In this document: piece by piece, positions 1 to 52,881 of the stretch
Position numbering within the stretch: the first letter of the stretch is position 1
Layout: the number at the start of each line of letters is the position of its first letter
Origin: a bacterium
GTDB lineage: Bacteria; Vulcanimicrobiota; Xenobia; Xenobiales; JADMJV01
Direction of reading: 5' to 3'
Assembly (NCBI GenBank): GCA_030149525.1
Contig: JASBRJ010000299.1
Span: forward strand, 1-52,881
Length of the DNA stretch: 52,881 nucleotides
Program-made: the position numbers and the translations under genes
The notes under the pieces: model-generated
The model's database searches: none
Seen by the model: the letters and a program-made list of their open reading frames with translations, nothing else
Told to the model about the DNA's origin: nothing

Positions 1-530
1 AGGTGCTCGATCGGGCTGACCCGATAGTGATTGACAAGGATCACTCCGAGGCTCAAGATCGCAAGATGTCTCGAGGGGAGCCACCACGGTGTCTCAGAGC
101 TTCGGAAGTGTCTGTAGAGTGGGTAGAGGCAAAACAGGAAAAGGAATGTGAGAATGACGAGTCCGTTGAACAGTTGGGGGGGGAGCAGGTTATGGAGATT
201 GGTCTCCCCCTGGTAATTGAGCTTGCGAAACGCCTCACCTGTTTCCAGTCCGAGGAGTCGTTGTCCCCAACTGATCTCCTCTCCGGCCGCCAGTAGGCAG
301 AGCAGTGCCAGGCCGAGCATAGCCGCTCTCACACTTTTGGGATAGCTGATGTCTTGCAGCCGAAGTCGACGAAAAAGGAAGATTGCCAACCCTAGAAGAC
401 TCGCGAAGGTGGCCCATTCCACGGGTCCGTCCTCGAAGGTGGCCATTCGTAAGAGTCGAGGATATCGATATTTTGTGAGGGCCACTATGAGCGCCGTAGA
501 CCAAAGAAGTATATGGATAATTCGAAGCAC
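1..530 (-). CDS. Conserved multi-spanning membrane protein, C-terminus cut by window edge
   Basis: At least 176 residues are visible; the C-terminal part lies beyond the window. The minus-strand reading frame shows a first hydrophobic helix, a short loop containing FEDGPVEW, a second helix, then a charged block with GEEISWGQRLLGL and NYQGETNLHN, then two more hydrophobic stretches. I recognise the EEISWGQR/QGE.NLHN block from uncharacterised bacterial integral membrane proteins; no function can be assigned. GTG at 528-530 is preferred because it retains the first helix, while ATG at 446 would start after it. There is no convincing Shine-Dalgarno site for either. The chosen start overlaps the divergent glycosylase gene by 18 bp. 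Confidence 0.7.
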   Translation of the reverse strand, partial: MLRIIHILLWSTALIVALTKYRYPRLLRMATFEDGPVEWATFASLLGLAIFLFRRLRLQDISYPKSVRAAMLGLALLCLLAAGEEISWGQRLLGLETGEAFRKLNYQGETNLHNLLPPQLFNGLVILTFLFLFCLYPLYRHFRSSETPWWLPSRHLAILSLGVILVNHYRVSPIEH

Positions 531-1388
531 CGAGAGTTGAAAGTTTCCTGCCGGCCTCCATTTTCCTGGACGGCTTTAAGGGAGTTCTTAAGTCGGATCC
601 CTTTTCCACTTCTAGAGCGGGTGGAGGGAGATTCCATTGTTCGCCTGTTGGATTTGGACGGCCGATGGGTAAAGATCTCTATCGACCCTCGGGGGCGACT
701 CCGTTGGTGGGGAGAGGCTGACGGCAAGAGTGTGGAGCGCCGGGTGGTAGAGATATTTGAGCTGGACTCTCCTGTTCGTGAAAGACTGCAGAACCACCCA
801 CGAGCCGAAGGGTTGGGAGATGCGGTAGGGATGCCGATTCTGCGCTTTCGGGACACTTTCGCGGCTTTGGTCACCACCGTCCTTGAGCAGCAGACGAACT
901 GGAAGGCGGCCACGGGAGCCATCCACTCCCTTCTTTTGGCCTCTCATCGGAAAGCTTACGGGCTCGCTCTTTTCCCCACACCGGAACAGCTCCTCAAAGA
1001 CCCCAGACCGGTGGAACAGTTGCTGGTGACCCACCGGCGAAAGTCCGTAGTCTTAGAGTTGGCTCGACGCTTTTACCACGAACCGGGGTTCTTGGATGAC
1101 TCCTCTCACTCGCTTGCGGAAGCCGAGAAGCGATTGTTATCTTTGAAGGGTATCGGCCCGTGGACGGCGCGGATTTTCCTTTCTAAACGGTTCGGATATC
1201 GAGCTCTGGTGCCCTACAATGATGTGGCTCTGCAAAGGGCGGCCGCCTGGTTTCTGAAGGGGGAAAGAAAAAAGCTGACGCCCCTGGAGTTGGAGGACGC
1301 GCTCTCGACCTTCGGTGAGCTGGCGGGTGAGGCGGCCCACAGGTTATTGATGCGCTGGGTACTGGAGACCTACGGAGAGAAGATTTGA
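513..1388 (+). CDS. DNA-3-methyladenine glycosylase II (AlkA-like, HhH-GPD family)
   Basis: Base-excision repair enzyme predicted to remove alkylated purines from DNA in the cytoplasm. The 291-residue protein has the usual AlkA order: an N-terminal beta domain starting near RPPFSWTALREFL, then an all-helical HhH-GPD domain. The helix-hairpin-helix is LKGIGPWTAR (residues 211-220), followed by the segment PYNDVALQR, where Asp237 is the expected catalytic aspartate. No four-cysteine iron-sulphur motif is seen at the C-terminus, which fits AlkA rather than Nth/MutY. The start ATG at 513 has only a weak upstream AAGAAG; TTG at 537, just before the conserved region, is an alternative and would remove the overlap with the divergent membrane gene. 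Confidence 0.88.
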   Translation: MDNSKHRELKVSCRPPFSWTALREFLSRIPFPLLERVEGDSIVRLLDLDGRWVKISIDPRGRLRWWGEADGKSVERRVVEIFELDSPVRERLQNHPRAEGLGDAVGMPILRFRDTFAALVTTVLEQQTNWKAATGAIHSLLLASHRKAYGLALFPTPEQLLKDPRPVEQLLVTHRRKSVVLELARRFYHEPGFLDDSSHSLAEAEKRLLSLKGIGPWTARIFLSKRFGYRALVPYNDVALQRAAAWFLKGERKKLTPLELEDALSTFGELAGEAAHRLLMRWVLETYGEKI

Positions 1389-1467
1389 GAGCTGGGGAAA
1401 CTGGAGAGGGAAAGGATGCTTCGATAAAAGTTGGGAATGAAATGTCGACCATGGACAAGGTAAGTAT

Positions 1468-2379
1468 ATGAAAACGACGCGCCAAAGCTGGGCCATCATT
1501 TTGGTGACGGCTCTCATCTTCGTTAGCGGTATCATTTACACCGCTCGAAATTCCGGTGAATCGAACGATCAACCGCCCACCAATACACTGGACTCCGGCG
1601 CTGAACCGATTGCCGTCAATACCCTCGATCATGACGTTCCTCCTCAACCTAGCTTGGAGGATTCACCGTTGAACTCAGGGGGCGACAGCACGAGCCTTAT
1701 CGGCGATGCCGCGGGTCCGAGCGGCGAGACTCAAACAGGCGGTCCAGGGGTTGCTGAGCCGCCTGAACTTCCGTTCGACGTCCCCAAAGACCCGGTGAGT
1801 CAGCCTCAGCAGGTGGCTCAAGAGAAGCCTCGCTTGCCGGTCGTTTGGGTCACCGAACCGGACGCCCAGGCCTACACTCAGCCCGGCTTTAACATGCCTG
1901 TTGCTCGCAAACTGGAGCAGTGGGAAGAGTTACTGATCGTGGAGGCAAGCGGAACGGAAAATTGGGACCGCGTTCAAGACCTCAAAGGGCAACAGTTCTG
2001 GGTGCAAAAGAAAATTTTGACTATCATTCGTCCTCAAAACCTGAGTCAGCCTAGTATTGCTGAAAAGAAGGTTATGGATTTCTATACCCTGGTGGCGCAT
2101 CGCCAACATAGCGATGCCTATGTCCATCTATCGCCGGAGTGGAAAAGGGAGCTCTCTTTCGACGACTTTGTTAAAGGATACTCCCGTACCGATTCCCTTC
2201 GCTCGGAGATCGTCAATGTTTTCGAGCTTGGGGAAGACCGATATCAGGTAGATGTAGCCATGGAAGCCATAGAAGAGGGTGAGTCGGTGGACTACTTGGG
2301 GATCTACACGGTGGAAAAAGTAGACGGTAAATGGTATCTCACCAGCGGAAGTCTCAATAAGCAGGCAAAACGCTTTTAA
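1468..2379 (+). CDS. Membrane-anchored protein with SH3-like and NTF2-like domains
   Basis: A 303-residue protein with a single N-terminal hydrophobic segment (about residues 8-26, WAIILVTALIFVSGIIY), so it is probably anchored in the inner membrane facing outward, or secreted. A proline/serine/glycine-rich linker follows to about residue 125. Residues about 126-190 (VVWVTEPDAQAYTQPG ... QQFWVQKKIL) look like a bacterial SH3 domain, and the C-terminal ~110 residues (KKVMDFYTLVAHRQHSDAY ... GKWYLTSGSL) look like an NTF2-like/DUF4878-type fold. Such domains bind peptidoglycan or ligands in other proteins, but no enzymatic residues are evident. AAGG upstream supports the ATG. The 3' end overlaps the convergent EcsC-like gene by 4 bp. 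Confidence 0.72.
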   Translation: MKTTRQSWAIILVTALIFVSGIIYTARNSGESNDQPPTNTLDSGAEPIAVNTLDHDVPPQPSLEDSPLNSGGDSTSLIGDAAGPSGETQTGGPGVAEPPELPFDVPKDPVSQPQQVAQEKPRLPVVWVTEPDAQAYTQPGFNMPVARKLEQWEELLIVEASGTENWDRVQDLKGQQFWVQKKILTIIRPQNLSQPSIAEKKVMDFYTLVAHRQHSDAYVHLSPEWKRELSFDDFVKGYSRTDSLRSEIVNVFELGEDRYQVDVAMEAIEEGESVDYLGIYTVEKVDGKWYLTSGSLNKQAKRF

Positions 2380-3227
2380 CCGCGCTGAAGAGCGGCTTGG
2401 CGAAGAAAACGTCGCCGGTAGGCGTGTCTTGCGGTTAGCCCCACATCCTCAAGCAACTGTCGATTGATCACCGCCCCGACGGCTCCTCCAACGAAGGCCA
2501 CGGTTTGAGCGGCTTTCCTCTGGAGGAGAGTCTGAGTGAGCTTTCGGGCCAAAAGCTGAACGGTTTTAGCCAGGAGAGCTCGCTGCATGTCTTCCGAGGT
2601 GCCCTTTCGGGTATTGAGATCCGACTCCAGAGCCTCTAGTTCGAGTAGCGCGCAACGTCTGTCTCTCAATTCGAGATGATGCCCCACGTTGACCACTTGT
2701 AGTAAGTAGCGGCGCTCGGCCGCAGAGTGAGCCGGATGGCCTAAGCAGACGGCGATCTGGTGGACCGTTCGGAAGATGAGAAAGTAGAGGCTCGGTATAT
2801 CCGCGATGAGGCCCGGGGCACCGGTGAGTCCGGTCACCCCTCCTTGAACGGTCGCCATGTTTTTGGCCGCGTTCAATCTCTTTTGGGCGATACCGTCGAG
2901 GGTGGAGTAGTCCAGCCCGAAGATGCGCTCCCACGGCTCAAGCTCGATGCCCGCCTCGGCGCACAGTTCGTCGATCAGGGCGGCCTCGGAAGAGCCCGCC
3001 TCGGCTCCCTCAGCTACCGTCACCAGGACTCCATGGATGGCTTTACCGACGCCGTCCTGAAGTTTTTGAGGAGTGGCTTTAAAGAGCAGATCGAAGGGTC
3101 GACTGATCTTGCCGATAGCTTTCTGCAGGCGGCCGTCCGGGCGCTGGAAGAAGTCTTCACTCTCTTTGAGAGCGGCTTGCTCGTCGGCGGTGAGCTTTCC
3201 AACCCAGCTCCGGTCTGCCCTGGGCAA
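2376..3227 (-). CDS. EcsC family protein
   Basis: A 283-residue protein matching the EcsC family: an N-terminal charged helix region (SWVGKLTADEQAALKESEDFF), the glycine-rich AAKNMATVQGGVTGLTGAPG segment and the ADIPSLYFLIFRTVHQIA helix typical of the family, and a C-terminal AAQTVAFVGGAVGAVINRQL hydrophobic stretch. Family members associate with membranes; the biochemical function is not established. The start is TTG at 3225-3227; GGAG lies five bases upstream and overlaps the stop codon of the preceding secreted-protein gene, which indicates translational coupling with it. The gene ends in a 4-bp overlap with the convergent SH3-like gene. Confidence 0.8.
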   Translation of the reverse strand: MPRADRSWVGKLTADEQAALKESEDFFQRPDGRLQKAIGKISRPFDLLFKATPQKLQDGVGKAIHGVLVTVAEGAEAGSSEAALIDELCAEAGIELEPWERIFGLDYSTLDGIAQKRLNAAKNMATVQGGVTGLTGAPGLIADIPSLYFLIFRTVHQIAVCLGHPAHSAAERRYLLQVVNVGHHLELRDRRCALLELEALESDLNTRKGTSEDMQRALLAKTVQLLARKLTQTLLQRKAAQTVAFVGGAVGAVINRQLLEDVGLTARHAYRRRFLRQAALQRG

Positions 3228-3229
3228 GT

Positions 3230-3667
3230 TTACTCCAGATTGCCTTCGAGAACCGCTACCTCTCCAGTGGCATCATCTTCGCCATTGGGGCGCTGATAGA
3301 GGACGACTTTGTCCCATTCGCCTCCGAACGGCTCTTTGAGTTTGGTAGAGAACTTGAATTCTCCGTCGCCGAAGGAGCGTCGGGCAGGCTTTTCGGTCAT
3401 GGGCTCCCGCTTGTCTCCGCTCACCAGATAGACGGCGTAGTAAGTGTCCGGCTCCAGACGATTGGCGCCCACCGCAAACCTGTCCGGGGTAATGCGAACC
3501 CAGCCGTAGACGTTACCGTCGTCGACCAGGGGCTTCATGGTCACTCTGACCGTGTCGTCCTCGGGCGGGGCGCTGCCTCCACCTCCTCCCAAACCACCCA
3601 GTGCCAGACTGGAGACGGTGGCGAGCAGAAGGATGACAAGAACTTGTAGTATTGTTTGGCGTTTCAT
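3230..3667 (-). CDS. Small secreted protein of unknown function
   Basis: A 145-residue protein with a clear signal peptide (MKRQTILQVLVILLLATVSSLALG) and then a run of glycines. No lipobox cysteine is present. The rest is probably a beta-rich domain: VRVTMKPLVDDGNVYGWVRI ... LEPDTYYAVYLVSGDKREP. The YYAVYLV stretch faintly resembles the C-terminal domain of anti-sigma-K-type proteins, but no transmembrane helix beyond the signal is present, so I would not assign that role. It lies two bases upstream of the EcsC-like TTG start, so the two are probably co-transcribed. No strong Shine-Dalgarno is visible upstream of its ATG. Confidence 0.6.
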   Translation of the reverse strand: MKRQTILQVLVILLLATVSSLALGGLGGGGGSAPPEDDTVRVTMKPLVDDGNVYGWVRITPDRFAVGANRLEPDTYYAVYLVSGDKREPMTEKPARRSFGDGEFKFSTKLKEPFGGEWDKVVLYQRPNGEDDATGEVAVLEGNLE

Positions 3668-3722
3668 GTGTGTTTAATAGTCTCTTAAAAAAGAATGTTT
3701 CTAACAGACATTTACGCTTTGA

Positions 3723-4148
3723 TTACCAAGCGTCCTCCGAAAGGTCGCTGAATTCTGCTTCTTCTTCCCGCATCGACTCGATCAAAGAGAGCAGATCTCC
3801 TCGAACCTCCACGAGTTCCATCCAACGTTCGTGGGCGCCGCGAGCCATTTCCAGGGCCTCTAGGGCCAACTCTTCATCCTGGGTCTCGGCATAGGTTCTC
3901 AGTTTTTCCGAAGCATCGCTAAAAGCGTGAATACCCATCTGACCCTCGACGATGGTCTCCGGGTCTTCTTCCACTTCGAACAGACCTGGGTCGGCGGCCA
4001 CGCCTTCGTAAACGACCTGGAGCTTCTCATCGTACCGATCGAGGTTCTCCATAAAGTCTTCGGCGGCAAGCTCGCCGGTTCGAAAACGGTCAACCAGAAC
4101 ACGAAGCTGGTGAAAAGGGCTGTCGAGTCGTTCGTCTACCGTACGCAC
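3723..4148 (-). CDS. Acidic helical hypothetical protein
   Basis: A 141-residue, strongly acidic, almost entirely helical protein without signal peptide or membrane segment; I do not recognise the family. The helices contain many Glu/Leu/Arg residues (for example DEELALEALEMARGAHERW) and the C-terminus ends in DLSEDAW. The GTG start at 4146-4148 is supported by a good GGAGG six to seven bases upstream. It is the first gene of a probable three-gene minus-strand unit with the small secreted protein and the EcsC-like protein, separated from the former by 55 bp. A cytoplasmic regulatory or adaptor role would be a guess. Confidence 0.62.
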   Translation of the reverse strand: MRTVDERLDSPFHQLRVLVDRFRTGELAAEDFMENLDRYDEKLQVVYEGVAADPGLFEVEEDPETIVEGQMGIHAFSDASEKLRTYAETQDEELALEALEMARGAHERWMELVEVRGDLLSLIESMREEEAEFSDLSEDAW

Positions 4149-4305
4149 TAATTTCCTCCAATGCCAGTAGGCGTGGCCGCCTTCTCATTCAGGGATCGGA
4201 TTCCTCCAGCAGAAAAAGGCATAGATTCTGTGTGGCTCAGAAGGATTCTCCGAGCAGGAGTCCAAACTGCTGGCTTAATTCAACGGAGGATTCTGTAAGA
4301 ACAAT

Positions 4306-4470
4306 ATGATGAATTTACTGACAACTCTTCTAGCCTATGGGCCCGTCGGTGGTATCGACCCCGCCGTGGCCGTCAAATGGGTCATCATCTGGACCGTTAT
4401 TCTGGGCGGCTCGCTCTATCTGTCCTTATTCTACCCTCAGTGGTTGAAACTGGACGACGATAAGCACTAA
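4306..4470 (+). CDS. 54-residue single-span membrane protein
   Basis: Small ORF MMNLLTTLLAYGPVGGIDPA... with one strong transmembrane segment (VKWVIIWTVILGGSLYLSLF, residues 24-43) and a charged tail ending LDDDKH. GGAGGA lies at 4285-4290, rather far (about 15 bases) from the first ATG. The ORF is directly followed by an intrinsic terminator at 4503-4531, so the region 4306-4531 behaves like a self-contained transcription unit. Similar one-helix subunits occur in respiratory complexes and transporters, but nothing here identifies a partner. The 157 bases between this ORF and the divergent acidic-protein gene show no other gene. Confidence 0.55.
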   Translation: MMNLLTTLLAYGPVGGIDPAVAVKWVIIWTVILGGSLYLSLFYPQWLKLDDDKH

Positions 4471-4502
4471 GCTTTCCCCGTTTAAGACGTTTTTTCGACA
4501 GC

Positions 4503-4531
4503 AAGACCGCTCTGCCCTGAGCGGTCTTTTT
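4503..4531 (+). terminator. Intrinsic terminator after the 54-residue membrane protein
   Basis: Perfect 10-bp stem AAGACCGCTC / GAGCGGTCTT with loop TGCCCT, followed by TTT. It lies 32 bp after the small ORF and 20 bp before the methylmalonyl-CoA epimerase start. Confidence 0.8.
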
Positions 4532-4551
4532 ACAAAGGAGCGGCACAATCC

Positions 4552-4959
4552 ATGATTGATGGAATCGATCACATCGCCATCGCGGTCAACAGCTTGGAGG
4601 AGTCCCTGGCCTTCTACCAGGAAGCGCTGGGACTGAGCCTTGAGGGCATTGAGGAAGTGAAGGGGCAGAAGGTGAGAGTCGCCCTGCTCAAAGTCGGACA
4701 GACCCGCATCGAACTTTTGGAGCCAACCTCGGAGGATAGCCCTATCTCCAGTTTCCTGGCCAAGCGAGGCCCGGGTCTGCATCACATCGCTCTGGCCACC
4801 ACTCAACTTCAAAGTCGTCTGGATAAACTTGATTCCGAGGGCGTGAAGCTTATCGACCGGGTGGCAAAGATTGGGGCTGAGGGGAAGCAGATCGCTTTCG
4901 TTCACCCCAAGGCCAGCGGCGGAGTTTTGATGGAATTGTGTGCGGAGGCTGCAGAATGA
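4552..4959 (+). CDS. mce: Methylmalonyl-CoA epimerase
   Basis: Predicted to interconvert (2S)- and (2R)-methylmalonyl-CoA in propionyl-CoA metabolism. The 135-residue length is typical. It is a vicinal-oxygen-chelate protein: IDHIAIAVNSLEESLAFYQ at the N-terminus carries the first metal histidine, GPGLHHIALATTQL the second histidine region, RIELLEPTSEDSPISSFL the family loop, and ASGGVLMELCAE the C-terminal metal glutamate. AAAGGAG about ten bases upstream supports the ATG. Its stop overlaps the start of the mutase-like gene downstream (ATGA), so the two are translationally coupled. It begins just after a terminator, so its promoter must lie close to 4530 or transcription reads through. Confidence 0.92.
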   Translation: MIDGIDHIAIAVNSLEESLAFYQEALGLSLEGIEEVKGQKVRVALLKVGQTRIELLEPTSEDSPISSFLAKRGPGLHHIALATTQLQSRLDKLDSEGVKLIDRVAKIGAEGKQIAFVHPKASGGVLMELCAEAAE

Positions 4960-5573
4960 GCTTGAGGAGCGACTGGGAGAATCTGGCCGGGGCCGACGAG
5001 CTGGTCAAAGACGGCTATCCTATTTTGGGAGAGGAGCAGGCCGTCGGTGGAGAGAGCCTCTCTCAAAGGACTTGGAAAGTCAGAGTTGTTTTACGTGAAT
5101 CGCTCGACGAGGAGCGCCTCACCGCCCTCTCTGAAGGAGTCGCTCAAGTGCTGGTGGCGCCGTCCTCGGGAGGAACGGAATCTTTGAAGAGTTGTCTTCG
5201 GGTGCGAAAAGAGGGGAGTGAGGCACGAATCGAGGCCGATCTTCAGATGCTTCGCAACATGGCCGAGATTCAGAGGCTGCAAACGGCTCATCCCGAGGTT
5301 GCGACTTGGGTGCTGGTGACCAACGGTTCCCCGGAGAACGACCCGGAAACTCTGGTGGGAGAGACCTTAAAGCAATTGACCGGCGTTCTGGCGGGCTGTC
5401 AGGTGATCGAAATTGTTCAGGCCCCTGGAGAGAGCTTTTCTTCCTTGTGGCATCGAATCAATGTTTCTCGTCTCCTGTCTCACGAGTCCGAACTCGGAGA
5501 CTTCCCCGATCCTCTTGCCGGTGCGGGGCTCTTCTCAGCTCTGGCTTCACAAGACGTCTCCAGCCCTGTATGA
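4956..5573 (+). CDS. Reduced methylmalonyl-CoA-mutase-like protein (small-subunit-like)
   Basis: A 205-residue cytoplasmic protein starting at the ATG that overlaps the epimerase stop (ATGA), with CGGAGG upstream. The N-terminus (SDWENLAGADELVKDGYPIL) and C-terminal half read like pieces of the mutase small subunit: ADLQMLRNMAEIQRLQ corresponds to the barrel helix before the conserved W.ATS segment, DPETLVGETLKQLTGVLAGC to the DP.NN..R.T..A..A.LGG helix, and SLWHRINVSRLLSHESELGD followed by DPLAGAG to the R..R N.QL.L.EES.L DPAGGS region. Most of the (beta/alpha)8 barrel and all of a B12-binding domain are absent, so catalysis is unlikely. Homology is my reading of motif order, supported by the neighbouring epimerase; it could instead be an unrelated hypothetical protein. 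Confidence 0.55.
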   Translation: MSLRSDWENLAGADELVKDGYPILGEEQAVGGESLSQRTWKVRVVLRESLDEERLTALSEGVAQVLVAPSSGGTESLKSCLRVRKEGSEARIEADLQMLRNMAEIQRLQTAHPEVATWVLVTNGSPENDPETLVGETLKQLTGVLAGCQVIEIVQAPGESFSSLWHRINVSRLLSHESELGDFPDPLAGAGLFSALASQDVSSPV

Positions 5574-5583
5574 TGGGCTGGTA

Positions 5584-5955
5584 ATGCCAAAGACAAAAAA
5601 GTACGACCGCCAAAAAGTCACACGATTTGCTCTCTGGGGAGGGCTCCTACTGGGGCTGTCCGGATTTATGGCCGGAAGTTTCGTCTGTTTGTACTATCAA
5701 CTACCGATCCCGCCGCTCTTTATCACCGAATTAGGATTGATTGTGGGGGGATGTTTGGGAGCCCTCGTGGCTCTCACCAACTCGGAAAAGCGAGTTCTAC
5801 CGACTGTGGGTTCGATAGCCTTGTCGGTCCCGCTCTGCCTGGGTAGCGGACTAGGCGTTGCGCCGTCGCTTGTCTTTGTTTTGGGGTTGGCGGCGGGAGC
5901 CTGGGCTTTGGCAGAGACGTCCAAGAGTGAGGGCGAAGTCTGGAAAAACGTCTAG
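5584..5955 (+). CDS. Four-helix membrane protein of unknown function
   Basis: 123 residues from the ATG at 5584, ten bases after the mutase-like gene. A basic N-terminus (PKTKKYDRQKVTRF) precedes four hydrophobic segments, including LWGGLLLGLSGFMAGSFVCL and LGLIVGGCLGALVAL, and an acidic tail. This suggests a small inner-membrane protein with its N-terminus inside. The frame is open upstream to 5413, but that part overlaps the previous gene and has no good ribosome-binding site. I do not recognise the family. Position and spacing suggest it is the last gene of the epimerase operon. Confidence 0.6.
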   Translation: MPKTKKYDRQKVTRFALWGGLLLGLSGFMAGSFVCLYYQLPIPPLFITELGLIVGGCLGALVALTNSEKRVLPTVGSIALSVPLCLGSGLGVAPSLVFVLGLAAGAWALAETSKSEGEVWKNV

Positions 5956-6016
5956 ACCGGCATTTCCGTCTGCTTCCTTAGAAGGCGCGACTGGCATTCT
6001 CTTGAATGGATAATCC

Positions 6017-8515
6017 ATGTCGCGTGAGCGCCGTCGGAACATCTACCTTGTTCTCTTTTTTGTCGTTGGGGTTTTCTTGTCGGGAGTACTCTCCTGGTCT
6101 ATTGCCCAATGGAGTCATCAAGGTCAACAGGCGTTTTTGACTCGTCAGGGGATGGCCTGGGGGCATCGAATCGGGCGAGAGATCGAAACAGATGCGTCTA
6201 ACCTAACCTCCATTGCCCTGATCCTTTCTGAGTTAGAGAAAGTGGATAAGCCTCTCCTGGAGTCGATGATATCCACTCTGGTCAACAACAATTCCATCAG
6301 GTCGGTGGCCTGGGCGCCCGAGGTGACTGAAGAGACGCTGTTTGCCTTTCTTGATACCTACCCCGAGTTCAGCTTCGAGGAGCGTCGCTACAAGGCCGTC
6401 CTTCCTGTGGCCAATAGGCTTTTCCCAGTGGCGCTTATCGGTGGAAACTCCCAACTCTTACAGCTCGGCCTGGAGTTGGCGCAGGATACCGACTGGTCCG
6501 AACCTGTGCAAGAATCGTTGTCCAATGCACGACTCCATCCCAAGGATTTTGCCGACGACGAAAAGAGAAAGAATCTCGTCCTCCTTTTCCAACCGGTTGT
6601 CATCAACCAGGGGGACGGTCTCGGCTTACTGATGGCGGAAATTCATCTGGAAGACCTGGTGGGAAAAACCCAGGACGAGGGAAGCAGCAATCTGGCGGTT
6701 CAGGTATTTAATACCTTCCCTCCACGTAAGGGTTCCAACGTTCTGTTCACCGAGCCTTCTAACTTCAAGCCGACCACCGAGCAGGAGCCGGTCGTCGTGG
6801 TGCCTCTTCAAGTGGGGGACGAGCGCTGGTCGGTAGCGTTTTATTCACGTATACCCCTTGCCCTGGTTTCCTGGGAAGCAGCCTTAGCCGGTCTTTTCGG
6901 CCTGGTCACGACGCTGTCTGTGGTCAGCTACGGTCGCTATCTCTTTGCTAAGGCCAGTCAGAGTAAGGTTCAGGCTGAGGAGAGCACTAAAGCTCTGAAG
7001 TCTAAGGAGGAGGCGTATCGGCAGTCTCTGGATCAGTTGAAGAGAGCGGAGGAGCGGTACAGCGATCTCTTTGAGAAGAGCCAGGCTCTGATTTGGACCC
7101 AGGAACTGGACGGGACAATTCGTTCTCTCAATCCCGCCGCAGCTGACTCGCTGGGGTATCGACCGGAGGAGATGAAGGGTAAGTCGCTCAAAGATTTTAT
7201 TCTACCCACGGAGCGTCACACTTTCGGGAACTATCTGGAGCGCTGTAAGAACTCGGACACCACCCGTGGACTTTTGAAGCTCTATACAAAAAACGGGGCG
7301 ACTCGTTTCTGGATGTATCAAACCAGTCTCTCCCACGACGACAAGGACCCTTCGGTGCGATGTCACGCCCTGGACGTTACGGAGAGCCAGCAAGCCGAAC
7401 GGGAATTGGAGCGCTTGAGCCGGCGTAACGAACTCATTCTAGAGTCGGTGGGCGAGGGGATTTATGGGATCAATCTGGCCGGGGAATGCACCTTTGTTAA
7501 TCCGGCCGCCATCGAGTTTACCGGACATTCGCGGGAAGAGCTGATGAGCGCAGCTCGCACTATGCACGAGATTTTGCAACCGAAAAAGCCCGACGGGTCC
7601 GACTACCCGTGGGAGGAGAGTGCCAGCTACGATACTCTCACCGATGGAGAGATTCGCAGGGTCAGCGGCGAAGAAATGGTGCGCAAGGACGGCACATGGT
7701 TTCCCGTGGACTATGTGGTCACTCCCATTGTGGAGGATGACGACCGCATTCTGGGAGCGGTCGTCACCTTTCAAGACGTCACCGCTCGACGAGCGGTCGA
7801 GCAGATGAAGAATGAGTTCATCTCTATCGTCAGCCATGAACTTCGTACTCCTCTGACCTCGATTCGCGGCTCTCTGGGTCTGCTGGCCAGCGGTCTTTTG
7901 TTGAAGTTCCCCCAGAAGGCCGACAAAATGCTCAAGATCGCGGTGGAAAATACCGACCGTCTGGTTCGTCTGATAAACGATATTCTCGATATCGAGCGCT
8001 TGGAATCGGGTAAGGTCACGGTGGAGCAGAATGAGGTGGAGTTGGGTAAGCTTATGAAGGGCGCCACCGACACCATGCAGGCTATGGCCTCCGACAATAA
8101 GGTCACCCTGAAAACCACGCCGCTGGACGAGATGGTTTGGGCCGACTCCGACCGGATTCTTCAGGTGCTGACCAATTTGCTCTCCAACGCTATCAAGTTC
8201 TCCGAGGAGGGCAAGGCGGTGAAGCTGGAAGCGCGGCCTGCCGAGGAGGCAGGTTGGATTCAAGTGACCGTGACCGACTCTGGCCGTGGGATTCCGGAAG
8301 ATAAAATCACCAAGATTTTCGAGCGTTTCGGACAGGTGGACGCCTCGGACTCCAGGGAAAAAGGCGGTACCGGTCTCGGTCTTCCCATTTGCAAAACTAT
8401 CGTCGAGCAGCACGGTGGGCGCCTCTGGGTGGAAAGTAAGCTGGGCGAGGGGTCGAAGTTTCTGTTCACACTCCCCACCGAGCCGCCGGTGCAGGAGACC
8501 GAAGAAGAGGTTTAG
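6017..8515 (+). CDS. Sensor histidine kinase with CHASE and two PAS domains
   Basis: An 832-residue membrane-bound sensor kinase. A first transmembrane helix (about residues 8-30) is followed by a periplasmic CHASE-type domain (NNSIRSVAWAPEV ... RLFPVALIGG) up to a second helix near residue 290. A short coiled coil leads to two PAS domains (about 345-455 and 470-590), then HisKA with the phospho-acceptor His607 in SHELRTPLTSIRG and an HATPase domain with N-box NLLSNAIKFSEEGK, DSGRGIPE, FERFGQ and GGTGLGLPICK. No receiver domain or cognate response regulator is nearby, so it is an orphan kinase here. It is tail-to-tail with the Ser/Thr receptor kinase, with a 4-bp overlap. Confidence 0.93.
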   Translation: MSRERRRNIYLVLFFVVGVFLSGVLSWSIAQWSHQGQQAFLTRQGMAWGHRIGREIETDASNLTSIALILSELEKVDKPLLESMISTLVNNNSIRSVAWAPEVTEETLFAFLDTYPEFSFEERRYKAVLPVANRLFPVALIGGNSQLLQLGLELAQDTDWSEPVQESLSNARLHPKDFADDEKRKNLVLLFQPVVINQGDGLGLLMAEIHLEDLVGKTQDEGSSNLAVQVFNTFPPRKGSNVLFTEPSNFKPTTEQEPVVVVPLQVGDERWSVAFYSRIPLALVSWEAALAGLFGLVTTLSVVSYGRYLFAKASQSKVQAEESTKALKSKEEAYRQSLDQLKRAEERYSDLFEKSQALIWTQELDGTIRSLNPAAADSLGYRPEEMKGKSLKDFILPTERHTFGNYLERCKNSDTTRGLLKLYTKNGATRFWMYQTSLSHDDKDPSVRCHALDVTESQQAERELERLSRRNELILESVGEGIYGINLAGECTFVNPAAIEFTGHSREELMSAARTMHEILQPKKPDGSDYPWEESASYDTLTDGEIRRVSGEEMVRKDGTWFPVDYVVTPIVEDDDRILGAVVTFQDVTARRAVEQMKNEFISIVSHELRTPLTSIRGSLGLLASGLLLKFPQKADKMLKIAVENTDRLVRLINDILDIERLESGKVTVEQNEVELGKLMKGATDTMQAMASDNKVTLKTTPLDEMVWADSDRILQVLTNLLSNAIKFSEEGKAVKLEARPAEEAGWIQVTVTDSGRGIPEDKITKIFERFGQVDASDSREKGGTGLGLPICKTIVEQHGGRLWVESKLGEGSKFLFTLPTEPPVQETEEEV

Positions 8516-10806
8516 GGTTGACCGACGTCCACGACTTTGTAAGCGCCTTGTTCGACTTTGATGATGTAGGACTTCCGGGCGCCTAAGGCGCTGTCCAGGG
8601 CGAAGCGTCCACTCAGGCCCTGGTAGGCTTCTCGGGCTTGGGTTCCGTAGCTTGCGAGGTAATCCTTGACCTTTTCCCGGTCTGTACCCACGGCGTCTAA
8701 GGTCTCTACCACAAGCTTCAGGGTGTCGTAGGAGTTGGCTTCCCGGTGAGTTGGCCTGTGTCCACCGAATGTCTGGCGAAACTCTCTGCTGAAGTCCTTG
8801 CCTTCCTGGCCACCGGTTATGTCCGGGACGTAGTAGGTGGAGAGATAAAGCCCCTCCACGGTGGACTCTCCTCGACGAAACAGGCTATCGGAAAACACTG
8901 CGGTTTGAGCGGCTACGGTGGGACGCCAGTTGGCATCCACGAGACTTTCGCAAAGATTGATCACGGGTGGGATCCGATATTCGGCCATGAAGATGCAATC
9001 GGCTTCCTTCTGCCGGGCCTCGCCGACCAGTTCACGAAAGTCCACCAAGTTGTTGGGGTACTCTTCCACTAGAGCGATCCGTCCGCCCTTGTCTTGAAAG
9101 GTCTCCAGGAAGGTCTCTCCCCAGCCTCGTGAGATGATACTCGAAGAGTCTGTCAGGATGGCGACCCTGCGATGGCCCTGATCATAAAGATAAGACGCTA
9201 TGGCCTGGATTTTGGTGGTGTCCGGGTCGGCTGCCGAGAAAATGTACTGACCGGTGGAGAAGATTTGTGGATCGGAAGCGATCGGGGCCACCACGGGCAA
9301 ACCTTTGCCGTTTGCCAACGGGGCGATCAATCTGGTCTGCTGAGAGGTAAAAGGGCCTATGATGAGGGGGTAATCTTCGTTCGAGGTGAGTTCGCTTGCG
9401 ATACTCAATAGGTTCTCGTTGTTGGATCTGTCGTCGAAAAGAAGAAGTTCTACCAGAGGAGACTTGCCGATCCGGTTCCGGTTCAGTTGTGTTTGGGCCA
9501 GGGCCAGGCCGTAGAGAATCTGAATCCCCTCACGCTCTGCACCGTGCCAACTTGAGAGCACCGGTATTTTGTAGGTTTCCAGACCAGAGAAGGCGGCGTA
9601 GGCGTTGTTCTTTAAAATGAGTGATTCCGGGTCTTCCGGAAAGCGAGTGAAGATGGAGTCGAGGAGTGCGATCGCTTCTTTGTATTTTCCCTGCTCCACG
9701 AGCTTCTTCGCCTGATCCTTCACCGGGTCGGTCTGGATGAGAATTTCTGAAATCTTATCTTGCGTGCCCCCTTCTCTCTGGGAAGCTCGTTCCAGATTGA
9801 CCCAGGGTAGGAGCAATCCCACTAAAAACAGCACCAGACCGACTCCCAGGGTAGAAGGAAGCCTTTTGGGGAAGCCCACCGGTGGCCTCATGTTGGGCAG
9901 CTTCTCCATTTTCGTGGAGCGCGTTGCCCGGGGAAGAGACTCTCGGTTGGGAGCGTGCTCTAGGCGAATGGCTCCCTGATGCTTGTCGTCGCTCAGCAGA
10001 ATGAGAAGGTCTTTGATGAGTTCGGCTGCCGAACTGTAGCGCTGAGATGGATCTGGTTGAAGGCACCTTAAAACCAGCGCCTCGATACCGGGATCGATGT
10101 CGGGCCGGTAAGGACGGATCCGATGGCTTCCATAGATGGGGCTTGGGGGTCGGCCGGTGAGAACAAAGTAGAGAGTGGCGGCGAGAGCGTAAATGTCGGA
10201 TCTGGGATCGCTTTGGCCGGAATCTTCCCACTGCTCGGGAGGGGCGTAGCCGACAGTGCCGCTGGCCTGGGTGTCGCGCCGCTTACCGGGCTCGAAATGC
10301 CGGGCTAGACCGAAGTCGATGACCTTAACATGCCCTTCCAGGTTGATCATAATGTTTTCCGGCTTGAGGTCCCGGAAAATAATGGGTCGTTCCTGGCGGT
10401 GAAGATAATCCAACACCTGAGCCAGTTCCAGAGCCCAACTCAGCGCCACGGTATCGGAGGGGATCCCCTGACTCTCGATGCGTTGGGCCAGAGTTTCTCC
10501 CTCGATAAACTCCATAACCAGATACTGTCGATTGGCATGAGAGAAAACATCCACAATGGAAGGGAGGCTCCGATGCCTTAATCCGGCTAAAAATCGGGCT
10601 TCTCGAGTGAAGCTGTCCCGAACCTGCTCCGCAACTCCTGGATCATGAAGGATCATCTCCTTGAGAGCCCACTTCTTACCCGGGAGACGGAGATCTTCAC
10701 AGGAATAGACGGCACCCATCCCGCCTCTGCCGATAAACTGGAGGACGCGGTACCGCTCTTGCAATGTTGTTCCCAGCTCCAGGCGGGTGGAGGCGATGCT
10801 CGTCAC
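8512..10806 (-). CDS. Ser/Thr protein kinase fused to extracytoplasmic periplasmic-binding-protein domain
   Basis: A 764-residue one-protein receptor. Residues about 18-275 are a Hanks-type kinase: glycine loop GRGGMGAVYS, lysine in WALKEM, catalytic loop FRDLKPENIM (Phe replaces the usual His of HRD), DFGLA and a PPEQW activation-segment end. A transmembrane helix (LGVGLVLFLVGLLLPWVNL) lies near residue 325, followed by a short TPR-like helical pair (about 358-400). A Leu/Ile/Val- or ANF-type binding-protein fold fills the rest (PLIIGPFTSQQTRLIAPLAN, VVAPIASDPQIF, GHRRVAILTDSSS, NSYDTLKLVVETLDA). The layout implies ligand sensing outside the membrane and phosphorylation inside. Start is GTG at 10804-10806 without a clear Shine-Dalgarno; the kinase domain begins soon after. 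Confidence 0.93.
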   Translation of the reverse strand: MTSIASTRLELGTTLQERYRVLQFIGRGGMGAVYSCEDLRLPGKKWALKEMILHDPGVAEQVRDSFTREARFLAGLRHRSLPSIVDVFSHANRQYLVMEFIEGETLAQRIESQGIPSDTVALSWALELAQVLDYLHRQERPIIFRDLKPENIMINLEGHVKVIDFGLARHFEPGKRRDTQASGTVGYAPPEQWEDSGQSDPRSDIYALAATLYFVLTGRPPSPIYGSHRIRPYRPDIDPGIEALVLRCLQPDPSQRYSSAAELIKDLLILLSDDKHQGAIRLEHAPNRESLPRATRSTKMEKLPNMRPPVGFPKRLPSTLGVGLVLFLVGLLLPWVNLERASQREGGTQDKISEILIQTDPVKDQAKKLVEQGKYKEAIALLDSIFTRFPEDPESLILKNNAYAAFSGLETYKIPVLSSWHGAEREGIQILYGLALAQTQLNRNRIGKSPLVELLLFDDRSNNENLLSIASELTSNEDYPLIIGPFTSQQTRLIAPLANGKGLPVVAPIASDPQIFSTGQYIFSAADPDTTKIQAIASYLYDQGHRRVAILTDSSSIISRGWGETFLETFQDKGGRIALVEEYPNNLVDFRELVGEARQKEADCIFMAEYRIPPVINLCESLVDANWRPTVAAQTAVFSDSLFRRGESTVEGLYLSTYYVPDITGGQEGKDFSREFRQTFGGHRPTHREANSYDTLKLVVETLDAVGTDREKVKDYLASYGTQAREAYQGLSGRFALDSALGARKSYIIKVEQGAYKVVDVGQP

Positions 10807-10939
10807 TCGGGAAACTTTGATTCGGGCTCAAAAAACCCTGGGGTGGTGAAGAAGAAGGAGAGCTGACCTCTTTCGCTTAACATGACAGTGAGGGAATAGG
10901 TGGGTTTGTAGCTTTGAAGAAAGGCTCGCGATATTCTCC

Positions 10940-11479
10940 ATGGGCGACCTGATTAGAAGAATTTCCGACACCCTTCGTCGCCTCGGTGGGCAAAGAACCA
11001 CCCCGCTGCTCAGCGAGCGACGTCGCAATCCACGTTTCATCTGTTCGACCCCTGTCTTATGGGAGGTCGGCAGACTACAGGGCGAGGGGGAGCTTCGCGA
11101 AGTTTCTCCCACCGGCCTCAGGCTCTACACCTCACGAGCTTTCATTTCCGGACAGCATATCCGAGTTCGACCCCTCACGGAGTCCGAGGCGGCTCCTCTC
11201 TCCTCCGACGTTGCTATCGGCACTATTATCTACTCTCGCCGACGGAGAGGCGGCTTCGAGGTGGGTGTGGAGTTGATCAATCCGGAGAGAATGTCACGCT
11301 TTGCCTGGGTCGGTCAGTTGACCCGACCCCAACAACCCTCTCCCGTTCCAAGAGCTTTCCCAACGGAACCTTCAGGGCGGCTTCGGCTGGTCAGTGGAGG
11401 CGGAGAAGGGTCCTTCTCATCTGGTTTGGTGAGGGCGGAGGCTCTCCAAAGTATAAGAGAAAAAAATTCAAAAAAATAA
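10940..11479 (+). CDS. PilZ domain protein
   Basis: A 179-residue cytoplasmic protein with a PilZ domain at about residues 28-120: the RxxxR element in ERRRNPRF and the later EVSPTGLRLY segment, then GTIIYSRRRRGGFEVGVEL at the end of the barrel. PilZ domains bind cyclic di-GMP; here the second motif has Glu where D/NxSxxG is usual, so binding may be weakened. A disordered proline- and serine-rich tail follows. It is divergent from the receptor kinase; the 133 bases between them hold no other gene that I can see. Confidence 0.8.
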   Translation: MGDLIRRISDTLRRLGGQRTTPLLSERRRNPRFICSTPVLWEVGRLQGEGELREVSPTGLRLYTSRAFISGQHIRVRPLTESEAAPLSSDVAIGTIIYSRRRRGGFEVGVELINPERMSRFAWVGQLTRPQQPSPVPRAFPTEPSGRLRLVSGGGEGSFSSGLVRAEALQSIREKNSKK

Positions 11480-11524
11480 AGGCACGGGGTAGGGACCACA
11501 CCCCTCCAAGAGAACAGAAGTTCT

Positions 11525-11716
11525 ATGGAAAAAAAATCAAGCTGCCCCACCTGCAACGACATGGGCAAAACTCGTAGAGACTACCTTCCGGGGTCGCTTT
11601 GGCTGCCCTGTCCCCAATGCTGTCCTCGTCCACGAAGACTCCGCTCGCGACGATATTTTTCCGAGCGTCGATTGGTCGAGTTGAGCTTCGGGCAAGAGCG
11701 CCGAAAGTTAGCCTGA
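11525..11716 (+). CDS. Small putative zinc-binding protein
   Basis: A 63-residue ORF with two CxxC pairs, CPTC at residues 7-10 and CPQC at 29-32, spaced as in a zinc ribbon or DnaJ-like finger, followed by an arginine-rich tail. It starts 45 bp after the PilZ gene and ends six bases before the stop of the convergent MFS gene. The paired cysteines are the only positive evidence; the Shine-Dalgarno is poor (GAACAGAAG), so this could be a chance ORF. Confidence 0.42.
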   Translation: MEKKSSCPTCNDMGKTRRDYLPGSLWLPCPQCCPRPRRLRSRRYFSERRLVELSFGQERRKLA

Positions 11717-11722
11717 GCCGGC

Positions 11723-12937
11723 TTAGCTGTCTTCCTTCTTTTGCTTTCGCTCCGAGAGCCAGAAAGCTACAGAGAGAATAACCACGAGTCCCGCTATGGC
11801 CTGGAAACCTCCGGGATACCCGAACTGCTGACTGACAAGACCGGTGAGGGCTGCCCCGGTGGTGCTTCCACTGTCGATGGACGCTGTGACCAGGGAGAGT
11901 CCGCGGCCCCTGGCTGCCGGTGTGAGCCGGCAAATGGCCAGTGCGTTAAGGGCTGGATAGACGACTCCGTATCCCAGTCCTGCAGCCAATCCGGACAGAA
12001 CAAGGATGGGAATGACGTAGCGTGGGCCGACTCCGTTCACTTCGGCAAGACCGGCTGTTCCTACGGCCAGCAAGACAAGAGATGGGGTGACCAGGCGGCT
12101 AGGGCCCAGGCGGTCGGTCATTCGACCGGCTAAAATTCTGCTGGCTCCGGAAGCGATGGTCGTGCAGGCAAAGAGCGGTCCAACCCCTTCCACTTTGAGG
12201 GTGGCTAAGTAGGGGGCTACGAAGGCGAAAATCGAGCCGATGGCCACCCCGAAGGCGATGGAGCCAACAACGGCTCCTCGCATGCCACGAGCCCTCAGCA
12301 GGCGAAAAAAACCGGGAAGCTTCAGGTGTTCCACCTGTTTGGGACATCTGTCTTTGATGGTGAGCATGATGAGCCAGCCTGCGAACATGACCCCTGCACC
12401 GTAGAAGAACAGGTAGTCGTAGCCCAGCCGGCGCACCATATATTCGGCGGCCCCCGGGCCTATGGTGCCGGAGAGCATTCCGGAGATCCCAAAGACGCCA
12501 AACATCTCGCCGACTCGGTGGGGGGGAGCGTAGTCGGCCACCCAGGTCCAACTCGCCGTGAGGTAACAGGCAAACCCGAGGCCATGAATCAGTCGAGCGA
12601 CAACCATTGGGACGAGTTCGGCCGGTATCCAGGCATAGCTGGTGGCAGCCACCGCCATCAGGAGCGACCCAACTGCCAGGTAAACTTTGCGCCCGTCTTT
12701 GTCGAGCCTCGGCCCAAGCCACGGTTGAACAAAGATGGAGACAAACCAGAAGCTGCCGTCCACAATCCCGATCTCCCACTTGGCCATCTTCTGAGTCTGA
12801 AGATACTCCGGCAGGAGCACGAACATGACGCTTCCGGTGAGGATCAAGAGGTTCCCTAGATTGGCTCGCAAGAACTCAAAGTCGGTAGGCCCGCGAGTGA
12901 CGGTGGGAGCGCTCTTATGATCTTGGGCAGTGGTCAT
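11723..12937 (-). CDS. Major facilitator superfamily transporter
   Basis: A 404-residue inner-membrane carrier with about 12 hydrophobic helices. MFS landmarks include the loop after helix 2 (GPRLDKDGRKVYLAVG, the GxxxDxxGRR/K motif), VARLIHGLGFACYLTASWTWVAD in the helix 4-5 region and the second-half copy AGRMTDRLGPSRLV. This places it in the drug/sugar-phosphate-like MFS branch; the substrate cannot be inferred. ATG start at 12935-12937. It stands alone between convergent and divergent neighbours. Confidence 0.88.
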   Translation of the reverse strand: MTTAQDHKSAPTVTRGPTDFEFLRANLGNLLILTGSVMFVLLPEYLQTQKMAKWEIGIVDGSFWFVSIFVQPWLGPRLDKDGRKVYLAVGSLLMAVAATSYAWIPAELVPMVVARLIHGLGFACYLTASWTWVADYAPPHRVGEMFGVFGISGMLSGTIGPGAAEYMVRRLGYDYLFFYGAGVMFAGWLIMLTIKDRCPKQVEHLKLPGFFRLLRARGMRGAVVGSIAFGVAIGSIFAFVAPYLATLKVEGVGPLFACTTIASGASRILAGRMTDRLGPSRLVTPSLVLLAVGTAGLAEVNGVGPRYVIPILVLSGLAAGLGYGVVYPALNALAICRLTPAARGRGLSLVTASIDSGSTTGAALTGLVSQQFGYPGGFQAIAGLVVILSVAFWLSERKQKKEDS

Positions 12938-13007
12938 AAATAAATTGTGGGCAAAGAAAGCGAAGGATTACACCTTCTGCTCAGGATCACCTTGTATTGC
13001 GAAGTGA

Positions 13008-13586
13008 GTGAAGACTGGATATAGTGGCGGAGTGTCCGGGCGTAAGCAGAAACTTGTTCCTATTCTCCTCAGTCTTTCTCTCTGGGGGTCGGCTCTCGCA
13101 TTGACCGGCCCTCAATGCATTACCGTCTGCGAAGCGGGATCGCTTGACGAGCTGAGAGCCATGACATCGGAGCATACAGCCGAGGAACTCTTCAAGGTGA
13201 GAGACGGCTCCGGCCGTGGGTTGCTTCATCTTTGCCTGCAGAGAGGTGAGGTGTATTGGAGAACCTTACTTGAGCTGGGCTGGGATGTTTCTGCGGAAAA
13301 AGGGTGGACGCCTCAGCACGAGGCTGCCTTACTGGGAAATCTGGAGGCCATGAAAGCGCTCCTCGCAAAGGGTGGCGAGGTCTCACCTCAAGAACCGTTC
13401 AATGGAGGAACCCCGTTGCATGTGGCTTCTTTCAATGGACACTTCGAGGTGGTGAAGCTGCTGGTCTCCAGAGGAGCAGCAGTGAATGCCCGTGACAAAG
13501 AGGGTTGGACGCCTCTCGCCCAGGCGAGAGACCAGGGATTTCCTGAGATTGTGGATTGGTTGAAGAAGAATGGCGCCGTCAGATAA
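13008..13586 (+). CDS. Exported ankyrin-repeat protein
   Basis: A 192-residue protein with a signal-like N-terminus (KLVPILLSLSLWGSALA) followed by about four ankyrin repeats. The clearest are GWTPQHEAALLGNLEAMKAL, GGTPLHVASFNGHFEVVKLL and GWTPLAQARDQGFPEIVDWL, each with the TPLH/TPL turn. Ankyrin repeats bind proteins; the predicted location is periplasmic. The start may be GTG at 13008 or GTG at 13032, the latter giving a shorter, more typical signal peptide. It is the first gene of an operon; its last 17 bases overlap the start of the methyltransferase gene. Confidence 0.8.
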   Translation: MKTGYSGGVSGRKQKLVPILLSLSLWGSALALTGPQCITVCEAGSLDELRAMTSEHTAEELFKVRDGSGRGLLHLCLQRGEVYWRTLLELGWDVSAEKGWTPQHEAALLGNLEAMKALLAKGGEVSPQEPFNGGTPLHVASFNGHFEVVKLLVSRGAAVNARDKEGWTPLAQARDQGFPEIVDWLKKNGAVR

Positions 13587-15267
13587 CAAGGGTGAACGAG
13601 GCAAGCAGCCTTACAGTAAATCGCGAGGGCCTAACAAAGACGGTTCCAGGAAGTCGTATGGTCAACCGCGAGGCTCCTCCGGCGATTCCTCCAAGAAACC
13701 TTACGGCAAGAAGCGGAGTCCCGCACCGGAAGGCTCGGAACGAGACGCCTCCGGCGGAGGAGGGTACAGTCGTCGTAGAGGCCCGAACCGAGAGGGTCCC
13801 AAAGGCCCCCACGACAAGCGTCGAGGCCCCGAAAGAGAGGGTTCCAGGGGGTCGCGCGGTCCTCGCAGAGGCCCTGAAGGGGAAGGCTCGGGGCGATCCT
13901 ACGACAAGCGTCGAGGCCCCGAGAGAGAAGGTTCCAGGGGGCAATACGACAAGCGACGAGGCTCCTCGTCCGGAGGAGGTGCCAGGGGGTCTTACGGTGC
14001 TCGGCGCGGGCCCTCGAGCGACTCGTCGTCTCAGCCTTACAGTAAGCAGAGAGGTCCTCAGAAAGACTACTCCATGAAGCTTGTGGCCACTTGCGCTTTG
14101 GGCTTGGAGCTCCCTCTGGGGCGTGAAATTGAGGCTCTAGGCCTCGGGCCCATTCAGAGAGATAACGCTCAAGTGGAGTTCCCTTACTCACCCGAGGCTC
14201 TGGCCAAGGCGAATTATTGGCTCCGAACCGCCGACAGGATCTGGCTTCAGTTAGGCTCATTCCCAGCCCATGATTTCGAGGAGTTGTTTCAGGGATTAAA
14301 GCAGATCGAGTGGTCGGAGCTTATGCCTCGTGACGCCGAGTTCCCCATCGAAGCGATCTCCACCAAGTCAAAACTGCACGCTCTGCCCTCGATCCAATCG
14401 GTCTCCAAAAAGGCTGTGGTGGAAAAAATGCGGGAGGCCTACGGTCCAGGCTCCTTCTCCGAGACGGGAGCGAAGTTCGCTATCCGTGTCTTTTTGGTTT
14501 ATAACCAGGCTCGTGTTTTCATAGACACCTCGGGGGAAGGTCTTCACCGCCGGGGTTATCGGACCTACAACGCAAAGGCTCCCTTGCGCGAAACAGTGGC
14601 AGCCGCCCTGGTCTTGCTCTCTCATTGGAGTGCCGAGCGAGAGCTCTACGACCCCATGTGCGGCTCGGGCACCATATTGCTTGAGGCCGCAAATATCGGG
14701 TTGAAGAAGGCCAACGGAACGGAGCGTTCGTTTGCTTCTCAGCGTTGGAAATTTCTGGGGCGCGACTGCTGGGAGCAAACTCACAAAGAAGCCATGGATC
14801 TTTTTGAGCGCAAACTCCAACTTAAGATTTATGGGAGCGACAACGACGGGCGCGTCCTGAAATTAGCTCGAACTCACCTGGAGCAGTCAGGTCTTGAGGG
14901 TCGAGGAGTCTACTTCCAGACTCGAGACGTGGCGGAATTTGAAAGCAGCCGCAAGTACGGTGTGATGATCACCAATCCGCCCTACGGTCGCAGGCTGAGC
15001 ACGGAAGAAGAAGTGGAGGAGTTGACCCGCACTTTGGCCGGAGTGTTTGAGCCCCTGGCCGACACCTGGTCTCTCTACTACTACACCGGTTTTGAACAGT
15101 TTGCCTCGATTTATGGGCGGGAGCCGGAGCGGAAAAGGAAGATCTACAACGGCCGGATCCCGGCTTATCTGCTTCAATATCCCGGTCCCAAGCCGCCCAA
15201 TTCCGGAACCGATGACAATCCTGGGGGGACAGAGCCTATTCGGAAAAGAATCCGTCTTCGTCCATGA
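13570..15267 (+). CDS. THUMP-type 23S rRNA (guanine-N2) methyltransferase with repeat-rich N-terminal tail
   Basis: A 565-residue protein. From about residue 169 (MKLVATCALGLELPLGREIE) it is a standard THUMP-containing SAM-dependent RNA methyltransferase of the RlmL/Trm14 type: SAM motif DPMCGSGTILLEAA (Asp361 onward) and catalytic motif NPPYGRR (Asn469-Tyr472). This family methylates the N2 of guanine in rRNA or tRNA. Residues 15-166 are unusual: about ten imperfect tandem copies of a 15-residue Arg/Gly/Ser/Pro unit such as YDKRRGPEREGSRG, resembling RGG-type RNA-binding tails. The ATG at 13570 overlaps the ankyrin gene; ATG at 14074 would produce only the core, but the repeats stay in frame throughout. 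The 3' end overlaps the GNAT start (ATGA). Confidence 0.88.
   Translation: MAPSDNKGERGKQPYSKSRGPNKDGSRKSYGQPRGSSGDSSKKPYGKKRSPAPEGSERDASGGGGYSRRRGPNREGPKGPHDKRRGPEREGSRGSRGPRRGPEGEGSGRSYDKRRGPEREGSRGQYDKRRGSSSGGGARGSYGARRGPSSDSSSQPYSKQRGPQKDYSMKLVATCALGLELPLGREIEALGLGPIQRDNAQVEFPYSPEALAKANYWLRTADRIWLQLGSFPAHDFEELFQGLKQIEWSELMPRDAEFPIEAISTKSKLHALPSIQSVSKKAVVEKMREAYGPGSFSETGAKFAIRVFLVYNQARVFIDTSGEGLHRRGYRTYNAKAPLRETVAAALVLLSHWSAERELYDPMCGSGTILLEAANIGLKKANGTERSFASQRWKFLGRDCWEQTHKEAMDLFERKLQLKIYGSDNDGRVLKLARTHLEQSGLEGRGVYFQTRDVAEFESSRKYGVMITNPPYGRRLSTEEEVEELTRTLAGVFEPLADTWSLYYYTGFEQFASIYGREPERKRKIYNGRIPAYLLQYPGPKPPNSGTDDNPGGTEPIRKRIRLRP
13612..14070 (+). repeat. In-frame 45-bp minisatellite encoding a 15-residue RG-rich repeat
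   Basis: The stretch encodes units beginning at Tyr/His/Arg 15, 30, 45, 66, 81, 96, 111, 126, 142 and 157 of the methyltransferase, mostly 15 residues apart. Some units are nearly identical at DNA level: the segments beginning GACAAGCGTCGAGGCCCCGA near 13812 and 13902 are 90 bp apart. All length differences between units are multiples of three, which keeps the frame. Confidence 0.85.
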
Positions 15268-16157
15268 TTATTCGCCATTTTCAAGCATCCGATTTTGAGC
15301 CTGTCACCGACTTGTTGAACAGAACCTATCGGAAGTCGGCCCGTATGTCGGGGCTGACGCCTGATCGATTCAAACAAGAGATCCATTCTAGAGGCGGCAA
15401 CCTCATGCAGGACTATCTCGTCTTGGAGGGTCGGGATTCCGAGGTTCTGGGGTTTTGCGGCTACTCCACTATGGCCGACGCAGCCCGTGCCCGGATGGAC
15501 GGCCCCATCATAGCCTACAGCGAGCGGGGACAGGGACTGGGTCAGAGGATGTGGCACGAGTTGGCCGATCTCATGAGATCCCGCCGAATCTCTTCCGTTT
15601 CGGTTCTCCTGGAAGAGGAGAATCGTCTGGCGGCAAAGTTTCTTGATCGCCTCGGTTTCACCCGACACGCCACTCAACTGATCGTCACAAGCGACCGTCC
15701 ATACCAGGGCAAGGCGGTGGCGCCTCCCGGGCTGAAGATCCGCAGAATCACCGAAGGTGATGTCTTCGACCGCGACGCCTACATTCAAGCTCATGGAAGG
15801 CTTTTTGAGAATCGAAGTCGGCAGTTTCTCGACCTTCTCATCGCCCTGCCCGACTACAATATCTTTGTGGCCGAAAGTCAGGGTGCCATTGTGGGGTTTC
15901 TGGAGCTTGAGTTGGTCGAAGACACAGCGATCATCGAGTCTTTCGGGGTGAAGGCGGAACAGCGACGCAAAGGCTTCGGCTCGGCCCTTCTTAAGCAGGC
16001 TCTCGACTACGCCTGGAAGCAGAACGGGATCAAACTGATTCGTCAGATCTGGAAGACGGATCATCCTGAATTTCTCCAGGTCTACACGAGTCTAGGGTTC
16101 AAGCAAAAGACCGCTCTTCATCATATGGAGAAGGCGATCGGGCAGTCTTCCAACTAA
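15264..16157 (+). CDS. Tandem GNAT-family N-acetyltransferase
   Basis: A 297-residue cytoplasmic protein made of two GNAT domains. The first (residues 1-145) carries the acetyl-CoA loop SERGQGLGQRMWHEL; the second (about 158-290) carries KAEQRRKGFGSALLKQAL followed by YTSLGFKQKTALHHMEK. Both loops keep the R/QxxGxG/A pattern, so both could bind acetyl-CoA. The substrate is unknown. ATG overlaps the methyltransferase stop by 4 bp, so translation is coupled; dinB starts seven bases after its stop. Confidence 0.88.
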   Translation: MIIRHFQASDFEPVTDLLNRTYRKSARMSGLTPDRFKQEIHSRGGNLMQDYLVLEGRDSEVLGFCGYSTMADAARARMDGPIIAYSERGQGLGQRMWHELADLMRSRRISSVSVLLEEENRLAAKFLDRLGFTRHATQLIVTSDRPYQGKAVAPPGLKIRRITEGDVFDRDAYIQAHGRLFENRSRQFLDLLIALPDYNIFVAESQGAIVGFLELELVEDTAIIESFGVKAEQRRKGFGSALLKQALDYAWKQNGIKLIRQIWKTDHPEFLQVYTSLGFKQKTALHHMEKAIGQSSN

Positions 16158-16164
16158 CCCGGCC

Positions 16165-17244
16165 GTGCAAGAATTACGAAAAATCGTCCATATCGATATG
16201 GACGCTTTTTTTGCCTCGGTGGAACAGCGCGATTTTCCTCATCTCAAGGGACAACCCGTGGTGGTGGGTGGAAGTCGTCGACAGCGGGGTGTCGTGGCAG
16301 CGGCCTCCTACGAGGCCAGGCGTTTCGGGATTCACTCGGCCATGAGCATGGCCGAAGCCTATCGACGGTGTCCTCACTTAAAGCAGCAGACTCATCGAAT
16401 GAGCGTCTATTCGGAGGTTTCTCAACAGGTAAGAGACATCTTTCATCGCTATACCGATCAGGTCCAGCCGCTTTCTATCGACGAGGCCTTCCTCGATCTC
16501 ACTGAGGCCTCTGTGGAGAGAGGCGAGACGGCCACTCGACTGGCTCACCAGATCAAGGTGGATATCTTTGCCGAGACCCGTTTGACCGCTTCAGCAGGAG
16601 TTGCACCAAACAAGTTTCTAGCAAAGATTGCCTCGGATATTCAAAAGCCAGATGGGCTGACCGTCGTGCAGCCTCACGAAGTCATCGATTTCTTGACTCC
16701 TCTGCCCATAAAGAAGCTTTGGGGGGTTGGTCCGGCTACGGCGAAGCGGTTTCATCGCCTGGGAATTAAGACAATCGGAGATTTGAGGGCTCTGGAGCTA
16801 GAGTTCTTGGTAGGGGAATTTGGCAAGGCCGGGCTTCAGTATTATGAATTGGCGCGGGGCATCGATGAGAGGCCTGTGGAAGAGCGCGGTCAGGCCAAGT
16901 CGGTGTCTACCGAGACAACTTTTTCTCAGGATGTCAGAGACCCGGCCGAGCTATCCAGAGTTATTAAGAGCCAGTCTCAGTCATTGGCTCGTCGACTGGA
17001 GCGTCACGGTCTGATGGCCACCACGGTTATTCTGAAGCTGCGATATTCGGATTTCGATACTATCACTAGAAGCAAGACAGAAGGGCCCCGTCATCGGGAT
17101 CCTGAGAAAATCGCAGCTTTGGCTCTCGCTCTTTTGGAGCGGACGGAATATCGCGAGAAGTCGGTGCGGCTCTTGGGAGTAGGCGTCAGCAGTTTAACTG
17201 ATGACGATGCGCCTGTTCAATTGACTTTGTTCGACGAGTCATAA
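16165..17244 (+). CDS. dinB: DNA polymerase IV (Y-family translesion polymerase)
   Basis: A 359-residue error-prone lesion-bypass polymerase. The palm motif HIDMDAFFASVEQ (residues 9-21) and the catalytic SIDEAFLDLTE and SAGVAPNKFLAKIASD motifs are intact, followed by the HhH region IKKLWGVGPATAKRF and a little-finger domain. The C-terminus ends PVQLTLFDES, in which QLTLF is a good beta-clamp-binding peptide. The GTG start lacks a clear Shine-Dalgarno but sits seven bases after the GNAT stop, which fits coupled translation. No obvious LexA box is adjacent; it would be read from the operon promoter upstream of the ankyrin gene. It overlaps the convergent MEMO-family gene by 6 bp. Confidence 0.95.
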   Translation: MQELRKIVHIDMDAFFASVEQRDFPHLKGQPVVVGGSRRQRGVVAAASYEARRFGIHSAMSMAEAYRRCPHLKQQTHRMSVYSEVSQQVRDIFHRYTDQVQPLSIDEAFLDLTEASVERGETATRLAHQIKVDIFAETRLTASAGVAPNKFLAKIASDIQKPDGLTVVQPHEVIDFLTPLPIKKLWGVGPATAKRFHRLGIKTIGDLRALELEFLVGEFGKAGLQYYELARGIDERPVEERGQAKSVSTETTFSQDVRDPAELSRVIKSQSQSLARRLERHGLMATTVILKLRYSDFDTITRSKTEGPRHRDPEKIAALALALLERTEYREKSVRLLGVGVSSLTDDDAPVQLTLFDES

Positions 17245-18432
17245 TGTTGCCGAACAGATGGTGACGGTGGAGGAGAAGTCCGGTTCGCTGCACTGTTGAT
17301 AGCGGTGGAGTTTGAAGCTTTGTGGGAACAGCGTGAGCAAAGTGTAGATGGCCGGTGTACCGCAGTAGTTGCGCTCCCCCTGATCGGCCTGATGGGTAGC
17401 AAAGAAATCGTCGGCAAGGCCCTTCTGGATGCCCTGGAGACTGTCCAGGTCTCTTCGCTCCAACTCTTCAAGGAAGCTTTTGGACAGAGGGGGACCGCCG
17501 AAGTTGAGGCCCATGTGGGCCAGATCGACACTGGCTAAGAAGTGGATCTCCGGATGCTCGTCCCGAAGGCGCTGAAGATTGGAGACAAATTCTCGCACTC
17601 CCTTGAGGTTGAGTGGGGTAAATCGTCCGCGAATGGCTTCAAAGAAAGAGCGGCATAGGATCGGGACTATCTTCAGTGGGCGATTGCGAACCAGCCTTTT
17701 TAGCAGGACCGCGTGGAATTCGACGGAGTGTTCGGCCATGTGATTATACTCATCTTGAAACGGGTCGAAAGGGAGATTTCGACACAGTTCGTCGACCATG
17801 GCCTGGTCGGTTTCCACCGGGCCCAGCGGCGTGTCGAAATCTTTTCGGGTCAAGATGAACGGCGTCCGGCAAACGGCGTGGGAAATTCCCAGAATGACGA
17901 CGGTGAGAGGGGTGGTGGCCGAGTTGAGGTTATGAAGGAACTGATAACCGGCCCGATAGGACTCTCTCCCCCTGAAAAAGTCGATGTGCGGTAAGATGGA
18001 GGCTCGGCAGAAGTCGGTGTTTTCGTGAGGCGCATCAGCACAAAGGAGATCGTCTAAAAACGGTTCCAGTTCCCCAGGGGTCTCGGGGTAGCCGCCGCCG
18101 GAATGCCGGGTGGGTCGAGGAAGAATCTCGGCCAATCGTCTGCGGGCCCGAGCATTGTCCAGGAGATATCTCTGGTCGAGGCTGGAAAAAAGCTCTTGAA
18201 CCTGCTGGTTTTGGATAACCAGGCCTGTTTGCTGTTTCAGGGCACCGGCAATTTCTTCCGTGGTGCGGGTACCGTCGGCCAACTCCATCATTATGAGGCC
18301 GGCTAAAGTCACCACCACCTGTTCATTGCTAAGGCCTGCGGCGTCGCGGAGCAGAAACCGCGGCACCTCATTTGACGACTCTTTGGGGAGCTGAATCGGT
18401 TCTATGCTGCGAAAGCGGGGGTAGAGATCCAT
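17239..18432 (-). CDS. AmmeMemoRadiSam system protein B (MEMO1 family) with N-terminal PqqD/winged-helix-like domain
   Basis: A 397-residue protein. Residues about 120-397 are a MEMO/extradiol-dioxygenase-like fold: ILPHIDFFRGRESYRAGYQF with the first histidine, VVILGISHAVCRTPFIL, the NHMAEHSVEFHAVLL segment with EHSxE, and VDLAHMGLNFGG near the end. The first ~100 residues (VTLAGLIMMELADGTRTTEEIAGALKQQ-type helices) resemble a PqqD or winged-helix module. MEMO proteins work with a radical-SAM partner and an AMMECR1 protein in many microbes, and neither lies in this window. Its role is unknown; metal-dependent redox chemistry is suggested for the family. Confidence 0.82.
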   Translation of the reverse strand: MDLYPRFRSIEPIQLPKESSNEVPRFLLRDAAGLSNEQVVVTLAGLIMMELADGTRTTEEIAGALKQQTGLVIQNQQVQELFSSLDQRYLLDNARARRRLAEILPRPTRHSGGGYPETPGELEPFLDDLLCADAPHENTDFCRASILPHIDFFRGRESYRAGYQFLHNLNSATTPLTVVILGISHAVCRTPFILTRKDFDTPLGPVETDQAMVDELCRNLPFDPFQDEYNHMAEHSVEFHAVLLKRLVRNRPLKIVPILCRSFFEAIRGRFTPLNLKGVREFVSNLQRLRDEHPEIHFLASVDLAHMGLNFGGPPLSKSFLEELERRDLDSLQGIQKGLADDFFATHQADQGERNYCGTPAIYTLLTLFPQSFKLHRYQQCSEPDFSSTVTICSATL

Positions 18433-18562
18433 GGGGAAGTTTTCTGAGCGAAATTTAAAGGTCCCCTCTCCAGAGAAGGAATGCCTCCTCAGTAAGAGAA
18501 GCCACCCCCCTGGAGCGAATCTAGAAAACGATTCAATCCATTTCTTAGGAGGAGACTCAAAA

Positions 18563-18982
18563 ATGAAAAAGTTGATGAATTTAGCACTGACTGCTGCGCT
18601 GGTAGCTGGTCTTTTCGGAGCTGCAAGCGCTGATCACCACATGGACAAAGTGCCGAATCAGAAGCAAGCTGGCGGTACCTGGTACTACCCCTACATGGGA
18701 CCCACTTACGACGATTACGGCGCTCCTATGCTGGGATTCCGTTACGACGAAGATTACTCCGGCGAGGTTGTTTACCTCGATCCCTGGACCATGATCATCG
18801 AAGCTGACGGCAGCGGCGACATTCAAACTTTTGGTTTGTATCCCGGTACCACCCGTTTCGACCCCAGCTACGCTGGAGTTCGAGTTGGCTCAAAAGTCAA
18901 AGTCAATGCTGACAATGGCATGAAAGCTAAACTGGTACACACCGTTCCTTTCTACAAGTGGTTAGCTGGTCAGTCCAAGTAA
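18563..18982 (+). CDS. Small secreted protein, probably abundant
   Basis: A 139-residue protein with a signal peptide (MKKLMNLALTAALVAGLFGAASA) and a mature part rich in Tyr, Gly and Asp (GGTWYYPYMGPTYDDYGAP). The C-terminal half, PWTMIIEADGSGDIQTFGL ... VRVGSKVKVNADNGMKAKLV, looks like an OB-like DUF5666-type beta barrel. A strong AGGAGGAG lies nine bases before the ATG, codon use is biased to AAC/TTC/GGC/GTT-type codons, and a strong terminator follows, all pointing to high expression. The frame is open upstream to 18431 but this part lacks a start with a ribosome-binding site. Function unknown. Confidence 0.82.
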   Translation: MKKLMNLALTAALVAGLFGAASADHHMDKVPNQKQAGGTWYYPYMGPTYDDYGAPMLGFRYDEDYSGEVVYLDPWTMIIEADGSGDIQTFGLYPGTTRFDPSYAGVRVGSKVKVNADNGMKAKLVHTVPFYKWLAGQSK

Positions 18983-19006
18983 TTTACTGCTGAAAGAAAC
19001 AGAAGG

Positions 19007-19030
19007 CGGGTCCTACGGGGCCCGTTTTTT
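19007..19030 (+). terminator. Intrinsic terminator of the small secreted protein
   Basis: Seven-pair stem CGGGTCC / GGGCCCG (one G-U) closed by a TACG tetraloop and followed by six T. It overlaps the end of the convergent hydrolase gene by two bases. Confidence 0.85.
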
Positions 19031-20414
19031 ATTGCTCGAATTTCTCCGGGTGCGCCGCCGTGGAGTAGGTGAAGTCCACCAGAAGTCCTCGGACTCTTGG
19101 GTTGAAGAGAACGCCGACGTGTCCGCCGGTGTCTAGAACCTTCATCTCTTCCAGAGGCTCCTCTTCTGCTTCCAGCTGACGGAAGGCTTCTACGTTCCGG
19201 TCGTTCACGATGTAATCATCGGCAGAGGAGAGGCTTAAGATCGGCGTATCGCGGATATTTTTTATGGCCTGGGAAAAGGAATAGTCGGTCGCCATCTGTT
19301 GGGGTGTGAGATGGCGCTCTTGAAGCCATCTGTCCTTAGCGAACCAATCGCCCGAATACTGGACGTAGGTCATGTTTTCCAGAATCTTTTTCCGTTCGTT
19401 CTCTTTCCAGGGCTCCCAGGGCACCGGAGGAAGCAGGTCGTGTTCGAACATCTCGTCGATCCGATCGACCATGTCTTTCATGTCGTTGCGTGAGCCGTAC
19501 AGATCGGACATCTTGATCTCGGTGATATTCGTCCCTTCGCCTCGCTGGGCAACCTCCGACTCGGGGAATCGGTCGTAGCCGTATTTCCTGGTCTCTCTTC
19601 TGTATTTCAAAGTGGTGGAGATAATGGAGTCTGCACCTTGCGCGTACTGCTCTCTCAAACCGTCGAGTTCGCGCATGGAGTCGTAGAGGTTCTCGGGTGG
19701 AGAAATGGCAAACATACCTCCGTTGACAAGCCTTTCGTCGGGGCTCTCCTCGTCGGCTCTCACGACGTTGGCGGCCAACAGCGCACCGTAGGAGTAACCT
19801 GAGATGGAAACTCGGTCGAAGAAGTCGGGCTTTTGCGCTTTCAATTCCCTCAGGATGTCCAGAACCATCTCCGCTTCCAGGCGAGGATTGCCCGGGTGAA
19901 AGAGAGGGGCGTCGTCAAGAGCGTCGTCGCCTAGAGCGTTGGGAATCACCATGTAGTTCATGCCTCGCTCATGGGCTGATTTTTTGACCAGTGTGTTGAA
20001 GCCCCCGTCCCGGCTTCCGAATATGCCGGGCAGAATGACGAGCATCGGGGCGTCCGGCCCGTGTTGCAAACCGACTTCGACTTCGAAGTCTTTTTTATAA
20101 TACTTAGGTAGGTTGAGTCTGATGTCGTCTGCGCCTTTGGGTGAGTCGGCTTTTCGGGCGTAGATTCCGCCTGCTACCGTGGCCACAAAGGGATCGATGC
20201 CCTCGTGATAACTCACTTCTCCCAGGGCAAGGCGTGCCTCGCTCATGGAATGGAAGTCCCGCTGCTCAGGTGGTGTATCCTCTCCGATTCTGACGCGGTC
20301 GTGAGGTTGAGGGCGGGTCATCTCTTCCCACTCTTGCTGGGTGGGGACAATTTCTGCTGGCGGCGTTGCTTGTTTCTTGTGAATGAGTGAGCGGTTGGTC
20401 TTGGTGACGAGCAA
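19029..20414 (-). CDS. Alpha/beta hydrolase
   Basis: A 461-residue enzyme. The alpha/beta hydrolase core runs from about residue 110: LVILPGIFGSRDGG (oxyanion-hole region), the nucleophile elbow SISGYSYGALLAANV, SADDYIVNDRNVEAF with the acid residue and DTGGHVGVLF with the catalytic histidine. It resembles YheT-like hydrolases with an additional N-terminal region of about 100 residues and no signal peptide. I place the start at TTG 20412-20414 because GGAGG lies eight bases upstream; the frame remains open to 20486, but that TTG sits next to the T-run of the infC terminator. Substrate unknown. Confidence 0.75.
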   Translation of the reverse strand: MLVTKTNRSLIHKKQATPPAEIVPTQQEWEEMTRPQPHDRVRIGEDTPPEQRDFHSMSEARLALGEVSYHEGIDPFVATVAGGIYARKADSPKGADDIRLNLPKYYKKDFEVEVGLQHGPDAPMLVILPGIFGSRDGGFNTLVKKSAHERGMNYMVIPNALGDDALDDAPLFHPGNPRLEAEMVLDILRELKAQKPDFFDRVSISGYSYGALLAANVVRADEESPDERLVNGGMFAISPPENLYDSMRELDGLREQYAQGADSIISTTLKYRRETRKYGYDRFPESEVAQRGEGTNITEIKMSDLYGSRNDMKDMVDRIDEMFEHDLLPPVPWEPWKENERKKILENMTYVQYSGDWFAKDRWLQERHLTPQQMATDYSFSQAIKNIRDTPILSLSSADDYIVNDRNVEAFRQLEAEEEPLEEMKVLDTGGHVGVLFNPRVRGLLVDFTYSTAAHPEKFEQ

Positions 20415-20484
20415 GTTGTGAACCTCCGATCTGAATATAGCTCCTGGAGGGCGGACTTTTGCGATCAGAATTTTAACAAATGAC

Positions 20485-20518
20485 AAAAAGAAAAAACCGC
20501 TGAGTGACTCTGCGGTTT
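20485..20518 (-). terminator. Intrinsic terminator after infC
   Basis: On the minus strand AAACCGC / GCGGTTT with an 11-base loop, followed by TTTTTTCTTTTT. It lies 26 bp after infC and separates it from the hydrolase gene. Confidence 0.8.
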
Positions 20519-20543
20519 GTGAAATTTATCGAGTTGCTTAAGT

Positions 20544-21089
20544 TTACGCGTTAACGGGTGCCAGGACGAGAGACATCTGACGCCCTTGCATAGCCGGCTT
20601 GGATTCGATGACTCCCAAGCCTTCGACCTCGCGACTCACTCTCATCAGAAGTTCAACGGCGAGATCCTGGTGAACAACCTCTCGCCCTCTGAATCTCAAG
20701 AGGACTTTGACTTTGTCCCCGCCTTTGAGGAGGCGCTCAACCTGTTTGCGTTTGACCTGGAAGTCGTGCTCGCCGATTTTGGGCCGCATCTTGACTTCTC
20801 TAAGGGAAACGCTCTTGGCTGGTTTCGATTCTTTCCTCTGCTTGTCTCGCTCGTATCGCCATTTTCCGTAGTCCAATATCTTACATACCGGAGGCTCCGC
20901 GTTGGGAGAGACTTCGACAAGGTCGAGTTTCTTCTCCTTAGCGATCCGAGTGGCATCCCGTGGATGCATAGTTCCAAGATTTTTACCAGTTTCGTCAACA
21001 ACCCGCACTTCGCGCGCGCGGATCCTCTCGTTCAATCTATGCTCGAAACGAGGGGTGCGGTCTTGACGACGACTTCCTCTTCTACCGAT
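20544..21089 (-). CDS. infC: Translation initiation factor IF-3, apparently with an AUC start codon
   Basis: IF-3 binds the 30S subunit and polices start-codon and initiator-tRNA choice. The N-terminal domain (NERIRAREVRVVDETGKNLG) and C-terminal domain (KIGEHDFQVKRKQVERLLKG ... RGREVVHQDLAVELL) are both intact. No ATG, GTG or TTG with a ribosome-binding site precedes the conserved region: the TTG at 21035 has none. AGGAG at 21096-21100 sits six bases before ATC at 21087-21089, which opens an in-frame basic extension (GRRGSRRQDRTPRFEHRL) and gives 181 residues, the usual IF-3 size. AUU/AUC/AUA starts are known for infC and allow IF-3 to repress itself. It is monocistronic here, without rpmI and rplT. 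Confidence 0.9.
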   Translation of the reverse strand: MGRRGSRRQDRTPRFEHRLNERIRAREVRVVDETGKNLGTMHPRDATRIAKEKKLDLVEVSPNAEPPVCKILDYGKWRYERDKQRKESKPAKSVSLREVKMRPKIGEHDFQVKRKQVERLLKGGDKVKVLLRFRGREVVHQDLAVELLMRVSREVEGLGVIESKPAMQGRQMSLVLAPVNA

Positions 21090-21134
21090 GGTGATCTCCT
21101 TTCATTTCGGTTCTCTTATGAACCACGCAATACC

Positions 21135-21143
21135 ATTATAACA
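21135..21143 (-). promoter_or_regulatory. Extended -10 promoter element for infC
   Basis: On the minus strand TGT-TATAAT forms a consensus extended -10, about 46 bp upstream of the proposed ATC start. No good -35 is present 17 bp further up, which is typical for extended -10 promoters. The predicted start point near 21128 gives a leader of about 40 bases. Confidence 0.55.
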
Positions 21144-21275
21144 CTGCACGAGGCTGTCTGATATACATGTCTCAAACTCTTTACTGTTAATTGAGTTTGG
21201 ATACCGTGGGAGGTTTGTTCCAACGGAATCAGCGGATACCTCTTTGTTGTAGACCGATTCTTTGTCTTTCTATAA

Positions 21276-21312
21276 AGAAATCCCCTCGCTCTCGAAAGAG
21301 GAGGGGATTTCT
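21276..21312 (-). terminator. Intrinsic terminator of the SLH porin gene
   Basis: Perfect 12-bp stem AGAAATCCCCTC / GAGGGGATTTCT with an inner CTCT-CGAA-AGAG hairpin, lying 20 bp downstream of the porin stop. The T-run on the minus strand is short (TTTATAG), but the stem is strong. The 21144-21275 stretch between this and the infC promoter holds no gene that I can see. Confidence 0.7.
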
Positions 21313-21332
21313 ATGCTCTTCTGTTTCGGCTA

Positions 21333-23996
21333 TTAGAAGCTGAAATTGAAGCTCGAGTTGACCATGATTCCGTCGTAGCTAAACGGGTGAATGCTACGCT
21401 GAGGAGTGAAGGTCTGGTTGAAACCAGGGTTGACCGGAGTGGAGAAAACGTTCGAAGAAACGTTGTCTTTGGTGGACAAGAACATCGCCTGCAGATCCCA
21501 GGCCATGGAATCTGTGACTTGATATTCGAATCCAACCATCGGCTGGCTCTGGGTCACGTCCAGGTTGTCGAAGGTGGTGTTGTTATTAGCGACGGCGAAC
21601 GCTGAGTAGATTCCGAACGGGTCGTAGTGACCGGACAGGTTGAACTCAGAGTATCCGGCGTTCACGGTGAACTTCGGAGTGACGTCGTAGTCGACGTTGA
21701 TTCCCCAACTCATGTAGGAGAGGTCGACGTTGTTGACACTCTCACCGGCGATACCGTTAGGACCGGGGAGGAGAGCGCGCAGGTTACTGTTACGCTTGAA
21801 GTTGGTGTAGTTGAATCCACCACTCAAGGTCACGCCGCGGCTCCAGTAGTTGTTCTCGTCGGTAGACTCCTCCAGAACCCAGCGATACTTGGCGTCTGCA
21901 GCGTACTGATCGACCGAGCCTTTGGGAACTTCCAGAGGGTTGGCTACAGTGTTGAAGGCGCCGACGCCGATGCCGGTTCCCGGAGCTGCCGTGAACGTGA
22001 AGGGCGAAAAGCCGCCGAACACGGGCTCGGTGAATCCAGGAGAGAAGCCCAGGACGGTTCCCACAGGGATGCCCAGACCGATGGAGCCGGTAGAGACGCG
22101 TACATCTTGGAGCGAAGGATCTTTCTGATCCAGGAAGCCGAAACGGAATCCCACGCTGCCTTCGTCGGCGAAGTCCCACTTCAACTTACCGCGGAAACCT
22201 TCACGGTTGTGAGGAAGATCAGCGGTGTCGTGGAGGTTGTAAAGATCTCCACGCTGGTTGAAGAAGTTTTCACCGAAACGGTAGGCGTTGAACTGAATTC
22301 CTCCGATGCGGGGCATCTGAAGGATGAACGGGTCGAAGTCGGGGTCTACACTCAAGTATTCCGCGTCAACAGCCAACGACTCGTCGAAGAACTGGGCTCC
22401 GACCTGGACGCGCCAGGCGTTACCGTCGGCGTTCACCGGGCTGTTCTTGTTGGGGCGGTATTCACTGTGAGCAAATTCGCCTCGAACATACGGCTTGAAC
22501 TTGTTGTCGTCCCAGTTATAGCGGGCCGAAAGTCCCCAAGTGTTCTGGCTTTGCGGTCCCAGATTTCCAAAGTTGGCAGAGCCGGGGATACCGATAACTC
22601 CGTCGTTGAGCAACGGGGTAGGGTTCGGTACCGGGCGGATGTCGCTGGTGCTACCGATTCCGGCGGCCTGGTTGAATCCGGCCAACGGTCCGTTGATCTG
22701 GTTCTGGAAGTAGCCACCCGGATTGACCCAGGGAGTGACGCTGGTAATGTTGGCAGCGGTCAAGAGGCCGGTTTGTAAAGCAGCTCCCCCGGACGCCTCG
22801 TTGGCGGCTCTGAGGAAGTTGATCTTAACCTGGCCCTTTTCTTTGTTCCAGTTGTAGGCAAAGTTTCCACCGAAGGCGTGGTTGTTGTAGCCGTTGCCGG
22901 CTATTCCAGCATTTCGGTCGGGGAGACGAGTGCCCATAACCTCCCAGCTCACGTTTTCGTCCCGGTCGAGATCTTGCTTGCCGGTCACCTGAAAGCCGTA
23001 GCTGTCGAGGAAGGCCGGAGCGAAGGCTCCCGGGTTGTATTGCTTCTGGTAGACGGAATTGTCGAACTTGATGTCCGAAATGGTGCCTACGCGGATGCGT
23101 ACGTTGCTAGGTTTGTGGTGCACCCAGAAGTGGTCCAGGTTCATGCGTGTGAAAGGCTGGTTGTTGATGCCTTGAACGCCTGCGCCGTTCGAAACGGTGC
23201 TATTGGCCTGGAAGCCGTTGTTCAGGTAAGGCGCGGACACCCCGTAGTAGAGGTCGGTCAGCGCATTGCCTTGCGAACTGAAAGCCGTGAATTCAGCGCG
23301 AGCGTCAATGTCGTCGGTGACTTTGATGTTCAGGCCGAGTCGAGCCAGAGCGGTGAAGCCGGTACCGTTGATGAGCGGAGTTCCCTTGTCCAGGTTGGTG
23401 GAGGTGAACGTTCCGAACGCGAACGGGTTAAAGTTGATTCCTGCAGCCGGGCCGGTGGGGATCACGCCACCGGCGCCAATGGAGCTGCCGACGGCATTAT
23501 CGAAGTTGATCAATGCGTCGGTGGGGTCACTCAGGTTGGCACCATCGTTGTTGAATGAGTGAAAGCTGACACGCGTTTCCACATTTCCGTAGAAAGTGAT
23601 GCGTTCGAGCTCGGTCACTCGCTTATCGAGCAGGCTAACGTTCTCTTCCAGGTTGTCGACTCTGACGCCCAGTGCGTCGAGTTCTTCCCGAAGTGCGTTG
23701 GCCAGTTTTCTCAGCTCGTCCAACTCCGCTTTAGTGGCGAAGGTGGAGTGAGCCTGTTCCATTTTGGAGAGGAGGCGAGCCACGATCATTGCTGTTTCCC
23801 AGCGAGATGCGGAACGGTCTCCTTTGAAAGTCCCGTCGGGGTAACCCTCGACAAGACCTTTGGCCGCTAATGCTGCGACAGCATCCTTGGCCCAGTGGTT
23901 GTCTGGTACATCAGGAAAAAGCGGAGCAGCGGCGGCACTGAATGTACACGACGCTATCAAGCATAATCCGATGAACTTTCTTTTTAGAAATCCCAT
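21333..23996 (-). CDS. SLH-domain outer-membrane porin-like protein
   Basis: An 887-residue envelope protein. A signal peptide (FIGLCLIASCTFSAAAA) is followed by one S-layer-homology domain (about residues 25-80, LFPDVPDNHWAKDAV ... GYPDGTFKGDRSASRWE), a coiled coil (about 85-130) and a long region of alternating beta strands rich in Gly, Asn, Phe and Tyr, ending NSSFNFSF with the C-terminal Phe typical of Bam substrates. This is the architecture of cyanobacterial and related SLH porins, where the SLH domain binds pyruvylated cell-wall polymer and the barrel sits in the outer membrane. At 887 residues it is longer than the usual 500-600. GAGGG ten bases before the ATG lies in the loop of an inverted repeat. 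Codon bias and its terminator suggest high expression. Confidence 0.88.
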   Translation of the reverse strand: MGFLKRKFIGLCLIASCTFSAAAAPLFPDVPDNHWAKDAVAALAAKGLVEGYPDGTFKGDRSASRWETAMIVARLLSKMEQAHSTFATKAELDELRKLANALREELDALGVRVDNLEENVSLLDKRVTELERITFYGNVETRVSFHSFNNDGANLSDPTDALINFDNAVGSSIGAGGVIPTGPAAGINFNPFAFGTFTSTNLDKGTPLINGTGFTALARLGLNIKVTDDIDARAEFTAFSSQGNALTDLYYGVSAPYLNNGFQANSTVSNGAGVQGINNQPFTRMNLDHFWVHHKPSNVRIRVGTISDIKFDNSVYQKQYNPGAFAPAFLDSYGFQVTGKQDLDRDENVSWEVMGTRLPDRNAGIAGNGYNNHAFGGNFAYNWNKEKGQVKINFLRAANEASGGAALQTGLLTAANITSVTPWVNPGGYFQNQINGPLAGFNQAAGIGSTSDIRPVPNPTPLLNDGVIGIPGSANFGNLGPQSQNTWGLSARYNWDDNKFKPYVRGEFAHSEYRPNKNSPVNADGNAWRVQVGAQFFDESLAVDAEYLSVDPDFDPFILQMPRIGGIQFNAYRFGENFFNQRGDLYNLHDTADLPHNREGFRGKLKWDFADEGSVGFRFGFLDQKDPSLQDVRVSTGSIGLGIPVGTVLGFSPGFTEPVFGGFSPFTFTAAPGTGIGVGAFNTVANPLEVPKGSVDQYAADAKYRWVLEESTDENNYWSRGVTLSGGFNYTNFKRNSNLRALLPGPNGIAGESVNNVDLSYMSWGINVDYDVTPKFTVNAGYSEFNLSGHYDPFGIYSAFAVANNNTTFDNLDVTQSQPMVGFEYQVTDSMAWDLQAMFLSTKDNVSSNVFSTPVNPGFNQTFTPQRSIHPFSYDGIMVNSSFNFSF

Positions 23997-23997
23997 G

Positions 23998-24023
23998 ACA
24001 CAAAACCCTCAATCCCTTTGTGT
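23998..24023 (-). promoter_or_regulatory. Inverted repeat around the porin ribosome-binding site
   Basis: ACACAAA / TTTGTGT, a perfect 7-bp inverted repeat with a 12-base loop, starts two bases upstream of the porin ATG. On the minus-strand mRNA the loop contains the GAGGG Shine-Dalgarno. It could be a weak translational control hairpin or a protein-binding palindrome; A/T-rich pairing makes the hairpin only modestly stable. Confidence 0.4.
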
Positions 24024-24103
24024 TTGTTTTGATCCTGTTAAGTTTGCCCGCCGTTCTGCAGGCAGCGAGGTGGAACCTCCATAAAAAGAGAAAAGATTTT
24101 TCC

Positions 24104-24796
24104 ATGAACAGATTTTTTTTGGCGACGAGTTTTTTTCTCATTCTGTGCCAGGTCGTTTGGGCCGGAGAGATATCGGGAGAGATCCTTTTAAAATCTAAAG
24201 AATTGCCCGGTCGGGCCACCAATAGCAACCCCAATCGGAAAAAAGTGCTAAAGAAGTATGGGATGAAAGTTATCCGCAGCGCTCGACAGAACGGTGGCGG
24301 ACTTCCCCCGAACGCCAAAGTTGACGAGCGTGACTATGCGGTAATTTTTCTCGACTCCGAGTCGGATGGAGCCAAGCTCAAGGCGACTGAGAAGACGGTG
24401 ACCGTAGATCAGGAACAAAGGCGATTTATCGAACATGTGACCCCAATGGCCCTGGGTTCTCGGGTCCGCTTCACCAATCAGGACAGTTTTTTTCACCACA
24501 TCTATTGTCCCGACGCTGCCAGCATGTGCGTGCCCGAGCATTCCGGTTCGGTAACTCGCCGTCCGGATAGATTAGGCAAATTTGAACTTTTCTGCGACAT
24601 CCATCCCTTAATGAACGCCTACGTTTACGTGGTGCCCAACGATTTCTATACCACCGCCAAAGACGGCAAGTTCAGACTCAAAAATGTGCCTCCGGGGACG
24701 TACACTCTGAGGATGTGGCATCCGCGTTTACCCGGAAGTTCTCAAGCGGTGACCGTTAAGGGCGATTCGGTGAGTACGGTGAAACTAGGCCTGTGA
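24104..24796 (+). CDS. Secreted cupredoxin-fold copper protein
   Basis: A 230-residue periplasmic protein with signal peptide FFLATSFFLILCQVVWA. The central region has a type-1-copper ligand pattern: His in NQDSFFHHIYCPD, then Cys, His and Met in FELFCDIHPLMNAYVYV (C-x2-H-x2-M). C-terminally FRLKNVPPGTYTLRMWHPRL is a carboxypeptidase-regulatory-like beta domain. This resembles the cupredoxin proteins annotated with methylamine utilisation; electron transfer or copper binding is likely. I start at ATG 24104 because the signal peptide begins there. Its TGA overlaps the GTG of the cyclase gene by 4 bp, coupling the two. Confidence 0.8.
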   Translation: MNRFFLATSFFLILCQVVWAGEISGEILLKSKELPGRATNSNPNRKKVLKKYGMKVIRSARQNGGGLPPNAKVDERDYAVIFLDSESDGAKLKATEKTVTVDQEQRRFIEHVTPMALGSRVRFTNQDSFFHHIYCPDAASMCVPEHSGSVTRRPDRLGKFELFCDIHPLMNAYVYVVPNDFYTTAKDGKFRLKNVPPGTYTLRMWHPRLPGSSQAVTVKGDSVSTVKLGL

Positions 24797-26652
24797 GTCT
24801 ACGAAGTCAACTCAGTCTCTTTTTCGGAGGGTTGATCTGTCTCATCCTTTCGGCTGTGGTATGGACCAACTACCAACGGCTCTATTCCTCTCTTGAGCAG
24901 GGTCTGGAAGCCCAGTTTTCCGTTGCTCCCTATCTGCAACTGGCCAAGGTTGAAAGAACTCTCTTGTATGAGAGGGCGAGTTCTCTGGTGGGGCGAGTGC
25001 CTGTTCTTAAGGGGCTTCGAGCGGTCAACAGCCTGGTCGAGCGAGAAGGGCTGGAAAAAGTGAAGTCCATGCGCTCGGAGCGGGGAAATCGAACGCTGGC
25101 TTCGCTCTACGAGCAGATGCTCACGGTTTTGAATCGGAGTGACGATAGTGAAGGCCAGGACCTGGTGGTGTTGGCTTCCAACGACGGAATGGTCGTGGCG
25201 GAGGCTTTCCATCAGTCGTTTGAACAGATCGGCAACTCCACCGGACGAGAGTTTGACTTTAAGGTTTCGGTGGAGAATCTCAGTGACGCCGGTTTCTGGC
25301 CGATCCTCTCAAGCTTTCAGTACGCCCGAGGCTATCTCGTATATCCTAACAAGAAGCTCTATTTCTACGGCATGGATACTTTCATGAGTTGGACCGAGCC
25401 CGACGGGGTCGCCATCGTTGGGATGGAGATCGACCGCCCCTTTCTCAGGCTTATTACCGATGCGGAGTCGAGCGGGGAGTCGGAGTCGGAGGAGACACAC
25501 TCCATTGTGGTCTACAACGGTGGAGTGGTGGCCTCAAGCGATCTGGCCCAGAAGCTTGGCGAAGAGTTGGCCAAGGCCACCCAGAACGGCCAGGAGTTCC
25601 CTTCCCAAACCTGGGAGAGTGCCGACGGCAACCAGTTTCTGGTCAAGTCCACCGCTTTGAAGCCCTTCTACTTTTCCGAGGACGAACTTTCGGAGTTTGG
25701 GGAGCTGCCCTCGGAGCTGAAAAATCCCCCGGAAGTAGGACGCTTTTATTTGCTCCGAAACGTCTCGGAGATCCGTGCCAAGGCTTTTGAGGGGGCCAGA
25801 GACACCCTCGTGCTCGGTGTTGCCGCCCTGGTGTTTTCCTTGATGGCTGTGTCCATTCTGGCCAACCGCTTCACGGAACCGGTCGGCGCCCTGACGGAGG
25901 CTATGAAGGCCGTCGGGGAGGGGAAATTAGAGCCACTGGCCGAGTCCAAGCTCTCAAATATAACGGAGATAAACGAAGCTGGTCTGTCTTTTAATCAGAT
26001 GATCATCGGACTTAGGCAGAAAAAGATCTTGGAGCACTTCGTGCCGGAGGGAACCCGTCGTGAGATTGAGGAGCTTCAGGGGCGCACCACCGAGCTTGGC
26101 GGTAAGCGTTGGGAGCGAACCATCATGTTCAGCGATCTGCGAGGGTTCACATCTATGTCGGAGAGTATGTCGCCCGACGAGGTTATGCAGATCCTCAATA
26201 AGTATCTTCATCGGATGTCCAAGGCTATCCGTGTTAACGGTGGCGACATCAACGAATACATTGGCGATGCCATTCTGGCCGTTTTTGAATCTCCCGATGC
26301 AGCTATCAAGGCGGCTATCGCCATGACCGTCGAGCTGGAAGAACTCCATCAGGACAAGAGTTTGCCAGGTCTTTCAGAGTTGGCTCAGGGGATAGGTCTT
26401 CATACGGGCCCCCTGGTGGAAGGGAATATCGGAGAAGAGAACCGCCGCCTCAAGAGAGCTGTTGTTGGAGATACGGTGAATCTGGCGGCACGAATTCAGG
26501 ATCGTTCTCGCGACGGTTCCCATACATGTATCTTCTTAAGTCAGTCTACCAAGGATAAATTGACGGAGCCGGTGGAATTGGTTCACTTCGGAGACGAAAA
26601 CTTCAAGGGCAAAGCGGAGCCGGTGCCGGTGTGGGAAGTCGTCTTGTCATAG
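24793..26652 (+). CDS. Receptor-type class III adenylate/guanylate cyclase with HAMP
   Basis: A 619-residue membrane cyclase. Transmembrane helices lie near residues 8-27 and 338-360, enclosing a periplasmic sensory domain of about 300 residues with no familiar fold that I recognise. A HAMP segment (FTEPVGALTEAMKAVGEGKL) follows, then the catalytic domain (about 435-610): metal-binding FSDLRGFTSMSE, NEYIGDAILAVFE and VVGDTVNLAARIQ with the transition-state Asn/Arg region. The product is probably cAMP, but ATP/GTP selectivity cannot be read with certainty. GTG start overlaps the cupredoxin stop. A strong terminator ends this two-gene unit. Confidence 0.9.
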   Translation: MSLRSQLSLFFGGLICLILSAVVWTNYQRLYSSLEQGLEAQFSVAPYLQLAKVERTLLYERASSLVGRVPVLKGLRAVNSLVEREGLEKVKSMRSERGNRTLASLYEQMLTVLNRSDDSEGQDLVVLASNDGMVVAEAFHQSFEQIGNSTGREFDFKVSVENLSDAGFWPILSSFQYARGYLVYPNKKLYFYGMDTFMSWTEPDGVAIVGMEIDRPFLRLITDAESSGESESEETHSIVVYNGGVVASSDLAQKLGEELAKATQNGQEFPSQTWESADGNQFLVKSTALKPFYFSEDELSEFGELPSELKNPPEVGRFYLLRNVSEIRAKAFEGARDTLVLGVAALVFSLMAVSILANRFTEPVGALTEAMKAVGEGKLEPLAESKLSNITEINEAGLSFNQMIIGLRQKKILEHFVPEGTRREIEELQGRTTELGGKRWERTIMFSDLRGFTSMSESMSPDEVMQILNKYLHRMSKAIRVNGGDINEYIGDAILAVFESPDAAIKAAIAMTVELEELHQDKSLPGLSELAQGIGLHTGPLVEGNIGEENRRLKRAVVGDTVNLAARIQDRSRDGSHTCIFLSQSTKDKLTEPVELVHFGDENFKGKAEPVPVWEVVLS

Positions 26653-26678
26653 GAAGTCTCAACTGGTCCTTAGATAAG

Positions 26679-26707
26679 AAAGAGCCCCAAGTGTTTGGGG
26701 CTCTTTT
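26679..26707. terminator. Bidirectional intrinsic terminator between cyclase and CarD genes
   Basis: A 12-bp stem AAAGAGCCCCAA-type with loop GTGT and TTGGGGCTCTTT, flanked by T-runs in the plus direction and by TTTCTTATC in the minus direction. It lies 26 bp after the cyclase stop and 4 bp beyond the CarD-family stop, so it can serve both convergent genes. Confidence 0.85.
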
Positions 26708-26710
26708 GGT

Positions 26711-27241
26711 TTAGGCGGCGCCTACGGTGCTCAGGGCTGTTTGCTCCAGGCGTTGTCTGGTCTCTTCAATCGGCTCGCCGAAGGCTACCGAGAACTCGTC
26801 GGACAGAAGGTCCAAAGATTGAGTCAGATGCTTGCGGTCCGAGTTGTTGAGATTGCCTTTCTCTTCTCGGATGGCGTGGAGTCCACGAAGCACTGTTATA
26901 AGTTGTACTGGATCGCCGCTTGCTAATCTCTCCAGGTTTTTGCGGTTTCGAACTTTCCAGCTGCTATTGAGCGGCTCGGATGTTTCTTGTGCGGTTTCTA
27001 GAATGTCCCGGGCTTGCTGATCGGTGAGCGGGGTGCGGACCGTTTCGTCGAGCTTGTTGGCCGGGAGCGAGATCTTGAGTTGTTGTCGAGGGAAGAAAAG
27101 TACTGCGAAAATGTACTCTGTGCCGAGGAGTTCTTTCTTTTCAAAGTCTTTGACTTCACCGATTCCGTGTAGGGGGTGAAAAATGGTGTCTCCAGTGCTG
27201 TACTTAATTCGTATCAATCCTTTCGGGTTTAATTTGGGCAA
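26711..27241 (-). CDS. CarD/CdnL-family RNA-polymerase-binding regulator
   Basis: A 176-residue protein with the CarD_CdnL/TRCF RNA-polymerase-interacting domain at the N-terminus (YSTGDTIFHPLHGIGEVKDFEKKELLG, then FFPRQQLKISLPANKLDE) and a helical C-terminal domain (WKVRNRKNLERLASGDPVQL ...) with the conserved Trp used by CarD to prop open the promoter. It is likely to regulate transcription initiation, including at rRNA-type promoters. The start is uncertain: TTG at 27239-27241 has no Shine-Dalgarno, while AAAGGA occurs further inside; no ATG or GTG precedes the conserved GDTIFHP. A strong promoter lies at 27291-27319. Confidence 0.85.
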   Translation of the reverse strand: MPKLNPKGLIRIKYSTGDTIFHPLHGIGEVKDFEKKELLGTEYIFAVLFFPRQQLKISLPANKLDETVRTPLTDQQARDILETAQETSEPLNSSWKVRNRKNLERLASGDPVQLITVLRGLHAIREEKGNLNNSDRKHLTQSLDLLSDEFSVAFGEPIEETRQRLEQTALSTVGAA

Positions 27242-27290
27242 ACAAAGAGCCGCGTGGGATATTCCAGCGGCGGCAAACGTTTACTTGTAA

Positions 27291-27319
27291 AGTATAGCAC
27301 GAACCGGCGAATGTTTCAA
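27291..27319 (-). promoter_or_regulatory. Sigma70-type promoter of the CarD gene
   Basis: On the minus strand TTGAAA, exactly 17 bp, then TATACT. It is correctly oriented, with about 45 bp from the predicted start point near 27284 to the annotated start codon. Confidence 0.7.
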
Positions 27320-27351
27320 TTGAAACTATGTTTGAGTTTTGTAGAGAGTTT

Positions 27352-27819
27352 TCAGGCCTGAGCTTTGCGTTCGGGAATTTCCATCAGACCAACCATCCGT
27401 TCCAAGGCCAGAGCGATAGTGCTCTGCTCTAACTCCGATAATTGGTCTAGTGCGAGTGCCAGTTGATCCTGCAGGGGCGATGGTGCGCTCAGTGCGACCT
27501 CACGTCCTCGTTCGGTCAGATAGAGATAGACCTTCCTCCGGTCCTGCTGGTCTCGCTGTCGTCGAATGAGGTCTTTCTCTTCAAGGCGGTCGAGAACACC
27601 CACCACTGTGCTGGGACTCAGGTGAACGGCTCTGGCGACGCGAGAGGCCGTGATGGGCTCCTGTTCGGCGATGGTGAGTAAGCAGACCAATTGCGGCCCC
27701 GTAATCTTGTGACGAGAAGAAAGCTTTTTGGAGTAAACTTCCACCGAGCGGATGATGCGACGTATCGATTTCAGAATCCGCGTGTCGTAAGGGAGTTCCA
27801 TATCCTTAAATTTGGACAT
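27352..27819 (-). CDS. MarR-family transcriptional regulator
   Basis: A 155-residue winged-helix regulator. The DNA-binding core is ITGPQLVCLLTIAEQEPITA, VARAVHLSPSTVVGVLDRLE (recognition helix) and DRRKVYLYLTERG (wing with the conserved DxRxxxL/TxxG pattern). I start at ATG 27819 (SKFKDMELPYD); GGGG about nine bases upstream supports it, and the open frame further upstream overlaps the SDR gene antisense to nothing and in another frame. It lies 47 bp downstream of the SDR gene and is probably co-transcribed with it, so it may control it. The ligand is unknown. Confidence 0.88.
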   Translation of the reverse strand: MSKFKDMELPYDTRILKSIRRIIRSVEVYSKKLSSRHKITGPQLVCLLTIAEQEPITASRVARAVHLSPSTVVGVLDRLEEKDLIRRQRDQQDRRKVYLYLTERGREVALSAPSPLQDQLALALDQLSELEQSTIALALERMVGLMEIPERKAQA

Positions 27820-27866
27820 TGGATTTAATTCCCCTTGAAAAAGTTTTAGTAGAAACTTTGTAGGGG

Positions 27867-29291
27867 TCACGCCTCGGGAGTGGAGGTGAGATTGAGAGAC
27901 CTCTGGGCGATGGCGTGACAAAGATCGGAGAAGATGAAGCGATGAGCCGGATACATGGCATACCAGTACACGAAGCCCCAGAAGCCGTGGGGCGAGAAGA
28001 GAGCGGTTTGCACTAAACGACTCCCGCCCTCTGCCGGATGGGCCTCGAAAGATAGCCAGGCTTTCCCCGGAACTTTCATTTCTGCTCGAAGCACCAGTCG
28101 CCGGCCTTTTTCGAGTTTTTCTACCCGCCAAAAATCGACCGTTTCACCTGGTAAGAGTTCCTCCGGATGACGCCTCCCCCGGCGAAGACCCGGCCCTCCC
28201 ACCAGTTGGTCCATAACGCCTCGGACTTTCCAGGCCCAATTCCATACCAACCATCCCCGGGAGCCACCGAGAGATGCGAAGGAACGGTAGACGTTCTCGG
28301 GGGTGGTGGCAACGAAGGTGCTCCGAACCTCTCGAACCAATCCCTCCTTGTCGCCCAGATGAAACTCACTCTGTTGACTTAGAGCCGTCGACCACCGCGT
28401 CTCCACAGCGTGCTTCTTAATTCGCTCCAGGGCAAGTTCCACAGAATGTTTGTAGTCGAATGGCTTTATCTCTGGAAAATGCTCTTGAGCTTTCTCGGTT
28501 CTGGCTAAGACCGGTGTCACGATCCCTTTCACCAACGGGCGGGCCAGAGAGTTTGTGATGGGTGTGACCAGGCCCACCCAGAGCGACGCCAGTTCGGGAG
28601 CCAGGACGGGCAGGGGAATGATCGTGCGCTTCAGGCCTCGCACCTCGGCGTACCGAGTCATCATCTCTTTAAACGTAAGAACTTCTCCGCCTATGTCAAC
28701 AACACCCAGGGCCGGTTTCTCCAAGGCCTGAAGAAGATAATCCAGGACAGCTCGAATGTTGACCGGCTGAACCTGGTTGTTCACCCAACTTGGTGTGACC
28801 ATGATGGGAAGTCGCTCGGTGAGGTATCTCACCATCTCGAAAGAAGCTGAGCCGGAACCGATGACGGGACCGGCTCGAAACTCTGTTGTGGGCAGGCGGT
28901 CGCGGAGTGTCGAGCCCACCTGGGCTCGGCTGCGCAGGTGCTGAGAGCTTTTGTTCTCAGGCAAAAGGCCGCCTAGATAGATGCACAATTTGAGGTCTCT
29001 TGCCTCATCGCAAAAGTTGTTAACGCAGATCCGGTCGGTGGCGGCAAAGTCTTTGCTGCTCTCCATGGAGTGGACCAGATAGTAGGCGGCGTCCACTTCA
29101 AGGCAGACTCCGGAAAGAGTGTCCGGCTTGGTGAGATCTCCCTCCCACACTTCAACCTTCTCGCTCCAGCTCCGACCGCTCACTCGCCGGGCGTCTCGCA
29201 CCAAGACTCGTACTTCGTGACCGCGCTCCAGGAGTCGAGGTATGAGTCGGCCTCCCACATAGCCTGTAGCGCCCGTGACAAGTATCTTCAT
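27867..29291 (-). CDS. NAD(P)-binding SDR-like protein with C-terminal DUF2867 domain
   Basis: A 474-residue two-domain protein. The N-terminal ~300 residues are an atypical short-chain dehydrogenase/epimerase fold: nucleotide loop TGATGYVGGRLIPRLLERGH, GDLTKPDTL, YYLVHSMESSKDF and YLGGLLPE. The C-terminal ~150 residues, RSTFVATTPENVYRSFASLGG ... GFVYWYAMYPAHRFIF, match the DUF2867/SRPBCC-like module found fused to such proteins. The classical SDR YxxxK is not evident, so the catalytic activity is uncertain; NmrA/complex-I-chaperone-like roles are alternatives. It is upstream of the MarR gene in the same direction. Confidence 0.85.
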   Translation of the reverse strand: MKILVTGATGYVGGRLIPRLLERGHEVRVLVRDARRVSGRSWSEKVEVWEGDLTKPDTLSGVCLEVDAAYYLVHSMESSKDFAATDRICVNNFCDEARDLKLCIYLGGLLPENKSSQHLRSRAQVGSTLRDRLPTTEFRAGPVIGSGSASFEMVRYLTERLPIMVTPSWVNNQVQPVNIRAVLDYLLQALEKPALGVVDIGGEVLTFKEMMTRYAEVRGLKRTIIPLPVLAPELASLWVGLVTPITNSLARPLVKGIVTPVLARTEKAQEHFPEIKPFDYKHSVELALERIKKHAVETRWSTALSQQSEFHLGDKEGLVREVRSTFVATTPENVYRSFASLGGSRGWLVWNWAWKVRGVMDQLVGGPGLRRGRRHPEELLPGETVDFWRVEKLEKGRRLVLRAEMKVPGKAWLSFEAHPAEGGSRLVQTALFSPHGFWGFVYWYAMYPAHRFIFSDLCHAIAQRSLNLTSTPEA

Positions 29292-29390
29292 ATCTTTATT
29301 GTGACTCAGTGGGGTGGTCCAGTCGCCCTAGTTTCGGATCGATGCGCGGCATACCAGGGGATAGGCTCGGGTACGGTAAATTTGTCTCCT

Positions 29391-29756
29391 ATGAACTGCC
29401 CTGGTTGTGGAAACCCCATGGAGCGAGTGCTGGCTCGAGACACCGAGCTTGATCAGTGTCTTGTCTGTCGAGGTCTCTGGTTGGATCATCGAGAAATTGA
29501 CGAACTCTTCGCCCTGGAGAACATTCCGGCACGTTTTTTGGACCAGCAACAATACGGTGAATCTCCAGTGATGATCGGGGAGGGTAGTCGAGTGTGTCCC
29601 CGGTGCGACCGGGATTTGCGCACAGTGGAAGTGGATGGAGTGAAGCTTGACGCCTGTTCCGGGTGTCACGGAATCTTCACCGACTTGGGAGAGTTGAAGC
29701 AGTTGGCCAAGGCTGCCGAACGTCGCTTTCGAGAGTTTCAGAAACGAGGAAGTTGA
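29391..29756 (+). CDS. Double zf-TFIIB zinc-ribbon protein
   Basis: A 121-residue protein with two copies of the TFIIB-type zinc ribbon: CPGCGNPME ... DQCLVCRGLWLDHREIDELF and CPRCDRDLRT ... DACSGCHGIFTDLGELKQL. Each has two CxxC pairs and the trailing D..E+..L helix typical of the family. Function in bacteria is undefined, possibly zinc or nucleic-acid binding. The ATG at 29391 is directly followed by the first CxxC; upstream the frame is open but overlaps the divergent SDR gene. It stands eight bases before the HTH gene, first in a four-gene unit with the metal ATPase. Confidence 0.82.
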   Translation: MNCPGCGNPMERVLARDTELDQCLVCRGLWLDHREIDELFALENIPARFLDQQQYGESPVMIGEGSRVCPRCDRDLRTVEVDGVKLDACSGCHGIFTDLGELKQLAKAAERRFREFQKRGS

Positions 29757-29764
29757 GCGGAACT

Positions 29765-30223
29765 ATGGAGTCCAGTGAAGTTTTACGAAAAGCTATTCAT
29801 GAGCGAGGTGTGAAATACGTCGCCAGCGAGTTGAAAGTGTCCACCTCCCTGGTCTATAAGTGGTGCCAGGAAAAAGAATCGGAGTCCGGCTCAGGAGTTG
29901 AGAATCCCCTGGACAGGTTGATTCGAGTGGTGGAGATCACAGGAGACACCGGTCTGATACACTGGCTTTGTCAGTCGGCCGGAGGGTTCTTTGTGGAGAA
30001 CCCGATCGACAAAGACGCCGGGAAAACGCCGGTTCTTGAAGCCACTCAAAAGCTTTTGAGCGAGTTCTCCGAGTTACTGGGTGCTGTCTCCAACAGCTAC
30101 AACAGCGACGGAGTGATCGACCACGGCGAAGCCGCTCGAATCCGCAAGGAGTGGGAAGATTTGAAAACCATGGCCGAAAAATTTGTGGTGGCTTGCGAAA
30201 AAGGCTTCTACACGGTAGCCTGA
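29765..30223 (+). CDS. Helix-turn-helix protein resembling phage CII/CP76-type regulators
   Basis: A 152-residue protein. The N-terminal region VLRKAIHERGVKYVASELKVSTSLVYKWCQE is a helix-turn-helix; the C-terminal two thirds are helical (LLSEFSELLGAVSNSYNSDG, DHGEAARIRKEWEDLK), as in the CII-like Phage_CP76 family. Such proteins also occur outside prophages, and no other phage gene is present here. It is separated by 8 bp from the zinc-ribbon gene and 10 bp from the P-type ATPase, so it may regulate this metal operon. GAGCGG upstream is a moderate ribosome-binding site. Confidence 0.7.
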   Translation: MESSEVLRKAIHERGVKYVASELKVSTSLVYKWCQEKESESGSGVENPLDRLIRVVEITGDTGLIHWLCQSAGGFFVENPIDKDAGKTPVLEATQKLLSEFSELLGAVSNSYNSDGVIDHGEAARIRKEWEDLKTMAEKFVVACEKGFYTVA

Positions 30224-30233
30224 GCACGAGTGC

Positions 30234-32729
30234 ATGGACCAAAATACCTTTCAACTTGAAGCCTCGCTGCTGGTCAAAGACGATTGCGAGCATTGTCTCG
30301 ATGAGCTGCAGAGAGTTCTGTCGACTCGAAACGGTATCGAGAAAGTCCACCTGAGCGGCGATAAGCTCTGTCTTCATTTCGACCCGAATCTTGTTTCGGT
30401 ATCCTCGGTAGAGCGCATGGCGCGCGAGTTGGGGGGCGAACTTGAGAGCCGGTTCCGCCATGAGCGCTTTCGGCTCCTCTCTCAATATTCGGGAGATCTG
30501 GCCCCGGGGCTTGAGCGACAGCTCAAAGAGCATCCGGGAATCTTTCACGCCAACTTCAATGCGGCGGCATCCTCACTTTCGGTGGCCTTTGATTCCACCC
30601 TTATTAAGGCTGATGACGTTCTGGAGTTGCTCGCTCGAAGCGGTCTTTCGGCGGAGGTGATTCGATCCGTATGCTGCGGAAGTCATCACGAACATGATCA
30701 TCATCACCACTCTCACGAGCCTTCCCACCACGATCCCGATCACGCCGAGTGTTCCGGCCATCATCATGACCATCATCATCACGCAGGATGCAGTCACGGA
30801 GAGGCTCCGAGCTTTCTGCCGCAATGGGTCCGCCAACGATGGCAAATTCTTCTGGTGGTGCTTTGCGGGGTCTTTTTTCTCACCGGTTTTTTAGGCCATC
30901 GCTTTTTCTCGCTGAGCGAACAGACCAGCTGGTTCCTCTATGTTCTGGCCTATGTGGCCGGAGCCTACGATATCTCCACTCACGCCATACCCGGCTTGTT
31001 CAAAGGTCGCTTCAATACCGACATTCTCATGTTGGCAGCGGCGGCAGGAGCGGCCGCCTTGGGAGAGTGGGCGGAGGGCGCATTTCTTCTCTTTCTTTTC
31101 TCCTTGGGTCACGCCGGGGAACATTACGCTCTGGAAAGGGCTCGTAACGCTATCGACGCCCTGGGCGAGTTGATGCCCAGCAAGGCCAACATCAAGACCG
31201 ATTCCGGTGTTGAAGAAGTGCCTCTGGATCAGGTGGAATTGGGGCAGGTGGCCGTTGTTCGTCCCGGAGACAGGATCCCGGTGGACGGGACGGTAGTGTC
31301 CGGCCGGTCGTCTGTCGACCAGGCCCCCATAACCGGTGAGAGTCAACCTGTTTTGAAAGAGCCGGGAGACGAAGTTTTTTGCGGGACTATCAACCAGGAG
31401 ACGGCGCTTGAAATCAAGGTTGAGAAGTTGGCCGCCGACAGCACTCTGAGCAGAGTCATGCAGATGGTGTCCGAGGCCCAGGACCAGAAGAGTCCTACCC
31501 AAGACTTTACTCAGAAATTCACCTCAAAATTTGTGCCGTCTGTTCTGCTCTTTACACTTCTCCTGATAATGGTTCCGCCCGCTATGGAATGGATGACTTG
31601 GCGTGACAGCTTCTATCGGGCCATGCTTTTGCTGGTGGCCTCTTCTCCCTGCGCTCTGGCGCTTGGTACACCGGCTGCCGTTCTAGCGGGCATCGCCCAG
31701 GCTGCCCGAAACGGAGTCCTCATAAAAGGCGGTTTACACCTGGAGACTCTCGGCTCTATTCGGGCCATCGCTTTCGACAAAACGGGAACTCTCACCGAGG
31801 GGCGCTTCAAAGTGACAGACCTGGTGGGAACCGGTGGGGTGTCGGAGGAAGAACTTCTCACCGTGGCCGCTTCCATTGAGCAGCAATCCAATCATCCTAT
31901 CGCCCGGGCCGTGGTGGAGGCTGCCAGAGGCCGGGAGTTGCCGCTCTTCCAAGGCGAATCGCTGGAGAATCTAGCCGGTTTTGGAGTCCGTAGTTCCCAC
32001 CAGGGTCAGAGTATCTGGCTCGGGTCCCGCAAACTATTTTCCAGCGGCCAGGGAGCGCCGGTGCTCGACGGTGAGTTTGAGCAGGCCGTGGAGTCCTTCG
32101 AAAAGGAAGGGAAGACCGTCGTAGTGGTCGGCCGTGGGAAAAGTGTTCTGGGAGTGCTCACGTTGGCGGATACCCCCCGTTCCACCAGCAAGGAGGCTCT
32201 TCAGAAGCTTCAGGCTCTGGGCATCCAGCATACCGTCATGCTCACCGGGGACAACAAAAAAGCGGCGGAGAACGTCGGTTCTCAATTGGGCCTCACGGAT
32301 ATTCGCGCGGAGCTTCTACCCGATCACAAATGGGAAGCTGTTAAGGAGTTGAAGGAAAAGTTCGGTGCCCTGGCCATGGTGGGGGATGGGGTCAATGATG
32401 CTCCGGCGTTAGCGGCGGCCGACGTGGGGATCGCCATGGGGGGAGCCGGGACGGCGGTCGCTCTGGAGACGGCAGACGTCGCACTTATGGGAGACGACAT
32501 TGCCCGACTTCCCTTCGCCGTGGGATTGAGCCGCGCCAGTCGTCGAATCATCAAGCAAAACCTTTTCATCTCTCTGGGTGTTATAGGGGTATTGATACTG
32601 ACGTCTGTGACCGGACTCGGCGATTTGAGCGTCACTGTAGTGTTTCATGAAGGGAGCACTCTTGCCGTGATCGCCAACGCTCTTCGACTTTTAGCCTATA
32701 AAGGCCAAGGGAGTCCAAACCACACGTAG
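30234..32729 (+). CDS. P1B-4-type heavy-metal transporting ATPase with His-rich N-terminus
   Basis: An 831-residue membrane pump for divalent metal export (Zn, Co, Cd or Fe). The N-terminus carries two ferredoxin-like HMA domains: the first has C18-x2-C21 (DDCEHC), the second lacks cysteines. A histidine/aspartate-rich stretch follows at residues 151-188. The transmembrane metal motif is SPC (Ser471-Pro472-Cys473) rather than CPC, and the last helices contain VVFHEGSTLAVIANALRLL, the HEGS/GT signature of the P1B-4 group. Phosphorylation Asp515 (DKTGTLTEG), the SNHP nucleotide motif and GDGVNDAPAL are intact. It is the third gene of the zinc-ribbon/HTH operon and 10 bp upstream of the NAGPA-like gene. 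Confidence 0.93.
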   Translation: MDQNTFQLEASLLVKDDCEHCLDELQRVLSTRNGIEKVHLSGDKLCLHFDPNLVSVSSVERMARELGGELESRFRHERFRLLSQYSGDLAPGLERQLKEHPGIFHANFNAAASSLSVAFDSTLIKADDVLELLARSGLSAEVIRSVCCGSHHEHDHHHHSHEPSHHDPDHAECSGHHHDHHHHAGCSHGEAPSFLPQWVRQRWQILLVVLCGVFFLTGFLGHRFFSLSEQTSWFLYVLAYVAGAYDISTHAIPGLFKGRFNTDILMLAAAAGAAALGEWAEGAFLLFLFSLGHAGEHYALERARNAIDALGELMPSKANIKTDSGVEEVPLDQVELGQVAVVRPGDRIPVDGTVVSGRSSVDQAPITGESQPVLKEPGDEVFCGTINQETALEIKVEKLAADSTLSRVMQMVSEAQDQKSPTQDFTQKFTSKFVPSVLLFTLLLIMVPPAMEWMTWRDSFYRAMLLLVASSPCALALGTPAAVLAGIAQAARNGVLIKGGLHLETLGSIRAIAFDKTGTLTEGRFKVTDLVGTGGVSEEELLTVAASIEQQSNHPIARAVVEAARGRELPLFQGESLENLAGFGVRSSHQGQSIWLGSRKLFSSGQGAPVLDGEFEQAVESFEKEGKTVVVVGRGKSVLGVLTLADTPRSTSKEALQKLQALGIQHTVMLTGDNKKAAENVGSQLGLTDIRAELLPDHKWEAVKELKEKFGALAMVGDGVNDAPALAAADVGIAMGGAGTAVALETADVALMGDDIARLPFAVGLSRASRRIIKQNLFISLGVIGVLILTSVTGLGDLSVTVVFHEGSTLAVIANALRLLAYKGQGSPNHT

Positions 32730-32739
32730 AAATAAGAGA

Positions 32740-34023
32740 GTGGAGGACTCTGGATTGGGCCGATTTGGGATTTTTATACTTCTTCTTTTCTCTCTGTTCG
32801 GAGGACAAGCTGCTCTGGCCAAACCCCACGAAGGTGTGACCTACGTGAAAACGGTCGCCGGGGGGTTGCCTCTCCATCTCGTAGATGTGGACCTCAGTCG
32901 GAGCGACCTGGTCATTCGACCCGTGGTTGTGCCGGCAGGTCACCGCGAGTCCTTCGACGCCCTCACCTCCCGGCATCGCCCGGTGGTGGCCGTTAACGGC
33001 ACCTTTTTCGATACCAAGACGGGAATCACCGTGGGCAACCTGGTGGCTCAGGGGCGTCTCCTCAGTGAAGGGATGACCGGTAGCAACCTTGTTTTGGAAA
33101 AGGACGGCTCGGTCAAGTTGCTCTCTTCTTCTCGAAATCTGGGGCGCTACCAGGACTGGTCTCAAGTGGAGTGTGCCGTGGGGGCCGGGCCGACTTTGAT
33201 CGCGTCCGGCAACTTCTTCATGGACCCAAGAGGTGAGGGGTTTCGCGATCCCAGCCTTTTTACACCCAGGCCACGTTCGGCCATCGGTGTGACCGAAGAC
33301 GGCCATCTCAGAGTGGTCGTGGTGACCAAGCCCGTCACCCTATGGCAGCTGGCTAAGGCCATGAAGGCCCTCCACTGCTACCACGCCATCAATCTGGACG
33401 GGGGGTCTTCCACCGGACTTTCCGTGGGCGGGAGCACCATGGTCCGACCTTCACGAAAACTGACCAACATCGTAGGGGTTTTTGCCTCTCATATGGAGCC
33501 TCAGTTAGATCGGGCCGTAGGTGTGGCTCAGCGACGAGCCATGGCTCATTATCAAAAAGGTCTCAGATACCTGAGCTCGGGCCATCTTCGACTCGCTCGT
33601 TCTCAGATGCGCCAGGCGGTTTCGAAGGCTCCTGAGCAGGCGGCCTTCTGGCGGGCGGCGGGCGAAGCGGAACTCAAGTTGGGTTATCCGGAGCAGGCAG
33701 TGCGTGATCTTCACCAGGCTTCACAGATTTACTTCCGCCGTGGAGATTATGCTTCGGCTCTCGAACTGGCCAACAAAGTTCTAGAAATTCAGCCTCATGA
33801 TAAGGCCGCCCACCTGATGGCCGGAGAATGTGAGTTGGAGCTGAATCGTGAGGACAGGGCCGACGGCCATGTTCGGGCGGTTCTTCAGATGGCGCCGGGG
33901 CATCCGAAGGCGGTGGCTCTGCTCAAGAATGTCAAGGCTAGGCAGAAAGAGCGCGCCCAAGCTCTCGTCGATCTCTTTGCCGGGCCTTACAATTTCCTAA
34001 CCAGCACGCTGCCGATAGAGTAG
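32740..34023 (+). CDS. Phosphodiester glycosidase (NAGPA-like) domain with C-terminal TPR repeats, exported
   Basis: A 427-residue protein with an N-terminal signal sequence (FGIFILLLFSLFGGQAALA). Residues about 65-250 are a DUF2233/NAGPA domain: VVAVNGTFFDTKTG, ECAVGAGPTLIASG, PRPRSAIGVTEDGHL and the hallmark NLDGGSSTGL. This fold cleaves sugar phosphodiesters, for example on exopolysaccharide or teichoic-like polymers. The last 150 residues form about four TPR units (AHYQKGLRYLSSGHLRLARS ...). GTG start 10 bp after the ATPase stop. The fusion of an envelope glycosidase with TPRs is uncommon. The 3' end overlaps the convergent KAS III gene by 37 bp. Confidence 0.85.
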   Translation: MEDSGLGRFGIFILLLFSLFGGQAALAKPHEGVTYVKTVAGGLPLHLVDVDLSRSDLVIRPVVVPAGHRESFDALTSRHRPVVAVNGTFFDTKTGITVGNLVAQGRLLSEGMTGSNLVLEKDGSVKLLSSSRNLGRYQDWSQVECAVGAGPTLIASGNFFMDPRGEGFRDPSLFTPRPRSAIGVTEDGHLRVVVVTKPVTLWQLAKAMKALHCYHAINLDGGSSTGLSVGGSTMVRPSRKLTNIVGVFASHMEPQLDRAVGVAQRRAMAHYQKGLRYLSSGHLRLARSQMRQAVSKAPEQAAFWRAAGEAELKLGYPEQAVRDLHQASQIYFRRGDYASALELANKVLEIQPHDKAAHLMAGECELELNREDRADGHVRAVLQMAPGHPKAVALLKNVKARQKERAQALVDLFAGPYNFLTSTLPIE

Positions 34024-35090
34024 CCTGCCCCGAAACTGCAGATGACACCAAGATCGCCCGCCTTCAAGTGACTCTGGTGCTGATGAAACGCTATTATGGA
34101 ACCGGCCGACGAGGTATTGGCGTATTGTTCCAGGATGTTGGGAGCTTCTTCTTCGGTGGCTTCTCTGCCCAAGAGTCTTTTCGCGATCAGGGTATTCATA
34201 CTCTGATTCGCCTGGTGAAGCCACATACATCGAACGGAGGCTGGATCAAGCTCGTTCTCACCGAGATGCTCGGAGAGAAGATTAGACACAAGAGTTGTCA
34301 CCTCCTTAAACACCTTGCGACCCTCCTGGTAGAAAAGGAGAGCCGGGTCGTTTTCCGGCCGGTCTTCGCAGCGGGTGAGGAAGCCGCGATTGTTCCGGAT
34401 GTTGTTCGAGAACTGAGTGGAAAGTCGAGTGCTTATCACTTCGAAGGCGTTGCTTGAGCGACAGCCTTGTTTTCTCTCTACGATAACGGCCGTGCAGGCA
34501 TCGCCGAATATGAAATGTGAGTCACGATCTCGAAAATTGAGGTGGCCGGAGCAGATCTCGGGGCTTGCCACCAGGACGCGATTGGCGGTACCTACCTGAA
34601 CCAGTGCCACAGCTTGGGCAATGCCAAAGGTGGCCGAGGAGCATGCCACATTCATATCGTAGGCAAACCCGCCGGCGCTCAGAGCGTTTTGAACCTCCAC
34701 CGCAAGAGCGGGGTAGGGACGCTGGTGGTTGGAGCAGGCTACCAGGACGGCATCGATATCCGAACCTTCCACTCCAGCCATCTTCAGCGCTTCCTGAGCG
34801 GCGTTGACGCACATTTCGGCCTGAATGGACAACTCGTCGTCGGAACGGCGGGCCAGGCGCGGACGCATACGGCCGATATCCAGGATACCACTCTTGTCCA
34901 TCACATGACGCTTTTCGATGCCCGAAGCTTTTTTGATGAATTCCGCCGAGGAGTCCTCAAGTTTTGTGTTGGGATTGCAACTGGCGTGCTCTTTGGCGAC
35001 GAACTTATTGAAAGAGGCAACTAACTCTTCGTTAGTGATCACATTCGGAGGAGTGAAGACTCCCGTTCCGGAGATAACGATCTGATTCAT
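33987..35090 (-). CDS. Beta-ketoacyl-ACP synthase III-like enzyme
   Basis: A 367-residue condensing enzyme of the FabH family, which joins an acyl-CoA to malonyl-ACP. The catalytic triad is complete: Cys150 (NVACSSATFG), His292 (WLHQANQSM) and Asn325 (EQYANTSSAGS). It is longer than classical FabH (about 320) because of an N-terminal insertion, SCNPNTKLEDSSAEFIKKASG, found in the FabH2/long-form subgroup that may prefer longer or unusual acyl primers. No other fatty-acid gene is adjacent. No clear Shine-Dalgarno precedes the ATG. Its downstream end overlaps the NAGPA-like gene on the opposite strand. Confidence 0.9.
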   Translation of the reverse strand: MNQIVISGTGVFTPPNVITNEELVASFNKFVAKEHASCNPNTKLEDSSAEFIKKASGIEKRHVMDKSGILDIGRMRPRLARRSDDELSIQAEMCVNAAQEALKMAGVEGSDIDAVLVACSNHQRPYPALAVEVQNALSAGGFAYDMNVACSSATFGIAQAVALVQVGTANRVLVASPEICSGHLNFRDRDSHFIFGDACTAVIVERKQGCRSSNAFEVISTRLSTQFSNNIRNNRGFLTRCEDRPENDPALLFYQEGRKVFKEVTTLVSNLLSEHLGENELDPASVRCMWLHQANQSMNTLIAKRLLGREATEEEAPNILEQYANTSSAGSIIAFHQHQSHLKAGDLGVICSFGAGYSIGSVLVRKL

Positions 35091-35121
35091 AGAGTAAGAT
35101 TTGGGACCAACCCATGAACTC

Positions 35122-36450
35122 CTATGTGACGGAGCACTGTTGTTCCATCACTTTCCGTCGCACGAAGCCTTCTCCCAAATAGGCCAGCACCACCGCTCTC
35201 AAGGCAACAAAAGCGAAGTAGCCCATCCACAGTCTTTCCGGGGATCGGGAGGCGATGGACCAAAGGGCAAAGGGGAGAAATCCCAGCAACGTGCCGGTTA
35301 GAACGGAGGTACGCATATCAGTTCCCCGCGTCAGACCGATGCAGAGGCCGTCATAGAGATAGGCGTAGCTGCCGGCCACGAGTGCTGCCAGAAAATAGGG
35401 TAAAAGGTGGAAGGCCAACTCATTAATGTTCTGATGCGCTGTCATCCGGGCCAGGAGCGATTTGGCAAAAAGAGTAAATCCGGCAGCAAAGAGCAACGTT
35501 GTGATTGTGGTGGTGCCCAACGCCACCCTCAATTGAGTTGTGACCTCACCCCATCTTTGGGCACCTGCAGCCTTGCCGGCAAGAGACTCCAGGGCGTAAG
35601 CGTAGCCGTCCACAAAGTAGGCGCAAAACAGAAGCAGTTGGAGCAGAACCGCGTTGGCGGCCACAACCTCTTCTCCCAGCCAGGCGCTTATGTTGGTAAA
35701 GCTTGTGACTGTGAGGATGAGGAAAAAACTTCTCACAAAGATCTGTCCGTTCAAGCTCATGAGGCTCGCCAATTTTTCCGGATTAGCCAGGCTTGGCCAG
35801 GAGAACCGAGGGAGTCGACCCCACGACTTCCAAACCAGGAAGAGGCCGAAGAGAAAACTGAGAATATCGGAGGCCGCGGTGGCGTATCCTGCTCCCTGGG
35901 CTCCCCAGCCCAATCTCCAAATGAAGAGATAGTCCAGAGCAACGATGAGAAAGTTCTGCACAACAGAAAGTAACAGGACATGGCGGCTGAGAAGTCGGCC
36001 CAATAGCCAACCGTTAATAGCCATCAAGCCTAGAACGGCCGGTGCTCCAAGGACTCTGGCTCGAAAATAGAGGGCCCCCTGAGCTTCCACCTCAGGCGAC
36101 CCCTGAAGGAGTTGAAAGCTCACCCACTCAATGACCGGGCGACAAAGAAGGATGAGAAGTCCCAATCCCACCCCCAGAAGGAAACTCCGAAAAAACAGAG
36201 CCGAAGTTTCCTCCTCCTCGTCTGCACCCACGGAGTTAGAAGTGAGTCCTGTGGTGCTCATTCGTAAAAAGGCGAAGCCCCAGTAGAGAAAGCTGAAGAT
36301 GGCTCCGGCAAGCGCCACACCGGAAAGGGGATCGGCTGTCTCTTGGTGGCCGAGCAAGACCGTGTCTACCAGTCCCGCCAGTGGAACGGTGAGGTTACTC
36401 AGGACGTTGGGGACGGCGAGGTGCAGATGCTGACGCAGCGCCCGCTTCAA
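35122..36450 (-). CDS. MATE-family multidrug/metabolite efflux protein (DinF-like)
   Basis: A 442-residue integral membrane protein with about 12 helices and the two-fold MATE pattern: LAVPNVLSNLTVPLAGLVDTVLLGH at the N-terminus and LAGAIFSFLYWGFAFLRMSTTGLT in helix 2-3, followed in the second half by NISAWLGEEVVAANAVLLQL. The sequence is closest to DinF-like MATEs by eye. MATE proteins export organic cations or metabolites using Na+ or H+ gradients. The TTG start (36448-36450) overlaps the TGA of the HMG-CoA lyase gene, so it is the last gene of the leucine-catabolism operon. Confidence 0.88.
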   Translation of the reverse strand: MKRALRQHLHLAVPNVLSNLTVPLAGLVDTVLLGHQETADPLSGVALAGAIFSFLYWGFAFLRMSTTGLTSNSVGADEEEETSALFFRSFLLGVGLGLLILLCRPVIEWVSFQLLQGSPEVEAQGALYFRARVLGAPAVLGLMAINGWLLGRLLSRHVLLLSVVQNFLIVALDYLFIWRLGWGAQGAGYATAASDILSFLFGLFLVWKSWGRLPRFSWPSLANPEKLASLMSLNGQIFVRSFFLILTVTSFTNISAWLGEEVVAANAVLLQLLLFCAYFVDGYAYALESLAGKAAGAQRWGEVTTQLRVALGTTTITTLLFAAGFTLFAKSLLARMTAHQNINELAFHLLPYFLAALVAGSYAYLYDGLCIGLTRGTDMRTSVLTGTLLGFLPFALWSIASRSPERLWMGYFAFVALRAVVLAYLGEGFVRRKVMEQQCSVT

Positions 36451-37352
36451 GATGTAGCGACTTTGCTCCGGTGGATCGCCATGAGATGGCTGGAGGCTTT
36501 TCTGCCAAGGCCTTGCTCAAGGTAATGAGCGGCTTTGAGAACACTTTCCCGCTCGATGCCATGTTCCCAACCGCCCCGGTCGAGCATGTAGAGGAGGTCT
36601 TCGGTGGCAAGATTTCCGGTTGCTCCCGGTGCGTAGGGGCAGCCCCCGGCTCCTCCCACGGAACTGTCAAAAGCTCGAATGCCTCTGGCTAATCCCCTGG
36701 TCACATTGGCGAGTGCGGTCCCGTAGGTGTCGTGGAGATGGAGAGCCAGTTGGTCCGGCGAGACACCTTCCAACTCATTCATGAGGTTATCGATATCCTC
36801 AGGGACAGCGGCCCCGATGGTGTCGCCAAGGCTCACCTGGTCGCATCCCATAGCCAGCAGCCTTTTGGTCAGGTGGGCGGCTGTGGCTGGTTGAATGTTA
36901 CCTTCGAAGGGACAAACGAAGACGGTGGAGAGGTATCCGCGAACGGAAAGGCCTAACTCGAGAGCTCTCTCGACCACAGCCCCGGTTTGTTCCAACGATT
37001 CTTCGATACTTCGGTTGGTGTTCTTTTGAGAGAACGATTCACTGGCGGCGATGAAGACAGCGACTCGTTTCGCCCCTGCGGCGACCGCCCTCTCCAGACC
37101 TTTGCTATTGGGAACCAGCACCGTTCTTCGGCCTGACTGTGGAAGTGATTGAAGTCGCTCCAGGAGGTCTGCAGCGTCGGCCAGTTGGGGTACCCACTTG
37201 GGATGGACCATGGAGGTGACCTCCACCTCGGGAAAACCGCAGGACTCAAGCCGTTGAATGAGACCAAGTTTAAAATCTGTGGAGAGCGGATTTTTCTCGT
37301 TCTGCAAACCGTCTCTCGGTCCGACTTCGATAACCTGGACTGCCCGACTCAA
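36447..37352 (-). CDS. mvaB: Hydroxymethylglutaryl-CoA lyase
   Basis: A 301-residue TIM-barrel enzyme that splits HMG-CoA to acetoacetate and acetyl-CoA, the last step of leucine breakdown. EVGPRDGLQNE carries the metal Asp and catalytic Arg, LHLHDTYGTALAN the metal histidines, and the signature SSVGGAGGCPYAPGATGNLA the flexible loop with its cysteine. TTG at 37350-37352 overlaps the stop of the biotin-carrier gene (TTGA), and the downstream MATE gene begins with the same arrangement. Neighbours mccB, biotin carboxylase and biotin carrier make the leucine assignment firm. Confidence 0.93.
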   Translation of the reverse strand: MSRAVQVIEVGPRDGLQNEKNPLSTDFKLGLIQRLESCGFPEVEVTSMVHPKWVPQLADAADLLERLQSLPQSGRRTVLVPNSKGLERAVAAGAKRVAVFIAASESFSQKNTNRSIEESLEQTGAVVERALELGLSVRGYLSTVFVCPFEGNIQPATAAHLTKRLLAMGCDQVSLGDTIGAAVPEDIDNLMNELEGVSPDQLALHLHDTYGTALANVTRGLARGIRAFDSSVGGAGGCPYAPGATGNLATEDLLYMLDRGGWEHGIERESVLKAAHYLEQGLGRKASSHLMAIHRSKVATS

Positions 37353-37834
37353 GCTTTCGTCTCCTCGATCTCCAGCAGCAGCGCTCCCTGCGAAACCATT
37401 TGACCGGGTTCCACGGCAACGGTTTTGACAACGCCTGCCACAGTGGCGTCCAGAGCCAGTTCCATCTTCATCGATTCCATGAGAACGAGATTTTGACCCA
37501 CTTCCACCTGGTCACCCTGGGCAACCGCTACCTGCAGAATTTTGCCCGGCATTTGGGCCTTCACGGTGCCGCCGCCCGCTCCGGCAGAGCCTCCGGCGGC
37601 GTTCCTTCGACGGGGGTCGTCCAGTTCGAATTCATGAATGGTTCCGTTGAGCCAAACCTGCGCTTTGCCGCCTTCTCGGTGAATCCAGAAAGGAACCCGC
37701 TTGCCGTTGAGTTCCACGAACTGCGGAGTGCAGCGGAAAGACTTTTCTCCCACAAAGAGAGTGTTCTCTGAGGCGTGATAAACCGCTTCGATCTCTCTGG
37801 TTTCGCCGTCCTCAATATGTCTGAACTTCGCCAT
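37349..37834 (-). CDS. Biotin carrier protein of methylcrotonyl-CoA carboxylase (separate subunit)
   Basis: A 161-residue protein whose C-terminal half is a biotinyl domain with the biotin lysine Lys123 in LMESMKMEL and the preceding VKAQMPGKILQVAVAQGDQV. The first ~75 residues (FRHIEDGETREIEAVYH ... AQVWLNGTIHEFEL) are a beta domain like that linking biotin carboxylase to the biotin domain in fused MCC alpha subunits; an Ala/Gly linker separates them. ATG at 37834 is chosen over TTG at 37849 because GGAG lies nine bases before it and it overlaps the biotin-carboxylase stop (TGATG). Confidence 0.88.
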   Translation of the reverse strand: MAKFRHIEDGETREIEAVYHASENTLFVGEKSFRCTPQFVELNGKRVPFWIHREGGKAQVWLNGTIHEFELDDPRRRNAAGGSAGAGGGTVKAQMPGKILQVAVAQGDQVEVGQNLVLMESMKMELALDATVAGVVKTVAVEPGQMVSQGALLLEIEETKA

Positions 37835-39300
37835 CAGTTGTGTCTCCAATTGCCCAGAGTTTGCCAGGGGCTTGTGGGGGAAGTGGTGGTCTCGCTCAAC
37901 ACTCTGGGGGCGTTGGAGCGTCCGAAGACACCGGCAAGAGCCGCCGCCAACTCCCGCTCGTCCGGGTCGACACGCGGTTCAAAATGTTCCGGATTTCGCT
38001 CCAGGAACTGAGTATCGAAATCGGCTTCGATAAACGTCTGATGGGAGAGAATCCGAATCAAATAGGGAATGTTCGTGGTCACGCCTAGCACGGCAAAGTC
38101 TTTCAGCCCGGCCAACAAGTTCAGCCGTGCTTCTTCACGGGTTCGACCGTAGGAGATGAGCTTGGCCAACATAGGGTCGAAGTGAATCGACACTTCGTCA
38201 CCTTGCTTGAACCCGGTATCCAGTCGAAGATTATGGCCGCTGGGCGGGTGAAAAGTGTGGAGAGTTCCCACCGAGGGTAGGAAGTTGTTGTCCGGGTCTT
38301 CGGCGTAGATGCGAGCCTCTATGGACCATCCCCGAGGGTTCAGGTAGGACTCGGGGAGCTCTAGCGGCTCCCCCTGGGCCACCGCGATTTGCAGAGCAAC
38401 TAGATCGACTCCGTAGACGAGTTCGGTGACCGGGTGCTCCACCTGAAGTCGGGTGTTGACTTCCAGGAAATAGAACTCTCCCTGTTGATCCAGAATGAAC
38501 TCCACCGTACCGGCTCCGCAGTATCTCAGAGCTTTCACGGCGTTGACGCCGGCCTCCACAAGCCTTGCCCTTAGCTCGGGTGTTACGACCTTGCTGGGAG
38601 CTTCTTCCACAATTTTCTGGTAGCGCCGTTGGAGCGAGCACTCACGTTCGCCGAAGCAGACCGCGTTACCGTGTTTATCGCCGAATATTTGAACTTCGAT
38701 GTGGCGCGGGTTCTCGATGAAGCGTTCCAGAAAGATCCGGTCGTCGCCGAACGCCTTGAGTGCCTCACCTTGAGCGCGTTCTACAGCCTCGGCAAGCTTT
38801 TCGGGTTGGCGAACCAGACGCATCCCTTTTCCACCGCCCCCGGCGGCAGCTTTCACCAGTAAGGGAAATCCAACTCTCTCGGCTCCTTCAGCGACTTTGT
38901 CGGGATCACCGCTCCAGCTAGGAACCATGGGAAGTCCGGCATCGGCCATGAACTCCTTGGCCACCAATTTGTCTCCCATTTTGGAAATGGCCTGGGGATC
39001 CGGTCCGATGAATTCCAGGCCCGCAGCCGCGCACTGTTGGCAGAAGGTGGCGTTTTCCGACAGAAAGCCGTAGCCTGGATGCAGCGCTTGGGCACCGTTT
39101 TCAAGAGCCAATTTGATAAGAGCTTCACCGTCGAGGTAACTCTCCACAGGAACCGCCAGATCGACGGTTTGGACATGGAGACTGTCGGCATCAGGAGGGG
39201 TGAAGGGAGCTATGGACCGGATACCCAGACTGCGCAGGGTGGAAGCGATGCGACACGCGATCTCTCCTCGGTTAGCTATGAAAATAGTATCAAACTTCAT
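37834..39300 (-). CDS. Biotin carboxylase subunit of methylcrotonyl-CoA carboxylase
   Basis: A 488-residue ATP-grasp enzyme that carboxylates biotin using bicarbonate and ATP. Seen in order: IANRGEIACRIASTLRSLG, ALHPGYGFLSENATF, the glycine-rich ATP lid KAAAGGGGKGMRLV, GERECSLQRRYQKIVEEAPS, and EFYFLEVNTRLQVEHPVTEL with the catalytic Glu/Asn/Arg. The C-terminal domain (LDTGFKQGDEVSIHFDPMLAK) is complete, but no biotin domain follows; that is encoded by the next gene. ATG at 39300 is supported by AAGGTG; it lies 10 bp after mccB. Context assigns it to methylcrotonyl-CoA rather than acetyl- or propionyl-CoA. Confidence 0.92.
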   Translation of the reverse strand: MKFDTIFIANRGEIACRIASTLRSLGIRSIAPFTPPDADSLHVQTVDLAVPVESYLDGEALIKLALENGAQALHPGYGFLSENATFCQQCAAAGLEFIGPDPQAISKMGDKLVAKEFMADAGLPMVPSWSGDPDKVAEGAERVGFPLLVKAAAGGGGKGMRLVRQPEKLAEAVERAQGEALKAFGDDRIFLERFIENPRHIEVQIFGDKHGNAVCFGERECSLQRRYQKIVEEAPSKVVTPELRARLVEAGVNAVKALRYCGAGTVEFILDQQGEFYFLEVNTRLQVEHPVTELVYGVDLVALQIAVAQGEPLELPESYLNPRGWSIEARIYAEDPDNNFLPSVGTLHTFHPPSGHNLRLDTGFKQGDEVSIHFDPMLAKLISYGRTREEARLNLLAGLKDFAVLGVTTNIPYLIRILSHQTFIEADFDTQFLERNPEHFEPRVDPDERELAAALAGVFGRSNAPRVLSETTTSPTSPWQTLGNWRHN

Positions 39301-39310
39301 CTCAGTCACC

Positions 39311-40921
39311 TTACATCCTGAAGACGCCGAATTTGGGCGCTTCAAAGGGAGCGTTCAAAGTGGAGGAGAGAGCCAAACCTAGAACCTGGCGGGACTGAGC
39401 CGGGTCGATCACACCGTCGTCCCACAGGCGAGCCGTGCTGTAGTAAGGGCTTCCCTCGGTTTCATATTTGTCGATGATGGGGGAGGTGATGGCGGAGCGC
39501 TCCTCCTCGCTGAGAGGGGGGTCTCCGGCCCGTTTTCTCTTGTCCTCCTCCACCGTGACAAGAACGCCTGCCGCCTGCTCACCGCCCATCACCGAAATCC
39601 GGCTATTGGGCCATGTGAAGAGGAAGCGCGGCGAATAGGCGCGGCCGCACATTCCATAGTTTCCGGCCCCGAAGGAGCCTCCTACAATGAGGGTGATTTT
39701 TGGAACGTTAGCGTTGGCCACGGCCATCACCATTTTGGCTCCGTGCTTGGCGATGCCCTCGGACTCATACTGGCGTCCCACCATAAATCCGGTGATGTTC
39801 TGCAAGAAGAGCAGCGGAGTTCCCCTTTGGCAGCAGAGTTCGATAAAGTGGGCCGCTTTCATGGCCGACTCGGAGAAGAGCACGCCGTTATTGGCGATGA
39901 TACCCACCGGCATTCCGTAGAGATGAGCAAACCCTGTGACCAGAGTCGTGCCGTAATTGGCCTTGAATTCTTGAAACTCGGAGCCGTCCACCAGTCGTGC
40001 AATGACTTCGCGAATGTCGTAAGGCTTACGAGTGTCTTTGGGGATGATTCCGTACAGTTCGTCCTGAGAATAGAGCGGATCAACCGGGGTCTTGAGCGCC
40101 ATCGGTTGGCGGAAGGTTCGATTCAGATTGGCCACGATGTCGCGGCAGATGAGGAGAGCTTCTCTATCGTCTTGAGCATAGTGGTCGGCCACCCCGGATT
40201 CTCGGGTGTGAACCTCGGCACCACCAAGCTCTTCGGCACTCACCTCTTCCCCGGTAGCCGCTTTCACCAGCGGTGGGCCGCCCAAGAAGATAGTGCCCTG
40301 TTGTTTCACGATGACGGTTTCATCGGACATGGCGGGCACGTAGGCCCCACCGGCCGTACACGAACCCATCACACAGGCGATTTGCGGAATCCCCTGGGCC
40401 GACATCTGGGCCTGATTGTAGAAGATTCTGCCGAAGTGATCGCGATCGGGAAAGACGTCGGCTTGGAGGGGCAGGAAGGCTCCACCGGAGTCTACCAAAT
40501 AAAGACAAGGGAGACGATTCTCTTGCGCGATCTCTTGAGCTCTTAAGTGCTTCTTGACCGTCATGGGGAAGTAGGTTCCACCCTTGACCGTGGCATCGTT
40601 GGCCACGATCATGCACTCGGTACCGGAGATGGTTCCGATACCCGTGACCATGCCCGCTCCGGGGCAGGCCCCCTTGTACATGTCGTGAGCCGCCAACTCC
40701 GACAGCTCCAGGAAGGGAGTGTCTTCGTCGGTGACCAGGTCAATGCGGTCGCGCACCAGGAGTTTCCCGCGGTCGGTGTGCTTTTTTCGAGATCTTTCAC
40801 TTCCCCCGAGGGCGGCTTGTGACTTTCGCTCTTTCAGTGTGTGAACCAGGCTCTCCATGCACTGGCGATTTTCAGCAAACTCGGTGCTCCCGGTTTGAAC
40901 AGTTGTGCCCAGAATTGGCAT
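39311..40921 (-). CDS. mccB: Methylcrotonyl-CoA carboxylase carboxyltransferase (beta) subunit
   Basis: A 536-residue carboxyltransferase, the usual MCC-beta length. It transfers CO2 from biotin to 3-methylcrotonyl-CoA. Family features include [95 protein letters not shown] and [19 protein letters not shown]. These match MCC rather than propionyl-CoA carboxylase beta. The ATG is preceded by GGAG nine bases upstream. It is the first gene of the operon mccB - biotin carboxylase - biotin carrier - mvaB - MATE. No isovaleryl-CoA dehydrogenase or methylglutaconyl-CoA hydratase is linked. Confidence 0.95.
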
Positions 40922-41037
40922 CGACGACTACTCCATTCAGCATCGATCTTGGAACATGGTCTGATCGATGAAAAGCTCGCGTGAGCGTTCGCAAGTCAAA
41001 TTTGGGGTCCCTTCGTTTCATCTTTCGCCGTAATGGG

Positions 41038-41072
41038 AAAGGCCCACTTCCTCAATGAGGAGGCGGGCCTTT
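41038..41072 (-). terminator. Intrinsic terminator after the Arg/Gln-rich secreted protein gene
   Basis: Outer stem AAAGGCCC / GGGCCTTT and an inner CTTCCTC / GAGGAGG stem with an AAT loop form one long hairpin, 21 bp downstream of the minus-strand gene at 41094. The T-run is short (TTT). Between it and mccB (40922-41037) I see no gene and no confident promoter. Confidence 0.65.
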
Positions 41073-41093
41073 GGTGGTCGGTGAGTCTTCTCT

Positions 41094-42575
41094 CTAGCCG
41101 TGCTTCGGCTGAGGCTTGGACTCCGTCGGCGAAGGAATCTCTATCATCGGTTTCCCCGTGAAGGGGCACAATTTGCCGGGTTGCCAGGTTTGTACGCTGG
41201 GAAAATCGGGCGATTGATACAACTTGTTTCGAGCAATTCCGTTAGCGTTGGTAATCCAGGCGTCGCGCACGGCATATCCTGTGCCTGCTTTGACCATAAA
41301 GAACTCTACCGTCACCTGAGAGGGCACGCTGCTTGCCCCCAGTGTGCCTTCGAAGCCCGCCACAACCGAATACTTTCCGTCGGAGATTTCGTAGACCGCA
41401 GGGGCTTGAGAGAGTTCCAGTTGCCAGGTCTGATTGTTAAAGGCCGCATCCTTCAACTGGTAGCGTCCGTCTTTCGAGCGCCCGTCGACGAACTCGGAAA
41501 GGACGGCCAGCATCTGATGTTCGCTGCTCTGGGGGTTGGGCAGGGCAGCCGCCACCTGGTCGCTTGTATTGGCGTCGGCAACCGGTTGTTGTTCAGGGTT
41601 CGGCCCTCCCTGAGTGTAGGGGTTGGGCCGGTAATAGTTCTCGTCTCCGTAATAGTAGGGAGTGTTGTAGTTGTAGCCGACTCTTGCGTAGTCGTAGTAC
41701 GAGTAGGGGCGAGTCAGGAAGAATCCAAGACTTAAAAACGTGATGGGGCAAGAGCGATAGAAGCTTCGGCGATAGCGACGACGAGCGTTGTAGTTGGTGT
41801 AGATAACCGGGTTATAGGTGTTGGTGTAGACCGGGGCGCACCCGGGTTGGTTGACTACCACGTTGCGATTGACATTGTAGGTGTTCCCGACGGCTACCGG
41901 CCGACGGACGGGCCTGGTATTGTTGACGTAGGTGGTCGTGGGGCGGTTGATGAAATTTTGCCGATTGCGATGACGACGTCCGGTGTTGGCGTTGTTGACG
42001 AACTGGGTTCGATTCCCTGAGTTTTGGCGGACGACTCTTTGCCGGCGATGTCGGTTTTGGTCCCCAACCACATTCTGATTGCGCGGTTGACGCACGACCT
42101 GTTGATGGTTCTGTTGATTGTTCCGGTTGTTGCGAACGAAGGTTTGTCTCTGGTTGCTGTCTTGTCTAACACGGTTGCTGAATCGCCCACGATTCGCGTT
42201 GTGTTGACGGTTCTGGTTGCGGCTAAAGGTGGGGCGCCGGTTGTGAGTGGTGTTGCGGCTGTAGCTGCGCTGGCGGTTAGGAGCCGAGCGGCCTACGGCT
42301 CGCCGACCTTGCTGTCTGGGCGCCGAACGGCGTACTTGTTGTCGAGGGGCCGAACGCTGCACCTGGCGCCGGGGGGCGGACTGCTGCATTCGAGGACGGG
42401 GAGCGGAGCGACGGACCTGCTGGCGAGGAGCTGCTCGTCTCACCTGTTGTTGTGGGCCGCGCACGAAGCCGTTACTCCTCTGACTGTCTTGGCGGCGCTG
42501 AGCCGTTGCCGGATGGAGTAGCAAGGCCACCAGGGTGAGTATAAGTAATGTGTTGTAGGATTTCAGATGATTCAC
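41094..42575 (-). CDS. Secreted Arg/Gln/Asn-rich low-complexity protein with folded C-terminal domain
   Basis: A 493-residue exported protein. GTG at 42573-42575 is chosen because GAGGAG lies just upstream and the signal peptide (SYNTLLILTLVALLLHPATA) begins there. Residues 43-96 are six nine-residue repeats such as QQVRRSAPR; residues to about 270 remain strongly basic and rich in Arg, Gln and Asn (NRNNQQNHQQVVRQPRNQN). A Tyr-rich stretch (YYDYARVGYNYNTPYYYGD) follows, then a likely folded C-terminal domain of about 150 residues (MLAVLSEFVDGRSKDGRYQL ... CPFTGKPMIEI). I do not recognise the family. The high positive charge suggests binding to envelope polymers or nucleic acid. Confidence 0.75.
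   Translation of the reverse strand: MNHLKSYNTLLILTLVALLLHPATAQRRQDSQRSNGFVRGPQQQVRRAAPRQQVRRSAPRPRMQQSAPRRQVQRSAPRQQVRRSAPRQQGRRAVGRSAPNRQRSYSRNTTHNRRPTFSRNQNRQHNANRGRFSNRVRQDSNQRQTFVRNNRNNQQNHQQVVRQPRNQNVVGDQNRHRRQRVVRQNSGNRTQFVNNANTGRRHRNRQNFINRPTTTYVNNTRPVRRPVAVGNTYNVNRNVVVNQPGCAPVYTNTYNPVIYTNYNARRRYRRSFYRSCPITFLSLGFFLTRPYSYYDYARVGYNYNTPYYYGDENYYRPNPYTQGGPNPEQQPVADANTSDQVAAALPNPQSSEHQMLAVLSEFVDGRSKDGRYQLKDAAFNNQTWQLELSQAPAVYEISDGKYSVVAGFEGTLGASSVPSQVTVEFFMVKAGTGYAVRDAWITNANGIARNKLYQSPDFPSVQTWQPGKLCPFTGKPMIEIPSPTESKPQPKHG
42288..42449 (-). repeat. 27-bp tandem repeats encoding a basic nonapeptide
   Basis: Six imperfect units coding for QQVRRAAPR, QQVRRSAPR, PRMQQSAPR, RQVQRSAPR, QQVRRSAPR and QQGRRAVGR in the secreted low-complexity protein. 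Confidence 0.8.
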
Positions 42576-42715
42576 GAACGATTTCTCCTCACATTCAGCA
42601 TAAAAGCTCAGCCACCGAATTGTTGCGGCATTTGGTAAACAGAATGTTGCCGCGACACTATTCTCTGGGAAATGCGGTAAAATCGAGCCGAACGGCACGT
42701 TCTTGAGCAGGAAAG

Positions 42716-43963
42716 CTACCGTTTGACTTTGACGCTCACCAGATAATTGGCGCCCAGCAAGACAAAAAGAGCGGCCACCCCGAATGAACCGAGGAGATAT
42801 TCTCCACCTCGGATTCCCAGCATAAGAGCCAGGTAGCCTCCCAATCCCAGAAAAGCCATGACAAGGGTGAGGCGGTTGAGGGTGACCCGAGGCCAGCCCT
42901 TGTCGGTATGAAAACTTGAGCAGACGAGTACGGCCAGGTAGAGAAGCACCAGTCCCGGCAGCCAGAGACTATAGCCTATCAGGGCGTGGCCCAGAAAGCA
43001 CAGCGCCGCTGCGGCCCAGAGAGCACCGGCCTTGTTGGTATGCCGGATCTCTTCCTCCGAGAGAAGATGTTTGCCGTAGCGGCTCGTTCTGAGCAGAAGG
43101 TTTGTGACGGTGGGACCGGTCCATGTTAGGTAGACGAAGACGGCACAGACAATAAGAAGCGGTGTGAGAACCGGCTGGATGACCGGATACTCGCTACCTA
43201 GATAGCGAAGCCCCCTGATGCCGAAGTAGATCCCCACCACGATGGCCCACTGAGAGCGCTCGGCAAATTTAGCCATCCAGAGAAAGTATCCAAGAACTGC
43301 GCGATAGAAGAAATAGCGCGAACGCAAGGCCTCCATCAGTCCGGCTCTAGCCCACGTGAACTCCGGCTCCGCCATGAGGGCCTGCTGAAAATGATCCAAA
43401 GCTTCCTGGGGCTTGTTCTTTTCTAAGGCCAGCCATCCGAGATTGGCGTGTATCATCGGGTCTTCCGGGTTCTCCGCCAGTTCTTGCCTCAGTTCCTCGG
43501 CCGCTTCACCGACCCGGCCCAGGCCGGTGAGCGCTCTGGATCGAGCATGAAGGCAAATCGGTTCGTCGGGGTTCAACTCCAATCCGGTCAGAGCGCTCTG
43601 CAACGCTTGCTCCCACTTCTTCAACGAGGCTAGCAAAAGCGAGCGTTGCCCGTGATAACCGGGGGTCGCCGGAGCCAGTTCAAGGGCGCGATCCACCGAG
43701 GCAAGCGCTTTTTCAGGATAGCCGCGTTCTGAGAGAATCCTCGCCCTGACGGAGTGGGCATAGTCAAAGGCTGGATTGGCTGCCAGAGCTTGATCCACGG
43801 CGGCTCCAGCATCGTTGTACTCTTCCAGTTCCAATCGACACAGGGCCAGGAGGGTGAGAGCGAGCGGGTCGTCCGGGGCCTGGTCGAGGAAGGCCAAGAG
43901 TTCTGCTACGGCGTCTTCGTGGCGGTCTTGATCGATGAGTATACGGGCTTTTTGAAGTGACAC
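42716..43963 (-). CDS. TPR protein with C-terminal membrane domain
   Basis: A 415-residue protein. The first ~220 residues hold about six tetratricopeptide repeats (for example ARILIDQDRHEDAVAELLAF, PEKALASVDRALELAPATPG, PQEALDHFQQALMAEPEFTW). The C-terminal ~190 residues contain about six hydrophobic helices with a short charged loop (LLRTSRYGKHLLSEEEIRHTN). The TPR domain would face the cytoplasm as a protein-docking module on an inner-membrane anchor. GTG start at 43961-43963. I cannot assign a function. The 179-bp interval to the divergent metallopeptidase gene has no other gene. Confidence 0.82.
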   Translation of the reverse strand: MSLQKARILIDQDRHEDAVAELLAFLDQAPDDPLALTLLALCRLELEEYNDAGAAVDQALAANPAFDYAHSVRARILSERGYPEKALASVDRALELAPATPGYHGQRSLLLASLKKWEQALQSALTGLELNPDEPICLHARSRALTGLGRVGEAAEELRQELAENPEDPMIHANLGWLALEKNKPQEALDHFQQALMAEPEFTWARAGLMEALRSRYFFYRAVLGYFLWMAKFAERSQWAIVVGIYFGIRGLRYLGSEYPVIQPVLTPLLIVCAVFVYLTWTGPTVTNLLLRTSRYGKHLLSEEEIRHTNKAGALWAAAALCFLGHALIGYSLWLPGLVLLYLAVLVCSSFHTDKGWPRVTLNRLTLVMAFLGLGGYLALMLGIRGGEYLLGSFGVAALFVLLGANYLVSVKVKR

Positions 43964-44142
43964 GTTGATCCGTTCGGGTGGGAGGAGGAAAGTTCTTTTC
44001 TTGGTCTTCCGGTCCTCAGATGTTTTTAAGGATTTTTTAATCGTTTCTTCATCTGTGACGCGACGGTAACAGTCTGCTAACGAGTTGGGCTGTTGGAACC
44101 GATATTCTGTGGCTACAGATTAAAAAGGAGTCCATACTCAAA

Positions 44143-45681
44143 GTGAATATCAGAACAGGCAAACCTCGATTCGAACCACCCAAACCTAAGCCTCCGGTAC
44201 AACCCGAGAACAAAGACTTTTCTTATAATCCCCAAGACCCGGCGGTGATGTCCGATGCGCCCAGCACCATTTCCGACGTATGGTCCAAAGATGGAAAACC
44301 TCAGACCGACACCGTCAAGCTGGCTAACAAAAAGGCTGTTTTCGACGCCTTCGGCAGACTTCGGGACATCAAAGACGACCCTGGTTTCAAGCTTGAGCCC
44401 AAGGCCGACGGCAACTACAACTACGAGCACGGCGACGAGCTGCACACTGCTGCCAACGTCTTCGGCGGTACCGCAAAAACGGTGGCGAAATACAACGAAG
44501 TCTATTCTGAGTTGACCGGTAAGACCATCGAGTGGGCTTTCGGCGAGCAGCAACTGGGTGTCTCTCCTGAAACAGGCGACTGGCCCAACGCTTTCTACGC
44601 CCGCCAACTGGGTGGAACACACTTTTTCGACACCGGAAACACCAGCACCGGAAACTCCGGCGAAGTTGTCTCCCACGAAACCGGACACGCCATTCTCGAC
44701 GCCATCCGCCCGAACTACTTCGGACGCACCGGCGGTCCTGAAACCGGCGCCTTCCACGAAGCTTTCGGCGATGTTCTCGCCTTTTTGATGACCCTCACCG
44801 ACGATCGCGCTGCTGAGAAGCTGGCGGAAGTGACCGGTGGCGACCTCAAATCCCATCGCAACTTCCTGTCTGATATGGGGGAAGACTTCGGTCGTGCTCT
44901 AGGACGCGGAGACGGTGGTATCCGTAACTCTTTCAACGAGTTCACTTACAAAGACCCGGCCACTCTCCCCGAGCGTGGTTCTGAAACCCAACTGGGGCGT
45001 GAAGTCCACGACTTCTCACGCCTGTGGTCCGGAGCTTTCTACGACGTTCTCGACGGCATCGCCGACGCTAATCGTGAAGCCGGAATGAGCCCGAAGGATG
45101 CTCTCAAAGCGGCCGGTGAAGAAGGATTCAAACTCCTGGTCGCTCAGATGGAGCACGCTCCCAGCGGTTCCAACGTGACCTTCAAGCAGATGGCGGCCGC
45201 TCTCATGGACGGCGACAAGCAGTTCAACGGCGGTTCACGCCAGAAGCTGATCGGCGATGTGATGGTGAAGCGTGAGCTTCTCTCTCCCAGCCAGGTGGAC
45301 GGCCTGTTCAAGAGTGAGTTGCCCACCTTCAACGGTCAAACCGTAGAGAAAGAAGTGACTCTCGGCGGCGACTTCGGAATGCTCGCCGGTGTGAAAGTGG
45401 ACACCATTGTTGACCAGCCTACTTTCAGCGCCTTTGCCGAGAGCGATTCCGATATCGTGGCAACCGTTGAGAAGAACGTGCGATTGATGGCTCAAGACGA
45501 CCAGATCCTGTTTATGGAGAGCGGCGAGCCTTCCATCGGCGACCTCTTCAAGCCAAACGGAGAAGCCTACACCGCCTACGTAAGCACCAATGATCAAGGT
45601 GAGCGCGAACTGCATCGAGTGCCTATGGTTGTTTGCGACCACGGCCACCACGGCCATGACCACCACGGTCACAGTCACTAA
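44143..45681 (+). CDS. Thermolysin-like (M4-type) zinc metallopeptidase domain protein with His-rich tail
   Basis: A 512-residue protein. Residues about 130-330 resemble the thermolysin core: zinc motif H178-E-T-G-H182 in VVSHETGHAILDAIRP and the downstream GAFHEAFGDVLAFL with Glu206 as third ligand and Asp210, the ExxxD pattern of gluzincins. There is no signal peptide; the N-terminus is proline-rich (FEPPKPKPPVQPENKD). The C-terminal ~150 residues are a separate domain ending in DHGHHGHDHHGHSH, a histidine-rich tail. GTG start with AAGGAG 12 bases upstream. Codon choice resembles that of the porin and small secreted protein, suggesting high expression. How it leaves the cell, if it does, is unclear. 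Confidence 0.78.
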   Translation: MNIRTGKPRFEPPKPKPPVQPENKDFSYNPQDPAVMSDAPSTISDVWSKDGKPQTDTVKLANKKAVFDAFGRLRDIKDDPGFKLEPKADGNYNYEHGDELHTAANVFGGTAKTVAKYNEVYSELTGKTIEWAFGEQQLGVSPETGDWPNAFYARQLGGTHFFDTGNTSTGNSGEVVSHETGHAILDAIRPNYFGRTGGPETGAFHEAFGDVLAFLMTLTDDRAAEKLAEVTGGDLKSHRNFLSDMGEDFGRALGRGDGGIRNSFNEFTYKDPATLPERGSETQLGREVHDFSRLWSGAFYDVLDGIADANREAGMSPKDALKAAGEEGFKLLVAQMEHAPSGSNVTFKQMAAALMDGDKQFNGGSRQKLIGDVMVKRELLSPSQVDGLFKSELPTFNGQTVEKEVTLGGDFGMLAGVKVDTIVDQPTFSAFAESDSDIVATVEKNVRLMAQDDQILFMESGEPSIGDLFKPNGEAYTAYVSTNDQGERELHRVPMVVCDHGHHGHDHHGHSH

Positions 45682-45710
45682 AGACTTTCCCATCGAGTGA
45701 AATGAGTTGA

Positions 45711-45741
45711 CCCCGCTCTTAGCTGAGCGGGGTTCTTTTTA
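45711..45741 (+). terminator. Intrinsic terminator of the metallopeptidase gene
   Basis: Perfect 9-bp stem ACCCCGCTC / GAGCGGGGT with loop TTAGCT, followed by TCTTTTT, 29 bp after the stop codon. It ends at the stop of the convergent small gene. Confidence 0.9.
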
Positions 45742-46113
45742 TGATACGGTATCTTCCAGAGCTTCTCGAAGTTTGCGAAACGATTCGGCGATGTTGCTGG
45801 TAGAGTCGAGAGGGACCTTGGCGCAAGAGGGAGGTGAAGAGGGAGACGGCAACGGCAACCCGACTCCTTCAGGGAGAGTGATTCGTCTCTCCACCGTGGC
45901 CTCGACACGAACCGTTTCTTCCAAATCGATATGTTCGAGCAACGGTTCGTCGAACTGCTGGACCGGCAGCTTCGGCTCGGCGGGAGCGACCGCGTCCTTT
46001 TCATGCAGGCTCTCCAGCAGGTCTTGAGCCAGCCGAAGCCTTTCCTTCCAGGGGAGTCGAAGCGACTGCTCTCTTAACTCATTGAGGTTCACCCGGCAAA
46101 GTTTGTTCATCAC
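45739..46113 (-). CDS. Small hypothetical protein at the end of the RND operon
   Basis: A 124-residue protein. The N-terminal helix pair LNELREQSLRLPWKERLRLAQDLLESLHE resembles the short addiction-module antitoxin/component proteins (Unstab_antitox-like), but no toxin gene is adjacent. The rest is acidic, then proline-rich (GVGLPLPSPSSPPSCAK). The start overlaps the RND pump gene by 35 bp if ATG at 46113 is used; GTG at 46092 is an alternative. It may be a chance ORF, but its position in a coupled operon favours a real gene. Confidence 0.5.
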   Translation of the reverse strand: MMNKLCRVNLNELREQSLRLPWKERLRLAQDLLESLHEKDAVAPAEPKLPVQQFDEPLLEHIDLEETVRVEATVERRITLPEGVGLPLPSPSSPPSCAKVPLDSTSNIAESFRKLREALEDTVS

Positions 46114-49100
46114 CGGGCTGGTTTCCTACGCTTGCCTCCTGGTCAGGCTCTATATTGGTCAATCCAAGATCCCAACATATTCTGTAGAGACAGGGAACGA
46201 CCAGAACGATGAGGATGGTCGAGGCGAGCAGGCCGAAGCACACGGCATTGGCCAGAGGGATCAGAATCTGAGCTTGCAGACTCTTCTCAAAAAGGAGGGG
46301 GAGAAGACCTGCGATGGTGGTGATGGAGGTGAGAAAGATGGGGAGAAATCTTCGTTTCCCGCTCCTCCGAATCGCTTCGTCGATGGGGACGCCTTCGGCC
46401 AACAGACTTTTCAGATAGAGGATCAAGAGAATAGAGTCGTTCACCACAACTCCGCCCAGGGAAAGGAATCCCATGACCGACGGCAGACTGATGGAAAGGC
46501 CGAACAGATAGTGGCCCCAGATCACTCCTACCAGTGAAAACGGGATGGCCGTCATAACCACCAGCGGCTCGAAGTAAGACCGGAATTGGTAGCTGAGGAG
46601 AAAGAACACTCCAAGCAGGCCGATGATGCCGGCACGCGCCATGGACTGACCCGTTTCCGCACCGTCTTCGGCCCGTCCCGCGATGGTCATTTTCAGGCCG
46701 GGATACCTTTTTTCAAGCTCCTTGAATCCGTCGGCTTGAAAGGCTCGAATGACACTGCCACCGGTGACCAATCGCTCGTCGGTATCACCTCCGATGGTGA
46801 TGGCGAGTTCTCCATCCACCGAAGCGATTCGTGACCAGTCTCGCCCGAGGTTTTGTTCAATGAAGGTGTTGAGGGGAGCCATCTCTCCGTTTTGGAGCTG
46901 GGCTTCGAACTGATCCAGGGTGTCTCCGGTGCGACCTTCTTCAGCGAACCGAACCTCCACTTCGTGGGTGATCCCCTCAAGCTGAAATTGGTAGGCTTCG
47001 CTGCCCTGAAAGGCGGTGCGGAGTTGTTCGCTCATTTGAGAACCGGAGAGACCGGCGGCAAGCGCCCCGGGAGCTTGCCGAATTTCCAGGCTCCGCCGAC
47101 CTTTCCGCACGTCGGCGGTGACATTGGACACTCCCTTGTAGCTGGAAATCTCCACCACGGCGTCTTCGGCGGCCTGCGCGAGTTGTTCCAAAGGAAGTCC
47201 GGTGAGCCGAATTTCTATTTCGCGACCGCCCGGGCCTATGGCAGGTTCTGTGTAGGTAAGACTGATCTGGTTCGGAAAGGAGCCTACCTGCTTTCGCCAC
47301 TCATCGAAGAGCGACTGCAGTCGGACGTCTCGATCCTGGGAGGGTTTGAGTCGAGCGGTGATGGTGGCCAGGTTTTCACCGGTATTGTAGGCTTCCGTAT
47401 TCTTGCCGTACTCCACGTAAATCTTGTTGATGAAAGGGCTGTCCGGGGAGAGGGCGGCCTCGGAGTCCCGGAGGCCCTGAACGATCTTGGCCACCGCCTG
47501 TTCGGTCACGCGAAGAGGCGTCTCCGGACCCAGTTGGAGCCGTGCCACCACCACATCGCCCTCCAGGGCGGGAAAGACGTCGACTTTGACCTGGCCTCCT
47601 GCGATCATGGCGATGCTTACGATGAAGGCTCCCAGGGCAACTCCCACGGTAAGATAGCGAAAACGACTCAGAAACCCCACAGTCGGGCCTAGAATTCGGT
47701 CTTCGAAAAGATCGACGAGTCTGTCCACATGCTTTCGCCAACCCCGGTCCTCTTTACGATGCTCCAGGGCATGGGTAAGGTGACTGGGCAAAATGAGGAA
47801 GGCCTCGATCAGACTGACGATAACCACTAGGATCAGCATCATAGGGAGCACTCGAAGAATCTTGCCGATATCTCCTTTGACAAAAATGAGCGGACCCAGC
47901 ACGCAACAGGTGGTGATGAAAGATGAAAAGACACCGGCTCCCACCGCTTTCACACCCTGAATCGCCGATTCCTCAGGAGACAGTCCGGCCTTTCGTCGTT
48001 CGTTGATACTCTCGGCGATAACGATACCGTCGTCCATGAGAAGACCGAGAGCAAGAAGCAGCCCGGTTGAGGTGAGCATATTGAGCGTGAGCCCGGTATA
48101 GGGGACCACGGCGAAGGCTCCCATGAACGAAACGGGCAGACTCATGGCCACCCAGAACGACAGTCGACGATCAAAGAAGAGAAAAAGAGTTACGAAGACC
48201 AGGAAGAGACCCTGTAGGGCGTTGCGTCCTAGAAGGGTGAGGCGCTGCTTCACAATATCGGCACCATCCCGGGCTATGTAGGTTTCAACCTGGGGGTGAA
48301 GCTCCGTCTCCTTTTTCAGGAAGCCCCGCACCAGGTCGGCGATTCGGAGAATATCCTCGTCCTTGGTTTTGTTGATGACGAGAATTCCAGCCCGTCGCTC
48401 ACCTAGCAGAGCCTTTTGCTCCGGGTCTTCCAGGACGGCGTGAACCTCTCCCACATCCCTTAGGAGAATCCGACTACCGTTGACGCTTTCCCGAAGTACC
48501 AGGTCTTCTAGTTCTGCGGGGTTTCGCTTCTTCTCAGTATAGCGAAGGTTGAGGACTTTTTTGCCTGTTTCTATCTGTCCCAGGGGAATGTCTCGACTCT
48601 GCTGGGAGATCCGTTGCACCACTTCTGCCGAGGAGAGCCCATATTCTCTGAGTTTTTTAGGATCGACCTCGATACGAAGGAGAGTCTCGGAGAACCCCGC
48701 AACCTCGACGCTCGAGATGCCTCGAATGCCGAGAATCCGGTCCTTCATATCTTCCATGTAAGCTTTCAGCCGAACCTCGTCCATGGGGGCGGTCACCACC
48801 ACTTGGAGAGCCGGTTGAGCGAGATCGGTTCGCCGGATGGTGGGTTCTTCGCTCAGGGTGGGAAGATCGGTGACGCTTGAGACGGCTGCTTCGACTTCGG
48901 CCTGAAAGGTAGCCGGGTCCCCGTTGTCCGTCATCTCCGCAGAGATGATGGCAACCGAGTCTCGCGCTTCCGAGCGCAGTTCGTTGAGGTTGATGACCGA
49001 AGTGATGGCGTCGTTGATGGGATCGACGATCTCGGTGAAGACTTCTTGAGGATTGGCCCCTGGGTAGACGATCTGTACCTGAACGGTGGGCTTGGCAACG

Positions 49101-49210
49101 TCGGGAATCGTCTCTCGCTGAATTTGAGGAAGCGTCAGGGCTCCTACGGCCAGAAAGACGAACATGAGGATGTTGGAGGCCGTGGGGTGTTTGACAAAAA
49201 AGCGAATCAT
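46079..49210 (-). CDS. RND-family efflux pump inner-membrane permease (AcrB-like)
   Basis: A 1043-residue proton-driven tripartite pump subunit. The typical start MIRFFVKHPTASNILMFVFL, two large periplasmic loops and 12 transmembrane helices are visible. Helix 4 has the proton-relay aspartates in LLLALGLLMDDGIVIAESI, and GAFAVVPYTGLTLNMLTSTG and the second-half FLSLGGVVVNDSILLILYL are conserved. Both halves carry YP-type porter segments (VYPGANPQEVFTEIVDPI). Substrate range unknown; drugs, detergents or lipids are possible. ATG overlaps the adaptor stop (ATGA). No TolC-like outer-membrane channel gene is in the operon. Confidence 0.95.
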   Translation of the reverse strand: MIRFFVKHPTASNILMFVFLAVGALTLPQIQRETIPDVAKPTVQVQIVYPGANPQEVFTEIVDPINDAITSVINLNELRSEARDSVAIISAEMTDNGDPATFQAEVEAAVSSVTDLPTLSEEPTIRRTDLAQPALQVVVTAPMDEVRLKAYMEDMKDRILGIRGISSVEVAGFSETLLRIEVDPKKLREYGLSSAEVVQRISQQSRDIPLGQIETGKKVLNLRYTEKKRNPAELEDLVLRESVNGSRILLRDVGEVHAVLEDPEQKALLGERRAGILVINKTKDEDILRIADLVRGFLKKETELHPQVETYIARDGADIVKQRLTLLGRNALQGLFLVFVTLFLFFDRRLSFWVAMSLPVSFMGAFAVVPYTGLTLNMLTSTGLLLALGLLMDDGIVIAESINERRKAGLSPEESAIQGVKAVGAGVFSSFITTCCVLGPLIFVKGDIGKILRVLPMMLILVVIVSLIEAFLILPSHLTHALEHRKEDRGWRKHVDRLVDLFEDRILGPTVGFLSRFRYLTVGVALGAFIVSIAMIAGGQVKVDVFPALEGDVVVARLQLGPETPLRVTEQAVAKIVQGLRDSEAALSPDSPFINKIYVEYGKNTEAYNTGENLATITARLKPSQDRDVRLQSLFDEWRKQVGSFPNQISLTYTEPAIGPGGREIEIRLTGLPLEQLAQAAEDAVVEISSYKGVSNVTADVRKGRRSLEIRQAPGALAAGLSGSQMSEQLRTAFQGSEAYQFQLEGITHEVEVRFAEEGRTGDTLDQFEAQLQNGEMAPLNTFIEQNLGRDWSRIASVDGELAITIGGDTDERLVTGGSVIRAFQADGFKELEKRYPGLKMTIAGRAEDGAETGQSMARAGIIGLLGVFFLLSYQFRSYFEPLVVMTAIPFSLVGVIWGHYLFGLSISLPSVMGFLSLGGVVVNDSILLILYLKSLLAEGVPIDEAIRRSGKRRFLPIFLTSITTIAGLLPLLFEKSLQAQILIPLANAVCFGLLASTILIVLVVPCLYRICWDLGLTNIEPDQEASVGNQPGDEQTLPGEPQ

Positions 49211-50418
49211 TGTTCCTGACCTTTAACAAGAACAGGAGTTCCTTCGATGGCAAGTCCCGGATCTGAGACGACGAGCTTTTCACCACCCTGGAGACCACTT
49301 TCCACGGCCAGGAAGTCTCCTTCGCGGAAGGCGACTTGGATCTCCCGACGGGTCAACTTGCCGTCCTCCACCAAAAAGACCGAGCGGTTGTGAAGGGCCG
49401 AGCGGGGCACGACCGGTCGAGGTTCATGAGACTCGCCTTCCAGAACAACACCAACCAGCGCTCCGGGTAGGAGGTGTCCATTGGCAAGATTGCTCACGGT
49501 AAGCTGCACGGAAGCGGTTCGAGACACGGGGTCGACCTGCTCTCGAAGAGGGCCTATGTTCGCTTTGACCTGCCGACCGGACGGGGTGGTGACATAAGCG
49601 GTCTTCAAAGGAAATTGGCCCAACTGAGCCTGGGGAAAGCGGGCCTCGATACGAACCTCGTCGTTACCCTGCATGGTGAAGAGTTGGCTGCCGGCCGAGA
49701 CGACCTGGCCTACTTCCAGATAAACCTCGCCCAGGCGTCCGTTGAAGGGAGCTTTCACGACCGAGCGTCCGATCTGCACACCTTGTTTTTGCAAATTCGC
49801 GCGGTTGGCACTCATGCGAGCTTGCACAGCGTCGATTTGCGCCGGTATGGTGGCGATGTTGGATTCGATCTCCTTGATAGCCCTTTCTTGATTGAGAACA
49901 TCCCGTCGACGGGCGTCCACGGTAGAGGCGGGGGTGGCCCCTTTCTCATAGAGCGTCTGATAGCGGGCTTCTTCTTTCTGGAGGAGTGAAAGCGTTCCGC
50001 GGGCGGCCTCCAACTGCGCCTGGAGTCGTTTCTTTCGCTGCTGAACCTGTTCGATCTCTGCCGACATGGCGCGACCCTCGGCCAGAATCCGTTCCTGCTC
50101 CAGTTGCTGGTCGATGGTCTCAATGACAAAGAGCACCTGACCTGCTGAGATGACGCCACCCGTTCGGAGGTTGGGATGAACACTGACCACCTTCCCGCTG
50201 ACCTGAGGAACGGCTGTCCACTCTCGCTCGGTGACAACGGTTCCGAAGCCCTCCAGCCGCCGGGGGAGCGCTCTTTCCTCAACTTCCTCGGTGTCCACAC
50301 GGAGGACAGCCTGGGCGGTTTGTTTCTTTTCCGGAGGCTTTCGTCCACTGACCTGGTTTTTGAAGAACATGATGCCCAGTAGGACGGGGATAATAAAGAG
50401 GAGATTTAACCATTTCAT
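49207..50418 (-). CDS. RND efflux periplasmic adaptor (membrane fusion protein)
   Basis: A 403-residue adaptor with an N-terminal membrane anchor (LLFIIPVLLGIMFF), lipoyl half-domains (WTAVPQVSGKVVSVHPNLRT and VVKAPFNGRLGEVYLEVGQVV), a long coiled-coil hairpin (about residues 115-210, EQVQQRKKRLQAQLEAARG) and a beta-barrel/membrane-proximal domain ending near KLVVSDPGLAIEGTPV. It bridges the inner-membrane RND pump to an outer-membrane channel. It overlaps the tetR stop by 4 bp and the pump start by 4 bp, so all three are coupled. Confidence 0.94.
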   Translation of the reverse strand: MKWLNLLFIIPVLLGIMFFKNQVSGRKPPEKKQTAQAVLRVDTEEVEERALPRRLEGFGTVVTEREWTAVPQVSGKVVSVHPNLRTGGVISAGQVLFVIETIDQQLEQERILAEGRAMSAEIEQVQQRKKRLQAQLEAARGTLSLLQKEEARYQTLYEKGATPASTVDARRRDVLNQERAIKEIESNIATIPAQIDAVQARMSANRANLQKQGVQIGRSVVKAPFNGRLGEVYLEVGQVVSAGSQLFTMQGNDEVRIEARFPQAQLGQFPLKTAYVTTPSGRQVKANIGPLREQVDPVSRTASVQLTVSNLANGHLLPGALVGVVLEGESHEPRPVVPRSALHNRSVFLVEDGKLTRREIQVAFREGDFLAVESGLQGGEKLVVSDPGLAIEGTPVLVKGQEQ

Positions 50419-51005
50419 GGGGCGTGTACCTTAAGGAAAGCGTCGATAACTTTTTCGATTCGAGGACGGTCTAGGGTGGATTGTTGGTTGCAAACAAGAT
50501 TTCTGAGAATGCGAGTGCCGAAGAGCATTCCGCAAAGGAGTTCGGTGGAGAATTCCGGGTCGGAAACAACCAGGCTTCCCGCTTCATCCTGGGCCGACAG
50601 GAAAGCTGCCAAACGCCTCATCCCTTGAGCGGGTCCGGCTTCGAAGTAGTTATTGGCGAGTTGGGGGAACCTCTTGGCGGTGGCCACCATCATTCGGTCC
50701 CACTCTACTTTTTCCGGGGAGAGGAGAAATTTTGACAGAGTCTCGGCGAAGCGAATCAATTCTTCTCTGACGTCGTCCACCGGTCTGGGGGGAGGGAGAT
50801 GCTCGAGGATAGGGCTGACAAGATCCTCTACGACGGCGCGAAAAAGGCCCTCTTTGCTTTTGAAGTGAGAGTAGACGGTGGCCTTGGAAACACCGGCGCG
50901 CTGGGCAATAGCATCAACGGAAGCGGACCGGTACCCCTCTTCGTGAAAAGACTGACTGGCCGCCGAGAGCATCGCTTTTTTGACTGCATCGCCGCGTTTC
51001 TGCAT
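50415..51005 (-). CDS. TetR/AcrR-family repressor of the RND operon
   Basis: A 196-residue regulator. The N-terminal helix-turn-helix is classical: AMLSAASQSFHEEGYRSASV, DAIAQRAGVSKATVYSHFKS, KEGLFRAVVEDL. The C-terminal ligand domain is helical and resembles AcrR-type proteins. It is the first gene of a coupled operon with the adaptor and the pump, so it likely represses its own operon. Only two bases separate its ATG from a palindromic operator at 51008-51029, leaving no room for a Shine-Dalgarno; the mRNA may be leaderless, or the operator overlaps the ribosome site. Confidence 0.92.
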   Translation of the reverse strand: MQKRGDAVKKAMLSAASQSFHEEGYRSASVDAIAQRAGVSKATVYSHFKSKEGLFRAVVEDLVSPILEHLPPPRPVDDVREELIRFAETLSKFLLSPEKVEWDRMMVATAKRFPQLANNYFEAGPAQGMRRLAAFLSAQDEAGSLVVSDPEFSTELLCGMLFGTRILRNLVCNQQSTLDRPRIEKVIDAFLKVHAP

Positions 51006-51007
51006 AG

Positions 51008-51029
51008 AACTGAACTGTTTAGTTTAGTT
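51008..51029. promoter_or_regulatory. Palindromic operator for the TetR-family repressor
   Basis: Imperfect 22-bp palindrome with half-sites AACTGAACT and AGTTTAGTT around GTTT, each made of two AACT/AGTT units; 16 of 22 positions are symmetrical. Its size and location against the tetR start fit a TetR/AcrR autoregulatory operator. Confidence 0.6.
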
Positions 51030-51068
51030 GTCGGTCCATTTCTACCACGAATCGTCGCCACTGTCGAG

Positions 51069-51109
51069 AAAAAAACGCCTCCCCGTCTCGGAGACCGATG
51101 GGGGAGGCG
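51069..51109 (-). terminator. Strong intrinsic terminator upstream of the efflux operon
   Basis: On the minus strand a 9-bp GC-rich stem CGCCTCCCC / GGGGAGGCG with an inner GTCTC-GAGAC stem, followed by TTTTTTT. It points toward tetR but lies before it, so it terminates a transcript started upstream of about 51217, or acts as an attenuator. Confidence 0.75.
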
Positions 51110-51139
51110 ATGCTTTATCAAGAACCCAGGAAATGTGGC

Positions 51140-51157
51140 CTAGAGAGAAATCTCTAG
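51140..51157. repeat. Perfect inverted repeat at the end of the leader ORF
   Basis: CTAGAGA, four bases GAAA, TCTCTAG; includes the stop codon of the 25-residue ORF on the minus strand. Confidence 0.75.
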
Positions 51158-51217
51158 ACGCCAGTCACGAGTCGGCTCGTCTTTATCCTGAGCCTGGGTT
51201 GTCTTATCGTCTTTCAT
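51140..51217 (-). CDS. 25-residue putative leader peptide or microprotein
   Basis: ATG at 51215-51217 opens a 25-codon charged ORF, beginning MKDDKTTQAQDKDEP and ending in LEISL with a TAG stop. GGGG lies just before the ATG and GGAG further upstream. Its last codons form a perfect inverted repeat (CTAGAGA / TCTCTAG at 51140-51157), and the strong terminator at 51069-51109 follows 30 bases later. The remainder of the 307-bp gap 51006-51312 holds the operator and a ribosome-binding site for the acetyltransferase gene on the other strand. No promoter is clear, so the ORF could be chance. Confidence 0.35.
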   Translation of the reverse strand: MKDDKTTQAQDKDEPTRDWRLEISL

Positions 51218-51312
51218 GTCCCCATATACTCCCGGAGGCGGTGCTTCAAAGGTTGCGAAAATGTTGCTAAACCGAAGGAAGGCGTTCTTTGTCTCAGAGG
51301 AAAGCTTGTTTT

Positions 51313-51966
51313 ATGGATATTCAGTCCACTCCTGATTCTCACCGAGTGATCGATAGAGACTCCTGGAAAAGATCGGAGCATTTCGACTTTTTTAACCAGT
51401 TCTCGGAGCCGTTCTTCAGTGTGTGCGCCGAAATCGACTGCAGCGGCCTAGTGCGCAAATGTCGAAGTGACGGAAGAGCTTCTACACTCCCTCTGTGGCA
51501 TGGGGTTTTGAAGGCTGCCAATCAAATCGAGGAGTTTCGTTGCCGTATTAAAGACGGTCGGCCCGTGATGTTTGACAAAGTCCATCTTTCCCCCACGGTG
51601 CTTCGCCCCGACAATACGTTCACCGTGTCCTTCGTGCCCTACCTAGAGAGGTTGGACGAGTTCTGTGAGGTGGCTCAAGCGGCTTTGGAGGAGGCTCGAC
51701 TCAGTTCGGGCTTCTCACTTTCGGAAAGTGCGCGTCGAGTCGACTTGATCCACTTTTCCAGTCTACCCTGGTTTCGTTTCACCGGCCTCACCCACGCTCG
51801 GCCCTTGGCGCAGGGTGAGAGTGAACCCAAGATTACTATCGGCCGGTTTGGAGAGCGAGATGGGAAAATTCTTTTGCCTGTCTCGGTGACCGCTCACCAC
51901 GGTTTTGTTGACGGATATCAGGTGGCCCGCTACCTGGAAACTCTGGAGTCGATCACTTCCCCGTAA
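51313..51966 (+). CDS. Chloramphenicol acetyltransferase-like (CatA family) enzyme
   Basis: A 217-residue protein of typical CAT length. The catalytic HxxxDG motif is present in VSVTAHHGFVDGYQVARYLE (His196, Asp200), with the N-terminal RSEHFDFFNQFSEPFFSVCAE and PWFRFTGLTH segments of the family. Related chromosomal proteins acetylate chloramphenicol or unknown substrates, so resistance cannot be presumed. GAGGAAAG about nine bases upstream supports the ATG at 51313 rather than the TTG at 51289. The 3' end overlaps the convergent oxidoreductase gene by 14 bp. Confidence 0.88.
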   Translation: MDIQSTPDSHRVIDRDSWKRSEHFDFFNQFSEPFFSVCAEIDCSGLVRKCRSDGRASTLPLWHGVLKAANQIEEFRCRIKDGRPVMFDKVHLSPTVLRPDNTFTVSFVPYLERLDEFCEVAQAALEEARLSSGFSLSESARRVDLIHFSSLPWFRFTGLTHARPLAQGESEPKITIGRFGERDGKILLPVSVTAHHGFVDGYQVARYLETLESITSP

Positions 51967-52459
51967 GAAGTGTCAGGCTGTCCCAGTTGGGAAGACCGAC
52001 TTCGAAAGCCGCCCCGAAGCCGACCACCAGACGTGCGGACTTCGGCTGGAAGCAGAACATGTGGAAGTCGCGCAGGCTAGCTAGTTGGTCAAAGAACTTG
52101 CCGAAGCGTTCGCGGTAGACGGCCGAGGCCTGCTCCCATTCGGCGGCATCTCTTGCCACCTCGACGACCTCTCCATTGAGGGTTAGCCGGTTTCGAGCGA
52201 AAAGTTGATGGCTTTGACTTTCATCCTCGATGAGCATCAGAGAAGCTTGGCCTGAACGGTGGAGGTTTTGGGTGTGTTCGGACAGTTCCGAGACGAAGAG
52301 ATAGAAGTTTCTCGCCTCGTCTACGGCAGCGGGCGTGTAGCTGACTTGAGGATGGCCTTCGGCATCCACGGTGGCAAGGCTCACCGTTTTGTAGTCCCGA
52401 AGGAGTGCCTTCAAGGTCAGGCGCGCCTGCTCTTCTCTCTCCTCAAGCGACTTTTTCAC
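51953..52459 (-). CDS. Pyridoxamine-5'-phosphate-oxidase-like FMN-binding protein (HugZ-like)
   Basis: A 168-residue protein of the split-barrel flavin fold: LLRDYKTVSLATVDAEGHPQV, FYLFVSELSEHTQNLHRSGQ, ASLMLIEDE and RLTLNGEVVEV are typical of PNPOx-like proteins, especially heme-utilisation HugZ relatives. FMN or heme binding is probable; the substrate is unknown. GTG at 52457-52459 overlaps the TGA of the peroxiredoxin gene (GTGA), so the two are coupled; the frame open to 52531 lies inside that gene and is rejected. Confidence 0.82.
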   Translation of the reverse strand: MKKSLEEREEQARLTLKALLRDYKTVSLATVDAEGHPQVSYTPAAVDEARNFYLFVSELSEHTQNLHRSGQASLMLIEDESQSHQLFARNRLTLNGEVVEVARDAAEWEQASAVYRERFGKFFDQLASLRDFHMFCFQPKSARLVVGFGAAFEVGLPNWDSLTLLTGK

Positions 52460-52881
52460 GATTTGTCGTCTTTCAGTTGAGCTAAAACATCGGCTGCTTG
52501 TTCGGTCGTCGAGGCGGAGGCGTCGTGCCAAACGATTTGACCGTCCTGAATGAGGAAGGCTTCACGATTGGCAGCACCTGCAACATGGGTTACTCCGAAC
52601 GCGTCGACCACTTTTTTGTCGGTGTCGGGGATCAGTTTAAACGGTAGGTTGTATTTGGCCTTAAAAGCTTTCTGATCTTCGGCGCCGTCCAGGCTCACCC
52701 CGATGACGGTGACCCCTTTGTCGGTGAGGGTCTCGTAAGAATCTCGAAGGGAACAGGCTTGAGCGGTGCAGCCGGGGGTGTCGGCCTTGGGGTAGAAATA
52801 AACCAGGACCGTGCCCGATTTGTATTCTTCGGCCAAATCGAGTTTGTTGCCGTCCTGATCGACGGTGACGACCGAAGGAGC
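52456..52881 (-). CDS. bcp: Thioredoxin-dependent peroxiredoxin PrxQ/Bcp, N-terminus cut by window edge
   Basis: 141 residues are visible; the frame continues past the right edge (APSVVTVDQDGNKLDLAEE precedes EYKSGTVLVYFYPKAD). The peroxidatic cysteine sits in TPGCTAQACSLRD and the second cysteine five residues later, the C-x4-C arrangement of atypical two-Cys PrxQ. GVSLDGAEDQKAFKAKYNLP and NREAFLIQDGQIVW are also characteristic. It reduces hydroperoxides using thioredoxin. It is probably co-transcribed with the downstream flavin-type protein. Only about 10-15 residues of the N-terminus should be missing. Confidence 0.92.
   Translation of the reverse strand, partial: APSVVTVDQDGNKLDLAEEYKSGTVLVYFYPKADTPGCTAQACSLRDSYETLTDKGVTVIGVSLDGAEDQKAFKAKYNLPFKLIPDTDKKVVDAFGVTHVAGAANREAFLIQDGQIVWHDASASTTEQAADVLAQLKDDKS

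Follow-up and report, generated by a model that had tools for sequence, protein, structure and literature searches.

The reason why bacterial methylmalonyl-CoA mutases retain a dead small subunit is, to our knowledge, not well understood. Heterodimers that pair an active with an inactive chain are common among these enzymes (PMC9974510), and the dimer interface of human MMUT is made by the substrate barrels (PMC10356863). Homodimeric mutases such as human MMUT show that the enzyme can do without a separate small subunit, as may the MutB described here; they differ from the present case in that the small subunit gene is wholly absent. The reference system for the inactive chain is the MutA small subunit (TIGR00642), represented by Propionibacterium shermanii PDB 1REQ/1E1C chain B (637 aa) and by 6OXC chain B (616 aa). 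Within the order to which the genome studied here belongs, genomes of family f3 carry a MutA that is about 609 residues long from MSTLEALEL onwards and scores 260-271 bits against TIGR00642. The sister genus, which includes the Ca. Eremiobacterota isolates ACE_ERE1 and bin.189_sub, has MutA-like proteins of 503-521 residues that score 108-139 bits against PF01642. The two that were tested against TIGR00642 gave 106-109 bits with it and 133-138 bits with PF01642; the closest PDB match of such a protein is the P. shermanii mutase small (beta) chain. The N-terminal half of the barrel is already unrecognisable in these proteins, the Pfam match beginning at residue 128-131, equivalent to model position 201. 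The gene order mce-mutA-mutB-meaB, with overlapping mce and mutA, is conserved in four sister-genus genomes. Genome G006 (L033, 4655-8506) has MutA and MutB in one open frame of 1283 aa, but a genuine fusion was rejected: the reading frame seems to be broken at the junction, and a draft-genome frameshift is more likely. In the sister-genus genome G003 (L034, L035) neither MutA nor MutB was matched, the sole finds being pieces resembling a fused isobutyryl-CoA mutase; the methylmalonyl branch is possibly either absent there or left out of the assembly.

The window, by which is meant the whole stretch of 52,881 nucleotides that was analysed, comes from a single metagenome-assembled draft genome of 8.27 Mb in 398 contigs with 4.5% contamination. 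As the two sister-genus loci located in named GTDB contigs come from Candidatus Eremiobacterota MAGs, the window is placed in that phylum. The window carries at 4552-4959 on the forward strand the gene mce, which encodes a real methylmalonyl-CoA epimerase (151.8 bits against TIGR03081, above the cut-off). A hairpin with a T-run, AAGACCGCTCTGCCCTGAGCGGTCTTTTT (4502-4534, forward strand), ends some 20 bases upstream of the mce start and is a candidate intrinsic terminator, albeit one absent from the list produced by the terminator scan. The ATG of the following gene, here called mini-mutA (4956-5573, forward strand), shares the tetranucleotide ATGA with the mce stop and opens a frame of 205 uninterrupted codons, exactly as an earlier sequence-only reading had described; in the sister genus mutA starts within a few codons of this position. 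Codon preference in the gene's own frame is coding-like over nearly the entire ORF and zero in codons 161-200. At 5584-5955 on the same strand, where the sister genus has mutB, there is instead a gene for a small hydrophobic protein of 123 aa with no Pfam match and only putative membership of the operon.

Direct searches with mini-MutA came back empty: Pfam yields zero matches even at E 10, neither mutase barrel nor B12-binding domain, and there is no match in NCBIfam (TIGR00642 included) or among PDB sequences. A match to the Pfam family MM_CoA_mutase had been set beforehand as a test of the earlier reading, which on this point failed, and the homology is visible only by way of the sister-genus intermediates. 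With phmmer, mini-MutA matched the sister-genus ORFs of 503-521 aa at E 7e-6 to 4e-4 in 4/5 genomes, the identity over residues ~128-199 being 37-39%. A comparison with hhalign against MutA gave E 6.8e-7 over residues 132-199, and a MutA profile built from eight MutA sequences gave 28.6 bits, the maximum reached by 1000 shuffles being 6.0. Codons 128-199 (5337-5552, forward strand) are the sole part with significant MutA homology; by alignment they represent alpha6-beta7-alpha7 and the start of beta8 of the substrate barrel, and the protein ends six residues beyond them. Codons 1-127 (4956-5336, forward strand) are coding-like and predicted to form beta/alpha structure, but the alignment of residues 1-131 to the arm of MutA or to the first half of its barrel was no better than that of shuffles (p = 0.15-0.25), the one weak exception being the first seven residues, MSLRSDW, which resemble the sister-genus MSMWSEF (p about 0.008 in a single post-hoc test). 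Of the motifs originally quoted as mutase-like, DPETL..LTGVLAG, RINVSRLLSHESEL and DPLAGAG fall within or at the edge of the homologous part, whereas MLRNMAEIQRL (residues 98-108) is situated beyond that part and lacks statistical support.

Mini-MutA lacks a complete (beta/alpha)8 substrate barrel, having 205 residues and, in a model of low confidence, no more than four beta-alpha units; the degenerate C-terminal B12-type domain is missing, and the protein is too short for the catalytic MutB architecture of barrel plus B12-binding domain. The model in question, obtained with AlphaFold2 for residues 36-205 using 19 rows, is weak and guided by mutase rows, and shows four beta-alpha units and the last helix (pLDDT 56, pTM 0.52); a full-length model built on five rows was discarded (pLDDT 39). 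Foldseek/VIA-align comparison of the 36-205 model found generic TIM barrels only (Z 5-6, best 6.2), and the absence of methylmalonyl-CoA mutase from the fold matches listed says little. The remaining mutase pieces were sought in all frames of the window and none was found beyond residues ~128-199, so that a frameshifted full-length gene is ruled out and the contention that most of the barrel and the B12 domain are missing is upheld. In comparison with MutA proper (about 620 aa), therefore, mini-MutA shares the orthologous slot and the homologous alpha6-beta7-alpha7-DPLAG stretch, and B12 chemistry is expected of neither, but the greater part of the barrel and all of the degenerate B12 domain are gone and TIGR00642 and Pfam do not detect it. 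With the sister-genus proteins it shares the slot behind mce, the overlap and the homology of residues 128-199; these differ in being Pfam-recognised, in keeping a C-terminal domain and in having genes that still lie beside mutB and meaB.

The same slot in mce-mutA-mutB-meaB together with the homology thus identifies mini-mutA, with high confidence, as an orthologue of MutA that has lost most of the barrel and the degenerate B12 domain. The proposal of an extremely reduced mutase pseudo-subunit gains support from the 128-199 homology, the orthologous position behind mce and the sister-genus intermediates of 503-521 aa; the literal Pfam test went against the sequence-only reading, and the N-terminal 127 residues show no detectable homology. 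It is very improbable that the short gene is a metagenome assembly artefact or contamination: the genome is indeed a draft in 398 contigs with some contamination, but the gene is located 5 kb into a contig of 52.9 kb, its sequence is divergent in its own right, and neither further MutA fragments in all frames of the window nor a full MutA anywhere in the genome accompany it.

In the entire genome only two mutase barrels were found, neither of them a MutA. The check for a mutase elsewhere, which had been advised, was rewarded by an intact MutB of 674 aa with its B12 domain, encoded apart from mce on contig C320. The composition of that contig matches that of the window (GC 0.553 versus 0.557; tetranucleotides r 0.955), which argues against its being a contaminant. 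The second barrel is a barrel-only chain on contig C296, of the type relying on a separate B12 subunit, and contig C135 carries a B12 protein together with a MeaB. Mini-mutA keeps the sister-genus position behind mce, including the ATGA overlap; mutB is located elsewhere.

Within the order the length of MutA is graded, from ~609 residues (f3) through 503-521, i.e. ~510 (sister genus), to 205 in the window, and the N-terminal arm of MutB before WTIRQY shortens in parallel (74, 46 and 35 residues); the order of events in this reduction series is one that we infer. Within the sister genus dN/dS is 0.10-0.27 for the reduced MutA as against 0.05-0.08 for MutB, and therefore a strongly reduced MutA is still under purifying selection there, though faster-evolving. 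Between window and sister genus the identity is about 30% for MutA, 53% for mce and 69-71% for MutB, the last to be compared with 85-95% for MutB inside the sister genus (the G006 MutB being left out). No further short MutA copies were found in 149 Eremiobacterota genomes, GTDB contigs or plasmids.

Several of these observations would suit a decaying relic, in which mutA lost its role once mutB had moved off and MutB had become self-sufficient, the ORF staying open by chance or through translation effects on mce or the downstream gene. Such a relic would explain the location of mutB apart from the operon, the faster divergence of MutA than of MutB and mce, the occurrence of a short mutA in only one of the genomes searched and the reduction of the MutB arm. 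However, the 205 codons are without a stop although the sister genus alone spans a dS of about 1.3 and diverged from the window genus still earlier, as the MutB identities indicate; in addition, codon bias is of the coding type over residues 1-160 and the start codon is retained at the mce overlap. In a neutral simulation 205 codons stayed open in 0.3% of cases at 0.5 substitutions per site and in 0.06% at 1.0, a calculation that presumes neutrality since the genus split and which a recent loss of function would escape. Decay is accordingly considered unlikely, albeit the most serious of the alternatives.

The preferred reading is that the mini-mutA product is a minimal non-catalytic partner of MutB, a role to which, judged from the sequence, about an even chance may be given. 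Mini-mutA would then be the end of the MutA reduction series in this Candidatus Eremiobacterota family. The remnant, which derives from the substrate barrel, would still be produced and would fold as part of a (beta/alpha) barrel, docking on the substrate barrel of MutB at the former site of full MutA and stabilising or capping that face, with the B12 chemistry being carried out by MutB alone. As its start is still coupled to mce, it is proposed that epimerase and helper are made together. That a functional barrel fragment of ~200 residues docks on a B12 mutase in place of a 600-residue partner, the MutB arm having shortened to match, is put forward more tentatively. Points against a partner role are the single metagenome-assembled genome, the position of mutB outside the operon, the lack of homology in residues 1-127, the weak and mutase-guided fold prediction with its generic TIM-barrel matches and the zero codon bias in the last 40 codons. 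A repurposed remnant, now serving the epimerase or another protein (e.g. as an assembly partner) and no longer MutB, might be suspected from the translational coupling to mce, the separation of mutB and the unrecognisable N-terminal 127 residues; yet in the sister genus the longer mutA genes overlap mce as well and there is no positive sign of any new partner, making this improbable, and more so than decay. The interest of mini-mutA lies chiefly in the natural graded deletion series of a dead subunit (about 609, 510 and 205 residues) that the lineage supplies beside an intact catalytic chain, which would let one test directly how much of the inactive partner, and which portion, is required by the enzyme.

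Elsewhere in the window, reading of the ORFs at 36447-40921 on the reverse strand revealed a cluster of an HMG-CoA-lyase-like ORF with biotin-carboxylase and carboxyltransferase ORFs, of which the carboxyltransferase was confirmed by PF01039; the cluster is likely to encode a methylcrotonyl-CoA carboxylase of leucine degradation.
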